The notes beneath the pieces were generated by a model that saw only the letters and a list, made by a program, of their open reading frames with translations, searched no databases and was not told the DNA's origin. Source: Hamadaea sp. (GTDB lineage Bacteria > Actinomycetota > Actinomycetes > Mycobacteriales > Micromonosporaceae). Taken from it: a stretch of DNA of 64,000 bases. Of this stretch, positions 1 through 64,000 are shown piece after piece (position 1 is the stretch's first letter; the number at the start of each line of letters is the position of its first letter). The DNA lies in contig NZ_JABFVK010000030.1 in NCBI RefSeq assembly GCF_013362815.1, positions 1 through 64,000 on the forward strand, written 5' to 3'. The position numbers and the translations under genes were made by a program.

Positions 1-895
1 CGCCGGCCACGATGGCGGCCACGGGGTGTGCCGCCACCAGATGAGCCAAGTGCGCCAGGAGCCCTCCTTTCGCCGCGCCGGCCACCGCAGCGCCACCGGC
101 CGCTTTGCCGAACAGGTCGGCACTCAGCGCAGCCGGCACTGGCAGCAGGGCAAAGCCGGCGAGTAACTGTTCTGGCGGTATCAGCGCCTGGCTGAATCGT
201 GAACAGGCACGGCAGTCTCGGAGGTGCCGAGCGAAGCGCTTACGCCACAACGGATTCGGCTGGCCGTTCCACCCCTCGGCCACGGTCGCCAGGACCGGGC
301 ACCGCGGGTGCGCCTGCAATGCGGCGACCACCGATCGAGCGGTGTCGAGCTGAGCGCGCATCCGTTGTACGCGTACAGCGGCGTGGGCCAGGCCGACACC
401 GGTCGCAGCTGCCACCTCGCTGCGTGACAAGTACCCGGCCACCTCGAGCCACCACAGCGACAGCAGCAGGCGATCGGCGGGATCCAGCCAGCGAGCGCTG
501 TCGGCCACCTGACGGCGTTCGTGCGACAGCGCCTGCTGCAAGACCGCGGTGTCCTCGACAGACGCTCCCGGCTGAAGGTCGTCGGCCTCGGCCAGTCCGG
601 CGCGACGATCGGACATCCGCCGACGTCGGCGCAGATAAGTGCTGACCTGGTGTACGGCGATCGTGGCCAGCCACGCTCGGAAGCGGTCCGGTGCACGCAG
701 AGTGCCGAGGTCGGCCAGCGCCCGCACCATGGTCTCCTGCACCACATCGTCGACGTCGGGACTGTCACCGACCGCTCGGCGCACGAGCGCGTAGACGAAC
801 GGCAGATACCTGCGCAGCAGCTGGTCAGCCGCTAGCCGGTCGCCCTTGTGCGCAGCGTTGATCAGGTATGCGTCGGTGAAGTTCTCGGCGGGCAT
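1..895 (-). CDS. ECF-type sigma-70 factor with zinc-finger-like C-terminal extension (3' end missing)
   Basis: The reading frame opens at the ATG at 895 and runs off the left edge without a stop (298 residues visible). Residues 20-95 read as sigma regions 2.1-2.4 (LPFVYALVRRAVGDSPDVDD, then a typical W-A-T-I-A region before an Arg-rich stretch). Residues 120-190 are a region 4 with a helix-turn-helix (SRSEVAAATGVGLAHAAVRV). After it comes H224-x3-C228-x2-C231, the pattern of zinc-binding anti-sigma (ZAS/zf-HC2) domains, then an Ala/Gly-rich hydrophobic tract at about 245-298 that may begin a membrane segment. ECF factors with fused regulatory tails are a known class in actinobacteria, some with C-terminal carbohydrate-binding domains; this one lies divergent to polysaccharide hydrolases. 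The start is preceded only by a weak GAAG-type ribosome site. The family call is firm; the role of the tail is inference. Confidence 0.85.
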   Translation of the reverse strand, partial: MPAENFTDAYLINAAHKGDRLAADQLLRRYLPFVYALVRRAVGDSPDVDDVVQETMVRALADLGTLRAPDRFRAWLATIAVHQVSTYLRRRRRMSDRRAGLAEADDLQPGASVEDTAVLQQALSHERRQVADSARWLDPADRLLLSLWWLEVAGYLSRSEVAAATGVGLAHAAVRVQRMRAQLDTARSVVAALQAHPRCPVLATVAEGWNGQPNPLWRKRFARHLRDCRACSRFSQALIPPEQLLAGFALLPVPAALSADLFGKAAGGAAVAGAAKGGLLAHLAHLVAAHPVAAIVAG

Positions 896-1000
896 CGTTT
901 TCTTCAAGGTCGAGTACGTGGGGTGTCGACTGTGATGCAGGCCGCCGCATCCGTCAAGGGGATGCCGACTGCGACGTTGTCGGCCTGCCTGACATAACAC

Positions 1001-1018
1001 AAACTTCGCCGCAAGTTT
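1001..1018. promoter_or_regulatory. Inverted repeat AAACTT-N6-AAGTTT
   Basis: Perfect 6-base arms around CGCCGC, flanked on the right by CG to give AAGTTTCG. Half-sites of the form CGAAACTT/AAGTTTCG resemble operators reported for xylan-responsive LacI-type regulators in actinomycetes (CGAAACTTTCG-like). Assignment is tentative. It lies about 105 bases upstream of the sigma-factor start and 560 upstream of GH30. Confidence 0.3.
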
Positions 1019-1386
1019 CGCGGGCCATTACCTCCAAATCCGTCGAGCGAAAAGCGTTATCGTCGCTTTCGACGAGACGCCACAATGCCTTCGTAAGCCG
1101 TTTTACCTGGGCAAACTCGGATCCGGATCCGTCGGCGAAACGTGGCTGAAAATTTGCAGTTACGGATGCCTTGAACCCGAGTCGACATTCTGGCAATCTC
1201 GCGATTGTCGATGGAAGCGATCCCAGGCCGATTCGCCCTCGCCATCCCGACCAGGCACCCATTCCGCGCCCACGGAAACGGACGACCATGAAGACCTCCA
1301 CCGGACGAAGTCGGTCCCCCTCCGCCTCCCCGCCACGGCAGCCGCGCCCTCGCGTCAGGCATGACGCCCCAGCCGCCCCGATCGAC

Positions 1387-1396
1387 GGAGCGCTCC
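1387..1396. promoter_or_regulatory. CebR-type operator core GGAGCGCTCC upstream of GH30
   Basis: A 10-base perfect palindrome identical to the core of the CebR/CelR box TGGGAGCGCTCCCA; the outer two positions on each side differ (AC...TC). It lies 180 bases before the GH30 start. The same box occurs in full upstream of the GH9 gene and nearly in full upstream of the FnIII-CBM2 gene in this window. Confidence 0.45.
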
Positions 1397-1576
1397 TCCC
1401 CCACCGATTCTGACCGCGAAAGCGCCTGTGTCATCGGTATTCGGTGCCTGAAGCCGCGCCTTCTTCTGCATGCCGCACCACGGTGTGCGGATGAATCACG
1501 CCTCGAACGCGCCGACACCAGCACCGACAACCTGGGGCCCCATCACCGCGAGCATCCACAACCAGAAGGACGTGAC

Positions 1577-3280
1577 ATGATCCAAGATCCGAACAAGCCG
1601 GGCCACGACGAGCGCAGGCTGCTGAGCCGCCGGGCCGTCCTGACCACGCTGGGGACCGTGCCGGTTCTCACGCTCGCCGCCACGGCACTGGGCACCACCG
1701 ATGCCTCGGCGGCCACGGCGAACATCAATCCGTCGGCGCCGAAGCAGACCATCCGTGGTTTCGGCGGCATGGCCCACGCCGCCTGGATCGGTGACTTGAC
1801 CACCGCTCAACGCGACACCGCCTTCGGCACCGGCGACGGCCACCTGGGATTCTCGGTGCTTCGGATACCCGTCAACGAGAATCAGTCGGACTGGAGCCGG
1901 GACCTCGCGACGGCCCAGCGCGCCGTCGCGCTGGGCGTCACCGTCTTCGCGTCGCCGTGGAACCCTCCGGCGAGCATGACGGAGACCTTCACGCGTGGGA
2001 GCCAGACCGACGCGAAGCGCCTCAAGTACAGCTCCTATGGCGCGTATTCCCAGCACCTCAACAACTTCACCACCTACATGCGAAACAACGGAGTGAACCT
2101 GTACGCCATCTCCGTGCAGAACGAACCCGACTACGCCTACACCTGGACCTGGTGGACGGCTACCGAGATGGTCAACTTCCTGCGGCAGAACGCCGGCGCG
2201 ATCAGCACCAAAGTCATCGCGCCCGAGTCTTTCCAATACGTGAAGTCCATGTCCGACCCGATTCTCAACGACGCCACGGCGTTGGCCAATGTAGACATCA
2301 TCGGGGCGCATCTTTACGGTACGCCTTACTCGAACTTCCCCTACCCGCTCTTCCAGCAGAAGGGAGCGGGCAAAGAGCTCTGGATGACCGAGGTCTATTA
2401 CCCCAACAGCACGGACTCGGGTGACTCTTGGCCCGGTGCGTTGGACGTGGGTGAGCACATCCACCATGCCATGGTCGACGCCCAGTTCCAGACCTATGTC
2501 TGGTGGTACATCCGGCGCAGCTACGGCCCGATGCGCGAGGACGGCCAGATCAGCAAGCGGGGCGCTGTCATGGCCCAGTTCGCGAGGTTCGTACGGCCCG
2601 GCTACGTGCGCATCGACGCCACCGCGAACCCGGCGTCGAACGTCTTCGTCTCGGCGTACCGGGGCGGCGACACCGTCGTCATCGTCGCCGTCAACAAGAA
2701 CACCTCTTCGGTGAGCCAGCAGTTCACCCTGGCGAACGCCAACGCGTCCGGCACCGTCGCGAACTGGCTGACCGACGGAAGCAGGAACGTCGCGGCTCAG
2801 GGCGCGCTGAGCATGTCCAACGGCACGGTCACCGTCACGCTTCCCGCCCGAAGCGTCATGACCCTCGTGACCAGCCTGAACGGCACCTCGTCACCCAGCC
2901 CGTCACCCAGCGGCTCGACCAGCCCCTCCCCGACCGTGTCGCCCACTCCGTCTGCGAGCGGCACCGCTCCCCGGGTCACCTACACGATGAACGCCTGGGA
3001 TTCCGGCTTCACCACGAACATCAACATCGCTAATCCCGGCCCGACCACGATCGACGGCTGGACGCTGGTTTTCACCCTGCCCGCCGGTCAAGCGATCACC
3101 TCCGGCTGGAACGCCACCTTCACACCCGCCAGTGGCCAGGTCAGCGCCCGCAACGTCAGCTACAACGCGACGCTGCCCCCCGGTACGAGCATCGACATCG
3201 GCTTCCAGGCCACACACACCGGCAATACCGCCGAGCCGACCGCGTTCACCCTCAACGGCATCCCTTGCACCGTTTCCTGA
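1577..3280 (+). CDS. Secreted GH30 (subfamily 8-like) glucuronoxylan endo-xylanase with CBM2
   Basis: The 567-residue enzyme should cut xylan backbones near glucuronosyl branches outside the cell. Residues 1-46 form a twin-arginine signal (R18-R19, SRRAVLTTLG, then an Ala-rich core). The catalytic part (about 48-432) closely follows bacterial XynC-type GH30_8 enzymes: IRGFGGMAHAAWIGDLT, SPWNPPASM, acid/base E183 in VQNEPDYA, nucleophile E272 in WMTEVYYPNS, and the YIRRSYGPM segment that in this subfamily binds the glucuronic acid side group. A Ser/Pro/Thr linker (436-465) joins a C-terminal CBM2 (466-567). I chose the ATG at 1577, preceded by GAAGGACGTGAC, because it starts directly before the Tat signal; the open frame itself reaches further upstream. 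GH5 follows after 26 bases, probably co-transcribed. Confidence 0.93.
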   Translation: MIQDPNKPGHDERRLLSRRAVLTTLGTVPVLTLAATALGTTDASAATANINPSAPKQTIRGFGGMAHAAWIGDLTTAQRDTAFGTGDGHLGFSVLRIPVNENQSDWSRDLATAQRAVALGVTVFASPWNPPASMTETFTRGSQTDAKRLKYSSYGAYSQHLNNFTTYMRNNGVNLYAISVQNEPDYAYTWTWWTATEMVNFLRQNAGAISTKVIAPESFQYVKSMSDPILNDATALANVDIIGAHLYGTPYSNFPYPLFQQKGAGKELWMTEVYYPNSTDSGDSWPGALDVGEHIHHAMVDAQFQTYVWWYIRRSYGPMREDGQISKRGAVMAQFARFVRPGYVRIDATANPASNVFVSAYRGGDTVVIVAVNKNTSSVSQQFTLANANASGTVANWLTDGSRNVAAQGALSMSNGTVTVTLPARSVMTLVTSLNGTSSPSPSPSGSTSPSPTVSPTPSASGTAPRVTYTMNAWDSGFTTNINIANPGPTTIDGWTLVFTLPAGQAITSGWNATFTPASGQVSARNVSYNATLPPGTSIDIGFQATHTGNTAEPTAFTLNGIPCTVS

Positions 3281-3306
3281 CTGCGCCTCAACGAAAGGAG
3301 CCACCC

Positions 3307-4905
3307 TTGGCTCGCAACCTCAGGAGAATCAGCAGCATTCTCCTGGCCGGTACGCTGACGGCCGCCCTATCGGTGTCAGGCCTGAGCAGTCAGGCGTCGG
3401 CCGACGCCATGACGCAGTTGAACGCATCGCAGATCGTCGCCGACATGGGCGCGGGCTGGAATCTGGGGAACCAGCTGGAATCGAACTCCAACGGATACCC
3501 CAGCGAAACGGCGTGGGGTAACCCCACGGTGACACAGGCTCTCATCGACCAGGTCAAGGCGGCGGGCTTCAAGACCATCCGGATCCCGGTCTCCTACTTG
3601 AGGTACATCGGACCGGGCCCGGACTACACCATCAACTCCGCCTGGCTCAACAGAATCCAGGAGGTCGTCAACTACGCGTACAACCGCGGCATGTATGTGG
3701 TGATCAACATGCACGGCGACGGCTACAAGACCATCCCCTACTCCTGGCTGATCTGCGACTCCGCCAGTCAAACCGCGATCAGAGCCCAGTATCAGAAGGC
3801 CTGGCAGCAGATCGCCGCCAGGTTTCAGAGCTACGACCAACGCCTGATCTTCGAATCCATGAACGAAGAGTTCGACGGACAGTACGGCAATCCGACTCAA
3901 CCGTGCTACTCGAACATCAACAGCTACAACCAGATCTTCGTCGACACGACGAGAAGAGCCGGCGGCAACAACGACTCCCGGTGGTTACTCGTGCCCGGCT
4001 GGAACACGAACATCGATTACACCGCGGGGAACTATGGGTTCGTGATTCCGAGCGACACCTACCGGTCGTCCTCCATTCCCAGCGCCGAACAGCGGATCAT
4101 GATCTCCGTTCACTATTACGCGCCATGGGACTTCGCCGGCGAGGAGAACGGCACCATCACCCAATGGGGACCGGCCGCGACCAATCCGTCCAGGACGTCG
4201 ACCTGGGGACAGCAGGATTACATGGATTCGCAGCTGAAGGCGATGTACGACAAATTCGTCGTCAGAGGTTTCCCGGTGGTCGTCGGTGAATACGGTTCGA
4301 TCGACAAGTCGTCCTTCGACTCGTCGAACAACCGGTACCGGGCCGACTTCGCCCGCACGCTGGTCGCCACTGCCAAGAAGTACGGAGCCACCACCATTTA
4401 CTGGGACAACGGTGTAAACGGTCAGTACGGCTTCGGGCTGTTCAACCGAAGCACCTACACCGTGACCCAGCCCGGGATCATCAGCGCCATCATGGGAGCG
4501 GTCGGCGGCTCCGGATCGGTCACCCGCTATGAGGCGGAGACGTCGCCGGCGGTATGCACGGGCACGATCGACTCCAACTGGGCCGGTTACTCCGGCAGCG
4601 GCTTCTGCAACGGCAACAACACGGTCGGCGCGTACGCCCAGTTCACGGTCAATGTGAGTGCAGCCGGCACGGCGACGGTGCGAGTCAGGTTCGCCAACGG
4701 CACCACCAGCGCGCGCCCCGCGTCCCTGATCGTCAACGGATCGACCATCCAGACACCCTCGTTCGAAGGCACCGGCACCTGGAGCACCTGGGTCACCAAG
4801 ACCCTCACCGTTTCGCTGAACGCCGGCAGCAACACCATCCGGTTCAATCCCACGACGGCCGGCGGCCTGCCCAACATCGACTACCTGGAAACAGCGACAT
4901 CCTAG
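3307..4905 (+). CDS. Secreted GH5 endo-glucanase-type enzyme with C-terminal CBM6/35-like module
   Basis: The start is a TTG at 3307, seven bases after the ribosome site GAAAGGAG; it gives a clean Sec signal peptide (residues 1-32, ending SSQASAD). The GH5 domain (about 35-398) shows GAGWNLGNQLE, FKTIRIPVSYLRY, INMHGD, catalytic N186-E187 in FESMNEEFDG and nucleophile E328 in VVVGEYGS. GH5 enzymes of this kind cut beta-1,4-glucans or related polymers; subfamily 4 seems likely but I cannot prove it. Residues 407-532 form a beta-sandwich carbohydrate-binding module of CBM6/35 type (RYEAE start, NTIRFNPTTAGGLPNIDYLE end). It lies 26 bases after GH30 and is followed by a strong hairpin terminator, so the two hydrolases form one operon. 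Confidence 0.9.
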   Translation: MARNLRRISSILLAGTLTAALSVSGLSSQASADAMTQLNASQIVADMGAGWNLGNQLESNSNGYPSETAWGNPTVTQALIDQVKAAGFKTIRIPVSYLRYIGPGPDYTINSAWLNRIQEVVNYAYNRGMYVVINMHGDGYKTIPYSWLICDSASQTAIRAQYQKAWQQIAARFQSYDQRLIFESMNEEFDGQYGNPTQPCYSNINSYNQIFVDTTRRAGGNNDSRWLLVPGWNTNIDYTAGNYGFVIPSDTYRSSSIPSAEQRIMISVHYYAPWDFAGEENGTITQWGPAATNPSRTSTWGQQDYMDSQLKAMYDKFVVRGFPVVVGEYGSIDKSSFDSSNNRYRADFARTLVATAKKYGATTIYWDNGVNGQYGFGLFNRSTYTVTQPGIISAIMGAVGGSGSVTRYEAETSPAVCTGTIDSNWAGYSGSGFCNGNNTVGAYAQFTVNVSAAGTATVRVRFANGTTSARPASLIVNGSTIQTPSFEGTGTWSTWVTKTLTVSLNAGSNTIRFNPTTAGGLPNIDYLETATS

Positions 4906-4911
4906 AAGCGA

Positions 4912-4935
4912 GGGCGGGCAGCTTGCTGCCCGCCC
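4912..4935 (+). terminator. Hairpin terminator of the GH30-GH5 operon
   Basis: GGGCGGGCAGC and GCTGCCCGCCC form an 11-base perfect stem with a tight loop, seven bases after the GH5 stop. There is no T-run, as is usual in high-GC actinobacteria. Confidence 0.75.
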
Positions 4936-5165
4936 AACCTCATTTGGGCCGCCTGACGTCTGCCAGACCGGCGGCTCTACTCGTAGAGCACGACCGAGGC
5001 ACACTCGTTCCACGTCTGCGGCTACGACCCCGAAACGTATCGGCCGAGAGTTGCAAGGATCTTGAGAAGGAGTTGAATTCGCAGGTCATCGGGCAGGAGA
5101 GGCTGACGTGGCCAAGATTCCGTTGGGGAGCCGGCTCAGCTGCACGGGCAGCCGGCCCAGACCAC

Positions 5166-5981
5166 CTAGCCGATCTTCCGGTTGTATGAGACCACCGCCA
5201 GCGGGGCGAAGACTGCCACGACCACTGAGCAGCCGAGCACGGCCCAGCCGACATTCGCCGTCATGGAACCCTCGTTCATGAGGTCACGGGTCGCCTTGAT
5301 GACGAGCGTCACCGGGTTGATTCTCACGAACGCCTGCAGCCATCCCGGGAGCGTCTGCAAGGGGACGAACGCGTTCGACAGGAACGTCAGCGGAAACATG
5401 ATCATCATTCCGATGCCCTGCACGGCCTGCGCCGTACGCAGCAATGTTCCCAGCCACGCGAAGATCCACGACAAGGACCAGCCGGCGAAGACGACCAGCA
5501 ACCAGCCCGCCATCACCCCGGCGAGGCCGCCGCCCGGGCGGTAACCCATGAGCAACCCGGTGAGGATGGTCAGCGTCGCCGCGATCCCGTAGCGCAGGAC
5601 ATCGGCCGCCATCGGCCCGGCAAGGGGCGCGATGCGAGACATCGGCAGGGAACGGAACCGGTCGAACACGCCCTTGTCCATGTCCTCGCGCATCTGTGTA
5701 CCCGTGGCCATGCATGCCGTCAGCGACGTCTGGGCCAGGATGCCCGTGATGATGGTCGGCAGATAGCTCTTGACGTCTCCGGCGATGGCCCCGCCGAAGA
5801 TATAGGTGAACATCGCCGTGAACAGCAACGGCTGGATGATGACGTCGAAGAACTGCTCTGGATTGCGTTGCATCTTCTTCAGCGCGCGCCAGGCCATCGA
5901 CATCGTATGCGTGACGGTGTCAGCCAGCGACGTGTGGCCGCTCAGCCGACGTTCGGAGGCGGGGATGATGAGCGTAGTCAT
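5166..5981 (-). CDS. ABC-2 type (DrrB-like) exporter permease
   Basis: A 271-residue integral membrane protein with about six hydrophobic segments. It resembles daunorubicin-resistance DrrB-type permeases: conserved N-terminal region before the first helix (WRALKKMQRNPEQFFDVI), MREDMDKGVFDRFRSLPMSR in the first cytoplasmic loop, and PLTFLSNAFVPLQTLPGWLQ near the fifth helix. With the ATPase encoded just upstream it should form a drug or lipid exporter. The start ATG overlaps the stop of the ATPase gene by four bases (ATGA), so translation is coupled. The substrate cannot be told from sequence. Confidence 0.9.
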   Translation of the reverse strand: MTTLIIPASERRLSGHTSLADTVTHTMSMAWRALKKMQRNPEQFFDVIIQPLLFTAMFTYIFGGAIAGDVKSYLPTIITGILAQTSLTACMATGTQMREDMDKGVFDRFRSLPMSRIAPLAGPMAADVLRYGIAATLTILTGLLMGYRPGGGLAGVMAGWLLVVFAGWSLSWIFAWLGTLLRTAQAVQGIGMMIMFPLTFLSNAFVPLQTLPGWLQAFVRINPVTLVIKATRDLMNEGSMTANVGWAVLGCSVVVAVFAPLAVVSYNRKIG

Positions 5982-7003
5982 CGGGACTCCTCGGATTCGG
6001 CGGCGGCATCGGTGTAATGACCGGTGATGGCCAGGAAGACCTCGTCGAGCGTTGGCTGGCGTACCGACGCCGTCGCGATGCCGATCTCGGCCGTACGCAA
6101 GGCGATCAGCACGTCTGCCGCCCGGTTCGGATCGGGCAGCGCGACCGAGATGCCGCCCGCCTCCGGGGTGAGCGCCGGAGCCTGCCCCAGGATCCGCATC
6201 GCGAGCTCCACCGCCTCGCTCGTGCGATTCACGTCGGTGAGCTGCACGTAGAGCGTGGAATTCCCCACGCTCGCCTTCAGCTCGTTCGGTGTTCCCTCGG
6301 CCACCTTGCGGCCACGGTCGACGACGGCGATCCGATCGGCGAGTTGGTCGGCCTCATCCAGATATTGGGTGGTCAGCAATACCGTGGCCCCATCACGGAT
6401 CAACTCGCGGATGGTGTCCCACATCTGGCCCCTGGTACGCGGATCGAGCCCCGTCGTCGGCTCGTCGAGGAAGATCAGCGGTGGCCGCGAGATCAACGAG
6501 GCGGCCAGATCCAGCCGTCGCCGCATACCACCGGAGAAGGTCTTGATCTGCCGATGCGCGGCGTCTTCGAGACCGAATCGGCCCAGCAGTTCACTGGCCC
6601 GGGCCTTGGCCGACCGGGACTTCAAGCCGACCAGCCGCCCGAACAGCCATAGATTCTCGACAGCGGTGAGATTCTCGTCGACGGATGCGTACTGGCCGGT
6701 CACGCCGACCAGTTGGCGGACCTGGTGAGGCCGGGCCGCCACGTCGACGCCGAAGATGCTCGCCCGCCCACCGTCGATCGCCAGCAACGTCGCGAGCATC
6801 CGCAACATCGTGGTCTTACCCGCGCCATTGGGGCCGAGCACGCCGAACACCTCGCCGATGTTCACACGTAAGTCGATGCCATCGACAGCGACCACGTCTC
6901 CGAAACGCTTCACCAGCCCCGTCGCCTCGACTGCCAGGTCACCCTGCCGCAGGCTCGCTTCCGCCGCGGACACCTGACCTGTGAGGGTGTCAGTCATGTT
7001 CAT
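5978..7003 (-). CDS. ABC exporter ATP-binding protein (DrrA-like)
   Basis: This 341-residue nucleotide-binding subunit has Walker A (GPNGAGKTTM), Q-loop (VTGQYASVDENLT), ABC signature (FSGGMRRRLDLA), Walker B (PPLIFLDEPTTGLD) and H-loop region (LLTTQYLDEAD, with Gln in place of the usual His). The DrrA-type C-terminal extension follows. The frame is open to 7099, but the family N-terminus and the MNMTDTLTG reading favour the ATG at 7003 or 6997; no clear ribosome site precedes either. The Gln instead of His in the switch position is common in the DrrA branch. It pairs with the overlapping permease gene. Confidence 0.9.
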   Translation of the reverse strand: MNMTDTLTGQVSAAEASLRQGDLAVEATGLVKRFGDVVAVDGIDLRVNIGEVFGVLGPNGAGKTTMLRMLATLLAIDGGRASIFGVDVAARPHQVRQLVGVTGQYASVDENLTAVENLWLFGRLVGLKSRSAKARASELLGRFGLEDAAHRQIKTFSGGMRRRLDLAASLISRPPLIFLDEPTTGLDPRTRGQMWDTIRELIRDGATVLLTTQYLDEADQLADRIAVVDRGRKVAEGTPNELKASVGNSTLYVQLTDVNRTSEAVELAMRILGQAPALTPEAGGISVALPDPNRAADVLIALRTAEIGIATASVRQPTLDEVFLAITGHYTDAAAESEESR

Positions 7004-7075
7004 GCGCACCAGTCTGGCCGACACAGCTTGCGGGATGGTTTCACCCCACCCTGATGACCGGTCAGGTCCACAGCA

Positions 7076-7107
7076 ATCGCGGTGTGCACCGGGATGCACA
7101 CCGCGAT
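7076..7107 (-). terminator. Hairpin terminator downstream of the alpha/beta hydrolase
   Basis: ATCGCGGTGTGCA and TGCACACCGCGAT form a perfect 13-base stem with a six-base loop (CCGGGA), starting ten bases after the hydrolase stop. It separates this gene from the exporter genes. Confidence 0.75.
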
Positions 7108-7116
7108 GGATGAGGT

Positions 7117-7935
7117 TCAGTTCTTGCGCAGGAAGTCCAGCACCGCGCTGACGAACAGCGGGGATTCGGCGCTGTTGTAATGCGTGGTCCCCGGGAGGAT
7201 GGCCAGCGCGTGCCCGCCGACGGGCCGGCCCTCGCCCATCCAGCCGCCGTCGCGCTGCCCCCCGCCGAGCAGGCCGAAGAACTCGACGAAGTGGCTCGGC
7301 GGAGCCATGTCTGCGTCGGCGGCGACCACCAGCGTCGGCACCTGCAGGCCGCGTACGTCGGCGGAGAAGTCGAAGTCCTGCCGCATCGACTGGCCGATCT
7401 TGTCCAGCAGCCGGCCGAAGTCCTCCGGGCGTGGGGCAACCCGCTGATACAGCTCGTACATCGGGGTGTCTTTCATGAACTCGGCGGCAGCCGCCGACAC
7501 CTGCGCCTGCAATGGCAGCATCTCCGGGTAGACCGCGGTGCGCTGCAAGAACCCCGACGCGACCACGAGCTTGCCGACCTTTGCCGGGTACTTGGCAGCT
7601 GTCTGCAGGGCAACACCACCGCCGAGGGAGTAGCCGACCAAGTGCGGCTGCTCAAGGCCGAGCGCGTCGATCAGTCCGGCGATGTCGTCGGCCATCAGCC
7701 GCATGTCGATTGGCCGGTCGATGTCGGCCGTGCGGCCGTGGCCTTGCAGATCGGGCAGGATGACCTGGTAATGCTGCGCCAGAGCCGCCGTCGTCGGGCC
7801 GAACATCTCGCCCGACCCGAGCCCACCGTGCAGCAGGATCAGCGGCTGCCCCTCGCCGTGGGTCTCGTAGTACATGTGTAGCCCATTGACGTCCGCGTAC
7901 TGCCCGTTGCCGGCGATGTCGCTTGTCCACGTCAT
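7117..7935 (-). CDS. Alpha/beta-fold hydrolase
   Basis: A 272-residue cytoplasmic protein of the alpha/beta-hydrolase superfamily. Visible are the oxyanion motif ILLHGGLGSG, the nucleophile elbow GYSLGGG (Ser is the nucleophile), and a C-terminal catalytic His in LPGTTHYNS. A likely acidic partner lies in VVAADADMAPPS. The start ATG has a good ribosome site (GAGGAG, six bases upstream). The substrate is not predictable; esterase or lactonase activity is typical. It appears to be a single-gene unit closed by the hairpin at 7076-7107. Confidence 0.85.
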   Translation of the reverse strand: MTWTSDIAGNGQYADVNGLHMYYETHGEGQPLILLHGGLGSGEMFGPTTAALAQHYQVILPDLQGHGRTADIDRPIDMRLMADDIAGLIDALGLEQPHLVGYSLGGGVALQTAAKYPAKVGKLVVASGFLQRTAVYPEMLPLQAQVSAAAAEFMKDTPMYELYQRVAPRPEDFGRLLDKIGQSMRQDFDFSADVRGLQVPTLVVAADADMAPPSHFVEFFGLLGGGQRDGGWMGEGRPVGGHALAILPGTTHYNSAESPLFVSAVLDFLRKN

Positions 7936-8062
7936 GATGTGCTCCTCAAACCGTCGCTCACTGGTTACACGGGCTCAGACGACCCTCGTCGGCGAAACTC
8001 ATCGGTGAGCGACAGATTTCTTCCGCACCCCACACGAGCCTGCAGCGATACGGCGCGCCGGC

Positions 8063-8620
8063 TCAGGCCGCGCGCCGGTAGTGCATGGCGACCGCACCAC
8101 AGCTCAGCGGCTCCACAGAGACCAGGTCAAGCCGTCGGGTGCCGGGCAACCCACTCTCGTACAGGGTGGGACCATGGCCGGCGATCCGGGGATGGACGAG
8201 GAACTTGTACTCGTCGATCAGGTCGAGCCGGTCCAACTCGGTCGCCAGCTTGCCGCTACCCAGAAGCACGCCGGCCGGGGTTTCATCCTTGAGCTTCTGC
8301 ACGCTCGTACGCAGGTCGCCGGTGAGGTGGTGGCTGTTGGCCCACGGGAAGTCGCTCCGGGTCGACGACACCACATACTTCGGCTTGGCGTCCAGCTTGA
8401 CCGCCCACTCGCGCATCGCCGGCGGTGCCGGCTCGTCTCCGCGAGCGACCAACGGCCAATAGCTCTCCATCATCTCGTAGGTGACGCGTCCCCACAGCAT
8501 CGCAGCACTCTCGTCCATGAGACGGGTGAAGAAGGCGTGTGTCTCGTCGTCGGCGATTCCCTCCTGGTGGTCGACGCAGCCATCCAGGGTCACGTTGATG
8601 CTGAACGTCATGAGGCCCAT
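8063..8620 (-). CDS. RibD C-terminal / dihydrofolate-reductase-like protein
   Basis: A 185-residue protein with the DHFR-like fold of the RibD reductase domain: FSINVTLDGC at the N-terminus, MLWGRVTYEMMESYWP, YVVSSTRSDFPW, GVLLGSGKLATEL and the terminal DEYKFLVHPRIAGHGPTLYE. These stand-alone proteins are common in actinobacteria and probably bind NADPH, but their substrate is generally unknown. The start at 8620 lacks a ribosome site, and a -10-like TAGAAT lies six bases upstream, so the mRNA may be leaderless. A second family member is at 27858-28454. Confidence 0.82.
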   Translation of the reverse strand: MGLMTFSINVTLDGCVDHQEGIADDETHAFFTRLMDESAAMLWGRVTYEMMESYWPLVARGDEPAPPAMREWAVKLDAKPKYVVSSTRSDFPWANSHHLTGDLRTSVQKLKDETPAGVLLGSGKLATELDRLDLIDEYKFLVHPRIAGHGPTLYESGLPGTRRLDLVSVEPLSCGAVAMHYRRAA

Positions 8621-8626
8621 GCGGTG

Positions 8627-8632
8627 ATTCTA
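8627..8632 (-). promoter_or_regulatory. -10 element TAGAAT, leaderless start of the DHFR-like gene
   Basis: TAGAAT on the minus strand, then CACCGC, then ATG. The six-base spacing puts transcription start at the ATG itself. No good -35 is visible. Confidence 0.45.
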
Positions 8633-8830
8633 ATGAAAGGCCAGGCCACGGTCCGGCTTTCACACGGGTCGCGTGGTACGCCGGTCCACCGGGCCAGCCG
8701 TCGGGGCCGGACGACTTCGGTCTTCGCCGTCACAAGCGGACGAGGCCTGTAGCGTCGGACCATTTTCGGACAGAGACGGGTTTCACACAGGCCGTGGACA
8801 GAGCCGGTGTCCTGGTTCCAATCTCGGCGC

Positions 8831-10213
8831 ATGAATCTCGACTTCTCGCGGCGTGCCGCCGCGACTGTTGCCGCAGCCGTGCTGCTGCTGTCCACCGTGG
8901 TGGCGCAGCCCGCGTCGGCGGCCGATGACGTCCGCACCTCGTCGCTGCGCCTGTGCGACCCCACCGGCTGCTACGTCGCGTGGCGCGTCGTCGACTCCGA
9001 TCACGACGGAGTCTGCGACGCCGACGAGTTGATGGCGGGCACCGACCCGTATGACCCGACCAGCCGTCCCGGGCTGAAGGTGGTGGTAGAGATCGCCCGC
9101 GAGCGCAAGCTGCCGTCCTTCGAGAACGGGCTGGGCGTGTTCCTCGCCCTCCCGCAGGAGATCATCGAGGCACGCGGCAAGGCTGGCATGGATGTGCTGG
9201 GCGCCTTCGACATGGCCTCCCGGCACGACACGCTGCACCACTTCAGCCTCACCTTCGGTGAGATCACGACCGGCGGCGTCGACCTCGACCCGACGCGTGG
9301 CTTCTCGCTCGGCCTGGCCGGGAAGGGCGGGCCGGACTCCAAGCCGGGTCTGCGGGTCGGCGGTGTCTCCGTCGGGCTGATCGCCGCCGGATTCGACGAG
9401 CCGCAGTACTCGTTCGGGCAGGAGCACGGCGGTGTCAAGTCCGTCGACAGGTACAAGGACGGCGGCAGCCGTTTCGTGTTCAACGACGGTGCCAGCCGGG
9501 AAACTCACCCCGACGGCCAGGGCGGCTTCGTGCGTACCACCACCAACCCTGACGACAGCCCCGGACCTACGACGACGGGGCAGTCCCAAACGGAGAGCGA
9601 CGGCGAGGGCGGCACTGTCCACCGGGAGAAGGAGACCACCACCAACCCCAACGACGATGTGGACACGGTCGTGTACCGCGAGACCCATGACGCGCCCGGC
9701 GGCGGAAGCAGCAGCATGACGACGGTCGTGCAGGTTGTCCGCGACGAAAACGGCGACGTCACCGGCACGTACAAGACGACGATCGTCACCATCACCTCCG
9801 CCGACGGCGAGTACAGCTCGTCGGACGTCACGATCGAGCAGTGCGACAACAGCGACACCTGCACCGTGATCGCCTCCGGCTATGAAGACTCCGACACCGC
9901 CAACGATGAGACGTACTACAACCCCGACGCCGACACCACGATCATCACCTTCGAGATGCAGGACAACGTTCTGCGCACCCGCGGCGCGGCGGTGAAGGTG
10001 ATGAACGGCTGGGCCGCACCCGGCTTCGAGAACGACCCGGCCAACCCCCACGACCCGGGTCTGATCGGATTTATCGACTCCGATCTGCAAACCAGCTACC
10101 TGCTGGTGTCGCCGCCTCGGGTGACCAAGGCCCAGCCGGAGGGCCACCCCGGGCTTCCCCAGCCTGGACAGGCTGCCCCGAGGGACGGCGGCTGCGGCGG
10201 ATACTGCGGCTGA
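8831..10213 (+). CDS. Secreted acidic protein with one Ca-binding-type (TSP3/EF-hand-like) motif, function unknown
   Basis: From the ATG at 8831 the protein has 460 residues, with a Sec signal peptide (FSRRAAATVAAAVLLLSTVV, cleavage after QPASA). Residues 54-75 contain DSDHDGVCDADELMAGTDPY, the spaced-Asp pattern of thrombospondin-3 or EF-hand-like calcium-binding loops. The middle part (about 230-385) is low-complexity, rich in Thr, Asp, Gly and Ser (TTTNPDDSPGPTTTGQSQ), and likely extended. No catalytic motif is recognisable. The frame is open from a GTG at 8807, but the signal peptide fits the ATG. It ends at a strong bidirectional hairpin shared with the TetR gene. Confidence 0.75.
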   Translation: MNLDFSRRAAATVAAAVLLLSTVVAQPASAADDVRTSSLRLCDPTGCYVAWRVVDSDHDGVCDADELMAGTDPYDPTSRPGLKVVVEIARERKLPSFENGLGVFLALPQEIIEARGKAGMDVLGAFDMASRHDTLHHFSLTFGEITTGGVDLDPTRGFSLGLAGKGGPDSKPGLRVGGVSVGLIAAGFDEPQYSFGQEHGGVKSVDRYKDGGSRFVFNDGASRETHPDGQGGFVRTTTNPDDSPGPTTTGQSQTESDGEGGTVHREKETTTNPNDDVDTVVYRETHDAPGGGSSSMTTVVQVVRDENGDVTGTYKTTIVTITSADGEYSSSDVTIEQCDNSDTCTVIASGYEDSDTANDETYYNPDADTTIITFEMQDNVLRTRGAAVKVMNGWAAPGFENDPANPHDPGLIGFIDSDLQTSYLLVSPPRVTKAQPEGHPGLPQPGQAAPRDGGCGGYCG

Positions 10214-10219
10214 CTTCAC

Positions 10220-10253
10220 CCGGCCGCCGGGGGCGCGTACACCCGGCGGCCGG
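10220..10253. terminator. Bidirectional hairpin between converging genes
   Basis: CCGGCCGCCGGG and CCCGGCGGCCGG form a perfect 12-base stem with a ten-base loop. It lies between the stop of the secreted protein and the stop of the converging TetR gene. Confidence 0.75.
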
Positions 10254-10303
10254 TCCGTCACCATGCCGCGGTCCTGTGCCGGCGGCGAACGGGATCGGCC
10301 CTC

Positions 10304-10897
10304 TCACAGGCCGCCGAGCAGGCCGGGCAGGCCGCGCAGCATGAGCGTACGCGCGCGGTCACGGGAGCCTGCGATGCGGCCGCTCATCGTCAGGGCCACC
10401 CAGCCGTGCAGATACGCCCACAGTGTGTCGACCGCACCGTCCGGATCGGACAGTCCGGGGCGGACGGTGACTAGCGCCGATCGGCATACCTGAAAGGCTT
10501 CCCGGGCTTCCCTCGGAGTGTCGGCCGTCCCGAACGGCACTCCGGCCAGACCGTGCATGACCTGGTACAGCTCGGGTGACGCGAAGGCGAACTCCCAGTA
10601 CGCGTCGGCCAGCCGGGTGGCGACGTGGTCGGCGGGGGCGTCGTCGACGGCGGCCCGCAGCACCTCGGCGACCTGGGCGAACCCGTCTCGGGCCAGCTCC
10701 AGCAGCAGCCCGTCTTTGCCCGCGAAGTGCTGATAGAGGATCGGCGACGCGTACTGCAGCCGATCGGCGATCCGGCGAATGGTGACCGCCGGCCAGCCTT
10801 CCTCCACCGCAATCTGCCGCGCCGCAGCGAGGAGGCGTACTCGCATGTCGGCGCGCTCTCGATCCCGGCGCAGCCGGCTCCCGCTGGTCTCGTTCAC
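10304..10897 (-). CDS. TetR-family transcriptional regulator
   Basis: A 197-residue repressor-type protein. The N-terminal helix-turn-helix reads AARQIAVEEGWPAVTIRRIA followed by YASPILYQHFAGKDGLLLEL. The C-terminal half (LYQVMHGLAGVPFG) matches the WHG-type TetR effector domain. The start is a GTG at 10897 with the ribosome site GGAGG six bases upstream. It is divergent from the NAD(P)-binding SDR gene, with a CTATC-N3-GATAG dyad in the 82-base gap, so it probably represses that gene and itself. The ligand is unknown. Confidence 0.9.
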   Translation of the reverse strand: MNETSGSRLRRDRERADMRVRLLAAARQIAVEEGWPAVTIRRIADRLQYASPILYQHFAGKDGLLLELARDGFAQVAEVLRAAVDDAPADHVATRLADAYWEFAFASPELYQVMHGLAGVPFGTADTPREAREAFQVCRSALVTVRPGLSDPDGAVDTLWAYLHGWVALTMSGRIAGSRDRARTLMLRGLPGLLGGL

Positions 10898-10943
10898 CTC
10901 ATACCTCCGCCGTTGACACCGTCAGTGTGCCAGTGCTCTACTG

Positions 10944-10956
10944 CTATCAAAGATAG
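10944..10956. promoter_or_regulatory. Probable TetR operator CTATC-AAA-GATAG
   Basis: A perfect five-base inverted repeat with a three-base spacer in the divergent promoter region, 24 bases before the SDR start. It is the only clear dyad in the gap and sits where a repressor of the SDR promoter would bind. Confidence 0.6.
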
Positions 10957-10979
10957 ATTTTCTGCCTAAGGAAGAAAAC

Positions 10980-11873
10980 ATGATCCTGATAATCGGCGGA
11001 ACCGGCCTGCTCGGCGGAAAGATCGTGGATCTGCTGAAACCCTCCGGTCCCGTACGCGTCCTGACGCGTACCGCCCGGCCGAACCGTGAAGGCGTCGAGT
11101 ACGCGGCCGGCGACCTCCGTGATCCGGACTCGGTGCGGCGAGCGCTCGACGGGGTGCACACCGTGATCAGCACCGCGCACGGCGGCGGTGGCGCTGGGGC
11201 GGACGGACCTCGACACATCGAGGGCAAGGCAATGCTGCACCTGGTCGACGCGGTCACGGCCGTCCCGCGGTTCGTCTACGTCTCGTCGGCGAGCGCCCGA
11301 TCGGACAGCCCGTCGGAGTTGTTCCGGCTCAAGGCCGCCGTCGAACAGCGGATCCGGGACAGCCGCGACGCGTACGCGATCGTGCGGCCGACGCATCTGC
11401 TGGAGACCTGGGCCGGTCTGCTGGGCCGGCCGCTGGTGACCGAGGGCGAGGCGATGTTGTTCGGCCGAGGTCGCAATCCTGTGTCGTTCGTCGCCGCCGA
11501 CGACATCGCCCAAGCGGTCGCCGCGCTGGCGCTGGGATCCGGGTCGCTGAGCGTCGACCTGGGTGGGCTTCGGGCGTACACGCTGATCGAACTGAATCAG
11601 ACGATCGCCGAGGCTTACGGCGTGACCGTGCGCAGCACGCGGCGGATTCCGCTGGCGGTGCTTCGCGCGGGTTCTGTTCTGATGCGGCCGTTCGCGGAGG
11701 TCCCGGCGCGGCAGCTGGGCTTGGCCGCCTTGCTGGACACGCAGCCGCAGGTAGTCGACTCGACCGACGCGTGGCGGGAGCTCGGCGTCGCGCCGACCTC
11801 GGTGACCGAATGGCTGGCCACCAGGCCGGCGAGCGGCCTGATCGGGGCTGAACCTGCACCAATGGGAAGATGA
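10980..11873 (+). CDS. NmrA/SDR-type NAD(P)-binding protein
   Basis: A 297-residue atypical short-chain dehydrogenase. It begins with the dinucleotide-binding motif MILIIGGTGLLGGKIV (GGTGLLGG), and FVYVSSASARSD replaces the usual YxxxK active site region. This is typical of NmrA-like redox sensors and of quinone or nucleotide-sugar-binding proteins. The start ATG follows AAGGAAG. It is divergent from the TetR gene and four bases before the TsaC gene, so the two plus-strand genes are likely co-transcribed under TetR control. Confidence 0.85.
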   Translation: MILIIGGTGLLGGKIVDLLKPSGPVRVLTRTARPNREGVEYAAGDLRDPDSVRRALDGVHTVISTAHGGGGAGADGPRHIEGKAMLHLVDAVTAVPRFVYVSSASARSDSPSELFRLKAAVEQRIRDSRDAYAIVRPTHLLETWAGLLGRPLVTEGEAMLFGRGRNPVSFVAADDIAQAVAALALGSGSLSVDLGGLRAYTLIELNQTIAEAYGVTVRSTRRIPLAVLRAGSVLMRPFAEVPARQLGLAALLDTQPQVVDSTDAWRELGVAPTSVTEWLATRPASGLIGAEPAPMGR

Positions 11874-11877
11874 CGAG

Positions 11878-12858
11878 GTGAGTGCAGCAGCAAGTGACAT
11901 CGAGGCGGCGGCCGAGGCGTTGCGCGCCGGTGGCCTGGTGGCGTTTCCGACCGAGACGGTCTACGGACTCGGCGCTGACGCGGAGAACCCGGCAGCGGTC
12001 CGGCGGATCTTCACGGCGAAGGGCCGCCCGCCGACGCATCCGCTGATCGTGCACCTGGGCGCCGCCGAGCAGCTGGAGGACTGGGTCGCCGAGGTGTCGC
12101 CGACGGCCTGGCTGCTGGCCGAACGGTTCTGGCCGGGACCACTCACGCTGGTCTTGCGGCGTGGACCCCGAGTGTCGCTGGAAGCGACGGGTGGTCTGGA
12201 GACCGTCGCCGTCCGAGTTCCCGACCATCCGGTGGCCCTGGAGTTGCTGGCGGCTTTCGGCGGAGGCGTGGCGGCACCGTCTGCCAACCGGTTCGGGTCG
12301 GTCAGCCCGACCACGGCCGAGCACGTCCGCGCAGAGCTCGGCGAGGGTGTCGATTTCGTGCTCGACGGTGGCGCGTGCCAGGTCGGGGTGGAGTCGACCA
12401 TCGTCGACCTCACGAGTGCGATCCCGAGCGTCCTGCGGCCCGGTGGGGTGACCCGTGAGGATCTTGAAAGCGCACTGGGGCACCCGCTCGAACTGCCGTC
12501 GGCCGGCCCGGTCCGGGTGCCGGGGCAGCACCCGTCGCACTACGCACCTCAAGCGCGCGTCGTTCTGGTCGAGCCGGAGAAGATCGCCGTCGAAGCGGAA
12601 CACGCTGCTCAGCTCGGCCATCGGGTGGGCGTACTGGTGCCGCCGGGCCAGACCGATGCCGACGTCGAGGCGTACGAGGTCATCGCACTTCCGGAGTCGA
12701 TGACCGCGTACGCCCGCAGTCTGTACGCGTACCTGCGAGATCTCGACCAGCGGGGGTGCGACCTCATCATCGCGTCGCTGCCAACCGAAACGGGATTAGG
12801 GCTGGCGATCGCCAACCGGCTGCGCCGCGCGGCCGGGCCGCGGTCCGAGAGGGCCTGA
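11878..12858 (+). CDS. tsaC: L-threonylcarbamoyladenylate synthase (Sua5/YrdC, long form)
   Basis: The 326-residue enzyme makes threonylcarbamoyl-AMP from Thr, bicarbonate and ATP for the tRNA t6A modification. The YrdC domain (residues 1-200) shows AFPTETVYGLGADA, KGRPPTHPLIVH, FWPGPLTLVLRR, PSANRFGSVSPTTAEHV and VESTIVDLTS. The C-terminal Sua5 domain (about 215-320) follows with the linker PGQHPSHYAP. The long two-domain form is less common in actinobacteria than the 200-residue one, so this may be a second copy. The start is a GTG at 11878, four bases after the SDR stop, which suggests coupling. Confidence 0.92.
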   Translation: MSAAASDIEAAAEALRAGGLVAFPTETVYGLGADAENPAAVRRIFTAKGRPPTHPLIVHLGAAEQLEDWVAEVSPTAWLLAERFWPGPLTLVLRRGPRVSLEATGGLETVAVRVPDHPVALELLAAFGGGVAAPSANRFGSVSPTTAEHVRAELGEGVDFVLDGGACQVGVESTIVDLTSAIPSVLRPGGVTREDLESALGHPLELPSAGPVRVPGQHPSHYAPQARVVLVEPEKIAVEAEHAAQLGHRVGVLVPPGQTDADVEAYEVIALPESMTAYARSLYAYLRDLDQRGCDLIIASLPTETGLGLAIANRLRRAAGPRSERA

Positions 12859-12868
12859 CAGCCTTCGC

Positions 12869-13393
12869 CTACGCCCACGAGGGCGAGGAACCGGCGTACT
12901 CCTCCAGCACTTCGGCGCGTACGGCGTGCCCTCGCTGGAACCACTCATCGATCACCCGCCCAGCGGCCTCCCCGACGCGCTGGGCGAACTCGAACTCGTT
13001 GAGTGCCCGCACGGTGCCGTCCGCGATCGTCACGCTCCACGACCGCATGCCCTGCGTCTCGAACCGGACCCGGCCGTCGGATGATTCTCCGGAGACGGTC
13101 AGCTGGGCCAATCGCTCGATGATGTCCCGCTCCTCCTGACCGGCGTCGGACCAGGCCGGTCCGTCCGACATGGTCGCGATCATCCGGTCGTACGCGTCGA
13201 TCCGCGCCGCACAGACCAGCCGGGCCATCGCCGCCATGTGCCGTTCGAGGGCACGCTCGGAGCTCTCGTCGTAGGCGCCGAGTGGAAACTCCACCACGAG
13301 CTCGTGGTGATTGGTCAGCGTCGCCGTGATTCCAGTGCCAGGGACCACGACCCGCACGTGCAGCGCGCGGACGAGATCGTCGAAGTCGCTCAT
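12869..13393 (-). CDS. Conserved hypothetical protein of the WXG100-like operon
   Basis: A 174-residue acidic soluble protein with no motif I recognise. The first 45 residues look beta-rich (VRVVVPGTGITATLTNHHEL), followed by helices and a second beta-rich part (RVRFETQGMRSWSVTIADG). No signal peptide or membrane segment. It is the last gene of a three-gene minus-strand operon, 16 bases after the 323-residue WXG-like protein, so it may be a chaperone or structural partner of the exported proteins. That role is inference from position only. Confidence 0.7.
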   Translation of the reverse strand: MSDFDDLVRALHVRVVVPGTGITATLTNHHELVVEFPLGAYDESSERALERHMAAMARLVCAARIDAYDRMIATMSDGPAWSDAGQEERDIIERLAQLTVSGESSDGRVRFETQGMRSWSVTIADGTVRALNEFEFAQRVGEAAGRVIDEWFQRGHAVRAEVLEEYAGSSPSWA

Positions 13394-13409
13394 GGAGTCC
13401 CCCTACGAA

Positions 13410-14381
13410 TCAGTCGGGCAGCCCGAGATTGTCGTCGTTGAAGATCGTGCTCGCGCCGGCGTGGGCCAGATTCGGGTAGGGCGCCTCGAAGTACGCTTTG
13501 TTGGAATGCACAGTCGCCGCGCACACCCGTAGGACCGTGGCCAGCCGCTGCTGCTGGCGGTTGACCTCGTTGGTCAGGTCCTGTAGCGCCGTACGGATTT
13601 CGCCGGCCAGAGTGTCGGCGTCCTTGTTGGAAAACCGTGCCTTCTTGTTCTCATCCGGCCCGAGACCGGCGATCACCTGCGACGCCGCACCTGCCGCACC
13701 GATGCCTTGCAGAGTCTTGGGCGCAAGCTCCGTCAGCTTCGTTCCCGCACTCGCCAGCCCGATGCCGGCGGGCACGGCGAGCTCCGGCAACAGCACCAGC
13801 GCGGTGACCGAGGCGATCACCGTGAACGTGATCGACCAGGCGTCGCCCTTGCACGGCATGCTGATCCCACCGATCGAGTCGGCCGCCGCACAGGCCTGCT
13901 TGTACAGCTTCACGGCGCTCTCGTGGGCGTGGTCCCACATCTCCCCGTGCAGCTGCGCGGCCCGTTTCAGCACCGCTGCCATGATGTATTGGTTCTGCGT
14001 ACGCGCGCCGAACGGGGCGACGAAGCCCGAGACGAAGTTCTTCGCCGCGTCACCGTCCCAGTCGGCGAGGATCTGCTGGCTGGAACCACCGAAGTTGACC
14101 AGATTGATGTTCGCGTTCGTCGGCGCTGTGATCAGGTCGTTCAGCTGCGTATCGCCGTGATAGCTCAAGTGCGGCAAGGTGCCGTCCAGTCCGCCGACGA
14201 TCGGCGCCATCGATCCGGCGTCCGGCATGTCGACGAACGGCTGCAGCGCGGCCGCGATGTCGGCGTACTTGGCGTGCATGCCCTCGTAGCTCGTGCCCCG
14301 ATACCCGTGATCCTGGTAGTACGCGTGGACGAGCTTGTCCACCAGGACGCTGCCCGCGTTCGACGGAAGCTTCTCCACCAT
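13410..14381 (-). CDS. Large WXG100-superfamily-like protein (type VII secretion-type)
   Basis: A 323-residue protein. Residues 85-165 look like a helical hairpin with a W-x-G turn at W108-D109-G110 (ILADWDGDAAKNF), the hallmark of WXG100/EsxA-type proteins. Residues 183-212 are strongly hydrophobic (SITFTVIASVTALVLLPELA) and could cross a membrane. The C-terminal third (about 250-290) is helical, with many Glu, Gln and Arg. It sits between a small partner-like protein 10 bases upstream and a hypothetical 16 bases downstream. It may be a long ESX-type substrate or a membrane-inserting effector. No ESX core components (EccB/C/D, MycP) are in the window. Confidence 0.72.
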   Translation of the reverse strand: MVEKLPSNAGSVLVDKLVHAYYQDHGYRGTSYEGMHAKYADIAAALQPFVDMPDAGSMAPIVGGLDGTLPHLSYHGDTQLNDLITAPTNANINLVNFGGSSQQILADWDGDAAKNFVSGFVAPFGARTQNQYIMAAVLKRAAQLHGEMWDHAHESAVKLYKQACAAADSIGGISMPCKGDAWSITFTVIASVTALVLLPELAVPAGIGLASAGTKLTELAPKTLQGIGAAGAASQVIAGLGPDENKKARFSNKDADTLAGEIRTALQDLTNEVNRQQQRLATVLRVCAATVHSNKAYFEAPYPNLAHAGASTIFNDDNLGLPD

Positions 14382-14391
14382 GACGGCCCCC

Positions 14392-14730
14392 TCACAGCCC
14401 GTACTGCGGTTTGATCTTCTCGATCTCGGACTTCACGTCGGCGTCGGTGTTCTCGTACCGGCGCACCGCGTACCCGAGGGCAGTCGTCGTGTCTTCGAGC
14501 GCGTCGACGGTCTTCTTCAACGCGGATTCCAGGCCCTCCCGAAGGTCCGCCCACGCCTGCATGACCGGGCCGTTGCCCCCGCCGAACACCGCAGGAGCGG
14601 CGAACGACCCGTCCGAGCCGGCGGTCCCGGTCAGCGCCGACTCCGCCGCCTTGATCTCACTCGTCGCGGCCGGCAACTGATGCCGGGCCACGACCCACAA
14701 CCGCGCGATGTCCGCCGCGAAACTCGACAT
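14392..14730 (-). CDS. Small Esx-like protein with C-terminal YxxxD export motif
   Basis: A 112-residue helical protein of the usual EsxA/EsxB length. Two predicted helices (1-40 and 57-90) are joined by a Gly/Ala/Ser-rich turn. The second helix is followed by Y92-E-N-T-D96, the Y-x3-D/E export signal of type VII secretion substrates. It lacks a W-x-G turn of its own, whereas the next gene product has one, as in heterodimeric Esx or PE/PPE pairs. The start ATG has a strong ribosome site (GGGGAGGGG). It is the first gene of the operon. Confidence 0.72.
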   Translation of the reverse strand: MSSFAADIARLWVVARHQLPAATSEIKAAESALTGTAGSDGSFAAPAVFGGGNGPVMQAWADLREGLESALKKTVDALEDTTTALGYAVRRYENTDADVKSEIEKIKPQYGL

Positions 14731-14749
14731 GGAGGCCCCTCCCCAGGAA

Positions 14750-14775
14750 TGACACGCTCGCTGCCGAATGTGTCA
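14750..14775. promoter_or_regulatory. TGACAC...GTGTCA dyad in the 5' region of the WXG-like operon
   Basis: Perfect six-base arms with a 14-base spacer, 20 bases upstream of the first operon gene. The 271-base gap (14731-15001) also holds the AT-rich stretch 14812-14822, reading TATAGATAAGT on the minus strand, a possible -10. I see no gene in it. Confidence 0.35.
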
Positions 14776-15001
14776 TGCGCGCCCTGGCGCAGGCGTCACA
14801 CGGGAGATCGACTTATCTATACCGCCGCTGGTGGAGACCGCGTAAACGGGTACGGTAGGCCAGTCCGCCGGAGGTTTCGGCAGTGTTACCACGACCTCAA
14901 AACCGCTGCTCTCAAGCGATCCGGCCATCAAGCCACCGCCGTAGAGAACGCGCTCGCCCCTTCGCCCCGGCCGTTTCCCGGCCACTCCGACAGCCGGACG
15001 A

Positions 15002-16006
15002 TCAGAATGACGGCGATCGCTGCGGGGCGGGGCCGGTCGTCTCGCGTACGACCAGTTCCGGCTCGAACAGCAGCTCGTCGTCGCCGGGCGGTGCGCCGTC
15101 GAGCTGGCCGAGCAGCAGCGCCACCGCCGCCTCACCCATCGCCAGGACCGGCTGCCGGATGGTGGTCAGCGGCGGGTCGGTGTAGGTCATCAGGCTCGAG
15201 TCGTCGCAGCCGATCACGGAGACGTCCGCGGGCGTGCTCAGGCCGCGTCGCCGCGCGGCCCGGATCACACCCAGGGCGATCGCGTCGCTCGCGCAGACGA
15301 TGCCGGTCGCGCCCGCGTCGAGCAGGCTCTGGGCCGCCGCGTGTCCTTCTTCCATGCTGAAGCCCGCGTACGCGATCAAGCCCGCGCCCGGGTTCAAGCG
15401 GCGGTACGCCGAGATCTTGCGAACCGAGGGAACGTGGTCGGACGGTCCGGCGATGAGGCCGATCCGCTGATGCCCGAGCGCGACGAGATGCCGGTACGCC
15501 TGTTCCAGCGCGTGATCGTCGTCAGTGGACACCCGTGGCAGGCCGAGTCCGGGAACGGCCGCGTTCAGCAGCACAGCGGGAAGGCTGCGATCCCGGATCA
15601 CCGCGTACGGGGTGTGGTCGGCGTGGGCGTACTGGTAGTTGCCGCTGGCGAGGATCACGCCGGAGACGTGCTGGTCGAGCAGCAGCGTCAGATAGTCGGC
15701 TTCGGAGACGCCGTCCACCGTACGCGGGCACAACACCGGGCTCAGCCCGCGTTTGGCCAGTGCTCCCGCGACGACCTCGGCGAACGCCGGGAAGATCGGA
15801 TTCTGCATCTCGGGCAGGATCAGCCCGACGAGCCGGGCCCGATCGCCGCGCAGTTTGGCCGGGCGTTCGTAGCCGAGCACGTCGAGCGCGGTCAGCACGG
15901 CGGCCCGAGTGGCTACCGAAATGCCCGGTTTGTCGTTCAAGACGCGGGAAACGGTGGCTTGGCTGACGCCGACGTGCTTCGCCACCTCTGCCAGCCGCCG
16001 CGCCAC
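15002..16006 (-). CDS. LacI-family transcriptional repressor (alpha-glucan locus, copy 1)
   Basis: A 334-residue repressor. The N-terminal LacI helix-turn-helix reads RLAEVAKHVGVSQATVSRVL with the hinge DKPGISVATRAAVL. The periplasmic-binding-protein-like effector domain spans about 58-325 (LVGLILPEMQNPIFPAFAEV, VIGCDDSSLMTYTDPPLTTI). The GTG at 16006 is chosen because it aligns with the paralogue at 26753-27790, and both have a TANNNT six or seven bases upstream with no ribosome site. It follows the GH87-GH13 genes, which suggests it controls the locus in response to an alpha-glucan oligosaccharide; ligand and operator are not established. Confidence 0.9.
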   Translation of the reverse strand: MARRLAEVAKHVGVSQATVSRVLNDKPGISVATRAAVLTALDVLGYERPAKLRGDRARLVGLILPEMQNPIFPAFAEVVAGALAKRGLSPVLCPRTVDGVSEADYLTLLLDQHVSGVILASGNYQYAHADHTPYAVIRDRSLPAVLLNAAVPGLGLPRVSTDDDHALEQAYRHLVALGHQRIGLIAGPSDHVPSVRKISAYRRLNPGAGLIAYAGFSMEEGHAAAQSLLDAGATGIVCASDAIALGVIRAARRRGLSTPADVSVIGCDDSSLMTYTDPPLTTIRQPVLAMGEAAVALLLGQLDGAPPGDDELLFEPELVVRETTGPAPQRSPSF

Positions 16007-16012
16007 GCCGCC

Positions 16013-16018
16013 AGTGTA
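16013..16018 (-). promoter_or_regulatory. -10 element TACACT, leaderless start of LacI copy 1
   Basis: TACACT on the minus strand, then GGCGGC, then the GTG start. No ribosome site is present and no good -35 is visible. Confidence 0.45.
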
Positions 16019-16089
16019 GGTCACGCGCGCAGAGCCGGGCGGCGTGCCGTCGCCGGTCACGCTGCCCTTCCTCACCCGTGCAGTGGTGG

Positions 16090-18513
16090 TCAGTGCGCGT
16101 ACACCTCGAATTCGGAGACCTGAGCCGCCGGCCAGCCGGTGTTGCCGGTGACCGTGAGTGTGATCTCGCGGGCGCTGACCGGCGGGAAGGTGATGGTCAC
16201 CGCGTTGCCGGTGGCTGGATCGAGCAGGTAGTCCGCGGCCGCGACGAGCAGGGAGCCGTCGACGCCGACGGCGAGCGTCTCGGTACGCGCACCCCAGTTG
16301 CCCGGGAGTTTGAGCACGATCCGGCTGACCGTGACGGTCTGCCCGAGGTCGACGGCGAGCGTTTGCGGGAAGGCGTTGTTGGCCGACTCGAAGTAGGTCG
16401 CCGCGTCCCCGTCCACGAGGTTGGCCGGCGAGAGCCAGAAGCAGCAGCTGGAGCTGGCCGTCGCGGTACGCCCCAAGGCGAGGTTGCCGTCGGGGTCGAA
16501 GCCGATGCCCTTGATTCCGACGACGTAGGGACCCGCCGGCGAGGTGCTTTCGATGGTCAGTTGCCCGGCGTAGTTGGCCGCCGCACCGGGTGTGAAGCCC
16601 ACGGTGATGGTGCAGCTGGCCCCGACGGCGAGCACACCGCACCCGGATTCGGCGGTGTAGCCGCGGGGCGGGCGGACTGTGCCGATGGTGATCGGTCGCG
16701 GGCCGGGGTTGGTGAGGTGGATCGGCAGGGTCGCCGCCGTGCCGATGGCCCGGAAGCCGAAGTCGACGCCGTCCGCCTCGGCGATCGCCAACTGCCCCGC
16801 GGCAGGGAGGCCGCACGCCACGGAGGACCAGCCGACGTTGCCCGTACCGCGGGTGAGGGTGAAGCCGTCGCCGCAGTCGTGGACTCCGGCTGCGCCCAGT
16901 CCGACCGCGACGAGGTTGCTGACCGTGGCCGCGCCCGCCGACTGCAGTTGGACGGCGAAGCTGCCCGCGCCGAGAACCAGCACCCGGTCGGCGGTGACAC
17001 CGGTGATAGCCGAACCGAAGAACTGCAACCCGGCGAAGGAGCTGTCGATCAGGCGCTCGTCGCGTACGGCGATCGCTCCGTCCATCGGCGCATCGGCGGC
17101 GTAGAACCAGATCGCGCCGATCTGCACCGGCTTGTTCGGCACCAACGACCCCGTACGCACCAGCACATTCCCGGCGATGGTGGTGGTCCCGGCAACCGGG
17201 ACCGCGCCGAACCGGTTCCCGACGTGAATTCCGCCGCCCTGCGTCACCGTATCGGCGACGATGTTGCCGCTGACGGTGTTGTCGTGCCCGCCGTAGATCG
17301 CCAATCCGTTGGCCAGCAAGGGAAGGACGACGGTGTTGTTCCGGAAGGCGTTGTGGTGGTCGGCTTCGCGGTCGGACCACATCGCCATACCGTCGTCGCC
17401 GGTGTTGCGGACGAACGTGTGCTCCACGACGGTGTTCGCGACTCCGGCGTGCAGGTTGATTCCGTCCGCCCACACGTTCTGGATCCGGGTGTGGCGTACG
17501 GTCAGATCGGTGGACGGGCCGTCGAACCACATGCCGACCTTGGTGTGCTCGATCCACAGATCTTCCACGGTGGAGTCGCTCAGGGTTCCGCCGAGGCCAC
17601 TGTCCGACGTGGAGTCATCGCGTACGGTCGTCTGGCCGAACAGGGCGAACCCTGCCAGATGGACGCCGGAAGCCCCGGCACTGCCGAACACTCCGATGCC
17701 CGAACCGGTCAGCGTCGTGCGCCAGGGCCCGGCTCCCCGCACGGTCACGTGGTCGACGTAGAGCTTCCGGTTCACCTGGTACGTCCCGGCCGGAATCCAC
17801 AGTGTCCGGTTCTGCGTACGCGCGGCGTCGATCGCGTTCTGCAGCGCGCCACCGGCTTCGGACCCGCCGGTGGGGTCCGCCCCGAACTCGGTCGCGTCCA
17901 GGCTTCCGTCCGGTCGCAGGGCCGGGCCGCCGGCCACCTCGAAGTCCGCGAGGTCCACGACGGTCGCGCGTTGCGCCTGGAGGCGTACCTTCGTGCCAGT
18001 CGGCCAGGTCCGGCCCAGCAGCATCCGGGTGTCATCGAAATAGTGGTGACGGCCGCCGTCCGCCGGATCGTTCGTGAACGGGAACAATCCGTAGGCGTGC
18101 GAGAATCGCGCGGTCAACGGCAGGTCCGGCCCACGGCGGCCGTCGATCGTCATGCGCAGCGCCGAGTCGGCTCCCTCGGGCAACGAGTATCGGACGTCGA
18201 TCGCGTCAGCCGGGGCGGCCAGCACGAATTCGGCGTACTCCCCCGCGTCCAGGGCCACCGCGCGCCGTCCGGACGCCTCGGCCTCGATCGACGTGTAGGC
18301 CCGGCTCGGCCCCAGAATCCGCCCGGTCGTCCGCGCGTTCTCCGCCTCGTACTCGGTGAACGCGACGTCCGCGCCCCGTCCCCCGCCGTCGAGCGCCAGC
18401 GCGGTTCCGGACACCGTCGCGAGGGTCGGTGCCGGTCGCCCGGCTTCGGCGGGCGCGGCGACGGCCAGGCTCGCGACGGTCAAGGCCGTCACCAATATGG
18501 TACGCGTTCGCAT
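16090..18513 (-). CDS. Secreted GH87 alpha-1,3-glucanase / mycodextranase with C-terminal Ig-like and F5/8-type domains
   Basis: An 807-residue exported enzyme predicted to cut alpha-1,3-linked glucan. Signal peptide 1-24 (ILVTALTVASLAVAAPAEA). Residues 55-195 are a jelly-roll module of the kind that precedes GH87 domains (YEAENARTTGRILGPSRAY). Residues 205-620 form a right-handed beta-helix. The catalytic Asp triad D350 (WADGINLH), D373 and D374 (NTGDDGMAMWS) has the 23/24-residue spacing I recall for characterised GH87 enzymes. A Hydin-like Ig domain (about 580-670) and a C-terminal discoidin-like module (NLALGRTATASSSC) follow. The true start is the ATG at 18513 with AAGGAG upstream; the open frame continues far beyond it only by chance. 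The GH13 gene ends two bases upstream. Confidence 0.85.
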   Translation of the reverse strand: MRTRTILVTALTVASLAVAAPAEAGRPAPTLATVSGTALALDGGGRGADVAFTEYEAENARTTGRILGPSRAYTSIEAEASGRRAVALDAGEYAEFVLAAPADAIDVRYSLPEGADSALRMTIDGRRGPDLPLTARFSHAYGLFPFTNDPADGGRHHYFDDTRMLLGRTWPTGTKVRLQAQRATVVDLADFEVAGGPALRPDGSLDATEFGADPTGGSEAGGALQNAIDAARTQNRTLWIPAGTYQVNRKLYVDHVTVRGAGPWRTTLTGSGIGVFGSAGASGVHLAGFALFGQTTVRDDSTSDSGLGGTLSDSTVEDLWIEHTKVGMWFDGPSTDLTVRHTRIQNVWADGINLHAGVANTVVEHTFVRNTGDDGMAMWSDREADHHNAFRNNTVVLPLLANGLAIYGGHDNTVSGNIVADTVTQGGGIHVGNRFGAVPVAGTTTIAGNVLVRTGSLVPNKPVQIGAIWFYAADAPMDGAIAVRDERLIDSSFAGLQFFGSAITGVTADRVLVLGAGSFAVQLQSAGAATVSNLVAVGLGAAGVHDCGDGFTLTRGTGNVGWSSVACGLPAAGQLAIAEADGVDFGFRAIGTAATLPIHLTNPGPRPITIGTVRPPRGYTAESGCGVLAVGASCTITVGFTPGAAANYAGQLTIESTSPAGPYVVGIKGIGFDPDGNLALGRTATASSSCCFWLSPANLVDGDAATYFESANNAFPQTLAVDLGQTVTVSRIVLKLPGNWGARTETLAVGVDGSLLVAAADYLLDPATGNAVTITFPPVSAREITLTVTGNTGWPAAQVSEFEVYAH

Positions 18514-18515
18514 GA

Positions 18516-20147
18516 TCACTCCTTGGGTATGCGCAGCCAGACGGCGGTGTCGACGGGCAGTCGTCCACCGTCGAGTGGAGCGCTGGCGAGCAGAATCTCC
18601 TCGTACGCGGGCAGCTCGACCGGCCCGCCGGAAAGGTTCACGACACAGGCGAATCCGCCGGGCCGGGCGAACGCGAGCACATCGGCCGCGTCGATGTCGA
18701 GCCAGCTCATCGGGCCGTCGCCGAGACCCGGTTCGGCTCCGCGTACGGCGAACGCCGTCCGGTAGAGGGTGAGCATCGAGTCCGGGTCGCCAGCCTGGTC
18801 GTCGGCGGTCAGCTCGGCCCACTCCGTCGGCTGCGGCAGCCAGGCCGGGGCTCCACCGGCCGGGGAGAACCCGTGATTCGCGCCCGTCTTCGACCACGGC
18901 AACGGCACCCGGCAGCCGTCGCGGCCGGGATCGGTCTTCTGCGTACGGAAGAAGAAGGGATCCTGGCGGGCGTGGTCCGGCAGGTCCTCGACCTCCGGCA
19001 GGCCGAGCTCCTCCCCCTGATAGAGATAGACCGCGCCGGGCAATGCCAGGGTCAGCAACGCCGCCGCTCGGGCTCTGCGCGTACCAGTCGGAATATCGGT
19101 GTGGACCTGGTGCCGCGCTTGCCGCAAGGCGTGCTCGAAGCCGGTGTCGGCGCGGCCGTAGCGAGTGACGGTCCGCGTGACGTCGTGGTTGGCCAGCACC
19201 CAGGTGCTGGGCGCGCCGACCGGAGCGTGCGACGCGAGCGTCGCGTCGACGCACCCCCGCAGGGCCTTCGCGTCCCACGGGCAGCCCAGGAAGTCGAAGT
19301 TGAAGGCGGTATGCATCTCGTCGGACCGCAGATAGCGGGCGAACCGTTCGGTGTCGCCGAGCCAGACCTCGCCGATGAGAGCGCGCTTGGGTTCGTAGCT
19401 GTCGGCGATCTGCCGCCACGCGCGATAGATGTCGTGCACCTCGTCGCGGTCGGAGTACGGGTGCGGCTCCGGCGGCGCGGCTGGATCGAAGTCGGCCAGG
19501 TACGGGTCCTTGGCGCACATGGCGGCGGAGTCGATGCGGATGCCGTCGACCCCGCGGTCGAACCAGAACCGCAGGATGTCCTCGAACTCCGCGCGTACGC
19601 GGGGGTGGTCCCAGTTGAGGTCGGGCTGCTCCGCCGCGAACAGGTGCAGATACCACTCGCCATCCCGTACGCGCGTCCAGGCCCGGCCACCGAAGATGGA
19701 CTGCCAGTCGTTGGGCGGCAGTTCGCCGTGTTCGCCGCGGCCGGGCCGGAACCAGAACAGCTCCCGCGCGGGTGAGCCGGGTCCTTCGGCCAGCGCCTGC
19801 TGGAACCAGGCGTGCCGATCGGAGCAGTGGTTGGGGACGATGTCGATGATGGTGCGGATGCCGAGCCGCCGGGCTTCGGCGATAAGCTGCTCGGCCTCGG
19901 CCAAGGTGCCGAACACGGGGTCGATGTCGCGATAGTCCGCGACGTCGTATCCCGCGTCGGCCATCGGCGAGGGGAACCAGGGACTGAACCAGATGGCGTC
20001 GATCCCAAGGTCGTGCAGGTACCCGAGCCGGGCGCGGATACCCGCGAGGTCACCGACTCCGTCCCCGTCGCCGTCGGCGAAGGACCGCGGATAGACCTGG
20101 TAGATGGCGGCGTGCCGCCACCAATCGCGGGTGTCGTCGTCAAGCAC
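18516..20147 (-). CDS. GH13 alpha-glucosidase (oligo-1,6-glucosidase type)
   Basis: A 543-residue intracellular enzyme without a signal peptide. The GH13 barrel shows IYQVYPRSFADGDGDGVGDL, IWFSPWFPSPMADAGYDV, IDIVPNHCSDRHAWF, nucleophile D206 (DGIRIDSAAM), acid/base E260 (LIGEVWLGD) and stabiliser D322 (VLANHDVTR). It probably removes terminal glucose from imported alpha-gluco-oligosaccharides. The start is the GTG at 20147, five bases after a strong AGAGGAGG; an in-frame ATG at 20177 is weaker and lies inside a repeat. It ends two bases before GH87 copy 1, so the two form one operon. Confidence 0.9.
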   Translation of the reverse strand: MLDDDTRDWWRHAAIYQVYPRSFADGDGDGVGDLAGIRARLGYLHDLGIDAIWFSPWFPSPMADAGYDVADYRDIDPVFGTLAEAEQLIAEARRLGIRTIIDIVPNHCSDRHAWFQQALAEGPGSPARELFWFRPGRGEHGELPPNDWQSIFGGRAWTRVRDGEWYLHLFAAEQPDLNWDHPRVRAEFEDILRFWFDRGVDGIRIDSAAMCAKDPYLADFDPAAPPEPHPYSDRDEVHDIYRAWRQIADSYEPKRALIGEVWLGDTERFARYLRSDEMHTAFNFDFLGCPWDAKALRGCVDATLASHAPVGAPSTWVLANHDVTRTVTRYGRADTGFEHALRQARHQVHTDIPTGTRRARAAALLTLALPGAVYLYQGEELGLPEVEDLPDHARQDPFFFRTQKTDPGRDGCRVPLPWSKTGANHGFSPAGGAPAWLPQPTEWAELTADDQAGDPDSMLTLYRTAFAVRGAEPGLGDGPMSWLDIDAADVLAFARPGGFACVVNLSGGPVELPAYEEILLASAPLDGGRLPVDTAVWLRIPKE

Positions 20148-20166
20148 GAATACCTCCTCTATTGTC

Positions 20167-20231
20167 CCGTTGATCATGAACTAACGGTCGTTGTCGACGG
20201 TGTGTCGCAGTACCTAGGTTCATGATCAACG
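20167..20231. repeat. Intergenic repeat element with 14-base inverted ends (copy A)
   Basis: CGTTGATCATGAAC (20168-20181) and GTTCATGATCAACG (20218-20231) are perfect inverted arms. Read on the minus strand, 20167-20210 is about 93 percent identical by eye to 37481-37524, so this is a dispersed intergenic element. The second arm followed by GAG repeats the end of the other copy. It lies between the stop of GH87 copy 2 and the GH13 start. Confidence 0.65.
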
Positions 20232-20244
20232 AGCTGGATGTGGC

Positions 20245-23175
20245 CTAGAAGCCGCTGTTTCCGGCGCCACGGTTGAGCGTGTAGCCGCTGGTGTTGTTGA
20301 GCCCGCCGGAAGTGGCTCCGCTGACGGTCACGTAGCTGACCGCTGCGCTGCCGTACGCCGAGATCTCGATGCCGTAGGTGCCGGCGCCGGAGATCGTGAC
20401 GTGGTCGAGGGTGAGGTTGGTGATGTTCTTCTGCCAGCTCATGAGCAGGCCCTGGTAGGTGCTGTCGAGAATCTCGACGTCCTTCACCAGGACAGGAGTG
20501 GTGATGTCCCGGGACTCGGCGTAGATCCACAGGCCGCCCTGGCTGCTGGCCCAGTCGGTGTTCCAGCCACCGGCCCGGGTGATCGTGTTGCGCTGCACCG
20601 ACGTCGTGCCCGAGAACGGCTGGGCCTCGTGCCACGTGCTGATCGCGATGCCGGTAGCGGTGTAAACCGTGTCGGACAACAGGTTGTCTTCGATCCGGTT
20701 GCCGTTGCCGCCGTAGATCGCGGCGGTGTTGGACAGCATCGGCAGCGCGGCCGTGTTGAAGGTGAAGGCGCTGTTCGTGACCGACGAGGTGTGCGACCAC
20801 ATCGCCATCGCGTCGTCGCCGGTGTTGCGGAACACGCTCTGGTCGACGCGGGTGTTGCTGACGGCGTCATTGAGGTTGATGCCGTCGGCGAAGGTGTCGC
20901 GGACGCGTACGCCGACGACGTAAAGCCCATCGGCGGCGTTGACCCAGAGCCCGACCTTGGTGTGCTCGGCCCAGACGTTGTGGATCAGCGAACCGGTGCC
21001 GAAGCTGCCCCGCATAGCCGCGTCGGTGTTGTCCGCACCGTCGGGTTCCCGGGTGGTGACATCTCCGGCGATGGTGAAGTCGGCGAGCTGAACGTTGCCA
21101 CCGGTGGCGATGAACCCGCCCTTGCCCGCGCTGCCCCGGATGGTGGTGTGCCACATCCCGGCGCCCCGGATCGTCACGTTGTCGATCGACACCCGAGCCG
21201 TCACGTCGAACGTGCCGGCCGGCACCCACACACTCTTGCCCTGCGACTTGGCCGCGCTGATCGCGTTCGTGAACGCCGTCGTGTCGTCGCCCGAACCCGA
21301 GGTCGCTCCGTACGCGGTGACGTCGACCGAGTTGGCGGGGGCGGCGTACGCCGGAGCCACGAGCTCCGTGTCGAGCAGGTCGACGGTGATCTGCGTACTG
21401 CCGTCGTTCTGAAGCTTCAGCACTGTCCCGACTGGATACGTCGCGGCCAGCAGCGCCCGGGTCTCGTCGAAGAACCGGTGTCCGCCGCCGAGCAAGGGGT
21501 CGTTCGGGAACGGGTAGCTGCCATAAACCCAGCTGTACTTCGAGGACAGCGTCAGGTCGGTGATCTTCGTGCCGTTCGCGTACACGGCCAGTGGAGCGGT
21601 AATGCCGGTGCCCAAGGCGTTGTCGGGGATCGACGCCCGGACCACGATCGCGTTCGCGTCCTTCGTCAAGGTGAACTGCGTGTACTTGCCCGCGCTGTCG
21701 AGGCGTACCGAGCGGCGGCCGGACGACTCCGAGGCGAGTGTGCGGTAGGTGCGGTCGGGTCCGAGGACGACGCCATTGGTGCTGCCGCTTTCGGCTTCGT
21801 ATTCGGTGTAGGGCGCGGTCGCGCCGCGCGTCGCGAGCGCGGCTCCACCGGCGACCGTGACGTTGTCGAGCTGTACGCCACCAGAGTCGCCGCTGTCGTA
21901 CTGGTAGCCGATGAGGTTGAGGCCGGCGCGCAGCCCGAGGTTCTGCGACGCGGTGAGCCAGCCCGAACCGGCGGCAAGCGAGATCTGCCCGGCCTTCACC
22001 CCGTTCACGTACGCACTCAGCGTCTTCGCCGAACCGGTGCTGTTCGCATACCGGAGGGTGACCGCAGCGGTGGCCGCGCTCGGGAGGTTGACGGTACGGA
22101 TGACGCGCGCTCCGACGGCGGTGAAGCCGGTGACATATCCGGTCCCGGTGTAGCCGGAGACGCTGGTCGCCGTCGTGACTCCGCCGGAGAAGAAGGCCGA
22201 CTCGACCTCGTACGCCTGCCCGGACGGCGGCGTAGTCGGGCTGCTGGTCGGGCTCGGGCTGCCGCTCGGGGTCGGGCTCGCCCCGGCGACGGTGATGTTG
22301 TCGAGGTTGACGTTGCCGGAGTCGGTCGTGTCGAACTTGTACGCGATCGTGTTCGCGCCTGCGGCCAAGGTCAGCGCCTCGGCGACGGTCCCCCAGGTGT
22401 CCCAGTTGGCCAGCGCCGGGTAGGTCGTCTGGCGAACCTTCGCTCCGTTGACGTAGATCGACAACGTCATCGCGCCACCGGTTCCGTTGGCGTACCGGGC
22501 GGTGACGGTGGCGGAGCCCGCATTGGCGATGTTCACCGCGAAGGTCGTGGCCGCGGTGCCCTTGTTGCCATCCGTGTACCCGCCGACGAATCCAGAGCCG
22601 GTATATCCACTGTGGTCGGTCGCGATCGCCGTTCCCCCGGACAATGTCGCCGACTCGGCTTCATACTGTCCGGCGGGTGCGGCCGGGACGTCGGTGACGG
22701 TCAGGCTGTCGAGGTTGACGTTGCCCGAGTCGGCTGAGTCGAACTTGTAGCGAATGCTGCTGGAACCGGCCGGCAGGGTGACCGTGTCGGTACGCGTCGC
22801 CCAGGTGTCCCAGTTCGTCGTGGCGGGCAACGAGATCTGCCCGGTCTTGACGTTGTTGACGTAGAGGGACAGCGTCATGGTGGCGCTGGTGCCGTTGGCG
22901 TACCGGAGCGCGAGCTGATAACCGCCCGCAGTCACCGCGTTCACGGTGAAGGTCGTGGCCGCGTTGCCCTTGTTGGCGTCGGTGTACCCGCCGACGAATC
23001 CGGAGCCGGTATATCCACTATGGTCGGTCGCCACGACCGCGCCGCCGGAGAGCGCGGCCGACTCGGCCTGATAGGTGGTGGAGCCGGCGCTCGCGGCGCT
23101 GGCGGCGAGGATGCCCGCCGCGGTCAGAGCGGCCGCCGCAAACGCCGCGAAGAGCGCGGGACGGTGCAGCTTCAT
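20245..23175 (-). CDS. Secreted GH87 alpha-1,3-glucanase with three N-terminal CBM35-like modules
   Basis: A 976-residue enzyme. Signal peptide 1-30 (Ala-rich, ending ASAASA). Three carbohydrate-binding modules lie at about 34-163, 170-299 and 322-442. The first two are near duplicates (ATDHSGYTGSGFVGGYTD in each), and the third is diverged and set off by a Ser/Pro/Thr linker (299-320). A jelly-roll (456-606) and the beta-helix (615-976) follow, with D764 (FADGINLN), D787 and D788 (NTGDDAMAMWS) at the same 23/24 spacing as GH87 copy 1. It ends right after the beta-helix, without the C-terminal domains of copy 1. The start ATG has AAGGGAG upstream. It probably binds and opens insoluble alpha-1,3-glucan, feeding the transporter encoded next to it. 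Confidence 0.87.
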   Translation of the reverse strand: MKLHRPALFAAFAAAALTAAGILAASAASAGSTTYQAESAALSGGAVVATDHSGYTGSGFVGGYTDANKGNAATTFTVNAVTAGGYQLALRYANGTSATMTLSLYVNNVKTGQISLPATTNWDTWATRTDTVTLPAGSSSIRYKFDSADSGNVNLDSLTVTDVPAAPAGQYEAESATLSGGTAIATDHSGYTGSGFVGGYTDGNKGTAATTFAVNIANAGSATVTARYANGTGGAMTLSIYVNGAKVRQTTYPALANWDTWGTVAEALTLAAGANTIAYKFDTTDSGNVNLDNITVAGASPTPSGSPSPTSSPTTPPSGQAYEVESAFFSGGVTTATSVSGYTGTGYVTGFTAVGARVIRTVNLPSAATAAVTLRYANSTGSAKTLSAYVNGVKAGQISLAAGSGWLTASQNLGLRAGLNLIGYQYDSGDSGGVQLDNVTVAGGAALATRGATAPYTEYEAESGSTNGVVLGPDRTYRTLASESSGRRSVRLDSAGKYTQFTLTKDANAIVVRASIPDNALGTGITAPLAVYANGTKITDLTLSSKYSWVYGSYPFPNDPLLGGGHRFFDETRALLAATYPVGTVLKLQNDGSTQITVDLLDTELVAPAYAAPANSVDVTAYGATSGSGDDTTAFTNAISAAKSQGKSVWVPAGTFDVTARVSIDNVTIRGAGMWHTTIRGSAGKGGFIATGGNVQLADFTIAGDVTTREPDGADNTDAAMRGSFGTGSLIHNVWAEHTKVGLWVNAADGLYVVGVRVRDTFADGINLNDAVSNTRVDQSVFRNTGDDAMAMWSHTSSVTNSAFTFNTAALPMLSNTAAIYGGNGNRIEDNLLSDTVYTATGIAISTWHEAQPFSGTTSVQRNTITRAGGWNTDWASSQGGLWIYAESRDITTPVLVKDVEILDSTYQGLLMSWQKNITNLTLDHVTISGAGTYGIEISAYGSAAVSYVTVSGATSGGLNNTSGYTLNRGAGNSGF
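22574..22622. repeat. Direct repeat unit within GH87 copy 2 (CBM module 2)
   Basis: This 49-base stretch and 22982-23030 differ at about two positions by eye. The 408-base offset equals 136 codons, the distance between the first two CBM modules, so the modules arose by recent tandem duplication or are kept alike by gene conversion. Confidence 0.7.
22982..23030. repeat. Direct repeat unit within GH87 copy 2 (CBM module 1)
   Basis: Partner of 22574-22622; see that entry for offset and meaning. Confidence 0.7.
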
Positions 23176-23278
23176 CGCTGTGCTCCCTTCGGAAGGGGTG
23201 GGTGTGGTCCCCCGTGGGCGTCATCGGCCGGCCCGACCGGGCTGGCCCGGACCGGCTGATGACGTTCGGTTCGTGCCG

Positions 23279-24166
23279 TCAGCCCTTGAGGGCTCCGGCG
23301 GACAGTCCGTTGAGGATGCTGCGCTGGAAGATCATGAAGATGATCACCATCGGGATGCTGGCGATGGCGAGTCCCGCGAACATCTCGTTCTGCGTCACGT
23401 ATCCGGTGAAGGCCAGCCGGCTCAGCGCCACGCTGAACGTCTGCGCCTGCGGGTCCTGCAGCACGAGCAGCGGCCATAGGAAGTCTTTCCAGGAGCCGAT
23501 GATCGCGAAGATCGAGACGACGGCGAGGACCGGCCGCGACAGCGGCAGTACGACGTTCCACAACATACGGAACCGGCCCGCTCCGTCGATGCTCGCCGCG
23601 TCCAGCAAATCGTCGGGGATCTGGTCGAAGAACCGTTTCAGGACGTAGATGTTGAAGGCGTTGGCCGCTCCGGGCAGCCACAGCGCCCACGGTGTGTTCA
23701 GCAGGTTCACGCCGATCACGGGCACGTCGGAGACGGTCAGGTAGGATGGTACGAGCAGCGCCGCGGCGGGCAGCATCAGGCTCGCCAGCATGCCGCCGAG
23801 CACCACGCCGCCGAACACCGGCCGCAGTTTGGACAGGGCGTACGCCGCCGCGACGTCCACGATGATCTGAATCAGCCAGCCGCCGACCGCGTAGTACGCC
23901 GTGTTGAGCAGGAAGTGGCCGATGTCGAGCTTCTGCCAGGCGTCGGCGAAGGTCTCCGGATGCCAGCTGTGCGGGAACAGGGTCGGCACCGGCTGGGCCA
24001 GCTCGACCGGAGACTTCACCGCCCCGGTGATCATCCAGTAGAGCGGGAAGAAGAAGACGGCGACGAACAGGATCGCCATGACCGCCAGCACGATCCGGTA
24101 GATCACCCGCCCGCGGCCACGGTTGAGGTCGGCGTCGGAGACGAGGGTTCGGGTCGAAGAACTCAT
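23279..24166 (-). CDS. Sugar ABC transporter permease (MalG type, CUT1 family)
   Basis: A 295-residue inner-membrane permease with about six helices. The first follows a short basic N-terminus (RVIYRIVLAVMAILFVAVFF). The cytoplasmic EAA loop reads DDLLDAASIDGAGRFRMLWN with PLSRPVLAVV after it, the contact site for the ATPase. It pairs with the MalF-type permease ending one base upstream and with the lipoprotein binding protein. No ATPase gene is in the cluster; a shared MsiK-type ATPase elsewhere is usual in actinobacteria. A 103-base gap separates it from GH87 copy 2. Confidence 0.92.
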   Translation of the reverse strand: MSSSTRTLVSDADLNRGRGRVIYRIVLAVMAILFVAVFFFPLYWMITGAVKSPVELAQPVPTLFPHSWHPETFADAWQKLDIGHFLLNTAYYAVGGWLIQIIVDVAAAYALSKLRPVFGGVVLGGMLASLMLPAAALLVPSYLTVSDVPVIGVNLLNTPWALWLPGAANAFNIYVLKRFFDQIPDDLLDAASIDGAGRFRMLWNVVLPLSRPVLAVVSIFAIIGSWKDFLWPLLVLQDPQAQTFSVALSRLAFTGYVTQNEMFAGLAIASIPMVIIFMIFQRSILNGLSAGALKG

Positions 24167-24167
24167 G

Positions 24168-25106
24168 TCAGTCGGCCTTCCGGGTCAGCCGCAGGTACAG
24201 CGCCGAGAACGCGGCCAGCACGACGAACAGCAGTACGCTCATTGCCGCTGCCAGGCCGAAGTCGTTGTTGACCGTGAACGCGTACCGGTAGATCAGGATC
24301 ATCACGGTGATGGTGTCCGGGCTGGTCGTGCCGGTGAGCTGGTACGGCTCGATGAAGACCTGCATCGTCGCGATGATCTGCAACAGCAGCAGGACCAGCA
24401 TCAGGAAGCGCATCTGCGGGATGGTGACGTGCCGGATGCGCTGCCACACGCTCGCGCCGTCGAGCTCGGCCGCCTCGTACAGTTCGCCCGGGATGGTCGA
24501 CAGCCCGGCGAGGTACATGATCGCGGTGCCACCCATGTTCGCCCAGGTCGAGACGAGAACGAGGGAGATCATCGCCATCTTCGGGGACTGCGTCCACTGT
24601 GACGTGGGCAGCCCGACGCTCGACAGCAACGAGTTGAACAGGCCCGAGCCGGGGTCGTAGAAATACTTCCACAACAGGACGCTGACGATGGGCGGCAGCA
24701 TCACCGGCAGGTAGACGGCGAATCGGAAGAACCCCTTTGCATGCCTGAACTCGTTGATCACCAGGGCGAGGACGAACGGGATGGCGTACCCGAAGAGCAG
24801 GGCCAGCCCGGTGAACTCGAAGGTGTTCTTCCACGCCGTCAAGAACAGCGGGTCCGACAGCACCGCCCGGTAGTTGTCGAGCCCGACCCAGATCGGGTCG
24901 GTGACGAAGTTGTCCTGCTGGAACGACAGGACGATCCCGCGTACCAAGGGGTACCAGGAGAACACCGCGAAGCACAGCAGACCGGCCGTCAGGAAGGCGT
25001 ACGCCTGGAGGTTGTCGGCGAGCTTGCGGCGCAAGCGGCCCGGCCGCCGGCCCGCGCCCGCCGTTCGCGCGGTGACGCGCCCAGGCCGGGTGGCGGTGAT
25101 CGTCAT
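24168..25106 (-). CDS. Sugar ABC transporter permease (MalF type, CUT1 family)
   Basis: A 312-residue permease. A basic N-terminal tail (RRPGRLRRKLADN) precedes the first helix (AYAFLTAGLLCFAVFSWYPL), and the EAA loop is ELYEAAELDGASVWQRIRHV followed by TIPQMRFL. The true start is the ATG at 25106, after GGCGAAAGGC; the frame is open upstream only by overlap with the binding-protein gene in another frame. The next gene (MalG type) begins one base after its stop, so translation is coupled. Confidence 0.92.
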   Translation of the reverse strand: MTITATRPGRVTARTAGAGRRPGRLRRKLADNLQAYAFLTAGLLCFAVFSWYPLVRGIVLSFQQDNFVTDPIWVGLDNYRAVLSDPLFLTAWKNTFEFTGLALLFGYAIPFVLALVINEFRHAKGFFRFAVYLPVMLPPIVSVLLWKYFYDPGSGLFNSLLSSVGLPTSQWTQSPKMAMISLVLVSTWANMGGTAIMYLAGLSTIPGELYEAAELDGASVWQRIRHVTIPQMRFLMLVLLLLQIIATMQVFIEPYQLTGTTSPDTITVMILIYRYAFTVNNDFGLAAAMSVLLFVVLAAFSALYLRLTRKAD

Positions 25107-25165
25107 CGGGGTGCCTTTCGCCTCGGTTGTGGGCCCCGGGCCGCTGCGCGACCCGGGGCGGTGTC

Positions 25166-26518
25166 TCACTTGACGGTCGCGAGGATCGTGTTGACCTGCT
25201 TCTCCGCGTCGGAGAGGAGCTTGCCGAGGTCGGCGTTGGGATCGGTCAGCACCTTCTGCATCACCGTGTCGAGCGCGGCGTAGATCTCCTGCGCCTTCGG
25301 CGGCTCCAGCTTCAGCGGGATGGTCTTGCTGCCGTCGACGAAGGGCTGGAAGTTCTGCGCCGGGATGTTGGCGAACTTGGCCGTCGCGTCGACCCACTTC
25401 TGCTCGGACGCACCGGTCCAGATGTTCGGCTGCGGCAGGCCGACCGGCTCGCCCTTGCCCTTGGCCCGCTCGTTGTCCGAGGCGATGCGGTCGGGGTTGA
25501 CCGTCTTGAAGTTGAGCCAGGTCAGACCGGCGCGGATCTTCTCGGCGCTCAGGCCCGCCTTGAACATGAAGCCGTCGCCGCCGCCCAGGGTGCCCTGGCC
25601 GTCCGGGATGGCGGTCAGCCCGTAGTCCTCATACTTGCCCTTGTACTGCTTGACGATGGTGGGGATGTTGTCCGGCGAGCCCACGTACATGCCGAGCTTG
25701 CCGGCCGCCATGTTCTGCAGCAGGTCGGCGTACTCGAGCAGCTGGCGCTCGCCCATGGTCTTGTCGACGAACCGCATGTCGTGCAGTTGCTGCAGGACCT
25801 GCTTGCCCTTGTCGTTGTTGAAGGCGGCCTTCCACGTGTCGCCGTCCTTCACCGCGACGTCCCCGCCGACGGAGTACAGCTCGGCGGTGAAGTGCCAGCC
25901 GCCGGTGTTGGACTTGCTGTAGTCGCCGTAACCGTTGATCCCGCCGCCGAGCGCGGTGATCTTCTTGGCCGCCTCACGCACCTCGGCCCAGGTCTTCGGC
26001 GGGTTGTCGGGGTCGAGGCCGGCCTTGGTGAACAGCGTGCGGTTGTAGACCAGGCCGAGCGAGTAGTTCGCCGACGGCAGCCCGTAGACCTTGCCGGCTC
26101 CGTCGCTGAATACCTTCATCAGATCCTGATTGACGTCCTTGACGTTCGGGAACTCGCTCAGATACGAGGTGATGTCGGCGACCTGCCGCTTGGCGATCAG
26201 CGACTGCGGGTCGGTGAAGTAGACGTAGAAGACGTCCTCAAGCTGACCGCCGGCCAGCTTCGCGGCGAATGTCTTCGGGTCCATGAACCCTTCTTTGGCG
26301 TCGATCTTGATGTTCGGGTACTTCGCCTCGAACGCCTTGACGTCTGCCTCGAAGTTGGCCCGGTTGGACGCCTCGGTCGCCGGGGGCATGCCGTTGACGG
26401 TGATGGTCACCGGCCCGCCGGTGGCCTCGTCCTTGCTGTCGCCGCACGCGGCCGCGGTCAGCGCGACCCCGGCCACGAGTGCCAGCGCCACCGATCTGCC
26501 CAGCAAGCGTCGCTTCAT
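25166..26518 (-). CDS. Sugar ABC transporter substrate-binding lipoprotein (CUT1)
   Basis: A 450-residue lipoprotein that should capture the oligosaccharide outside the membrane. Signal peptide with lipobox LTAAAC (Cys about residue 26), then the SBP type-1 fold: FEADVKAFEAKYPNIKIDAK, VYGLPSANYSLGLVYNRTLF, PPKTWAEVREAAKKI and a C-terminal helix-rich lobe. I chose the ATG at 26518, preceded by AAGGGA at good spacing. It is first in the transporter operon, with the promoter in 26519-26752. The substrate is inferred from context to be alpha-gluco-oligosaccharides. Confidence 0.92.
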   Translation of the reverse strand: MKRRLLGRSVALALVAGVALTAAACGDSKDEATGGPVTITVNGMPPATEASNRANFEADVKAFEAKYPNIKIDAKEGFMDPKTFAAKLAGGQLEDVFYVYFTDPQSLIAKRQVADITSYLSEFPNVKDVNQDLMKVFSDGAGKVYGLPSANYSLGLVYNRTLFTKAGLDPDNPPKTWAEVREAAKKITALGGGINGYGDYSKSNTGGWHFTAELYSVGGDVAVKDGDTWKAAFNNDKGKQVLQQLHDMRFVDKTMGERQLLEYADLLQNMAAGKLGMYVGSPDNIPTIVKQYKGKYEDYGLTAIPDGQGTLGGGDGFMFKAGLSAEKIRAGLTWLNFKTVNPDRIASDNERAKGKGEPVGLPQPNIWTGASEQKWVDATAKFANIPAQNFQPFVDGSKTIPLKLEPPKAQEIYAALDTVMQKVLTDPNADLGKLLSDAEKQVNTILATVK

Positions 26519-26752
26519 TTGCAGTCCCTTCGTACGCACCTACCCGGGCGCCATGCCCGCCCGACGGCTGCCGTCGATGCCCTGGACACGACGGCTGTCA
26601 ACTGCGCGTTTCCTGTTTGTCGCCCGCCGGTTACACGGCGATGGCGTAGGCAGAAGAATAGGGACCGCGTCGCTGGGAAGTCCAGAGGTTAGCGCAAAAA
26701 ACTTCGCACCTGACTGTCATCCGTTTGCACAGCCTTGCATTTTTCAGATGGG
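26519..26752. promoter_or_regulatory. Promoter region of the sugar transporter operon, with TTGCA half-sites
   Basis: A 234-base gap, AT-rich between 26690 and 26750, carrying two direct TTGCA half-sites (in TTTGCACAGCCTTGCATTTT, 26729-26748). The same words occur as TGCAA upstream of LacI copy 2 (27814-27835). These are candidate sites for the LacI regulators of the locus, but no perfect dyad is visible. Confidence 0.35.
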
Positions 26753-27790
26753 TCAATGTGCTGATGCGAGCGTCCGGTCGACCGGGGCCGGCCCGGTCGT
26801 CCCCCGGACGATCAGCTCCGGCTCGAACAAGACCTCGTGACCAGCCGCGCCGCCAGGTAGCGGACGGCCGTCGAGCTGCGCCGTCAACGACGAGATCGCG
26901 GCGGTCGCCATGGCGCGTACGGGCTGCCGGACGGTGGTGAGCGGCGGATCGGTGACCGCCATGTACGTCGAGTCGTCGAAGCCGACGACGGACACGTCAC
27001 GCGGCACTTCCAGCCCCAGCCGGCGTACCGCCCGGACGGCGCCCAGCGCGAGTGCGTCGCTGCCGCAGACCAGCGCGGTCACTCCCGCGGTGACCAGGCG
27101 CGTCGCGGCCAGCCGCCCTCCTTCGACGCTGAAGACGGTGTGATCCACCCAGCTTCGCCAGCGCCGCTCGCCCCGCGCTTGCCAGAACCGGCCGAAGCCC
27201 GCCAGCTTGCGGACCGACGGCACATGGCCACTGGGGCCCAGGATGAGGCCGATGCGCTCGTGCCCCAACCCGGTGAGGTGGACCAGCGCCTGCTCCGCGG
27301 CGGCGGCGTCGTCCACGCAGACTTGGGCCACGCCGAGGTTCTCGTCGGCCGCGTTGATCAGGACGACGGGCAGTTTGCGCTCGACGAGCTGACGGCACTG
27401 CTCCGGACCGGCGTCGGCATAGCTGCTTCCGACGAAGACGATCCCGCCGACCTGCTGGGCGAGCAGCATCTGGATGTAGTGCGCCTCGGAGACGCCGTCG
27501 GCGGTCCGGGTGCACAGCACCGGCACGAGACCCCGCTGAATCAGCGAGACGCCCAGCACTTCGGCGAACGCCGGGAAGATCGGGTTCTGCAGATCGGGCA
27601 GCACCAAGCCGATCAGCCGGGCCCGCTCGGCGCGTACCGGCTCGGGCCGGGCGAAGCCGAACACGTCCAGGGCGGTCAGCACGGTGTCCCGGGTCGCCTG
27701 CGAGACGCCGGGTTTGCCGTTGAGCACCCGGCTCACGGTCGCCTCGGACACCCCGGCGAACTTCGCCACCGCAGAAAGTCTCGTCGCCAC
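26753..27790 (-). CDS. LacI-family transcriptional repressor (alpha-glucan locus, copy 2)
   Basis: A 345-residue repressor closely related to the one at 15002-16006 over its whole length. Helix-turn-helix: RLSAVAKFAGVSEATVSRVL; then NGKPGVSQATRDTVLTALDV; effector domain ending SVVGFDDSTYMAVTDPPLTT and LFEPELIVRGTTGPAPVDR. The start at the GTG 27790 is supported by alignment with the paralogue and by TACGCT seven bases upstream; an in-frame ATG at 27814 is possible. It lies directly upstream of the transporter operon on the same strand and most likely regulates it. Confidence 0.9.
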   Translation of the reverse strand: MATRLSAVAKFAGVSEATVSRVLNGKPGVSQATRDTVLTALDVFGFARPEPVRAERARLIGLVLPDLQNPIFPAFAEVLGVSLIQRGLVPVLCTRTADGVSEAHYIQMLLAQQVGGIVFVGSSYADAGPEQCRQLVERKLPVVLINAADENLGVAQVCVDDAAAAEQALVHLTGLGHERIGLILGPSGHVPSVRKLAGFGRFWQARGERRWRSWVDHTVFSVEGGRLAATRLVTAGVTALVCGSDALALGAVRAVRRLGLEVPRDVSVVGFDDSTYMAVTDPPLTTVRQPVRAMATAAISSLTAQLDGRPLPGGAAGHEVLFEPELIVRGTTGPAPVDRTLASAH

Positions 27791-27797
27791 GCCGGTG

Positions 27798-27803
27798 AGC
27801 GTA
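27798..27803 (-). promoter_or_regulatory. -10 element TACGCT, leaderless start of LacI copy 2
   Basis: TACGCT on the minus strand, seven bases before the GTG, with no ribosome site. Confidence 0.4.
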
Positions 27804-27857
27804 CAACGATCCATGCAAAAAACGACAGAGCTTCTGCAAGACTTCGTAAGTGATCGC

Positions 27858-28454
27858 TCAACGCCGGACGCGGAACCGCAGATGCGTGACGTGCGGCGAG
27901 CCGAGCACCCGCGTGCGTTCCAGCTCGATGTGCTCGGTGCCCAACTGGTCGAACAGCCGGACGCCCGAGCCGAGCAACACGGGCACCAGCTGGATCTGGA
28001 TCTCGTCGGCGAGCCCGGCGGCGATGGCCTGTTGCGCCGTACGCGCACCGCCCATGACGAGGACGTCCTTGTCCACGGCCGCCGCCCTGGCCTGCCGAAG
28101 CGCACTGCCGATGCCGTCGGTGACGAAGGTGAACGCCGCCGACTTCATCTGCTGCTGTTCGCGTACTTCATGAGTGAGCACGAAGGAGGGCACGGGGAAC
28201 GGGGTGTCCTGCCACAAGCCCACGCCGACGTCGAACGTACGCCGGCCCAGCACAACCGCTCCGGTCACTGCGGACAGCTCCTGTGCCACTCGGGTGTCCA
28301 CCCCGCTGGGATCGGCGTCGCCCTGGAAGAGCCATTCGTGGAGCCGTTCGCCGCCCTCGCCCATCGGACGTTCGACGGCGACGTCGGGCCCGGCGCTGAA
28401 GCCGTCCAGCGACATGCTCAGGCTGACCACGATGCTGCCCGTACTGTTCGTCAT
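27858..28454 (-). CDS. RibD C-terminal / dihydrofolate-reductase-like protein (second copy)
   Basis: A 198-residue member of the same DHFR-like family as 8063-8620: VVSLSMSLDGFSAGPDV, VLGRRTFDVGVGLW, FVLTHEV, VLVMGGARTAQQAI and IQLVPVLLGSGVRLFDQL. It probably binds NADPH; the substrate is unknown. It is divergent from the MocR-type regulator with only 47 bases between starts, so it is the likely target of that regulator. The -10-like TACCGT lies six bases before the ATG, without a ribosome site. Confidence 0.82.
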   Translation of the reverse strand: MTNSTGSIVVSLSMSLDGFSAGPDVAVERPMGEGGERLHEWLFQGDADPSGVDTRVAQELSAVTGAVVLGRRTFDVGVGLWQDTPFPVPSFVLTHEVREQQQMKSAAFTFVTDGIGSALRQARAAAVDKDVLVMGGARTAQQAIAAGLADEIQIQLVPVLLGSGVRLFDQLGTEHIELERTRVLGSPHVTHLRFRVRR

Positions 28455-28460
28455 ACACCG

Positions 28461-28493
28461 ACGGTAGAGCGCCGACCGGTCCAGCGGTAAGGT
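28461..28493. promoter_or_regulatory. Overlapping divergent leaderless promoters (DHFR-like / MocR)
   Basis: TACCGT (minus, 28461-28466) lies six bases before the DHFR-like ATG, and TAAGGT (plus, 28488-28493) eight bases before the MocR ATG. The promoters overlap, so one bound regulator would affect both genes. The stretch 28472-28482, CCGACCGGTCC, contains the palindrome GGACCGGTC-like core ACCGGT. Confidence 0.4.
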
Positions 28494-28501
28494 CCAGTTT
28501 C

Positions 28502-29923
28502 ATGCCGATCGAGTGGACCGGTTCGGGGCCGGAGCTCCTGCTGAACGTCGATCGAAATCGACCGGAGCCCCTGCGAGACCAACTCGAACGCGCCCTGCGC
28601 GAGAGCATCCGGGCGGGCCGCCTGAGCACCGGCGAGCGACTGCCCTCCTCCCGCGCGCTGGCTCGCGATCTCGGCATCTCCCGTGGGCTGGTGACCGAGT
28701 GCTATGCGCAACTGCAAGCCGAGGGTTACCTGGTCACCCAAGGCGGCTCAGCCACTCGGGTGGCCGCGACAGCGCAGGTGTCTTCGGTAGGGCTTCCGCC
28801 CAGTCCGCCCACCGAACCCGTCCGGATCGACTTCCGTCCGGGCATACCCGATCTGTCGAGTTTCCCGCGCGAGCAATGGAGCCGCGCCCTGCGCCGGGCC
28901 TGCCGGGAAGCACCGAGCGACCTGCTCGGCAGCCTCGACCCCTATGGCGATCCGACGCTACGCGAGGTGCTGGCGGCATACCTGCGGCGAGTTCGAGGGG
29001 CCGCCGCCGATCCGGGGCACACCGTCGTCTGCGCCGGGTACGCCCAAGGCCTCCACCTCGTGCTCCGAGCGCTGATGGACGGCGGCGTACGCACAGTTGC
29101 CTTCGAAGATCCCGGCGACCCCGATCAACGCGCCATCGCCGAGATGCTGGGACTCGGCGTCGTCGGCGTACCGGTCGACGAGGGCGGCGTCGACGTCGAA
29201 GCGCTCGCCGCCACCGACGCGCGTGCCGTCGTGCTGACGCCGACTCACCAATCCCCAACCGGAGTGCTGCTCGCCCCGGATCGCAGGCAGGCACTCATCG
29301 CCTGGGCAACCACTCGGAACGCGACCGTCATCGAGGACGACTACGACGCCGAGTTCCGCTACGACCGCGCACCCGTCGGAGCTCTCCAAGGCCTGGCCCC
29401 GCACCAAGTGGCGCTCGTCGGCTCGGTCAGCAAGTCCCTGGCACCGGCGCTGCGACTCGGCTGGATTCTCAGCCCACCGCACCTCGCTGCGGCCGTCGCG
29501 CACTACAAGCAACTCCTCGATCGCGGCTCCCCGGTCATCGACCAGCTCGCCCTCGCCGACCTGCTGGAAAGCGGCCACTACGACCGGCATCTGCGGCACA
29601 TGCGGCAGCGCTACGCCGCCCGGCGTACGGCTCTCGTCGAGGCGATGCGACGGTACGCCCCTGACGTCGAACTGAGTGGGCTGGCGGCCGGATTCCACAC
29701 GGTCGCCCGGCTCCCGACCGGCACCGGCGAAGCCGCCGACCCCGCCGAGCAGGCCGTCATCGCGGCCGGCCGGCAACGGTCCGTGGGACTCTACGGGATG
29801 AGCGCGTACCTCTTCGGCAGCCGCCGGGGACCCGCGCAGCTCGTCCTGGGGTTCGGCAACCTCACCCCGGCCGCGATCGCCGAAGGCGTCGAGACCGTCG
29901 CCGACCTCCTGCAGCCACGCTGA
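28502..29923 (+). CDS. MocR/PdxR-type regulator (GntR HTH fused to aminotransferase-like domain)
   Basis: A 473-residue transcription factor. The N-terminal winged helix (residues 15-85) shows LSTGERLPSSRALARDLGIS and VTECYAQLQAEGYL. The fold-type I aminotransferase domain (about 100-470) carries the PLP lysine near residue 310 in LVGSVSKSLAPALRLGW and the Asp-rich VIEDDYDAEFRYD. Such proteins use PLP as effector. It is divergent from a DHFR-like gene rather than the usual pdxST or transporter targets. The start is likely leaderless. Confidence 0.92.
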   Translation: MPIEWTGSGPELLLNVDRNRPEPLRDQLERALRESIRAGRLSTGERLPSSRALARDLGISRGLVTECYAQLQAEGYLVTQGGSATRVAATAQVSSVGLPPSPPTEPVRIDFRPGIPDLSSFPREQWSRALRRACREAPSDLLGSLDPYGDPTLREVLAAYLRRVRGAAADPGHTVVCAGYAQGLHLVLRALMDGGVRTVAFEDPGDPDQRAIAEMLGLGVVGVPVDEGGVDVEALAATDARAVVLTPTHQSPTGVLLAPDRRQALIAWATTRNATVIEDDYDAEFRYDRAPVGALQGLAPHQVALVGSVSKSLAPALRLGWILSPPHLAAAVAHYKQLLDRGSPVIDQLALADLLESGHYDRHLRHMRQRYAARRTALVEAMRRYAPDVELSGLAAGFHTVARLPTGTGEAADPAEQAVIAAGRQRSVGLYGMSAYLFGSRRGPAQLVLGFGNLTPAAIAEGVETVADLLQPR

Positions 29924-29944
29924 AGGTGTGTCACACCGGCTGCG

Positions 29945-29950
29945 TACGAT
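29945..29950 (+). promoter_or_regulatory. -10 element TACGAT, leaderless start of the GlxA-type gene
   Basis: TACGAT then CGTCGGC then the GTG start at 29958. No ribosome site. Confidence 0.4.
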
Positions 29951-29957
29951 CGTCGGC

Positions 29958-30923
29958 GTGAGGGAGCACGTCGTGGTGACCGTCGCGTACGACCACGCGG
30001 AGCTGCTCGACATCGCCTGTGTGACCACCGCATTCGCCATGGCCGGGCAGTTGGGCGCGCGAACGCCGTATCGGCAGGTGATCGCCACGCCAGGTGGTCG
30101 ATCCATCGCGTTGCACTCCGGTCTGGCGTTGACCGGCCAGCAGCCGCTCGAACGGCTCACCGGCCCCGTGCATACCCTGATCGTCAGCGGTGGTCTGGGC
30201 CATGAACAGGCTGCGGCCGACGCGCGGCTGGTCGGGCACGTCCGGCGGCTGGCCAAGGAGAGCCGCCGGGTGGCCTCGGTGTGCACAGGCGCGCATGTGC
30301 TCGCGGCGGCCGGGCTGCTCGACGGGAAGCGAGCAACCACGCATTGGGGGTTCGCCGCACAGCTGGCCGCGCGATATCCGCAGGTCACGGTCGATCCGGC
30401 CCCGATCTACATCCGCGACGGCGGGGTCTGCACGGCCGCCGGGGTGACCAGCGCGCTCGACATGACGCTCGCGTTCATCGAGGAAGATCACGGCCCCGAG
30501 GTCGCCCGGACCGTCTCGCGCCATCTGGTCACCTATCTCCAGCGCCCCGGCAACCAGGCCCAGATGAGCATCTTCACCGCGCCTCCGCCGCCAGGTGATC
30601 ATCTGGTACGCCGAATCGCCGATCACGTGGCGTCCAATTTGGATGGTGATCTGTCCAGCGCCGGACTGGCGGCGTACGCGGGCGTCAGCGAACGCCATCT
30701 GAACCGTCTGTTCACCGAACACATCGGACAAACACCCGGCCGCTACGTACGGCGGGTTCGGACCGAGGCGGCGGCGAACCTGCTCACCTCCACCGGATTG
30801 CCGCTGACCGCCGTCGCCCGCCGCTGCGGCTTCGGATCGTCGGAAACGCTACGGCTGGCGTTCGCCCAGCGCTACGGCGTCTCCCCGGCGCACTTCCGGG
30901 CGACGCAGACCACCACTGGCTGA
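29958..30923 (+). CDS. GlxA-family regulator (DJ-1/PfpI domain plus AraC HTH)
   Basis: A 321-residue regulator. The N-terminal DJ-1/PfpI-like domain (1-190) has the Cys elbow ASVCTGAHVLAAAGLLDGKR, with LIVSGGLG and THWGFA as in GlxA proteins. The C-terminal AraC domain (about 210-315) has two helix-turn-helices: SSAGLAAYAGVSERHLNRLF and LTAVARRCGFGSSETLRLAF. The GTG at 29958 is preferred over further-upstream codons because it matches the family N-terminus and sits seven bases after a -10-like TACGAT. The gene follows MocR by 34 bases; the ligand is unknown. Confidence 0.9.
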   Translation: MREHVVVTVAYDHAELLDIACVTTAFAMAGQLGARTPYRQVIATPGGRSIALHSGLALTGQQPLERLTGPVHTLIVSGGLGHEQAAADARLVGHVRRLAKESRRVASVCTGAHVLAAAGLLDGKRATTHWGFAAQLAARYPQVTVDPAPIYIRDGGVCTAAGVTSALDMTLAFIEEDHGPEVARTVSRHLVTYLQRPGNQAQMSIFTAPPPPGDHLVRRIADHVASNLDGDLSSAGLAAYAGVSERHLNRLFTEHIGQTPGRYVRRVRTEAAANLLTSTGLPLTAVARRCGFGSSETLRLAFAQRYGVSPAHFRATQTTTG

Positions 30924-31018
30924 CCGACGACGGGTACGCCGCCACGCGTACCAAAATAACGGACATGAACCCGCTGTGACCTCGACGCGGGCCATGGGCT
31001 GTCGCCACCCTGGCGATC

Positions 31019-31549
31019 ATGAAGAACCTCGGACATCGCTGGCCGGCGGCAGTGGGCCTGGCCGCCGCCGTCTTCCAGCTCGGCACCGGCGTGCAGCGCG
31101 AGACGGTCGCCGTGACCTTGAGCGTCGCGTTGCTTTGTTATCTGGGCGCGGCCGCGCTGGGGCGGCCGTGGGTGGCGTGGGCCGGGATTCTCGGCGGCAG
31201 CGTGGTCGTCGTCGTCAGTGAGCTCGCCGGACTTCCCTGGTGGTCGGGTGTCGGGCTCACCGCGCTGATCCTGGTCGCGGTCGGCGTCGTGGGCGGTGTT
31301 CCGCGAACCGCACTGACGTGGCAGACGGCCGCGTTCGTGGGGTACGGCGGCCTGGTCTGGGCTGCTCTCGTCCTGTCGCCGCGCCTGGGATTGGCGCTGG
31401 CGGGCGTCGCGCTGGCCGCGCACGCCGTCTGGGATGTGATCCATTATCGCCGCAACCAGGTCGTGGCCCGATCGCTCGCGGAGTTCTGCATCGTCCTCGA
31501 CGTGCCTCTGGGCATCGGCGCGATCGTCCTCGCGATCACGGGCAGCTGA
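31019..31549 (+). CDS. Integral membrane protein, function unknown
   Basis: A 176-residue protein with about five or six membrane segments (for example VAVTLSVALLCYLGAAALG, WVAWAGILGGSVVVVVSELA, LTALILVAVGVVGG, FCIVLDVPLGIGAIVLAITG). The short charged loop HAVWDVIHYRRNQVVARS lies before the last helix. The HxxxDxxH arrangement there (AAHAVWDVIHY) recalls metal-binding membrane proteins but is only suggestive. No close family is recognised. It converges on the NamZ-like gene, with a large hairpin between. Confidence 0.75.
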   Translation: MKNLGHRWPAAVGLAAAVFQLGTGVQRETVAVTLSVALLCYLGAAALGRPWVAWAGILGGSVVVVVSELAGLPWWSGVGLTALILVAVGVVGGVPRTALTWQTAAFVGYGGLVWAALVLSPRLGLALAGVALAAHAVWDVIHYRRNQVVARSLAEFCIVLDVPLGIGAIVLAITGS

Positions 31550-31561
31550 AGCGCACTACCA

Positions 31562-31620
31562 CCAGATCACGGATATCCATGCGATCATGGACCGCTTTGG
31601 CATGGATATCCGTGATCTGG
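31562..31620. terminator. Large 21-base hairpin between converging genes (REP-like element E1)
   Basis: CCAGATCACGGATATCCATG-C and its perfect reverse complement (31600-31620) enclose a 17-base loop, 12 bases after the membrane-protein stop. It probably terminates both converging genes. Its arms resemble those of the hairpin at 59425-59482 at about 16 of 21 positions, which suggests a shared element family. Confidence 0.65.
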
Positions 31621-31635
31621 CGGTCAAAGAGGCTG

Positions 31636-32922
31636 TCAGTAGAGCAGGAACGGCTGGCGCTGGCGCTCGAACGCCGCCAGTTCGCCGGACCACGCGCCGA
31701 CCACGTCGTCCACGTCCGCACCAGCGTCGATCATCGTGCGCAGCCGGGTCGAGCCGGTGAGCTTGTCGACCCAGTACGGGCGGATGGGATCGTACGAGTC
31801 GTACCGCCACGCGAACGCGGGATACTTCCGGGCCTCCACGAGCATCGCCACAGCGGTCCGGATCGGGTCGTACGCCGCCCGGTCGACGACCTTGACCTCC
31901 ACTCCGGCGCAGAGCTGGTTGAGCATCGGCGGATGCTGCCCGGCGACGGTCGGGACGAAGTACGCCTCCCGGAACCGCACTCCGGGCAGGTCGCGGGCGT
32001 TGAGCCGGTCGGACCAGTGGTAGTCGAAGTCGGTCGCGAGGCCACCGATGAGCTCGAAGGGACGCGTCGTTCCGCGACCCTCGCTAATGGACGAAACGCC
32101 TTCGAACAGGCCGGTCCCCGGGTAGACCAGAGCCGTGTCGGGGGTGGGCATGTTGGGGCTGGGCATTACCCAGGGGAGGTCCAGATCGGCGGCGAACATC
32201 GTGCGCTTCCAGTGCCGCAGTTCCACCACTTCGAGGTCGACCGCGCGACCGGCTTCGGTGGGCAGGAACACGGAGTTGAAGTAGCGCGCGAGTTCGCCGA
32301 CGGTCATGCCGTGCTGCTGGATGATCTCCTTCAGCCCCACGCCCGAGGTGTACGGCGCGGTCATCAGCGGGCCGTATGCCTTGCCGCCGATCGGGTTCGG
32401 CCGGTCGAGGACGACATAGCGAAGGCCGAGGCGAGCCGCCGCGACCATCGAGGTGTACATCGTCCAGATGTAGGTGTAGAAGCGTACGCCGACGTCCTGG
32501 ATGTCGAAGACGAGCGTGTCGACGCCCGCCGCGGTCAGCATCTGCGCCCACTTCGCCTGCGAGGCGCCGTACGCGTCGAACACGGTGATGCCGGTACGCG
32601 CGTCGATCCCGGTGCCCTCGCTGCCACCGGCCTGGGCCGAGCCGCGGAACCCGTGCTCGGGCCCGAACGCGGCGAGGTGGTCGACGCGGCCGGATTCGTG
32701 GATGAGGTCGACGAGATGGCGGTAGTCGGAGTCGACGCCCGTCGGGTTGGACAGGATGCCGACCTTGTGGCCGGCGAGAGTGGCGAAGTCATCGGCGACG
32801 AGGCGGTCAAGCCCGGTGTCGACGCGGCGGGCCGGCGGTGCTGCGACGGCCGGTTCGGCCGCCGTCATCGCCGCGCCCAGGGCGCCTGCGGCACCGGTGG
32901 CGAGAAGAGTTCTGCGCTGCAA
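31636..32922 (-). CDS. Secreted DUF1343 / NamZ-type exo-beta-N-acetylmuramidase (GH171)
   Basis: A 428-residue protein with a signal peptide (RRTLLATGAAGALGAAMTAA). Family motifs are plain: VGILSNPTGVDSDYRHLVD, FGPEHGFRGSAQAG, VFDIQDVGVRFYTYIWTM, VVLDRPNPIGG, VYPGTGLFEGVSSISEGRGT and PFELIGG. NamZ enzymes release N-acetylmuramic acid from the non-reducing end of peptidoglycan fragments, so this probably serves wall recycling or digestion of other bacteria. The start is a TTG at 32922 with AGGAGGAA four to five bases upstream. The neighbouring urease genes begin 93 bases away and look unrelated. Confidence 0.9.
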   Translation of the reverse strand: MQRRTLLATGAAGALGAAMTAAEPAVAAPPARRVDTGLDRLVADDFATLAGHKVGILSNPTGVDSDYRHLVDLIHESGRVDHLAAFGPEHGFRGSAQAGGSEGTGIDARTGITVFDAYGASQAKWAQMLTAAGVDTLVFDIQDVGVRFYTYIWTMYTSMVAAARLGLRYVVLDRPNPIGGKAYGPLMTAPYTSGVGLKEIIQQHGMTVGELARYFNSVFLPTEAGRAVDLEVVELRHWKRTMFAADLDLPWVMPSPNMPTPDTALVYPGTGLFEGVSSISEGRGTTRPFELIGGLATDFDYHWSDRLNARDLPGVRFREAYFVPTVAGQHPPMLNQLCAGVEVKVVDRAAYDPIRTAVAMLVEARKYPAFAWRYDSYDPIRPYWVDKLTGSTRLRTMIDAGADVDDVVGAWSGELAAFERQRQPFLLY

Positions 32923-33015
32923 GGTTCCTCCTACCAGTCGGGCTGCGATCCTGCGAAAGTTACCTACAGCTCACCATCCGGTCAAGAAGCTAATCTTCAT
33001 CGCGGTCCGGAGCGG

Positions 33016-33738
33016 TCACCTGCGACCCAAGTACGCCCGCAGGGCATGCGCGTCGTCGGCCACCACAGTGGTCAGCGTGGCCGGCCCGCGAAGGGGGGTG
33101 CGGACGGCAGTCGGGCCGAGGACGATCGGCCCGCCCGCCGAGATGCCGGGGTGGACCTGCAGCAGCGACCCGGTCGCCTTGGCCGCGCCGAGCACGGCTG
33201 GCCCGGCCCAGCCGTCGGCGTCCGGCCCGACTCGCAGGCACTGGCGCAGCAGCGGGGCTCCGGCGTAGGCGACCGATGTCGACATGGTGAGCGAGCCGGG
33301 TGTCTCGGCGTACCGGCCGCAGATCAGCTCGTCTCGCCACAGGAGATCGGCCTCCTCGGCGACGTCGATCGACGCGTACGCGTTGTGCCGGCACCGCGCC
33401 GCAGCGACCGTCGGCTCGGGGAGCCACTGGAGCGATCCGCCGGAAGCCACCCGCGCAGTCACCGTGAACTGCGACGGGGCAGCGGCCCGGCCGGGGAGCG
33501 CGATCGACGCCGCCACGCTCCGCAGCCGCAACGCCGCGCCCGATCCCACCACCACGTCGAGGCGCAGCTCATCCCCACCGAGCGGCCCGGCCGCCCCGCC
33601 GACCAAGTGGACCGTCACGATTCCGTCTTCGTCGTGCGTACGCCGCAGCAACAGGGGGCTATCCCCGCGCAACTCGGTCAGAACCGTGCCGCCGCCGCGC
33701 TTGACGGCCTGGGCCGTGACTCGGGCGTACGCCCGCAT
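33016..33738 (-). CDS. ureD: Urease accessory protein UreD
   Basis: A 240-residue accessory protein that binds apo-urease and helps load nickel with UreF and UreG. Typical UreD features are visible: LRRTHDEDGIVTVHLVGGAA, LRLDVVVGSGAALRLRSVAA, LQWLPEPTVAAARCRHN, LLWRDELICGR. Its ATG overlaps the ureG stop by one base (TGATG), so it is the last gene of the urease operon. Gene order with ureD last is usual for actinobacteria. Confidence 0.93.
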   Translation of the reverse strand: MRAYARVTAQAVKRGGGTVLTELRGDSPLLLRRTHDEDGIVTVHLVGGAAGPLGGDELRLDVVVGSGAALRLRSVAASIALPGRAAAPSQFTVTARVASGGSLQWLPEPTVAAARCRHNAYASIDVAEEADLLWRDELICGRYAETPGSLTMSTSVAYAGAPLLRQCLRVGPDADGWAGPAVLGAAKATGSLLQVHPGISAGGPIVLGPTAVRTPLRGPATLTTVVADDAHALRAYLGRR

Positions 33739-34436
33739 CAGCGGACGGCCGCGGCCACGAGCCCGCGCACCCAGTCCGCGACCGGAGTCGCCTGCCGGTC
33801 AGCGGCGATCGAGAGGAAGACCGTCGGCAGCTCACCACGGCGGGCGCGCGCGTCGCGCTCCATGACGGACAGGTCAGCGCCGACCAGCGGAGCCAGATCG
33901 GTCTTGTTGACCACGAGCAAGTCGGCAGTGGTCACTCCGGGACCGCCTTTCCGGGGAACCTTGTCACCACCGGCGACGTCGACGACGAAGATCTGAAAGT
34001 CGATGAGGCCCTTGCTGAAGGTGGCCGTCAGATTGTCCCCACCGCTTTCCACCAATAGCAGGTCCAACGGCCCGAGGGCCGCCTCCAGTTCCTCGATGGC
34101 GTCGAGGTTGGCGGAGATGTCGTCCCGGATCGCCGTATGCGGACAGCACCCGGTCTCGACCGCCCGGATCCGTTCCGGCGGCAGGACGCCGTTGCGCTTG
34201 AGGAAGTCGGCGTCCTCGGTGGTGTAGATGTCATTCGTGACGACGGCCAGGCGGAGCTCACCGCCCAACGCCCGGCACAGCGCGGCGACCAGCGCGGTCT
34301 TGCCGGAGCCGACCGGACCGCCGATGCCGATGCGCAGCGCCCGGGCGTCGGCCGGCAGCGGTGCGTGCGGGTCGGCCGACGGATGTGGGTGGCCGTGCGG
34401 AACGTCGTCGTGCTCGTGCGGCGAATCAGGACGCAA
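33738..34436 (-). CDS. ureG: Urease accessory GTPase UreG
   Basis: A 232-residue SIMIBI GTPase that delivers nickel to urease. P-loop [18 protein letters not shown], metal-site CPH in [26 protein letters not shown] and the base-recognition VVNKTDLA are present. No ATG or GTG lies at a sensible place. The TTG at 34436 has GGGAGG upstream in the ureF coding end and yields the His-rich N-terminus [20 protein letters not shown], a nickel-binding tail typical of UreG in ureE-less clusters. It overlaps ureF by 11 bases. Confidence 0.92.
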
Positions 34437-35085
34437 AGAGACGCACCTCCCAGGTGGCGTGGGTTTCGGCATGGATGTCGGCCAACGGAGCGCTGGCCGA
34501 CGGCAGGTCGGACGGTGGACCGCCGGCCGCGGCGGCCACCGCGTCCGACGAGATCTCGTCGCAGGCGGTGGCCAGCCGGGCCAGCATGGCCTGGACTTGA
34601 TAGGGATCGAGGCCGAGAAGGCGGACCGCCGCACTGGCCGGCCCGGTGAGCACGCCGTACGCGGCGACGAGCGCGGTCTGCTCAGCGGTGAGCCCCGCCG
34701 CGGCCGCGGTGAGGCCGAGCGCGATCGGCTGATGGCAGCCGTCGGGGTGGTGCGGTACGTCGTCGTAGCGCGCCGACGGCCAGGTGGCACGGCCGGCTCG
34801 CAACAAGGCCCGGCCCTGCCGTCGAGACGCCAGGCGGGCCGCCGGTGACGGCGTACGCGCGTCGAGCTCGACATCGAGCACGGCCGGCGAGATTCCCTGG
34901 CACGCCGCGGCGGCGAACGCGGCGGCCACCGGACCCGCGGTGGTCAATCGTCCCCGCAGGAACGCCTCGACCTCGGCGAGTCCGGCGACCCGGCCGGCGG
35001 CGACCGCGGCCTCCAGTCCACTGGAATGCGCGTGGCCGCCCGCCGGGAAGCGCCCGTCCGCGAGCAGCAGCAGCGTCGTGTCCAT
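34426..35085 (-). CDS. ureF: Urease accessory protein UreF
   Basis: A 219-residue all-helical accessory protein acting as the activator of UreG within the UreDFG complex. [20 protein letters not shown] at the N-terminus and [18 protein letters not shown] in the middle are recognisable. Its ATG overlaps the ureC stop by one base (TGATG). Confidence 0.92.
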
Positions 35086-36788
35086 CAGAACAGGAAATAC
35101 CGCTGGGCCATGGGCAGTTCGGTGACCGGCTCCGGGTCGACCACCTCGCCGTCGATCCGGACCGTGAACGTGTCCGGATCCACTTCGATCCGGGGCATCG
35201 CGTCGTTGAGCGGCAGATCGGCCTTACCCCGGGAGCGTACGTCGGCGACCGGCGCCAGCCGCCGGCGGACGTCCAACTCCAGTCCCGCATCGATCGCTGC
35301 GGGGGCGACGAAGGAGATGCTCGTCGCCGCCGGCACCACGCCGAATGCGCCGAACATCGGCCGGGGCAGGATGGGCTGCGGTGTGGGGATCGAGGCACTC
35401 GCGTCGCCCATCTGCGCCCAGGCGATCATCCCGCCCTTGATCACCAGCTGCGGGCGTACGCCGAAGAAGGCCGGGTCCCACAGCACGAGGTCGGCGAGCT
35501 TGCCCGGCTCGACCGAGCCGATCTCCTGCTCCAGCCCGTTGGCCATCGCCGCGCAGATGGTGTACTTGGCGACGTACCGGCGGACGCGCAGATTGTCGGC
35601 CGCCCCGTCGCCGGGCAGTGCTCCGACGCGCGCCTTCATCACGTGTGCCGTCTGCCACGTACGCAGCACGACCTCCCCGACCCGGCCCATCGCCTGCGAG
35701 TCGGATCCGATGATCGAGATCGCGCCCAGGTCGTGCAGCAGATCCTCGGCGGCCATCGTGGACGGCCGGATGCGGCTCTCGGCGAACGCCAGGTCTTCCG
35801 GGATCGACGGCGACAAGTGGTGGCAGACCATCAGCATGTCCAGGTGCTCGGCCAGGGTGTTCCGGGTGTACGGCCGGGTTGGATTGGTCGAGGACGGCAG
35901 GACGTTGGGCTGCCCGGCGACCGTGATGATGTCTGGAGCGTGACCGCCACCCGCGCCCTCGGTGTGGTACGCGTGAATGGCCCGGCCGCCGATCGCGGCG
36001 AGGGTGTCCTGCACGAACCCCGCCTCGTTCAACGTGTCGGTGTGGATGGAGACCTGCACGCCCGACGCGTCGGCGACCCGGAGACAGGCGTCGATGACAG
36101 CCGGTGTCGTGCCCCAGTCCTCGTGCAGTTTGAAACCGCCCGCTCCGGCGCGGAGCTGTTCCCACATCGCCTCTTCGGAGACGGTGTTGCCCTTGCCCAG
36201 CAACAGGATGTTGACCGGCCAGACGTCCAGCGCCTCGTGCATGCGGGCCAGGTGCCAGGCGTTGGACGTCACCGTCGTGGCCTTGCTGCTCTCCGCCGGG
36301 CCGACACCGCCGCCGACCAAGGTGGTCACTCCACTTGCGAGGGCCTCGGCGACGACCTGGGGGCAGATCAGGTGCACGTGCGTGTCCACTGCTCCCGCGG
36401 TGAGGATCTTGCCGTTGCCCGCGATGATCTCGGTGGACGGGCCGATCACCAAGCCGGGATGCACACCGTCCATGGTGTCGGGATTGCCTGCCTTGCCGAT
36501 CGCGACGATGCGGCCGTCGCGTACGCCGACGTCGGCCTTGACGATGCCCCCGTGGTCGACGATGACTGCGCCGGTGATGACCGAGTCCGGCGTTCCCTCC
36601 GCACGGGTGGCCCGGGACTGGCCCATCGACTCCCGAATGACCTTTCCGCCGCCGAACACCACCTCATCGCCGCCCGCGCAGTAGTCGGCTTCGACTTCGA
36701 TGAGCAGGTTGGTGTCGGCCAGCCGGATGCGATCACCGGTCGTGGGTCCGTACAGCGCGGCGTACCGCCGCCGATCGATCAGGCTCAC
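35085..36788 (-). CDS. ureC: Urease alpha subunit
   Basis: The 567-residue catalytic subunit, normal length, hydrolyses urea to ammonia and carbamate at a dinickel site. Metal and catalytic residues are complete: H137 and H139 (DTHVHLICP), carbamylated K220 and H222 ([11 protein letters not shown]), H249 (SIHTDTLNE), H275 ([14 protein letters not shown]), flap C322-H323 ([14 protein letters not shown]) and D363 ([10 protein letters not shown]). The start is the GTG at 36788, which overlaps the ureB stop (GTGA) and follows GGAGG. It is co-transcribed with ureA and ureB upstream. Confidence 0.97.
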
Positions 36789-37090
36789 AACGTGCCTCCG
36801 CACTCTCCGCGCAGCCCGGGGACGACTCGCAGGCCGGCGAGTGGCACCAGGTCGACCTCCCGGGTCAGACCGGGCTCGAACCGCACCGCAGTGCCGGCCG
36901 GCACGGCCAGCCGCATCCCCCACGCCGCTGTGCGATCGAACGCCAGACCGGGGTTCGCCTCGGCGAAGTGATAGTGCGAGCCGACCTGCACCGGCCGATC
37001 GGCGGTGTTGGTCACGGTCAGCGTGGTGACCGGGCGATCGGCGTTGATCGGCACCGGCTGCTCGGCGAACAGGATCTCCCCGGGGATCAT
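36785..37090 (-). CDS. ureB: Urease beta subunit
   Basis: A 101-residue structural subunit, short as is typical: starts [17 protein letters not shown], with [20 protein letters not shown] and the terminal [10 protein letters not shown]. The ATG overlaps the ureA stop by four bases (ATGA), and the last codons overlap the ureC GTG. Confidence 0.96.
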
Positions 37091-37389
37091 GCGATGGGGT
37101 GGTGCACCGTCACGAGTTTGGTGCCGTCCGGGAACGTCGCCTCCACCTGCACCTCCTTCAGCATCTCGGGGACGCCGTCGAGCACGTCGTCCCGGGTGAG
37201 CACCTGCCGCCCGGCCGCCATCAGGTCGACGACGGTCTCGCCGTCTCGGGCGCCTTCCAGCAGGAAGGCGGTGATCACCGCGATGGCCTCGGGATGGTTG
37301 AGCCGCAGGCCGCGGTCGCGCCGCCGCCGGGCGACGTCGGCCGCGACGTGGATGAGCAGCCGATCCTGCTCATGCGGGGTCAGAAACAC
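37087..37389 (-). CDS. ureA: Urease gamma subunit
   Basis: A 100-residue subunit with the family pattern [40 protein letters not shown] and [15 protein letters not shown]. The start is a GTG at 37389 with GGAG upstream. It is first in ureABCFGD and lies 148 bases after urtE, so urease may be read from the transporter promoter, its own promoter, or both. Confidence 0.96.
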
Positions 37390-37480
37390 GAGTCGGACTC
37401 CAGATCAGACGGTGAAGACGGTGTGGGCGGAGGACGGTTTGTTGATCAGTCCGTTGCGGAGTTGATCAGGGACTGGGGGA

Positions 37481-37524
37481 CGCGACACGCCGGTCGACAA
37501 CGACCGCTAGTTCATGATCAACGA
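37481..37524. repeat. Intergenic repeat element (copy B) between urtE and ureA
   Basis: The stretch from GACACGCCGGTCGACAAC through CTAGTTCATGATCAACGAG matches the reverse complement of 20167-20210 with about three differences. Both copies lie in short gaps between minus-strand genes. The short repeats TTGATCAG at 37442 and 37462 next to it look related. Confidence 0.65.
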
Positions 37525-37537
37525 GATTAAGGAGGGG

Positions 37538-38230
37538 TCAGACGGTGAGTGCCTGCCGGACGGCGGCCTGCGCCTGCTCGCCGCCGCGGCCTGCCGAGGT
37601 GACCCGACCGGCCGCCAGGACGTGATATTCGCGGGCGGCCGCCAGGGCGAAACCGATGTGCTGCTCGACCAGCAGGATCGAGGTGTCACCGCGCGCCGCC
37701 ACGGCCAGCACGATGCGCTCGATCTCGGCCACCACCGTGGGCTGGATGCCTTCGGTGGGCTCATCCAGCAGCAACATCCGGGGCCGCGTGATCAGCGCAC
37801 GCGCGATCGCCAGCTGTTGCCGTTGGCCGCCCGACAACAGCCCGGCGCGCCTCGACAGCAGCCCCGTCAGCGCCGGGAAGAGATCGAGCGCTTCCGCCAT
37901 CGACGCGCGGCCGCCAGGCCGCCCGTCCGCGACCAGGCGGAGGTTCTCGGCCGTGGTCAAGTGCGGGAAGCACTGCTGTCCCTGGGGCACATAGGCCAAG
38001 CCCCGGGCGACCCGTTGGTGCGGCGCGAGCCGCGTGATGTCCTCGCCGTCGAGGCGCACACTGCCCTGCCGCGGTCTGAGCAATCCGATGACGGCTCGCA
38101 ACAAGGTGCTCTTGCCGGCGCCGTTGTGGCCCAGCACAGCCGTCACCGCAGCCGGCGGCACGGCGATCGACAGCCCGTGCAGGACGACGCTACGCCCATA
38201 GCCGACATGGAGATCATCGATCTGCAGCAT
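37538..38230 (-). CDS. urtE: Urea ABC transporter ATP-binding protein UrtE
   Basis: A 230-residue LivF-type ATPase. Walker A GHNGAGKSTLL, signature LLSGGQRQQLAIA, Walker B MLLLDEPTEGIQP and H-loop LLVEQHIGFAL. The EGIQP after Walker B is typical of UrtE as opposed to general LivF. The ATG at 38230 overlaps the urtD stop by one base. It is the last gene of urtABCDE. Confidence 0.93.
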   Translation of the reverse strand: MLQIDDLHVGYGRSVVLHGLSIAVPPAAVTAVLGHNGAGKSTLLRAVIGLLRPRQGSVRLDGEDITRLAPHQRVARGLAYVPQGQQCFPHLTTAENLRLVADGRPGGRASMAEALDLFPALTGLLSRRAGLLSGGQRQQLAIARALITRPRMLLLDEPTEGIQPTVVAEIERIVLAVAARGDTSILLVEQHIGFALAAAREYHVLAAGRVTSAGRGGEQAQAAVRQALTV

Positions 38231-38991
38231 CACGCCTCCCGCCCGGCCGGGCTCGCGGAGTGTCCGAGGTAGACCTCCTGCACCCGCGGGTCCGCCTGCA
38301 CCTGGGCGACGGTGCCCTCCGAGAGGATCTTCCCGGCGTGCAGCACGGTGACCGTGCGGGCATATCGCCGCAGGAAATCCATGTCGTGCTCGATCACCAC
38401 GACCGTGCGGTCGGCGCTGACCACGCCGAGCAGCTCCCCGGTGGCGTCGCGTTCGTCCTGGCTCATCCCGGCGACCGGTTCGTCCAGCAGCATCAGCCGG
38501 ACGTCCTGCACCAGCAGCATGCCGATCTCCAGCCATTGCTTCTGCCCGTGGGCCAAGGTGCCCGCGAGCCGGTCACGCTGACCGGTCAAGCCGATCGTCT
38601 CCAATGCCTCGCTCACCGCGGGCGGCACGCCCTTGCGCCGCCGCGCGAGGGTGAACACGCCGCGCCCGGCTCCTGCCGCGATGTCGAGGTTCTGCAGGAC
38701 CGTCAGCTCCTCGAACACGGTCGCCGTCTGGAACGTTCGGCCCACGCCCAGCCGCGCGATGCGATGCACAGGCCGCCCGAGCAGCTCCTGCTCGCCGAAC
38801 GTCACCGATCCGGTCGCCCGGGCCAATCCGGTCACCGCGTCGACCAGGGTGGTCTTGCCGGCGCCGTTCGGGCCGATCAGGAATCGGATGTCACCCGGGC
38901 CGATGTCCAGGCTCACCCCGTCCACCGCGGCGAAGCCGTCGAAAACCACCCGCAGGTCGCGGATGCGCAAGCCGGCAAGCTGGTCGCTCAC
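38230..38991 (-). CDS. urtD: Urea ABC transporter ATP-binding protein UrtD
   Basis: A 253-residue LivG-type ATPase: Walker A GPNGAGKTTLVDAV, LAHGQKQWLEIGMLL as the signature (the A-H-G-Q-K-Q-W form is typical of UrtD), Walker B VRLMLLDEPVAGMSQDE, and H-loop VVIEHDMDFLR. The start overlaps urtC by four bases. Confidence 0.93.
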   Translation of the reverse strand: MSDQLAGLRIRDLRVVFDGFAAVDGVSLDIGPGDIRFLIGPNGAGKTTLVDAVTGLARATGSVTFGEQELLGRPVHRIARLGVGRTFQTATVFEELTVLQNLDIAAGAGRGVFTLARRRKGVPPAVSEALETIGLTGQRDRLAGTLAHGQKQWLEIGMLLVQDVRLMLLDEPVAGMSQDERDATGELLGVVSADRTVVVIEHDMDFLRRYARTVTVLHAGKILSEGTVAQVQADPRVQEVYLGHSASPAGREA

Positions 38992-40112
38992 GCCGCCACC
39001 TCCTCGGCCGCCGCGGGGGCCGGGCTCGGCGGCTTGCCGACGGCCGTGGATTCTTCACTGGTACGCCGAAAGCGGCGCCGGGCCAGCGTGATGAGCGAAG
39101 CCAGTCCCCCGGGCAGGAAGGCGACCACGACGATGAACAGCAGTCCCTGCAGATAGGTCCAGGCGGCCGGGAACTGTTCGGACAACGCGGTCTTCGCCCA
39201 CGCCACCGCGACCGCGCCCAAGACCGGGCCGAGCAGGGTCGCACGCCCGCCCACCGCCACCCCGATGACGAATTCGATCGACGGCACGATTCCGATCAGC
39301 GCCGGATTGATGATGCCGACGGCGGGGACGAACAACGCACCGGCCAGGCCGGCCATCCCAGCCGCAACCACGTACGCGACGAGCTTGACGTTCGCCGGGT
39401 TGTAGCCGAGGAAGCGGACCCGTTCCTCACTGTCGCGTACCGCGACCAGCAGTTCGCCGTATCGGCTGCGGATCAGCTGACGCGTCAGCAGCAGCAGGGC
39501 AAGCAACGTGCCCGCGATGATGAAATACACCATGCGCTGGTTGATCGGATCGTCGAGGTCGTAGCCGAAGAAGCCCTCGAAGTCGGTCAGCCCGTTGGTC
39601 CCGCCGGTCGTTCCCTGTTGTCCGATGAGGAAGATCGCCATCGCCGCGGCGAGGGCCTGCGACAAGATCGCGAAGTACGCACCCCGCACGCGGCGGCGAA
39701 ACACCAGCGAACCGAGCCCGAACGCCACGATCATCGGCAGCAGCACGATGGCCGGCAATGCGAAATACGGGCTGGCGAACGGGCGCCACCAGGCCGGCAG
39801 CTCGTCCAGCTGCCCGTACAACTGCATGAAATCCGGCAGCTGGCCGGGTCCGGCGTCGGTGAGCTTGAGATGCATCGCCATCGCGTAGCCGCCGAGGCCG
39901 AAGAACACCCCCTGACCCAAGGTGAGCAGGCCGCCGCGGCCCCAGGCCAGGCCGATGCCGACCGCGACCATCGCGATGCACAGATACTTGGCGAGCAGAC
40001 CGAGCCGGAAGTCGGACAAGGCGGCGGGCGCGACCGCGAACAGCAGCACCGCCCCAGCCGCGAACCCGGCGGAGACGCGCAACGAGGCGCTGGAAAACGT
40101 CGATCGGATCAT
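38988..40112 (-). CDS. urtC: Urea ABC transporter permease UrtC
   Basis: A 374-residue LivM-type permease with about ten hydrophobic segments. Typical UrtC stretches include GLLTLGQGVFFGLGGYAMAM, TGGTNGLTDFEGFFGYDL and RVRFLGYNPANVKLVAYVV. I start it at the ATG 40112, which overlaps the urtB stop (ATGA); the frame upstream of this lies inside urtB. Confidence 0.93.
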   Translation of the reverse strand: MIRSTFSSASLRVSAGFAAGAVLLFAVAPAALSDFRLGLLAKYLCIAMVAVGIGLAWGRGGLLTLGQGVFFGLGGYAMAMHLKLTDAGPGQLPDFMQLYGQLDELPAWWRPFASPYFALPAIVLLPMIVAFGLGSLVFRRRVRGAYFAILSQALAAAMAIFLIGQQGTTGGTNGLTDFEGFFGYDLDDPINQRMVYFIIAGTLLALLLLTRQLIRSRYGELLVAVRDSEERVRFLGYNPANVKLVAYVVAAGMAGLAGALFVPAVGIINPALIGIVPSIEFVIGVAVGGRATLLGPVLGAVAVAWAKTALSEQFPAAWTYLQGLLFIVVVAFLPGGLASLITLARRRFRRTSEESTAVGKPPSPAPAAAEEVAA

Positions 40113-40993
40113 GCCAGGCTCCGGGTGCGGAGAGTGAACAGCCCCTGGGGCCGCCACTGCAGGAAGGCCACGATGGCGATGAAGACGCCGACCTTGGCGA
40201 CGCTCACCGTCGTGGAGTACTCGATCATCGACTGCAGGACGCCGAGCACGAACGCCACGATCACACTGCCCTTGAGGTGGCCGATGCCGCCGACCACGAC
40301 GACCAGGAACGCGTCGATGATGATGTTCGTGCCCATGGTCGGGCCGATCGGGCCGAGCAGAGTGAGGGCGACGCCCGCCACTCCGGCCACGCCGGAGCCG
40401 ATGAAGAAGGTCAGCCGGTCGACCCGGCCGGTCGGAATTCCGGAGACTGCGGCGAGATCGCGGTTCTGAACCACCGCCCGGATCCGCCGGCCGAGCGAGC
40501 TGAAGCGCAGTACGCCGGACAGCACGACGACGGCGGCCAGCGCGAGGCCGAGGATGAACAGCCGGTTGGTGGCGAGCACGAGGTCACCGACGATGTGGAC
40601 GTTGCCGGTCAGCAGGTCGGGCGCCCGCGTCTGGACGTTGGGTGCGCCGAAGACGTCGCGGGCGGCCTGCTGGAGAACCAGCGAGACGCCCCACGTGACC
40701 AGCAGTGTGTCGAGCGGACGGGTGTACAGCCGGCGGATGAGGAGGAATTCGAGGATCACCCCGAGTACGCCGGTGACGCCGAACGCCACCGGGAGGGCGA
40801 CGAGCAACGACAGACCCGCATCGGTGATGCTCTGCTGCAAGACGTAGACGGTGTACGCGCCGGCCATGATGAATTCGCCGTGCGCCATGTTGATGACGTT
40901 CATCTGGCCGAAGGTCAGGGACAGTCCGAGCGCGATCAGCAGCAGTACCGCGCCGATGCTGACACCGGTGAACAGCTGGCTGAGGATGACCAT
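40109..40993 (-). CDS. urtB: Urea ABC transporter permease UrtB
   Basis: A 294-residue LivH-type permease: QLFTGVSIGAVLLLIALGLS, FGQMNVINMAHGEFIMAGAY, LLVTWGVSLVLQQAARDVFG, and the C-terminal HLKGSVIVAFVLGVLQSMIE. It lacks the long periplasmic N-terminal region found in some UrtB proteins, as usual in actinobacteria. It follows urtA after 75 bases. Confidence 0.92.
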   Translation of the reverse strand: MVILSQLFTGVSIGAVLLLIALGLSLTFGQMNVINMAHGEFIMAGAYTVYVLQQSITDAGLSLLVALPVAFGVTGVLGVILEFLLIRRLYTRPLDTLLVTWGVSLVLQQAARDVFGAPNVQTRAPDLLTGNVHIVGDLVLATNRLFILGLALAAVVVLSGVLRFSSLGRRIRAVVQNRDLAAVSGIPTGRVDRLTFFIGSGVAGVAGVALTLLGPIGPTMGTNIIIDAFLVVVVGGIGHLKGSVIVAFVLGVLQSMIEYSTTVSVAKVGVFIAIVAFLQWRPQGLFTLRTRSLA

Positions 40994-41068
40994 GGGAGAG
41001 GGTCCGTTCAGGCGGGGACGAGGACACGAGGTCCCGGCGGCGCGGCCGGGCCGCGCCGCCGGTTTCGA

Positions 41069-42313
41069 TCAGGACAGCCCGGTCGCCCAGGGATAGCCCT
41101 TGAGGTACGGGTCCGGCTTCACCGGAGATCCCGAGTTCCACACCTCGGTGATCAGGCCGTCCGAGCCGACCTTGCCGATCCGGGCGGTCTTGGAGATGTG
41201 CTGCGTCGCCCCGTCCACGGTGACCTTGCCCTCGGGGGCGTCGAAGGTGATGCCGTCAGCGGCGGCCTTCACCTTCTCCACGTCGAACGAGCCGGCCTTC
41301 TCGACCATCGCCTTCCACAGGTAGACCGCCACGTAAGCGGCCTCCATGGGGTCGCTGGTGGGCTTGTCGGCCCCATACTTGGCCTTGTACGCCTTGACGA
41401 ACTTGTCGTTGGCCGCGCCCGCCGTGGTCTGGTAGTAGTTCCAGGCGGTGAGCTGGCCGTCGAGGTACTGCGTGCCGATGCTCTTGACCTCCTCCTCGGC
41501 GATGGAGACCGAGACCACCGGCATGCTCGCCGCGGTCAGCCCGGCCGACTTGTACTCCTTGAAGAAGGCCACGTTGCTGTCGCCGTTGAGGGTGTTGAAC
41601 ACGGCGGCGGCCTTGGACGCCTTGACCTTGTTGACGATCGTGCCGAACTCGGTCGAGCCGAGCGGCGCGTAGTCCTCGCCGAGCACCTTCATCCCGTTGG
41701 CCGCGGCGTACGCCTTGATGATCTTGTTCGCCGTCCGCGGGAACACGTAGTCACTGCCGACCAGGTAGATCGTGGTCTTGCCCTGGCTCTTCAGATAATC
41801 CAGAGCCGGCACGATCTGCTGGTTGGTGGTCGCGCCGGTGTAGAAGATGTAGGGCGACTGCTCCAGACCCTCATACTGCACGGGGTAGAACAGCAGCGAC
41901 TTGTTCTTCTCGAAGACCGGCTTGACCGCCTTCCGGCTGGCCGAGGTCCAGCAGCCGAAGACAGCGGCCACCTTGTCCTGCTGGATGAGCTTCTCCGCCT
42001 TCTCCGCGAAGGTGGGCCAGTCGGAGGCGCCGTCCTCGCTGACCGGGGCGATCTTCTTGCCCAGTACGCCACCCGCCGCGTTGATCTCCTCGATGGCGAG
42101 CAGCAGCGAGTCGCGTACGGTGACTTCGCTGATGGCCATGGTTCCGGACAGCGAGTTGAGCAGGCCGACCTTGACGGTGTCGCCCGACGTGTCGGCGACC
42201 GCCCCGCCGCTGGACGTGTTCTGCCCCGTCTTGCTCCCGCACGCCGCGAGTGCTACCGCGGCGACGAGAATCGCCGCGCATGCCGCGAGGCGGCGTCCGC
42301 GAAACCTGGTCAT
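41069..42313 (-). CDS. urtA: Urea ABC transporter substrate-binding lipoprotein UrtA
   Basis: A 414-residue lipoprotein with lipobox VALAAC at about residue 25. The urea-binding type-1 fold shows [71 protein letters not shown] and [15 protein letters not shown]. These are diagnostic of UrtA rather than of branched-chain amino-acid binders. The ATG at 42313 has AAGGAGGG at ideal spacing. It is first in the urt operon; upstream are two strong DNA dyads. Confidence 0.95.
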
Positions 42314-42671
42314 GAAACCCTCCTTGCTCCGGCTGGAGCGCAATTCCCGATAGTCGCCCGAAGGGGTGCTCGCCTCGTTGCGGAGCGGCGCCCTGCGGTC
42401 GCCGGGACCGTCGAATGGGCACAGTCAGCGTCCGAGAGGGTCGTTTCGAGCCTGTTTCGCAGCTCTTAATTCACCGTTTCCGACAACTCATTCGAAAGCA
42501 ATTGGAAGGGCAAATGCAAATAGCCGACCAATGGTCGGCGAAAAGAATGCGCAACAATGATCGCGGCGATGTGAATCCCTGCCACGACAGGCTCGCTCAG
42601 CCGGAATACTTCACGCAGGAAGTATTTTTGCGACGTCGGACACCGCCTGTCAAGAGGCGACTCGTGGAAGG
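42314..42671. promoter_or_regulatory. 358-base promoter region of the urt-ure block with two dyads
   Basis: AT-rich for this genome and without a credible gene. GCCGACCA-A-TGGTCGGC (42523-42539) is a perfect 17-base palindrome. AATACTTC-N6-GAAGTATT (42605-42626) is a perfect eight-base inverted repeat. One may be a terminator for the AmiC-like gene upstream and the other an operator for the urea genes. I looked for a GlnR-type box and found none convincing. Confidence 0.6.
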
Positions 42672-43835
42672 TCAGAGCTGAGCGACCACATCGAACTCGA
42701 GACCGCGCGCCTCAGCCAGATAAATTCGCTGGCCGACGTGCCTGCGGCGTAATCTCAACAAGCCGCGGGGACCTTCGTAGGACACCGCGCCCGCGCTGGC
42801 TCCGATCGCCTGCACATCCAGCGACCGCGCCTGTTCGATGAGGGCCGACAGCAGGAGGACACCCTCGTAACAGGACTCGCCGAGACTGCCGAGTGGCGGA
42901 GCGTCCACCCCGAAACGGCGCGCATACAGACCGTGGAAGTCGAGATTCTCGGCCGTCACCAGGGACGCGAAGAAGCCGGCCGCGCTGTACAGCCCGCTGG
43001 TCGCCGTCACTCCACTGCCGAGCAACATGTTCTCGTCCATGAGCGTGCTCAGGCGTACGCAGCGCCCGTCGAGGCCGCTCCGGGCGAAGGCCCGGTTGAA
43101 CCGCACGGCGTCATTGCCCACCAGGAGCATCAGCACCGCGTCGGCGTCGGACTCCTCGACGCGCCGCAGGACCGAGGTGAAGTCGTGTGTTCCCAACGGG
43201 ACATATGCCTCGCCGCAGATCCGCGCTTCACCACGAGCGGCGTAGCCGCGCGCGGCCACGGCTGTTCGGCGGGGCCAGACGTAGTCGTTGCCGACGATGA
43301 ACCAACGGCGTAAGCCCAGTTCCCCGGTCAGTGTCGACATCGCCGGAGCCAGCTGGATGTCCGGCGTCTCGCTCGTCAGGAACACACCGTCGGTATGCTC
43401 ACCGCCTTCGTAGAGCGCGGTGTACACGTAAGGCACCCGATGCGCGATGCGGGGAGCCAGCGACTGCCGGACCGACGAGATGTGCCAGCCCGTCACTCCG
43501 TGCACAGCGCCGACGGACACCAACGCCTCGACTTCGGCGGCGACTCGGTTCGGCGGCGCGCCCCCGTCGACCGTCACGAGCCGCAGTTCCCGGCCCAACA
43601 CCCCGCCCGCCCGATTGACCTGCTCAACCGCCAGTTCAGCGCACAACTCGCAGCTAGGCCCGAAGATTCCGGCTGGGCCTCGTAGTGGCACGACCAGGGC
43701 CACACCGATCGTCGCGCTCGTCACGTCCCACAGCTCCGCCGGTGGACGAGCAGGCGGATCCGGCAGTCCGGACGTCCCCGGACCGCCGACCGCCCAGTCG
43801 TCGCGCATAGCGACATGCTTCCGGCTGCTACGCAT
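42672..43835 (-). CDS. AmiC/UrtA-like cytoplasmic ligand-binding protein (probable amide/urea sensor)
   Basis: A 387-residue protein of the periplasmic-binding-protein type-1 family, related to AmiC and UrtA: VALVVPLRGPAGIFGPSCEL, VGAVHGVTGWHISSVRQSLA, FIVGNDYVWPRRTAVAARGY, EAYVPLGTHDFTSVL. It has no signal peptide or lipobox, so it should stay in the cytoplasm, as AmiC does when it holds the antiterminator AmiR. No ANTAR-type AmiR partner is in the window. Position just upstream of urtA, same strand, suggests it reports urea or short amides to control this block. The start at 43835 is uncertain; the in-frame ATG at 43808 is an alternative. Confidence 0.8.
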   Translation of the reverse strand: MRSSRKHVAMRDDWAVGGPGTSGLPDPPARPPAELWDVTSATIGVALVVPLRGPAGIFGPSCELCAELAVEQVNRAGGVLGRELRLVTVDGGAPPNRVAAEVEALVSVGAVHGVTGWHISSVRQSLAPRIAHRVPYVYTALYEGGEHTDGVFLTSETPDIQLAPAMSTLTGELGLRRWFIVGNDYVWPRRTAVAARGYAARGEARICGEAYVPLGTHDFTSVLRRVEESDADAVLMLLVGNDAVRFNRAFARSGLDGRCVRLSTLMDENMLLGSGVTATSGLYSAAGFFASLVTAENLDFHGLYARRFGVDAPPLGSLGESCYEGVLLLSALIEQARSLDVQAIGASAGAVSYEGPRGLLRLRRRHVGQRIYLAEARGLEFDVVAQL

Positions 43836-43906
43836 GATCTCCAGAGCCCTCCTGGCAACTGCGGCCGTTCTGTAGCATGATTCTGCTCGCGAGCCTGAGG
43901 AGCGCC

Positions 43907-44356
43907 ATGCCTGTCCCGCCCCCGCATCAGCCTGCCGACCTCGCCCGCCTGCTGACCCGGGCTGAGCGGCTGGTGAGCCGCCGGATGCTCCCGATTCTCG
44001 CCGCCGAGGACGTCACCACCGAGGGCTGGCGGGTCATCAGCTTGCTCGCCGACGGTGCCGGTCATCCGATGACAGACCTCTCCGAGCAGGCGTTCCTGCC
44101 ACCGGCAACGCTCACGAAGCTGATCGATCGGCTCGTGGACGACAACGTGGTGTATCGCCGCGTCGACGACGTGGACCGACGGCGGATCCGGGCCCACCTG
44201 ACGCCCCGCGGACGCCGGCTGCACAACCGCATAAGCGACCGGCTCGAGGCCGACTTGTCCACGTTGCCGCTCTCCGACACGGACCGAAGCCTGCTCGAGC
44301 AGCTGCTGGCCGGACTCACCGGCGCGCTCGACGCCACCACCATGGCGTCCGCCTGA
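43907..44356 (+). CDS. MarR-family transcriptional regulator
   Basis: A 149-residue winged-helix regulator. The DNA-binding part reads VISLLADGAGHPMTDLSEQA, LPPATLTKLIDRLVDDNVVY, then the wing RRVDDVDRRRIRAHLTPRGR, followed by dimerisation helices. The ATG at 43907 has GAGGAG six bases upstream. It is divergent from the AmiC-like gene (71-base gap) and may control it, or the tautomerase-like coding sequence that begins at its own stop codon. Confidence 0.88.
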   Translation: MPVPPPHQPADLARLLTRAERLVSRRMLPILAAEDVTTEGWRVISLLADGAGHPMTDLSEQAFLPPATLTKLIDRLVDDNVVYRRVDDVDRRRIRAHLTPRGRRLHNRISDRLEADLSTLPLSDTDRSLLEQLLAGLTGALDATTMASA

Positions 44357-44703
44357 CCGGCCGGGAGACCGCCCTGATCGAGAAACTGACCGTCGCGGTC
44401 GTCGCCGTCTACGGCGAGTGGGCTCGGAGCATCGCAGACGTGCGGCTGATCGGCCTACCGCCCGGCCGTTGGGGCATCGGCGGCGTACCGGCGCAATCCC
44501 CGTCGCCCAGCGTCACCTTCGGCATCAAGGAAGGCGTGTTCGATCGCCCTGACGCCGACGAGATCGTGGCCCGCCTCGTCTCCGGGGTCACCGACGCCAT
44601 CGCCGACGTAGTCGGTGAGCGCGTCCGCGACGGTGTCCTGATCGAATTCGTGGGCACGCCGGCCGGGCGGACCGGGCTCGGCGGAGTGGTCGTCACACCC
44701 TGA
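44353..44703 (+). CDS. Tautomerase-like protein, 5' end uncertain or truncated
   Basis: From 44353 the frame reads LTGRETALIEKLTVAVVAVY, then IGLPPGRWGIGG, and ends GVVVTP. This is like two fused 4-oxalocrotonate-tautomerase repeats (helix, then P-x-W-G-I-G-G; second repeat TFGIKEGVFDRPDADEIVAR). Codon use is plainly coding from the MarR stop onward. Yet the only standard start is a GTG at 44440, which would cut off the first helix, and no ATG or GTG lies further upstream before noncoding-looking sequence. The N-terminal catalytic Pro and first strand are not visible. A CTG start overlapping the MarR stop, or a truncated gene, are the options. Confidence 0.55.
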   Translation: MTGRETALIEKLTVAVVAVYGEWARSIADVRLIGLPPGRWGIGGVPAQSPSPSVTFGIKEGVFDRPDADEIVARLVSGVTDAIADVVGERVRDGVLIEFVGTPAGRTGLGGVVVTP

Positions 44704-44711
44704 ACACCGAT

Positions 44712-44760
44712 CGGGGCGGCCCGCTCCGGCGAAGTCTCCGCCGGAATGCGAGCCGCCCCG
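44712..44760. terminator. Bidirectional hairpin between converging genes
   Basis: CGGGGCGGC and GCCGCCCCG (nine bases) enclose an inner CCGGCG/CGCCGG stem. It lies between the tautomerase-like and LUD gene stops. Confidence 0.7.
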
Positions 44761-44772
44761 GGCCTCGCTCGG

Positions 44773-45399
44773 TCAGAAGCCGATGGCTTCCCGCAGCAGC
44801 AGGACGGTGCCGCGCCCGGGCTGGGGCTCGGCGTTCAGCACGAGCAGCCGGTTGACCGCACTGGGCTTCCCGTACGCCTTCAGCGCGCGCTCGTTCTCCA
44901 GCGGAAGGCAGTGCTCTTCGACCCGCCGTAGCGCGCTCGCGAGATCGGGCACGACCTTCTGCGCACCGACGATCCAGATCGCCCGCGCGGCCGCCCCTGA
45001 GTAGCCGGCCAGCTGGCTGCCGGTCATCGAGGCGGCCACCAGCGAACCGGTCTCGGTCACGGCGGCGACACTGCCGACGATGACGTCGGGGCAGGCGAGC
45101 AACTGCCAGATCTCGGTCAACTGCGTACCGCGGTCCATGGTGCGCGTGCGGGCCTTGACCGACTCGTATCTGCCGCTGGCGTTGAGGTCGTCGTCGATGC
45201 CGGACAGACGCAGCGTCTCGCTCGCCCCGGTGAACACGAGCGCGCCCTCGGGGATCAGTTCCCCCACCCGCGTACGCGCCGCGGCAGCGTCTTCGAGGAT
45301 CTCGACGGTGAACCCGTGCGCGGTCAGCGCCACCGCCGCCCGCTCCAGACTCGCCGCAGCCGCCGCGACCGGCGGCGTCTCCGAAATTGCAGTGGTCAT
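44773..45399 (-). CDS. LUD-domain (LutC/YkgG-like) protein
   Basis: A 208-residue protein of the LUD family, whose members include the lactate-utilisation subunit LutC. Characteristic stretches are LIPEGALVFTGASETLRLSG, CPDVIVGSVAAVTETGSLVA, IWIVGAQKVVPDLASALRRV and an Arg-rich end. No LutA or LutB genes are adjacent, so it acts alone or with distant partners. The start ATG at 45399 is preferred (AAAGG ten bases upstream); the ATG at 45408 is too close to that site. It lies 34 bases after the secreted CrtC/AttH-like gene, in the same direction. Confidence 0.82.
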   Translation of the reverse strand: MTTAISETPPVAAAAASLERAAVALTAHGFTVEILEDAAAARTRVGELIPEGALVFTGASETLRLSGIDDDLNASGRYESVKARTRTMDRGTQLTEIWQLLACPDVIVGSVAAVTETGSLVAASMTGSQLAGYSGAAARAIWIVGAQKVVPDLASALRRVEEHCLPLENERALKAYGKPSAVNRLLVLNAEPQPGRGTVLLLREAIGF

Positions 45400-45433
45400 C
45401 ACATGCATGCCTTTCGTCGTGCCGGACCGCGGT

Positions 45434-46495
45434 CTACGACCAATTGCCGAGCTGCTCGACGTACGCCTGTCCGCTGATCTGCTTGCCGTGATAGCGGCCG
45501 GTCACGCCGGCCGCGCCCTCGAAGATCCCGCCGAACGACTGGATCTCCTGGCCCGGGATCGCGACGACGGTGAGCGCGGTGTCCAGCCCGGGAATCGTCA
45601 CGGTCCAGCGGGTTCCGTAGCGCTTTCCGGTCGTGGGGCTGGTCCACCAGTCGCCGGTGCCGCCCGCGAGCGGCGTGACCGCGACGATCTCGTGCGTACC
45701 GTTGGGCCGCAGCACAGTCGCGTATGAGTGCTCGCCCGTGCGGTCGAGGATGTCCCAGAAGTTGATCGTGTCTCCGTTGGACAACTGGAGTGCCATCCAC
45801 GTCCACTTGTCGTTGGTGGTCCAGTCCCACGTGCCCCACTGGCGGTCCAACCAGGACTGCCCGGTCACCTGGTACGCCGTACCGCCGACGGTCACGGTTC
45901 CCCGGGAGACGAGACGAGGCAGCGAGTAGTAGTAGCTGGTGCCGCCGAGGAACGGCATGAGGCCGGTCCCGTTGTTGTACATCGCCGGGCCCGCCGCGCT
46001 CAGCGTCAGGTCGACCGTTCCGGCGGGCAGGGTGGCGTGCAGGCGCATGGCGTCGGTGGGACCCGACAGGGTCGCCGACGGCACCCGCACGTCGAGTTCG
46101 GTGGCCGAGAAACTCGTCTGATCGACCGGATAGACCTGGCTCTGCGTGTAGTACTGGCCGGTGGTCTTGTCGGTGATGGCGATCAGGGTCCGGGGCGTCG
46201 CACCGGCGACGATCTGGACCTCGTACCCGAACTCGTGGCCGTGGGCGTTGAGGTGGCCCACGACGTACCACCACTCCTGCGGCGCGTCCGGGTGCGCGGC
46301 CTGGTCGGCCGGCAGCTGGGCGAACGTCGGGAACGCCGGTGCTGACGTCGCCGACAGGGCCGTCGTTGCGGGCGCGGCGGTCGTGGCGAGCCGGCTGGAC
46401 TGCGCGGTCGCCGGCATCGTCGCCGTGGCGGCGGTGACGGCCAGCGCCGAGAGCGCGACCGCGACGACGGCCGCCTTTGATCGATGACTTCGCAC
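45434..46495 (-). CDS. Secreted AttH/CrtC-superfamily lipocalin-like protein
   Basis: A 353-residue exported protein. Signal peptide about 1-32 (AAVVAVALSALAVTAATATM). The mature part begins with the family motif QEWWYVVGHLNAHGHEFGYE and contains QSWLDRQWGTWDW and WMALQLSNGDTINFWDI. The AttH/CrtC superfamily includes carotenoid 1,2-hydratase and diverse secreted isomerase-like proteins, so no reaction is assigned. The start is the GTG at 46495, five bases after AGGAG. It is divergent from the LacI gene with a 310-base gap. Confidence 0.8.
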   Translation of the reverse strand: MRSHRSKAAVVAVALSALAVTAATATMPATAQSSRLATTAAPATTALSATSAPAFPTFAQLPADQAAHPDAPQEWWYVVGHLNAHGHEFGYEVQIVAGATPRTLIAITDKTTGQYYTQSQVYPVDQTSFSATELDVRVPSATLSGPTDAMRLHATLPAGTVDLTLSAAGPAMYNNGTGLMPFLGGTSYYYSLPRLVSRGTVTVGGTAYQVTGQSWLDRQWGTWDWTTNDKWTWMALQLSNGDTINFWDILDRTGEHSYATVLRPNGTHEIVAVTPLAGGTGDWWTSPTTGKRYGTRWTVTIPGLDTALTVVAIPGQEIQSFGGIFEGAAGVTGRYHGKQISGQAYVEQLGNWS

Positions 46496-46805
46496 TTCTA
46501 CTCCTAGCGAAGGGGGGTTGGACAAGCGAGAACACGCAGGCGAGAAGGCCTGGATTCGCTTGTGACCAGTCTTCTGGGAGTCACGGGCGAAGATCAACGA
46601 TGTTTGTTGGATGGCTGCCATAACGAGGACTTATCCATCCGGGCCCTCAGCCGCCGCCGGATGGTGGTTGCTGCTTGCGCATCATCCCGGGATATCGCGG
46701 CTATTCCCGCGTGGAATACCGCCTTGTCCCGGATAACGCGAGGGGTAATCCGTAGGCGTTCCAGCCGACCGCTGCGCGGAGGCGCTCCTGCGTACACTCG
46801 CTGCC
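46496..46805. promoter_or_regulatory. 310-base divergent promoter region (AttH/CrtC-like and LacI)
   Basis: No gene seen. It holds the inverted repeat TATTCC-CGCGT-GGAATA (46702-46718), a TCCCGGGA palindrome (46685-46692) and the -10-like TACACT at 46793-46798. The TATTCC dyad is the best operator candidate. Confidence 0.45.
46793..46798 (+). promoter_or_regulatory. -10 element TACACT, leaderless start of LacI copy 3
   Basis: TACACT then CGCTGCC then ATG at 46806, without a ribosome site. Confidence 0.45.
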
Positions 46806-47834
46806 ATGTCGGAGAGCCCCGCACCCTACCGGCGACGGCGCGGTGGCGACCTGTCCGTCACGGCGATCGCCGAACTCGCGGGCGTCTCGGCACCCACTGT
46901 GTCCAAAGTGCTCAATGGCCGGGCCGGCATCAGCGAGGAGACCCGCCGCCGCGTGGAAGCCCTGCTGCGGGACCACGGCTTCCGCAAGTCGACGCCCGCC
47001 CGGTCGACGCGCCATCTCGAAGTCGTGTTCCACGGCATGCTGAGTTCGATCGCGATGGAGGTCATGCGCGGCATCGAGGTGGTCGCCACCGCGCAGGAGA
47101 TGACCTTCGGGTACCTGGAAGTTCTCCGGCGAGCCAAAACGGGCCCGCTCTGGGTGGACGCCCTGCTCATCCGGCAGCCTGCCGCGGTGATCGCGGTCTC
47201 CTCGGCCATCACCGCCGAACATCGCGAGACCCTGATGGCGAACGGCATCCCACTGGTCGCCCTCGACCCCACCAGCGACCTGCTCAGCACCGTCTCCGTC
47301 GGTTCGACGAACTGGAGCGGCGCGCTCAACGCCACCCGGCACCTGCTCGATCTCGGCCATCGGCGCATCGGCGTGCTCTCCGGACCGGCCAAGGACCTCT
47401 CGGCCCGGGCTCGCCTGGACGGCGTGCGTGCCGCGATGGATGCTGCGGGCGTACCGTTCGACAAGCAGCTGCTGCGAAACGGCTTGTTCAGCTTCGAGCA
47501 GGGCCGCGACCTCGCGCTCCAACTGTTACGCCGCTCCGAACCGCCTACTGCCGTCGTCTGTGGCAACGATCTTCAGGCGCTGGGCGTCTACGAGGCCGCC
47601 CGGCTGGCCGGGCTGCGCATACCCGAGCAGCTCAGCGTCGTCGGGTTCGACGACGTCGAACAGGCCGCCTGGTGCGCGCCGCCGCTGACCACGGTGCGCC
47701 AGCCGTTCGCGGCGATGGGCGCCGCCGCCGCGGAGTTCGCCGTCGCCCTGGCCGCCGGGCAGACCCCGAAACAGACCCGCGTCGAACTCGCCACGACCCT
47801 CGTCGTGCGGGGCAGCACCGCGCCGCCGGCGTGA
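46806..47834 (+). CDS. LacI-family transcriptional regulator (near GH9)
   Basis: A 342-residue regulator with helix-turn-helix VTAIAELAGVSAPTVSKVL and hinge NGRAGISEETRRRVEALL. The effector domain includes RIGVLSGPAKDLSARARLDG and SVVGFDDVEQAAWCAPPLTT. It differs clearly from the two LacI proteins of the alpha-glucan locus. It converges on GH9, so it does not share a promoter with it. By branch it resembles LacI/XylR regulators of plant-polysaccharide genes; the target is unknown and could be the divergent AttH/CrtC-like gene. Confidence 0.9.
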   Translation: MSESPAPYRRRRGGDLSVTAIAELAGVSAPTVSKVLNGRAGISEETRRRVEALLRDHGFRKSTPARSTRHLEVVFHGMLSSIAMEVMRGIEVVATAQEMTFGYLEVLRRAKTGPLWVDALLIRQPAAVIAVSSAITAEHRETLMANGIPLVALDPTSDLLSTVSVGSTNWSGALNATRHLLDLGHRRIGVLSGPAKDLSARARLDGVRAAMDAAGVPFDKQLLRNGLFSFEQGRDLALQLLRRSEPPTAVVCGNDLQALGVYEAARLAGLRIPEQLSVVGFDDVEQAAWCAPPLTTVRQPFAAMGAAAAEFAVALAAGQTPKQTRVELATTLVVRGSTAPPA

Positions 47835-47848
47835 GGTTCCCGCTCGTG

Positions 47849-47881
47849 AGCCAGCTCGGCCCGCACGGGGCCGAGCTGGCT
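47849..47881. terminator. Bidirectional hairpin between LacI and GH9 genes
   Basis: AGCCAGCTCGGCCC and GGGCCGAGCTGGCT form a perfect 14-base stem with a five-base loop, 15 bases after the LacI stop. Confidence 0.75.
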
Positions 47882-47923
47882 GCGATCCTGCTACGCCAGT
47901 CACGATGACTCAGGCGGAGCCGA

Positions 47924-50900
47924 TCACGGTCCGGTGCAGGGTGTTCCGTTGAGGGTCACCAGCGCCGGTTTCGGATTGGCGTACGTAGCGCTCGTTGTCG
48001 CATTGAAGCCGACGTAAGCGGTAGCACCCGGCTGCAGTCGGGCGTTGTAGGACTCGTTGGCGGCCGAGACGACGGCACCGGACTGGGTCACCCGGCCCAT
48101 CCAGCCTTCCCGGATCTTCTGGTCACCGGTGAAGGCGAACCGGATCGTCCAGCCGTCGACCGTGGTCGTACCCGTGTTGGTGACCGCCAGCTGGGCGGTG
48201 AAGCCCGAGCCGTCGGCCCAGGGACCGTAGTTGTCGTAGGTCACCCGGCAGGCCGGTCCCCCGGTCGGCTGGGCTGCGCCTTGGTCGGCGAGGAACGACG
48301 ACAGCCACGCCAGCGAGGAGTTCCAGTTGATCGCCACCTCGTTGGTCGCGTACGAGTTGATGTCGTCGACGTAGCAGAACATCGGCTTGCACCCGGCCAG
48401 CAGCTTCTGCGCGAACGGATCGTCCAGGCCCGCGTTCGCACCACCGGCGAGCGATCCGGCGGGCGGGTGCGGCAGGGCCGCGTTCAGCTGGTGGCTGTAG
48501 ATGCGCGTGTGCTGGTTCTCCGACGCGTGCTCACCCCAGCCGGTCACATAGGACTGGTTGAGGGCGTTGCGGCCGAGGATGTAATCCATCGCCTCGACCG
48601 CGCCGTTGCGGTACGCGGCCACGCCGGACAGGTCGTACGCGGTCGCGAGGACGATCGCGTTGTTGATGACGTTGCTGTTGCCGCCCCAGAAGTACGATCC
48701 GGCCGAGCCGGGCATGGGCAGCCCGTAGGCCTGACCGGCCTGGGTGGCGAGGTACGCGTCGGCGGCGGTCAGCACCGACTGGCGTACGCGGGACTTGTCC
48801 GCCGCCGGCAGACCGCTCGGGACGGTGGCGAGGTCGAGCCGGCCCAGGGCGGCGGTGCTGCCCCAGCTGAACCCGGTCGCGCTGAACACGTCGCCGGTGT
48901 GGTGGCTCGACGCGGTGACGTCGGCGAGGTATGCCGCCGCACCGGTGCTCAGGTACAGCTCGGCCGCAGCCCAGTAGAACTCGTCGCTGACGTCGTTGTC
49001 GCTGTAGGTACCGCCGCCGTTGCCGTCGTTCGGGTCGGCGTACATCGCCGGGTGGGCCTTCGCCGCCGCGTACGCCTTCTTCGCCGCCGCCAACGCGCGA
49101 TCGGCGAACGCCTTGTCGTACGGGGCGAACAGCCGAGCGCCCTGGGCGGCCACCGCTGCGAGGTTGAGAGTGGCCGCCGTGGACGGCGGATGAAGCTCAC
49201 GCGGCTGCGGATCGTCCTGCGGCTGCAACGGCAGGCCGGTCCAGTTCCGGTCGTGGACCTTGTGGTGGACCATCCCGGCCAGCGCCTGACCGTCCGGGAC
49301 CTGCATACGCAGCAGGAACTCCAGCTCCCAGCGCGCCTCGTCGAGCACGTCCGGCACCTTGTTGCCCCGTTCGGGCAGGCGCAGCGTCGAGTCGCCGAGT
49401 CCCGCACCGAACCGGCCGGTCACCCCGGTCTTCGTCCGCTCGTACGCACTCAGCAGCTGCGCCGTCGCGATGCCGCCGTTGACCACGTACTTGCCGTGGT
49501 CACCGGCGTCGTACCAGCCACCGCGTACGTCGAGCCGGTAGTCGCACACACCCGTCTGGCACGGCACGTCGACATCCCCCTGGTTGGGGGCCACGCCGAC
49601 GTGCCCGGCCGGGCGAGCGTACTGGTCGCCGACGAGCGAACCGTCGATGGCGATGCCACTGCGCTGGATGTAGAAGAACTGCAGGGAATCCGAGCGCAGC
49701 TGCTGATACACCGCGCCGATGTCGAACGGATGACTGGTCTGCCCGTCGGCCACTAGCGTGAACCCGGTTCCGGCCGTGGCGTACCCGCTGAAGTCGATCG
49801 TGTGGACGTTCTGCCCGGAAGCGGCGTCGAGACCGCGCGGCGTGGTCTGGCCGGAGGCGACGACGGAGCCCGCGCTGCTGCGCAGTTCCCACGGCAGTGC
49901 GGTGGTCGCGTCGGTGACCAGCGTGGCGTGCTTGGGGCCGGTCGGCAGGTAGCCCACCTGGTTGACGCGCACCCGCGGACCGGTGTCCGGGACGTAGGGC
50001 GGCTCCTCCTCGCCGCCGAGCAGCGAGACGTTGTCGACGCACAGCGTGTAGGCCGCGGTGTTGCCGCCCACCTGGAAGGCGACCTGCGCGGCGTCGGTGT
50101 CCTCGGTGGCGGTGAAGGTGTACGCGAAGTGCCCACCGGCCGCGGTCATCGGGATGTCGCGCGCGAAATACGAGGTGTACGGCGAAGCGCCGAGCTGGAC
50201 GACGACTCGCACGGTGGCACCGGGATCGGCGGAGGCGTCGAAGGAGAACGCGTATTCGTGCCCGGCGAGCAGCGACACGTCGTTCTGGCCGAGCCCGGCG
50301 TCCCACGGATTGGCCAGCCCGCTCGGCACGGTGGTGCACAGGCGTCCGTCCACGACACCGGTTCCCGTGGTGCCGTAGGTGTACCAGCCGGAGGTTCCGT
50401 CGCCGAAGTCGCCGTTGTCGACCTGCTCGGCGCCGCCGCCGCCGGGAGTGGCATCCACACTGGACAGGGAGACGTCGTCGACGCAGAAGGTGTACGCCGT
50501 GGCCGCGCCGAGCTGGAAGGTCAGCGTGCCGTTGGCCGAGTCGAGCCCGGCCGTGAAGGTGTAGGTGAACGTCTGCGCCGTGGGCGTGAGCGCGACGTCG
50601 CGGGACAGTGCGGCCGTGTACGGCGCTTCGTTGAGCTGGACGTTGGCCTTGACGGTGGTCGCGACGCTGGCCGAGGCGGCGAAGCGCAGCGTGTAGTCGG
50701 CCCCGTCGATCAGCGGTACGCCGTTGTAGCCGACGCTGACATCCCACGGGTTGGCGCTGCCGGACGGGACGTCCGCGCACATCCGTCCAGAGTCGACGGT
50801 GAGGGCGGTGTTGGCGGTCGCCCACCACGGGTCGGTGCCCGTGTCGAACGAGCCGTTCGAGATGTGCTCGACCGGCGCCGCCTGAGCGGGCGCTGCCGAG

Positions 50901-50971
50901 GTGCTGGCCGAGATGATGGCGAGCAAGGCGGCGCCGAGCGCACCACCGATCCGCCGGAAGGCATGAGACAT
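47924..50971 (-). CDS. Secreted GH9 cellulase: CBM4/9 x2, CelD_N Ig, GH9, CBM2
   Basis: A 1015-residue modular endo- or exo-glucanase. Signal peptide 1-32 ([20 protein letters not shown]). Two CBM4/9 modules (about 34-175 and 185-325) begin [14 protein letters not shown] and [14 protein letters not shown]. An Ig-like CelD_N domain (about 342-432) begins [20 protein letters not shown]. The GH9 barrel (about 440-895) has [17 protein letters not shown] (catalytic Asp pair), [11 protein letters not shown] and acid Glu in [18 protein letters not shown]-terminal CBM2 (about 910-1015) ends [10 protein letters not shown]. The ATG at 50971 is chosen for its signal peptide. A perfect CebR box lies 36 bases upstream, so induction by cello-oligosaccharides is likely. 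Confidence 0.95.
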
Positions 50972-51007
50972 GGGGCGGTCCCTTCCCGGAAAGTCGCGCT
51001 GAGAGAA

Positions 51008-51021
51008 TGGGAGCGCTCCCA
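51008..51021. promoter_or_regulatory. Perfect CebR-type operator TGGGAGCGCTCCCA
   Basis: The exact 14-base palindrome bound by CebR/CelR repressors of cellulase genes in Streptomyces and Thermobifida, placed 37 bases before the GH9 ATG. Confidence 0.85.
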
Positions 51022-51146
51022 GCATTCTGGGCATGTTGCCAGCCTTCGCAGCGCATGTCAATCGATGGCCACCGTTCGCTCGCGGCATCGCCTACCGTTT
51101 CCTATCGCACGGGCACCATCTCGACATGAACGGGTGAGAGAGCTCT

Positions 51147-51647
51147 TTGACCAGGCTCCAGCAGTCGGCGTACGACGCACAGCTGGCGGCGAGCTTGCCG
51201 GCCAGCCGGCTCGGCCTCGAACTACTCGTCCCGAGGGACGGTGCGATAGCCCTCCAGGACTGCGCTCGCTACCTCGCCGTCGTTCAGCGGCTCGGCTGGT
51301 TCACCGCCGCGTTTCCAGCCCACGATGCACCCGTCACCGTGGTGGGCGGCCGGGGAAGGAGTCACGCCGACGCCGCCGAGCGCCGAATCAAGATCGCCGC
51401 GGCCGATCGGCGGGACGTCAGCCGGTGTGAACACGCGTGCCTGCATGAACTCGCCCACCTCGTCACCTCGGACGTCGAGGCCGACGGCCGGCTGCGCGAA
51501 CCCAGACTCGGCCGCGGCAGCAGCAAAGGACACCATCACGCGTGGCGGGCGAACTTCGTGCTGATGGTCCGGATGACCGCCGGGAAGCAGGCTGCGGCGC
51601 GGCTGCGCCGGGAGTTCGACCAATGGGGCCTGCCCACGGCGAAGTAG
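51147..51647 (+). CDS. Putative zinc metallohydrolase (TIGR04338-like)
   Basis: A 166-residue protein with a zincin-type motif HELAH at about residue 100 in CLHELAHLVTSDVE, followed by a downstream HHHAWRANFVLMV that may supply a third ligand. This pattern and length fit the actinobacterial putative metallohydrolase family TIGR04338. No signal peptide, so cytoplasmic. The start is a TTG at 51147 after GAGAGAG; no better start is in frame. It lies divergent from GH9 and is probably unrelated to cellulose. Confidence 0.75.
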   Translation: MTRLQQSAYDAQLAASLPASRLGLELLVPRDGAIALQDCARYLAVVQRLGWFTAAFPAHDAPVTVVGGRGRSHADAAERRIKIAAADRRDVSRCEHACLHELAHLVTSDVEADGRLREPRLGRGSSKGHHHAWRANFVLMVRMTAGKQAAARLRREFDQWGLPTAK

Positions 51648-51649
51648 CG

Positions 51650-52603
51650 TCAGTAGACGACGTGGTCGCGCACGTTGTCATAACTGAGCGCGATCTTCAC
51701 GGTCGCCGGCTCTTGGCCGACCCGAAGTTCCACGCAGGACGCGTACGGGTTGAGCCAGCCGACCCGGCGACAGGCGAACTGGAACGTGCCCGAACCGGCG
51801 GACTCCATCGGCCAGCCCTTCGCCCGCCGCAGGTGGTCGGCGAGCGTACGCATCATCTCCTGGCTGCTCAGCGCGGACGGGGCTCGAACGGTATACCGCC
51901 GGGAGCAGGTGTACGGGCCGAAGCCGCCCGGCTCGGGAAGACCACACCCGACTTCCTCCTGGACAATGGTCATCGCCGCGGGCAGCGGCAGGATCGCGTC
52001 GGCCGGCGGCGGCGTACGCACCGCGCCGACGACGGGGACCACCACCGCCACCGCCAGTCCGGCCATCCCCACCACGACGCCGGCCAGCCATCGGCGGCTG
52101 TTCTGGATTCCCCGCCAACGCGCCTCATAGACGGTGGCCGCCACGACGACGACGCCTGTCCCGAGCAGGTGCCACCGCAGCCCGTCGTCGACCGTCGGCG
52201 GCGAGGCGTACGTACCGAAGGTGACCGTCCACAGTGACCATCCGGCGACGGACGCGGCGAGCAACAGCGCGATGCGCCGGGCGTAAGGCAACGATCCGCC
52301 GAGCAGACTCCAGGCGATGGGGAACAGCAGCACGATCGGAACGAGCACCGCGACCTCAGCCAGCTCCAGCAGTTCGTCCCCCATCCGGCCGGGCTGAATC
52401 AGCGGCCACACCGGAGCCGTCGCCAGGAACGCGACCGCGACCACCGCCAGCCGCGACCGTCCCCGCCACGCTCGCGTCGGCGCGGATGGAGCGGGCCGCC
52501 GCCGGATCCACCGGCGAACGGATCCGCCGAGATCCGGGGACCGCCGACCGGCGACATAACCGGCCGACAACGCGAGTAGAACGAGCACGCTCCCAACGAT
52601 CAT
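51650..52603 (-). CDS. Membrane protein with extracytoplasmic C-terminal domain, function unknown
   Basis: A 317-residue protein with about six membrane segments in the first two thirds (for example VGSVLVLLALSAGYVAG, LAVVAVAFLATAPVWPL, VLVPIVLLFPIAWSLLGG, LAGVVVGMAGLAVAVVVPVV). A C-terminal domain of about 100 residues follows with four Cys (CGLPEPGGFGPYTC, FQFACRRV, YASCVEL), likely disulfide-bonded outside the cell. The start at 52603 is a guess among ATG and GTG at the first helix; the open frame reaches 52681. No family recognised. Confidence 0.7.
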   Translation of the reverse strand: MIVGSVLVLLALSAGYVAGRRSPDLGGSVRRWIRRRPAPSAPTRAWRGRSRLAVVAVAFLATAPVWPLIQPGRMGDELLELAEVAVLVPIVLLFPIAWSLLGGSLPYARRIALLLAASVAGWSLWTVTFGTYASPPTVDDGLRWHLLGTGVVVVAATVYEARWRGIQNSRRWLAGVVVGMAGLAVAVVVPVVGAVRTPPPADAILPLPAAMTIVQEEVGCGLPEPGGFGPYTCSRRYTVRAPSALSSQEMMRTLADHLRRAKGWPMESAGSGTFQFACRRVGWLNPYASCVELRVGQEPATVKIALSYDNVRDHVVY

Positions 52604-52700
52604 CACCCGGCGTTCGACGTCACAACCACCGGGTCGGTTGCATCCCGCGACCAGCGCCGGCAAGCGTCGCGTTGACAACACGGCACGGTTCTGGCGAGAC

Positions 52701-52714
52701 TGGGAGCGCTTCCA
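52701..52714. promoter_or_regulatory. Near-perfect CebR-type operator TGGGAGCGCTTCCA
   Basis: Differs from the consensus palindrome at one base. It lies 40 bases before the FnIII-CBM2 gene start. Confidence 0.75.
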
Positions 52715-52753
52715 TCGAAGATGCCCTATCCCGCCCGGTTCCGGAGGATGATC

Positions 52754-53746
52754 ATGCGCATTCGCAGGTTGGTCTCACTAGCAGCGATGGCGAGTGCGCT
52801 CGTTCTCCTGTCCGCCGCGCCGGCTCACGCCGCCGACACCGCACCGCCCACCGCGCCTGGAACGCCGATCGCGTCCGATCTCACCGAGACCAGCGTCGTC
52901 CTCAATTGGGCCCCGGCCACCGACGACGTCGGCGTGGACCACTATGAGCTGTTCCGGCAGCACACCGACTACATCCAGCGCGTCGCCACCCCGACAGCGC
53001 CTACCGCTACCGTGACCGGCCTGCTGCGCGGCTCGGTGAACACGTTCTACGTCATCGCGTTCGACGCCGCGGGCAACCGGTCGACACCCTCTGGAGCGCT
53101 CACTGTCACCACCTTGCCGGGCGATCTGGAACCACCCGGGCCGATCTTCGGGCTCGCGGCCTCCGAGATCACCGGCACCTCCGTCCGGCTGACCTGGCAA
53201 GGCCCGGCGTGGGATGTGGCCGCGCTCTTCCGCATCTATCGATCGCAGGGCAGTGGACCGCTGATCCCCGTCGCGAGCACGACGGCTCACACGATCGTCG
53301 TCACCGGGCTCAGCCCGGCGACCACCTACGGCTTCGCCGTTGCAGCATTGGACGCGGCGGGCAACCAGTCCCCGCTCATGCCGCAACCTCCGCTCGCCGT
53401 GACGACGACCGACGTCGGGACGCCCACCTGCACCGTGGCGTACCGCGTCACCAGCCAATGGGACGGCGCCTTCAACGCCGACGTGCGGATCACCAACACC
53501 GGCCCGGCCGCGCTCACCGGCTGGACCCTGGGCTGGACCTACCCGGGCACCCAGCAGATCTCTCAGGTGTGGAACGGAAGCCACACCCAAACGGGCGCAG
53601 CGGTCGCGGTCACCAACCTCGCATACAACGCCTCCATCGCGGCGGGCGGCGGCTCGCAGTCCTTCGGCTTCCAGGCCACCTGGAGCGGCGCCAACCCGGC
53701 CCCGACCGCGTTCACCCTCAACGGAGTGCCCTGCCTGACGGTTTGA
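52754..53746 (+). CDS. Secreted FnIII-FnIII-CBM2 protein without catalytic domain
   Basis: A 330-residue exported protein. Signal peptide 1-28 (LVSLAAMASALVLLSAAPAH). Two fibronectin type III domains (about 30-128 and 132-222) read APTAP-type starts, TSVVLNWAPATDDVGVDHYE and TSVRLTWQGPAWDVAALF. CBM2 (about 228-330) shows CTVAYRVTSQWDGAFNADVR, WTLGWTYPGTQQISQVWNG and a TLNGVPCLTV end. Nothing in it looks enzymatic, so it may bind or loosen cellulose, or be a scaffold. The ATG at 52754 has GGAGG six bases upstream. The CebR-type box places it in the cellulase regulon. Confidence 0.88.
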   Translation: MRIRRLVSLAAMASALVLLSAAPAHAADTAPPTAPGTPIASDLTETSVVLNWAPATDDVGVDHYELFRQHTDYIQRVATPTAPTATVTGLLRGSVNTFYVIAFDAAGNRSTPSGALTVTTLPGDLEPPGPIFGLAASEITGTSVRLTWQGPAWDVAALFRIYRSQGSGPLIPVASTTAHTIVVTGLSPATTYGFAVAALDAAGNQSPLMPQPPLAVTTTDVGTPTCTVAYRVTSQWDGAFNADVRITNTGPAALTGWTLGWTYPGTQQISQVWNGSHTQTGAAVAVTNLAYNASIAAGGGSQSFGFQATWSGANPAPTAFTLNGVPCLTV

Positions 53747-53833
53747 CCACGGCGTACGCGTAGATCCCCTGGCGGCTATCGCCTACGGTGTTATCCGCAC
53801 ACACCGCCCGCACTCGGGCGGAAAGGGGGCGTC

Positions 53834-56644
53834 TTGCGGTTCTGCGTCTTGGGACCGGTGGTGGCCGACGGACTCGACGGGACTGTCGAGTTGGGGCCCA
53901 CCCGGCAACGTACTGTTCTGGCCGTGCTGCTGGTCGAACCGGGCACATCCATAACCACCGAGCAACTCGTCGACCGTGTCTGGGGTGAGCGGGCTCCGCA
54001 ACGAGCCCGGGAAACCCTGCACACCTACCTGTCGCGGTTGCGTACGGCGCTGGAGGCGGCGGGCGGGCCGGCCCTCGTCCGGCGCGGCCGGGGCTACCTG
54101 CTCGACGTCGATCCGCAAACCGTTGACCTGCATCGCTTTCGCCGGCTCGTCGGACGGGCGCGTGCCGCCGCCGACGCCGAAGCCGCCGAGCTTTGGCGCG
54201 ACGCGCTCGCGCTCTGGCGCGGTACGCCGTTCGACGATCTCGACAGCGAATGGCTGCACACGGTCGCCGACGGGCTCGACCGGGAACACTGGGCGGCCGT
54301 GCTCGACCACAACGACGTGCTGCTGCGTACGGGGCAACACGCCGCGCTCCTCCCCCAGCTCACCGCCGCGCTCGACCGGCATCCGTTCGACGAGCGCCTC
54401 GCCGGTCAGGTCATGCTCGCCCTGTACGCGTCAGGCCGCCAGGCGGATGCGTTGGCGCACTACCGGACGCTGCGGCAACGCCTCGTCGACGATGTCGGCA
54501 GCGAACCCGGTCCGGCGCTTCGCGACCTCCACAACCGAGTGCTACAGCAAGACCCGCACCTCGTCGGCGGGCCGGAGCGTGCTCGGCCGGCCGCTGCGCC
54601 CGCGCAGAAGACGCCGGCGAACGCCGCATCGAGAATCGACGCGCCGACGCAGCTGCCCGCCGACATCGCCGGATTCGTGGGGCGAGACGACGGGCTCAAA
54701 CAGCTCAACGACATCCTGGATCGCGCCGGGGATCCCCCGTCGGCGACGGTCATCGCGACCATCGGGGGCGGCGGCGGCATCGGCAAGACCGCGCTGGCCG
54801 TGCACTGGGCACACCGCGTACGCGATCGGTTCCCGGATGGTCAGCTCTACCTCAACCTGCGGGGATTCGATCCCGGCGGGCAGGCGATGTCGTCCGGCGA
54901 CGCCCTGCGTACGCTGCTCGAACTGCTCGGCGTGCCGCCCGCGAAGCTTCCGACCACAATGGAGGCTCAGATGGGCCTCTACCGGGGACGGCTCGCCGAC
55001 GCCCGGATGCTGCTGGTGCTCGACAACGCCCGGGACGCCGAGCAGATCCGGCCGTTGCTGCCCGGCTCATCGGGCAGCATGGTGCTGGTCACGAGCCGTA
55101 GTGACCTCGCGAGCCTGGTCGCCGCCGAAGGCGCCCGGCCGTTGTGGCTGGAGGGGTTCGACGGCGATCGTTCCCGGCACCTGCTGGCCCGCCGGCTCGA
55201 CCCGGATCGGCTCGCCGCCGAACCGGACGCGGTCGACACCATCGTCACGGCGTGTGCGGGGCTCCCGCTGGCGTTGGCGATCGTCGCCGCCCGGGCGGCC
55301 ACCCGGCCCACCTTGCCGCTGTCGGCGCTGGCGGCGGAACTGACCGACACGGCCAACCGGCTCGACGCGCTCACCGGGCCGGACGCCGCCACCGACCTGC
55401 GGGCGGTCTTCTCGTGGTCCTTTCACGCGCTGAGTCCGGAGACGGCGAGGCTGTTACGGATGCTCGGCCTCCATCCGGGTCCCGACATAGGCCTGGCGGC
55501 GGCGGCCAGCCTCGCCGGTCTCCCGGTCGGGCGGGCCCGCCGGCAGCTCGACGAGCTGTGCGCCGCGCACCTGCTGACCGAGCACGTCCCCAGCCGCTAC
55601 AGCCTGCACGACCTGGTCCGCGCCTACGCCGCCGAACTCGGCCGAACCGACGACAGTGCGGACGACCGGCACGCCGCCCAGCGGCGCATGCTCGACCATT
55701 ACTTGCTCAGCGCGCACGCGACCGACGCCTGGCTGCCCGCGGCCCGCGATCCGATCACGCCCGTGCCGGCGTCCGCCGACGTCGTCGTCACGACGTTCAC
55801 CGACAACACCGGCGCCCGGCAGTGGCTCACCGACGAGTTGGCCATCCTGCTGGCCGTCATGGACGGCACCACCGATCCCCGCTTCGACCGGCACATCCAG
55901 CAGCTGGGCTGGTCGATGGCGACCTTCCTCCTGTGGCGCGGTTACTGGCCGCATCAGGTCAGCGTCCAGGAGGCGGCGCTGCGGGCCGCGTCCCGGCTCG
56001 GCGACGCGGTCGGTCAGGCCGACATTCACCGGCGGCTGGTCTACGCGTACATGATGCTCGGTCAGACCGACCAGGCGCACAAGCACAGCCTGCAAGCCAT
56101 CGACTTGTACGCCGAAGCAGGCGACCACACTGGCAGCGCGCGTACGCACATCGGCCTGATGTGGTTCTTCGAGCAGCAGGGGCGTCATCATGACGCGCTA
56201 CGACATGCGCTCAAGGGGCTTGAGTTCGCCGAAGCGTCCGGGAACCGGGGCGTCCTCGCCGTCGCGTACAACGGTGTCGGGTGGACGCACAGCCTCGTCG
56301 GCGACCACGAGACTGCGATCGCCTACTGCGAGCGGGCACTGCCGATCTTGGAGGAACTCGGCGAACGGGCCACCATGGCGGACGTCTGGGACAGCCTCGG
56401 ACACGCGTACCACCAGCTTGGGCGTTTCCCGGAAGCGATCGGCTACTACGAGCGGGCCGTCCGGCAGAGCCGGGAGATGGGCGACCGCCGCCATGAGGCG
56501 TCGCACCTCGCACGGCTCGGCGACACCCAGGCGAGCGCCGGGGAGCATGACACCGCTCGCCGGAGCTGGCGGGCGGCGCTGGCCATCTTCGACGACATCG
56601 AGCACCCCGAAGCGGCGGCGATCCGGTCGAAGCTGGCCGCCTAG
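53834..56644 (+). CDS. SARP/AfsR-type regulator (OmpR-like HTH, BTAD, NB-ARC, TPR)
   Basis: A 936-residue STAND-type transcription factor. The OmpR-like DNA-binding domain (1-92) has TTEQLVDRVWGERAPQRARE and VRRGRGYLLDVD. The BTAD domain spans about 98-240. The NB-ARC ATPase (about 278-560) has Walker A at 311-319 (GGGGGIGKT) and Walker B near 395 (RMLLVLDNA). TPR-type repeats fill about 720-930 (AYNGVGWTHSLVGDHETAI, LGHAYHQLGRFPEAIGYYER). Such proteins activate secondary-metabolite genes, but no biosynthetic cluster is visible here. The start is a TTG at 53834 after GAAAGGGGG. Its stop overlaps the converging VOC gene. Confidence 0.92.
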   Translation: MRFCVLGPVVADGLDGTVELGPTRQRTVLAVLLVEPGTSITTEQLVDRVWGERAPQRARETLHTYLSRLRTALEAAGGPALVRRGRGYLLDVDPQTVDLHRFRRLVGRARAAADAEAAELWRDALALWRGTPFDDLDSEWLHTVADGLDREHWAAVLDHNDVLLRTGQHAALLPQLTAALDRHPFDERLAGQVMLALYASGRQADALAHYRTLRQRLVDDVGSEPGPALRDLHNRVLQQDPHLVGGPERARPAAAPAQKTPANAASRIDAPTQLPADIAGFVGRDDGLKQLNDILDRAGDPPSATVIATIGGGGGIGKTALAVHWAHRVRDRFPDGQLYLNLRGFDPGGQAMSSGDALRTLLELLGVPPAKLPTTMEAQMGLYRGRLADARMLLVLDNARDAEQIRPLLPGSSGSMVLVTSRSDLASLVAAEGARPLWLEGFDGDRSRHLLARRLDPDRLAAEPDAVDTIVTACAGLPLALAIVAARAATRPTLPLSALAAELTDTANRLDALTGPDAATDLRAVFSWSFHALSPETARLLRMLGLHPGPDIGLAAAASLAGLPVGRARRQLDELCAAHLLTEHVPSRYSLHDLVRAYAAELGRTDDSADDRHAAQRRMLDHYLLSAHATDAWLPAARDPITPVPASADVVVTTFTDNTGARQWLTDELAILLAVMDGTTDPRFDRHIQQLGWSMATFLLWRGYWPHQVSVQEAALRAASRLGDAVGQADIHRRLVYAYMMLGQTDQAHKHSLQAIDLYAEAGDHTGSARTHIGLMWFFEQQGRHHDALRHALKGLEFAEASGNRGVLAVAYNGVGWTHSLVGDHETAIAYCERALPILEELGERATMADVWDSLGHAYHQLGRFPEAIGYYERAVRQSREMGDRRHEASHLARLGDTQASAGEHDTARRSWRAALAIFDDIEHPEAAAIRSKLAA

Positions 56645-57357
56645 GCGACGCTCCACAGCAGGCAGAACGGCTTGCCGGCCGGGTCGGCGTAGACCCGCCA
56701 GTTCTCGCCGTCGCCGGGCAGCCGGGTGGCTCCGATCGCGAGCGCCTGCTGCTCACCGGTCTCGATGTCGTCGACCATGATGTCCAGGTGGAACTGCTGC
56801 GGGTACGCCGGATCCGGCCACCGCGGTGGTGCGTACTCCGCGACCTGCTGGAAGCAGACCGGGCGCGCACCCTCTTCGCCGATCATCACCATGCCGTCGA
56901 CGTCGTAGGTGATCGGTTTGCCGAGCAGTTCGCTGTAGAAGGTGCTGAGCGCCTTGGCGTCCGGGCAGTCCAGCATGATTCCGAGCATCGTCGTACGCAG
57001 ATCGTCGCGGTTGAGGCACAGGTCGAACGGATGCCCGGCCGGGTCGGCCAGGGTGTTCCAGGTGTCGTTCTCGCGCAGCAGCGTCGCCCCGAGCCCGACC
57101 GCCTGCGCGGTGGCCGCCGCGACGTCGGGCACCCGGAAGTCGAGGTGCGCCTGCTGCGGCCGGTCCTGCGTCGGCCAGGTCGGCGGGCGATGGTCCGGAG
57201 CGGCCTGCAATCCGATCCGCCAGCCGTCGTCGCTGGTGAGCGTGATCCACTCGGCGTCGGCGTACCGCTGAGTCCAGCCGACGAGCGACGTGTAGAACGA
57301 CGACAGCGCCGCGATGTCGGGCGCGTCGATCACGATGGTCTTCAGTTCGCCGATCAT
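56641..57357 (-). CDS. Two-repeat VOC (glyoxalase/bleomycin-resistance fold) protein
   Basis: A 238-residue protein with two VOC repeats (about 1-117 and 122-238). Each begins with a beta strand and a helix (VIDAPDIAALSSFYTSLVGW and LDCPDAKALSTFYSELLGKP) and ends DPAGHPFDLCL or DPAGKPFCLLW. The second repeat keeps His in QQFHLDIMVDD and the first QQAHLDFRVPD, the usual metal-ligand positions. The ATG at 57357 matches the domain start. Its stop codon and that of the SARP gene share the tetramer CTAG. Confidence 0.85.
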   Translation of the reverse strand: MIGELKTIVIDAPDIAALSSFYTSLVGWTQRYADAEWITLTSDDGWRIGLQAAPDHRPPTWPTQDRPQQAHLDFRVPDVAAATAQAVGLGATLLRENDTWNTLADPAGHPFDLCLNRDDLRTTMLGIMLDCPDAKALSTFYSELLGKPITYDVDGMVMIGEEGARPVCFQQVAEYAPPRWPDPAYPQQFHLDIMVDDIETGEQQALAIGATRLPGDGENWRVYADPAGKPFCLLWSVA

Positions 57358-57556
57358 CCCGCCATCCTCGCTGACTGGTAAGTCGAAGTCCGCACCGGTG
57401 GGACGAAGTCCGCCCAACTGGGCCGATCCCGCCGCCCGATTCCCGTCCACAGTCCACTGTCCGGCGCATTCCACCAGGCCAGCGGCGCTGCCTAGGCTCG
57501 CCGTAGCTCACCTGTCACTGTATGTGATCATCAGGCCGAGGGCGCGGGGAGGACCG

Positions 57557-58066
57557 ATGGAGATCACGGCGCTGGTTCTTTCACTGCTATCGCTGGCCCT
57601 GTCGGCGGTAGTCGGCTGGCGCGCGATAACCCTGTCCCGGCAGGCGAACTCGGTCGATATGGTCGTCGACCTCTTCCGTGAGCATCGCGGCAGCGACCTG
57701 GCCGAGGCCCGCCGGTTCGTCTATACCTCGTACACCGAGTTCGAGACGAATCATGGGCTCAGCGGCATCCCCGGCGACGGTCGCGAACTCATCCGGCGAT
57801 TGTCGTGCTACTACGACAACCTGGGAGCACTGGTCGCCCACGGTATCGTCGATCTCGATCTGGTCGCCGGGTACATGGGCTCGTCGGTCGTGTCGATGTG
57901 GGACCGGCTGGAACCGCTGATCGTCGCCGAGCGTACGCTCCGCCACGCGCAGACCTACGACGACCAGCGGTGGCAGCGCTACTTCGAGAACCTCGCGATC
58001 CTCGTCCGGCACCGCGTTCCGGCGACAGCCCGCGCCGACCAGGCATTGTGGCGGCTCGACGGATGA
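57557..58066 (+). CDS. Small membrane-anchored protein (DUF4760-like), function unknown
   Basis: A 169-residue protein with one N-terminal membrane helix (ITALVLSLLSLALSAVVGW) and a helical soluble domain (ANSVDMVVDLFREHRGSDLA, YYDNLGALVAHGIVDLDLVA, WDRLEPLIVAERTL). The pattern recalls DUF4760-type proteins, which are of unknown function. The ATG at 57557 has GGGGAGGA directly upstream. Confidence 0.72.
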   Translation: MEITALVLSLLSLALSAVVGWRAITLSRQANSVDMVVDLFREHRGSDLAEARRFVYTSYTEFETNHGLSGIPGDGRELIRRLSCYYDNLGALVAHGIVDLDLVAGYMGSSVVSMWDRLEPLIVAERTLRHAQTYDDQRWQRYFENLAILVRHRVPATARADQALWRLDG

Positions 58067-58090
58067 CCGGCCGCACCCGTCAAGTCTTCA

Positions 58091-58118
58091 CGGTTCTACC
58101 GGAGAATTCGTGAAGTCT
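58091..58118. promoter_or_regulatory. CTTCACG...CGTGAAG dyad over the promoter of the 58132 gene
   Basis: Arms CTTCACG and CGTGAAG, wider match AGTCTTCACG/CGTGAAGTCT with one mismatch, spaced about 14-17 bases. It lies just before the -10-like TACTAT (58120-58125), over the expected -35 region, so it is a candidate operator. Confidence 0.4.
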
Positions 58119-58119
58119 T

Positions 58120-58125
58120 TACTAT
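58120..58125 (+). promoter_or_regulatory. -10 element TACTAT, leaderless start of the secreted protein gene
   Basis: TACTAT then ATCTTC then ATG at 58132, with no ribosome site. The surroundings are unusually AT-rich. Confidence 0.5.
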
Positions 58126-58131
58126 ATCTTC

Positions 58132-59421
58132 ATGTCTTTCCATACATCGTTACGCATTTCCGCCGTGACCACGATGATCGCCGCCAGTTCGCTGGCGGCG
58201 ATCATCGTGAGCCCGTCCGCTGCCGTCGCCAGTCCCGTCAGCACCTCGGACTTCGTGCTGAGCTATTCCACGACCGCGGAGAACCTCAACGGTTCCGGCG
58301 CTTCCATGCAGACCGTGATCAACGCGCTGACCGGATTCGTCGGCGCGGTCACCCGCAGCGGTGTCAGCCTGCCCGACACCGCCAACCAGTCCTCGTGCAG
58401 CGAGGCGCTGCCCGCCGGCCTCAGCCCGGTGTGCTTCACCGACGGCGACGACAACTCCCCCGAGTGGGTGCCCCAGGGCGTGACGACCAGCTACGACTCG
58501 TCCGGCACGGCGCTGAGCGCGAGCGGCTCACGCATCGTCGTCAGCTGGTACGACAACTGCAGCAGCACCGACGACGCCGACAGCACGCAAGGATGCACCG
58601 ACACGAACAAGGTGTCGACGGACATGTATCGCAGCAAGGGCACTCGCATCAGCCTGCTCGACCCGCTCACTCTCGACTACCGCAACGTGATCCTGGTCGA
58701 GCCGTTCTACAACAGCTACGGCAACGCCTCCTACAAGGCCGTGCCGGTGCACGCCGGTGGGATCGCCTGGTACGGGAACCTGCTGTACGTCGCAGACACC
58801 GACAACGGCTTCCGGGTCTTCAACATGAACCAGTTCTTCGACATGAGCAAGCAGCAGCAGAGCGGATACCCCACCGACTATGGCGACAAGACGCAGATGG
58901 GCCGGCAGAGCGGCACGTTCTACAGCTTCGGCTACCGCTTCATGCTTCCGCAGATCGGCCGCTGGAGTCAGGCCACCACCTGGAACGGCAGCACCTGCCT
59001 CGGCTACGGCCCGCTGCGGTTCTCCAATGTAGGTCTGGACCGCAGCACCTCCCCGGCGCGGTTGAGCGTCGCGGAGTACTGCCCGACCGGCAACACGACG
59101 AGCCGGGTGGCTCGCTGGAACCTCAGCGGGAGCGGCCTGACCAACGGCACCCCCGCCGACGCATACGCCCACGGCCTCGAACGCGTTCAGGGCGTGGTGA
59201 CCGTCGGCAACACGTACTACTTCAACGCCAGCAACGGTGGCAGCTATGGAACGACGCATCGGTTCGACTACAGCAGTACGGCCGGGACGATTCTGTCCAC
59301 ATCGAGCAGAACGACCGCCATCGGATGTGAAGACCTGTCCTATGACGGCTCCAGCAATCGGCTGTACTCGGTGGCGGAGTACTACGGCAAACGAGTCCTC
59401 TACGGCCTGACCCGCTTCTGA
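58132..59421 (+). CDS. Secreted protein, possibly beta-propeller, function unknown
   Basis: A 429-residue exported protein. Signal peptide about 1-34 (TMIAASSLAAIIVSPSAAVA). The mature part is rich in Ser, Thr, Gly and aromatic residues, with repeating strands such as GGIAWYGNLLYVADTDNGFR, VARWNLSGSGLTN, VTVGNTYYFNAS and SNRLYSVAEYYGKRVLYGL, as in beta-propeller folds. Cys pairs (CSEAL...VCFTD; NCSST...GCTD) suggest disulfides. No catalytic motif recognised. It stands alone and is closed by the hairpin at 59425. Confidence 0.75.
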   Translation: MSFHTSLRISAVTTMIAASSLAAIIVSPSAAVASPVSTSDFVLSYSTTAENLNGSGASMQTVINALTGFVGAVTRSGVSLPDTANQSSCSEALPAGLSPVCFTDGDDNSPEWVPQGVTTSYDSSGTALSASGSRIVVSWYDNCSSTDDADSTQGCTDTNKVSTDMYRSKGTRISLLDPLTLDYRNVILVEPFYNSYGNASYKAVPVHAGGIAWYGNLLYVADTDNGFRVFNMNQFFDMSKQQQSGYPTDYGDKTQMGRQSGTFYSFGYRFMLPQIGRWSQATTWNGSTCLGYGPLRFSNVGLDRSTSPARLSVAEYCPTGNTTSRVARWNLSGSGLTNGTPADAYAHGLERVQGVVTVGNTYYFNASNGGSYGTTHRFDYSSTAGTILSTSSRTTAIGCEDLSYDGSSNRLYSVAEYYGKRVLYGLTRF

Positions 59422-59424
59422 GCT

Positions 59425-59482
59425 GCGGATCACGGTTACGCATGCTTCCCGGGCACTGGAGGCATGCGTAACCATGATCTGC
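59425..59482. terminator. Large hairpin between converging genes (REP-like element E2)
   Basis: GATCACGGTTACGCATGC (59428-59445) pairs with 59462-59479 with one mismatch, and the pairing extends three bases outward. It sits four bases after the stop of the secreted protein. The arm read on the minus strand matches element E1 at about 16 of 21 positions. Confidence 0.65.
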
Positions 59483-59492
59483 ACGTAACGCG

Positions 59493-60449
59493 CTAGATCC
59501 CCTTGAAAGCGAACTCGGCCGGCTCGAAGCGATCGGTCACGTCGCCGGCGAGGTCATGACCGACGAGCTCCAGACGCTGCGTGATCGTCGGATCGAGCCG
59601 GTCGAGGTGCACCCAGACGATGTCGGGGCTGAACGACGACTCGAAGGCGTAGACCCGCCGCGACAGGTCGGCGAGCGTACGCCAGATGGTCATCGAGATG
59701 TTCGGCCGAGCCGGATCGGCGGTGCCGAACGGCTGAGCGGCGTTACGCATGACGCTCAGCAAGGCAGCGTATCCCCGGGGCGGGTTGTCCACCTTCGGCA
59801 GCCGCTCGGCGTAGTAAGCCGCCCGGACGAAACGGTCCGCCGCCTCCGTGGTGCCGGGCAGCGGGCGGTCGCCACCGAACCCTTCGTACTGCTTGAGGTG
59901 CTCCAGCTGCTCCTCGAACGGCGGCGAGTTCGTCATCACGTCGTAGTCGTGACTGTGGTGGACCTTCAGCCGACCGCCGAGATACTCCAAGACCGCAGAG
60001 TCTCCGCTCGCGTCGTCCAGCGCCAGGTGCACCGTCGCGGTCGTGCCGGACGGTCCGCCCTGGGGGCGTACCTGGAAAGGGTTTTGCTCCAGGTAGTCGA
60101 CGGCTTCGGCGACGGTCGCGAACCGGTCGAGGAAGAACTGCGTCCACATCGACACCGGAAGCGCGGGCAACGACGGGTCCCGGTCGCCGAAGTCGGACTC
60201 GGCCAGCCACAACAGGTGCGCGCCCAGTCCCGCCTCGTTGATGCCGTCTGTCGCGGCCTTGTCGAAGACCCCGGCAATGACGCTCGCCTGCTCCGCCTGC
60301 CACGTCAGCGGATGAGGGTCGTCGGTGAATCCGGTCCGCTGCGCACCCCTCGGCATCATCCACAAGTTCGTGCCCAGGTCCTCCCGCCAGTCCATGTTGC
60401 GCCCGACGAGCATGCCCTGACCGCTGTCCCACAACACACGCGTACACAT
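59493..60449 (-). CDS. Choloylglycine-hydrolase-family Ntn amidohydrolase
   Basis: A 318-residue linear-amide hydrolase of the penicillin V acylase / bile-salt hydrolase family. After removal of Met1 the catalytic Cys2 (MCTRVLWD) becomes N-terminal. LVGRNMDWREDL supplies the conserved Arg and Asp, and MTNSPPFEEQL the conserved Asn. No signal peptide, so cytoplasmic. The substrate is unknown; acyl-homoserine lactones or N-acyl amides are possible. The ATG has GGAGG five bases upstream. Confidence 0.9.
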   Translation of the reverse strand: MCTRVLWDSGQGMLVGRNMDWREDLGTNLWMMPRGAQRTGFTDDPHPLTWQAEQASVIAGVFDKAATDGINEAGLGAHLLWLAESDFGDRDPSLPALPVSMWTQFFLDRFATVAEAVDYLEQNPFQVRPQGGPSGTTATVHLALDDASGDSAVLEYLGGRLKVHHSHDYDVMTNSPPFEEQLEHLKQYEGFGGDRPLPGTTEAADRFVRAAYYAERLPKVDNPPRGYAALLSVMRNAAQPFGTADPARPNISMTIWRTLADLSRRVYAFESSFSPDIVWVHLDRLDPTITQRLELVGHDLAGDVTDRFEPAEFAFKGI

Positions 60450-60604
60450 CTCAGCCTCCGGCCTTCTCCTCCGTCTCGCTCAGATTAGGACAAAAGCCAC
60501 AGCGCCTACGCCGATTCGGGATCGCAGGGGCCGACTCGCTCGAGGGACATCGGTGACCACGAATAGCGGAATCATCAACCTCGTGGTCAACGGCGTGGCC
60601 TGAT

Positions 60605-61774
60605 CTAGAGCGGCAAGGTCAGCCGCACCGCGAACCCCGGGCCGTCCGGTCCGGCGTCGAGCGTCCCGCCGTAGAGGGCGGCCCGTTCACGCATGCCGAT
60701 GAGGCCGTGTCCCGAACCGTCCGGTTCCGCGATGACGGACGGCGTACCCGGACGGCGGCCCTCGTCGCGAACGGTCGCGGTGAACCGGTCCGTGTCGAAG
60801 ACCAACGTGATGGTCACGCTTGTCGGACCGGCGTGTTTGAGGACGTTGGTCAAGGACTCCTGCACGATGCGGTACGCACACAGATCCAGCCCCGGTGGGA
60901 GCGCCCGGCGTACACCGATCACGTCGACCGTGACGTCGACCCCCGCGGCGCGTACGCGACTGAGCAGCGCGTCGAGCCGGGCGAGACCGGGAGCGGGCAG
61001 CGCGGCGTCCTCGTCCTCGACCACGGCGGTCGGCGTACGCAGAAGTCCCAGCATGCGCCGCAGCTCCTGCTGGCCCTCGCGGCTGGAGGTGGCGATCACC
61101 TCGACGGCGTCCTGGGCGGTGGGCGGGTCGGCGGGCAGGACCCGGCCGGCGACACCTGCCTGGATCGAGATGACCGACATGTGGTGCGCGACGATGTCGT
61201 GCAGCTCTCCGGCGATGCGGAGCCGCTCGTCGACGACGGCCCGGCGGGCGCGCTCGGCCTGCTCGCGGCGGAGCCGCTCGGTCGCCTCGGCCAGTTCCCG
61301 ATTGCGGATGGCGAGCAGGCGGGCGTTGTCCCCGAACTTCCACAGGATGGCGGTGACGGCGATGCTGAGCGCGCCGACGCTGGCCATCGACGCATGGCGG
61401 CTGATGAGTCCGGCGTAGGTCCACACGCTCGCGCCGATCGCACCGGCCGGGATCGAGACGCGCCGCGGCCGGTCCGACGCGACGGTGAAGTACGCGACCT
61501 CGGTGGCGTACGGGTTGAGGGCCGGCCAGTATCCCGCGACGATGAACGCCAGCCAACCGGCGGCGCAGCAGATCAGGGTGGTCAGGGGTGCCCGGCGACG
61601 GAACAACAGCGGCATGTTCGCCGCCACGGTGAGCAGATACCCCGGGCCGTCGAACGCTTTGAAGTCCTCGTGGATCTCCCGGCCGAGCAGCATCGCCACC
61701 GTCGTGCAGCCGACCGCGAGTCCGATGTCGAGCATGACCGGCCCGTGGTGGCGGCGCAGCTGGGAGAAGGGCAC
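60605..61774 (-). CDS. NarL-type sensor histidine kinase
   Basis: About 389 residues. The N-terminal half has four to five membrane segments (LAVGCTTVAMLLG, LICCAAGWLAFIVAGYW, ASMASVGALSIAVTAILW). The HisKA_3 dimerisation domain has the phospho-acceptor His in LRIAGELHDIVAHHMSVISI. A HATPase domain at the C-terminus contains AYRIVQESLTNVLKHAG and DGSGHGLIGMRERAALYGG. The GTG at 61774 is preceded by TATGGT and fits a leaderless start; ATG 61735 is an alternative. It is divergent from its likely partner regulator (66-base gap). Confidence 0.9.
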   Translation of the reverse strand: MPFSQLRRHHGPVMLDIGLAVGCTTVAMLLGREIHEDFKAFDGPGYLLTVAANMPLLFRRRAPLTTLICCAAGWLAFIVAGYWPALNPYATEVAYFTVASDRPRRVSIPAGAIGASVWTYAGLISRHASMASVGALSIAVTAILWKFGDNARLLAIRNRELAEATERLRREQAERARRAVVDERLRIAGELHDIVAHHMSVISIQAGVAGRVLPADPPTAQDAVEVIATSSREGQQELRRMLGLLRTPTAVVEDEDAALPAPGLARLDALLSRVRAAGVDVTVDVIGVRRALPPGLDLCAYRIVQESLTNVLKHAGPTSVTITLVFDTDRFTATVRDEGRRPGTPSVIAEPDGSGHGLIGMRERAALYGGTLDAGPDGPGFAVRLTLPL

Positions 61775-61840
61775 GCGACACCATAGCGCCGGAAGCTGGG
61801 AAGGCTTGACCGTCCGGGGCCGGTGCGGCACCCTTCTCGG

Positions 61841-62518
61841 GTGATCCGGGTGCTCGTCGTGGAAGACCAAGTCCTCATCCGCGGCGGCCTGGTGGCACTG
61901 ATCAAGACCGCACCCGAACTCAGCGTGGTGGGCGACGCCAGTGACGGCGAGCAGGCCGTCGAGCTCGCCGCGAGCACGAACCCCGACGTGGTGCTGATGG
62001 ATCTACGGATGCCGGGCGTCGACGGCATCGAGGCCACTCGGCGCATCCTCGCGGCGGCCGGCGAGACTCCGCCGCGCGTACTGGTCCTGACCACCTACGA
62101 CCACGACGAATACGTCTATCGAGCGCTGCTTGCGGGCGCGAGTGGTTACCTGCTGAAGGACACTACGCCGGAGCGCCTCCTCAATGCGATCACCACCGTT
62201 GCGTACGGGGGCATGCTCTTCGACCCCACGGTCGTCCGGAGCCTCATCGACGCGTACGCCCCAACGCCGTCGCAGAACCCGGCTCAGCTGCGTACGCTGA
62301 CCTCCCGCGAGACGGAGATCCTGCGGCTGATCGCCCACGGACTGTCCAACGGAGACATCAGTGATCGGCTGGAGATCACGGACGCCACCGTGAAGACACA
62401 CGTCAACCGGGTGCTGGCGAAACTCGGGCTGGCTAGCCGAGCCGAGGCGGTGATCCTCGCGTACGAGGCCGGGTTGGTGGTTCCGCGCCGATCCCGCGGC
62501 GAAGCGCCTGACGCCTAA
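61841..62518 (+). CDS. NarL/LuxR-type response regulator
   Basis: A 225-residue regulator. The receiver domain (1-120) has acidic E8-D9, phospho-acceptor D54 in VVLMDLRMPGVDG, and the conserved Thr and Lys (VLTTYD, YLLKDT). The LuxR helix-turn-helix (about 150-215) reads LTSRETEILRLIAHGLSNGD and ATVKTHVNRVLAKLGLASRA. The GTG at 61841 gives the family N-terminus; there is no ribosome site. It partners the divergent histidine kinase. Confidence 0.92.
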   Translation: MIRVLVVEDQVLIRGGLVALIKTAPELSVVGDASDGEQAVELAASTNPDVVLMDLRMPGVDGIEATRRILAAAGETPPRVLVLTTYDHDEYVYRALLAGASGYLLKDTTPERLLNAITTVAYGGMLFDPTVVRSLIDAYAPTPSQNPAQLRTLTSRETEILRLIAHGLSNGDISDRLEITDATVKTHVNRVLAKLGLASRAEAVILAYEAGLVVPRRSRGEAPDA

Positions 62519-62672
62519 AGCTGCTCACCGAATTCGATCTTGAGGTCTCGGCCCGGCGGTCGACCAATTCCTGCTGGGCGCGGGCGACCGGAGCCGGTTC
62601 TCCGGTGATCCGCTCGTCGCGGACCTGGCTGAGAATGGCGAAGTATTCGCGCAGGCGGCACGACCACAGCAT
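62515..62672 (-). pseudogene. Remnant of a small gene, probably frameshifted
   Basis: On the minus strand the frame from ATG 62672 reads LREYFAILSQVRDERITGEP then APVARAQQELVDRR, with clearly coding third-position G/C bias. It then degrades; a neighbouring frame takes over as RDLKIEFGEQL and stops at 62515-62517. A single one-base shift would join them into one short protein. No family recognised. The remnant converges on the response regulator, overlapping its stop by three bases. Confidence 0.35.
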
Positions 62673-62774
62673 GCAGGCAGCCGCTGCACGTCGGCCGGGC
62701 GCTGTGGCGGGTGAGTTGCACGGCTTAGACAACCATGAGTTCCACGACGGATGTTTCGTCCATGCAGGCCGCCT

Positions 62775-62780
62775 TAAGCT
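62775..62780 (+). promoter_or_regulatory. -10-like TAAGCT before the lipoprotein gene
   Basis: TAAGCT then GAATC then ATG at 62786; no ribosome site. Confidence 0.35.
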
Positions 62781-62785
62781 GAATC

Positions 62786-63538
62786 ATGCATCGGGTATTG
62801 TCGATCATCAGGGGCACGGCGTGGGTCCTCGCCGCCGTCATGGTCGGCAGCTGCGGCCTCCTCCGCTACGACCGCGGGCCGACTCCGGACGAGATCCGAG
62901 CGACCGCCGAGGAAACCGCCACGAAAGCGGCCCGAACCGCCGCGGAGGCGTACGCCGCCGGCCTGCTCAGAAGCATCACCCGTGACACCGAGCTACTCGA
63001 AGTTGCCACAGGAGCCGAAGACTGGTGCATCGGTGGCAAAGGCGAGATGGCGGGCCGGCACACCGAATACCGCGTCAAATGCACGCAACGGACTGAGACG
63101 GTACTGTCCGGCGGAAGGGCCGACCTGGTGTCGATCCTGCGTCGCGTCGACGCCGCGGCCAAGCACGCCGGCAGTTACAGCGCCGGAAACCTCGACGGAC
63201 TTGAGAATTTCCTGCAGCGCAACGGCATCGACGCCGATGGTCGGCTGATGTCCTGCCCGCAACTCGTCTACTCGTACCTCGGACCGTCGCCGCCCGCCGA
63301 GGTGCGTTCCGCCGGGGACTGGTCGATCGCCGTCGACTGGATCGACGACCGCCGACCGAAACCCACGCATTGCCACATCGACGCATCGCCGTTCGTGTGG
63401 CCATCGCCGGACGTGGGCGGTCCCTATGTCGTCCGTCGCGAACCGCTCGATCGCGCCTCTGCCACGGCAGGCTACAAGAATCAGGCGCTCATCATCGTGT
63501 CGGTGTTCGGTGTCTACTTCACATCTCCCTGGGAGTGA
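62786..63538 (+). CDS. Putative lipoprotein, function unknown
   Basis: A 250-residue protein with a short hydrophobic leader (GTAWVLAAVMVGSC) and a lipobox-like VGSC at Cys23. Residues 36-62 form an Ala/Glu-rich amphipathic helix (RATAEETATKAARTAAEAY). The rest holds several Cys (CIGG, VKCTQ, MSCPQ, HCHID), probably disulfides, and a C-terminal hydrophobic tail (ALIIVSVFGVYFT). No family recognised. Confidence 0.7.
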   Translation: MHRVLSIIRGTAWVLAAVMVGSCGLLRYDRGPTPDEIRATAEETATKAARTAAEAYAAGLLRSITRDTELLEVATGAEDWCIGGKGEMAGRHTEYRVKCTQRTETVLSGGRADLVSILRRVDAAAKHAGSYSAGNLDGLENFLQRNGIDADGRLMSCPQLVYSYLGPSPPAEVRSAGDWSIAVDWIDDRRPKPTHCHIDASPFVWPSPDVGGPYVVRREPLDRASATAGYKNQALIIVSVFGVYFTSPWE

Positions 63539-63551
63539 CGCCAGCCGCCGA

Positions 63552-64000
63552 TCAAGACTTTGCCTGGCCCGAGACGGCCGATTCGGCGGTATGACGGGCG
63601 CGGAACTTGGCGACCTTGGCCCGGTTGCCACACCGGCTCATGTCGCACCAGCGGCGGGTTCCCCGGGCGGAGTTGTCGAGGAACATCCGCGTGCAGGCGG
63701 GCCCTTCGCATTCGTGCAACTGGGTCGCCGACGGGCCGGTGACGAGCGCGATGGCGGCCCGGGCGGCGAGCGACAGCGACGCCCGCACCGAGCCCAACCG
63801 GACGAGCACCCCGGCGTCGTCGATCTGCACGAGCGGGGGTGCGACCGCCGCCGCCTCGTTCACGATGTCGCGGTCACCTGGGTCGAAGGCGGCTCCCGTC
63901 ATCGCCGCGTACGCGAGGCGGTAAACGGCTTCGCGGAGAGTCTTGGCGTACGCGAGATCTGAGTCGTCGGCCCGCGCCGAGGGGTCGCCGATGCCGGCCG
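63552..64000 (-). CDS. CGNR zinc-finger / ABATE-domain regulator (5' part missing)
   Basis: The frame runs off the right edge without a start; about 149 residues are visible. The C-terminal zinc finger is C-x4-C (CEGPAC), a spacer, then C-x4-CGNR (CDMSRCGNR), which defines CGNR proteins. The upstream part (DLAYAKTLREAVYRLAYAAM) is the end of the ABATE domain. Family members are putative stress-linked transcription regulators. An internal ATG at 63902 is not the real start, because coding sequence continues above it. Confidence 0.9.
   Translation of the reverse strand, partial: AGIGDPSARADDSDLAYAKTLREAVYRLAYAAMTGAAFDPGDRDIVNEAAAVAPPLVQIDDAGVLVRLGSVRASLSLAARAAIALVTGPSATQLHECEGPACTRMFLDNSARGTRRWCDMSRCGNRAKVAKFRARHTAESAVSGQAKS

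Follow-up and report, generated by a model that had tools for sequence, protein, structure and literature searches.

A fused ECF sigma factor with a terminal AbfB/CBM42 domain next to xylanase genes in Hamadaea: a candidate single-chain sensor of arabinoxylan

The window analysed here, a stretch of 64,000 nucleotides from a Hamadaea sp. assembly (G000:C54:1-64000), starts at base 1 of contig C54. Its left end is occupied by a minus-strand open reading frame that begins with an ATG at 895-893 and remains open up to the window edge, with the stop codon absent. The possibility that the encoded sigma chain ends at this edge was rejected, given that the left edge of the window is the edge of the contig. 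The relevant features are as follows.

1..61, minus strand: start of a hydrophobic, probably membrane-spanning stretch (residues 279-298, running on to about residue 312 on contig C51; Kyte-Doolittle)
1..895, minus strand: 5' 298 codons of the fused ECF sigma gene (503 codons in total, the remainder at C51:120890-121506)
203..301, minus strand: zinc anti-sigma motif C199...H224-x3-C228-x2-C231, with equivalents invariant in an 8-row alignment
344..508, minus strand: sigma-70 region 4, approximate (end of the TIGR02937 match to residues 22-184; inner border inferred)
617..820, minus strand: sigma-70 region 2 (residues 26-93, Sigma70_r2)
925..958, minus strand: putative sigma-gene promoter CTTGAC-N-CACAGTCGAC, kept in the ortholog and in AbfB-type relatives
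1170..1201, plus strand: putative xylanase promoter element CTTGA...CGACATTCTGGCAATCTC, conserved
1212..1225, plus strand: LacI/CebR-like operator TGGAAGCGATCCCA, just past the xylanase promoter element
1577..3280, plus strand: GH30 glucuronoarabinoxylan endo-xylanase (XynC) with a C-terminal CBM2, divergent from the sigma gene
3265..4905, plus strand: GH5 family enzyme with a C-terminal CBM6/35-like domain, start codon uncertain

The rest of the sigma gene appears to reside on another contig of the same assembly. In a search of the protein against its own genome, residues 271-298 recur at the extreme end of contig C51, the last 92 bases of which match window positions 1-92 at 89 of 92 positions, the first 86 being identical and all three mismatches falling within the last six bases of C51. 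The joined chain comprises 503 amino acids, in frame, and is colinear end to end with a 505-amino-acid ortholog encoded on a single contig of a same-genus genome (G001); because of this end-to-end alignment, the join is very probably right. Beyond the window edge, 205 residues complete the membrane-helix-like stretch and add a Pro/Ser-rich linker followed by an AbfB/CBM42 domain. The gene next downstream of the sigma gene on C51 encodes a STAS-domain, anti-sigma-antagonist-like protein (L119:8472-8774, minus strand), and the 544-amino-acid protein encoded adjoining it (L119:6790-8424, minus strand) yielded no Pfam match at E 0.1 and no NCBIfam match at E 0.001. Further along the window, positions 8807-10213 encode a secreted-looking protein of 468 amino acids with a weak match to bacterial TSP3 / EF-hand-like sequences.

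The order of domains in the complete chain is ECF sigma2/sigma4, zinc anti-sigma motif, likely membrane helix, Pro/Ser-rich linker and C-terminal AbfB/CBM42. Like other ECF factors, the protein combines sigma2 and sigma4 without sigma3 and matches the superfamily model (TIGR02937, sigma70-ECF, residues 22-184; 70.2 bits against a cut-off of 42.9), with sigma4 on its own giving no match in the Pfam search. The zinc motif reads HLRDCRAC, and C199, H224, C228 and C231 show the arrangement of a zinc anti-sigma domain, H-x3-C-x2-C with a fourth ligand about 25 residues earlier, C199 being 25 residues ahead of the His; the Pfam scan detected no match to the zf-HC2 model. The membrane helix was called with hydropathy as the sole basis: the top hydrophobic 19-residue segments begin at residues 244, 279 and 294, the last of these spanning the window edge (Kyte-Doolittle). 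The linker (residues 316-358) is 70% Pro/Ser/Thr/Ala, and residues 366-496 match AbfB, PF05270, with 120.1 bits against a cut-off of 22.8 (Pfam E 9.3e-35). The divergent gene scores 739 bits against the NCBIfam XynC cut-off of 650 and matches a solved glucuronoxylanase XynC with an E of 3e-170, and its Pfam GH30 matches fall below the cut-off. The earlier note on this DNA had read an ECF-like factor running on into H-x3-C-x2-C and a hydrophobic stretch, with an anti-sigma-like module in the same chain, in a gene divergent from GH30 and beside hydrolases. The motif, the hydropathy and the conservation of the zinc motif in the family agree with the first two points; the neighbour is indeed a xylanase, specifically of the glucuronoarabinoxylan type by NCBIfam XynC; and the sequence left of the window, which the note had proposed to read, contains the membrane-helix-like stretch and AbfB/CBM42 rather than an early end of the chain.

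Proteins that fuse a sigma factor to zinc, membrane and carbohydrate-binding domains (ECF52, ECF53) are known, and the window protein is a further such protein, typed as ECF52/ECF53-like by its architecture of sigma, zinc finger, membrane helix, proline-rich linker and carbohydrate domain. According to the available parts of PMC8999054, ECF48, ECF52 and ECF53 are grouped as fused zinc/membrane forms; the window protein shares with ECF53 and ECF48 the fused zinc anti-sigma domain and membrane helix. According to the available parts of the review PMC10766802, the GH and carbohydrate-binding domains of some ECF52/ECF53 members are computational predictions that have yet to be validated by experiment; the earlier note, too, mentions fused ECF groups that end in carbohydrate-binding domains. 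A close known counterpart is SCO4117 of Streptomyces coelicolor (ECF52), a single chain that likewise comprises a sigma domain, a zinc finger, a membrane region, a proline-rich extension and, at its end, a carbohydrate-binding domain. When cut back to the sigma domain, by loss of the zinc finger, the membrane region and the carbohydrate module, SCO4117 activates its own gene (available parts of PMC5826349). According to the same parts, however, SCO4117 has a smart00776-type module, is encoded downstream of atrA and controls development, whereas the window protein has an AbfB/CBM42 module and is encoded beside xylanases. Similarly, IutY of Pseudomonas putida (ECF243) is an ECF sigma fused to a membrane anti-sigma and freed by proteolysis, but answers a siderophore (aerobactin) and has no carbohydrate domain (available parts of PMC8999054); the window protein shares the fusion, and proteolytic release is proposed here by analogy.

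A CBM42 outer domain on a membrane anti-sigma module is also found in SigI5/RsgI5, where RsgI5 is the CBM42-bearing anti-sigma of Clostridium thermocellum (available parts of PMC4711584 and PMC12203970), and for RsgI fragments a final ClpXP proteolysis step has been shown (available parts of PMC12203970). In that case, two proteins of the SigI and RsgI types are involved, in Firmicutes, in contrast to the single chain with ECF and zinc motif described here. The Pfam matches of the window protein include no RsgI domain; what it has in common with RsgI5 is limited to the outer domain, and the use of CBM42 in the fused sigma factor and in RsgI5 appears to be independent. The available parts of PMC8999054 and PMC10766802 make no mention of a sensor-neighbour match or a promoter element for ECF53/ECF48, those of PMC8103513 do not name ECF48, ECF52 or ECF53, and among the listed titles and abstract openings of the open-licence literature there is neither an AbfB-ended sigma factor nor a CTTGA-GAAAC element.

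The fused family was sampled as 98 homologs, namely, the window protein, 58 loci from related genomes (two of them from its own genome) and 39 further loci (L039-L077) that are the best 39 of 80 matches, the other 41, weaker, being left out. HxxxCxxC is present in 98 of 98 members and a Cys or His 22-27 residues ahead of it in 94, so that the zinc motif is not a chance occurrence; a helix-like hydrophobic stretch past the motif is found in 94 of 98 as well. The C-termini vary. The large clusters, each named cluster being identified by a Pfam scan of one to three representatives, are CAP (28 members), AbfB (26), right-handed beta-helix / pectate-lyase-like (12) and Glyco_hydro_cc, GH128-like (8). 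The remainder includes a domain of distant members with no Pfam match (8), small clusters of 3, 2 and 2, seven singles (L126 among them) and two members with short or open ends. In a quick tree of the sigma part, built from 77 rows after 21 of the 98 had been dropped as near-copies or odd, the outer domain needs 16 changes, compared to a minimum of 9 and an average of 47.5 for shuffles; well-supported branches by themselves require no fewer than 2 changes for AbfB and 3 for CAP. As judged from this tree, the outer domains are mostly co-inherited yet have also been exchanged.

Several members depart from the standard layout. One paralog in the host genome (L150, G000:C68) ends in a domain with no Pfam match that it shares with L147, and another (L161, G000:C15) ends shortly past the zinc motif, the sensor being absent. 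In L126 / L275 (G034:C1), AbfB is in a different frame from the sigma part, with the break within the Pro-rich linker, either a sequencing error or a split gene; a similar split has been reported in S. clavuligerus (available parts of PMC5826349). A structure prediction for the relative L045 (8 rows) gave a mean pLDDT of 48.6, too poor to use.

Nine distinct PDB sequences match the outer domain with E values no higher than 0.01; they include a Streptomyces arabinofuranosidase (3akf, 1e-15), RsgI5 (9fnk, 9e-13) and the fungal AbfB (1wd3, 7e-12). In all 26 AbfB-type sigmas, the window protein included, His and Asp occupy the equivalents of His416 and Asp435 of the solved fungal AbfB, which we take, in role and numbering, to be arabinofuranose contact residues; in the window protein, this His and Asp belong to the second repeat. 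The third CBM42 repeat is less well preserved: at the His463 position, His is found in 13 of 26 members and Leu in the window protein, and an acidic residue close to the end of this repeat, searched for with a simple pattern, is present in 11 of 26 and absent from the window protein. With these third-repeat His and acidic positions lost, the binding surface of the window CBM42 is probably kept in part at most. The host genome encodes two AbfB domains: besides that of the sigma protein, there is one on C20 whose protein, judged by eye, resembles a GH54 enzyme. GH54 catalytic domains are usually paired with AbfB.

The genes around the family members were surveyed, up to two per side, with a simple GC-based gene caller (some calls are wrong), and the tallies cover the 25 most frequent families per set, so that a family missing from a list could still account for one or two genes, but no more. 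For the AbfB type, 20 of the 26 members were used, without the joined window locus and five related Streptomyces; the families listed among their 76 neighbouring genes include ricin-type domains (16), CBM2 (10), GH62 (6), GH43 (6), GH10 (4), LacI (4), GH27 (3), GH54 (2) and AbfB (2). Around the pooled pectate-lyase-like and GH128-like members (20 of 20; 78 genes), those listed are ricin-type domains (13), pectinesterase (9) and pectate lyase (7). Around CAP-type members (15 of 28 plus L066, with several loci from one genus, Lentzea; 64 genes), the list has CAP (8) and is otherwise mixed. The ortholog in G001 is flanked by a GH54 arabinofuranosidase catalytic gene and by GH10-CBM2 and GH30-like-CBM2 genes. 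Because the neighbour families contrast between sensor types, these comparisons of gene content support a link between outer domain and substrate.

The intergenic region between the sigma gene and the xylanase gene contains two blocks conserved between both orthologs. Block 1, on the sigma side (CTTGAC-N20-22-AGTCAACNNC), has 14 matches in 13 of 121 family genomes, with 3 in the reversed control; 13 of these 14 are just upstream of a fused-family sigma gene, and for 11 of the 13, AbfB is found within the fetched stretch. The window copy, which has AGTCGAC, is outside the 14 matches. A sigma-gene pattern with AGTCRAC matched 15 times in 5 genomes versus 4 in the reversed control; five of the matches are known sigma-gene sites and, with the other ten left aside, no wider regulon was read from this pattern. 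G132, from the same family group, carries a promoter stretch identical to that of Catellatospora methionotrophica, which belongs to the Micromonosporaceae, in keeping with a host that is probably of this family. Block 2, on the xylanase side (AYRTTCTGGCAATMTC), has 10 matches, spread over 7 of 121 genomes, versus zero in the control; nine precede hydrolase genes with secretion-like starts, and the tenth (G111) is divergent from a sigma gene, with no such enzyme called behind it.

Relaxed to GAAACATTCTGGCAATCTC with up to 3 mismatches, block 2 has 92 matches in 51 of 121 genomes (control 4), and the conserved element, CTTGA...GAAAC...GGCAATCTC, stands before many hemicellulase genes. Of the 92, 52 distinct contexts were read, including 20 fetched regions chosen in favour of few mismatches and closeness to sigma genes, and a gene was called in 51. 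Their Pfam assignments are ricin-type 22, GH10 8, GH43 6, solute-binding proteins 4, GH27 3, GDSL esterase 3, two each of GH54, GH62, GH95 and GH127, one each of GH59 and GH16, and other single families. At least 20 of the 92 copies have a fused sigma gene, from a list of 150, no further than 10 kb away, against 0.30 expected under uniform placement; of the 14 among these 20 whose sigma locus was inspected, 11 are beside 10 AbfB-encoding sigma loci (one frame-shifted, with two matches) and 3 beside sensor-less sigmas. Among the sigma genes listed, 37 genomes have both element and sigma, 14 the element only, 27 the sigma only and 43 neither (Fisher p 2.4e-4, kinship ignored), and 76 of the 92 copies belong to genomes with the fused family. 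The sensor-less L266, L272 and L273 stop right after the zinc motif and are located directly upstream of a GH10-like gene that bears the promoter element; they have either lost their sensors or represent constitutive forms. A de novo motif search (EM) of upstream regions was discarded, swamped by the coding GC signal.

Upstream of the sigma genes themselves, CTTKAC-N17-19-CANNNT, a pattern defined after inspection of the sequences, is found in 6 of 26 AbfB members (0.06 on average in shuffles) and in 8 of 12 pectate-lyase-like ones (0.03 on average), whereas the CAP, GH128-like and distant classes lack it. With TANNNT in place of CANNNT, it is found in none of the five classes tested. The AbfB-type L132 and L144 have TTGAC-N-TANNNT, a housekeeping-like sigma-gene promoter without the leading C. 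The pectate-lyase-type sigma genes L139, L154-L159 and L071 have the upstream CTTKAC-N17-19-CANNNT in common, and it often ends in CACGAT. This sigma-gene promoter pattern is a lead, short of proof.

Taken together, these observations make it fairly probable, as far as sequence comparison can indicate, that the protein is a one-protein transmembrane signalling device for arabinoxylan that drives its own gene and hemicellulases. We infer that the fused sigma factor senses polysaccharide directly, which is backed by the contact residues found in 26 of 26 members, the solved anti-sigma CBM42, the sensor-matched neighbours and the candidate regulon element. The most likely course of events, by analogy with ECF52 SCO4117, IutY and RsgI proteolysis, would be that, at rest, the zinc domain locks the sigma part in an inactive, membrane-held state, that the extracellular CBM42 meets arabinofuranose side chains of arabinoxylan, that this engagement exposes the chain to regulated intramembrane proteolysis, and that the freed sigma part transcribes its own gene and nearby hemicellulase genes. 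Several findings run against this explanation, namely, the 14 genomes with the element but without a listed family member and the 27 with the reverse, the three relatives beside GH10 genes that lack any sensor, the TANNNT hexamers upstream of the L132 and L144 sigma genes, and the weak conservation of the third CBM42 repeat in the window protein.

A rival account concerns the promoter step. The element reads TTGANN-N17-CAATCT, like a sigma70-type housekeeping promoter, and boxes similar to TGGAAGCGATCCCA come after it in many contexts of other genomes, resembling TGGGAGCGCTCCCA, which we take to be the CebR/LacI operator consensus. A perfect-TTGACA variant precedes solute-binding-protein genes, including one in G061, where no family member is listed. 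In L257-L259 and L276, this variant and a TGGGAGCGCTCCC box stand before solute-binding-protein genes resembling cebE. The element could accordingly be a housekeeping promoter followed by a LacI-type (CebR-like) operator, the sigma factor having other targets and the proximity stemming from joint hemicellulose loci. The variant before cebE-like genes (so named by resemblance, from solute-binding Pfam models) and the 14 genomes with the element but no listed family member fit this account, and the element was therefore rejected as proof of sigma recognition. Conversely, GAAAC between the hexamers recurs as well, although it is part of the search pattern; the 14 hexamers found after CTTKAC-N17-19 all read CANNNT and never TANNNT, albeit with a post hoc pattern; and 76 of the 92 copies are in genomes with the fused family. 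We consider this account a serious contender that falls somewhat short of an even chance; it touches the promoter step alone and is compatible with the rest of the arabinoxylan-sensing explanation.

Alternatively, the same membrane device might watch the cell's own arabinose-containing wall glycans through its CBM42 and control an envelope or development regulon, as SCO4117 does, the xylanase neighbours being incidental. Arabinose occurs in the walls of the bacterial family of the host, and CAP-type relatives are mostly found among mixed genes. The precedent of SCO4117 (ECF52), which controls development and antibiotic production, points the same way (available parts of PMC5826349). Nevertheless, the neighbour enzymes track the sensor type, the divergent gene encodes a glucuronoarabinoxylanase and the ortholog locus is a hemicellulase cluster, which makes this possibility unlikely. 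A faulty contig join, with the AbfB domain being part of a different gene, might be suspected from the three mismatches at the very end of C51, within its last six bases, but is highly improbable, given the 86 identical bases in frame, the 505-amino-acid ortholog aligned end to end and 25 more relatives that end in AbfB.

Beyond this locus, it is a tentative proposition, in our estimate rather doubtful than probable, that the fused family as a whole represents a modular one-chain polysaccharide-sensing platform of actinobacteria, in which a sigma, zinc-lock and membrane chassis stays constant while a swappable outer domain (arabinofuranose-binding, pectate-lyase-like, GH128-like or CAP) would identify the polymer and so predict the regulon, with the AbfB form driving an arabinoxylan regulon via CTTGA-GAAAC-GGCAATCTC, convergent with SigI/RsgI. 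A nameable ligand class, a divergent target enzyme, a candidate promoter element and sensor-swapped relatives make single-chain sensing unusually testable in this case. The findings suggest that the outer domains of these sigma factors might be read genome by genome to predict the polysaccharide to which each regulator responds.
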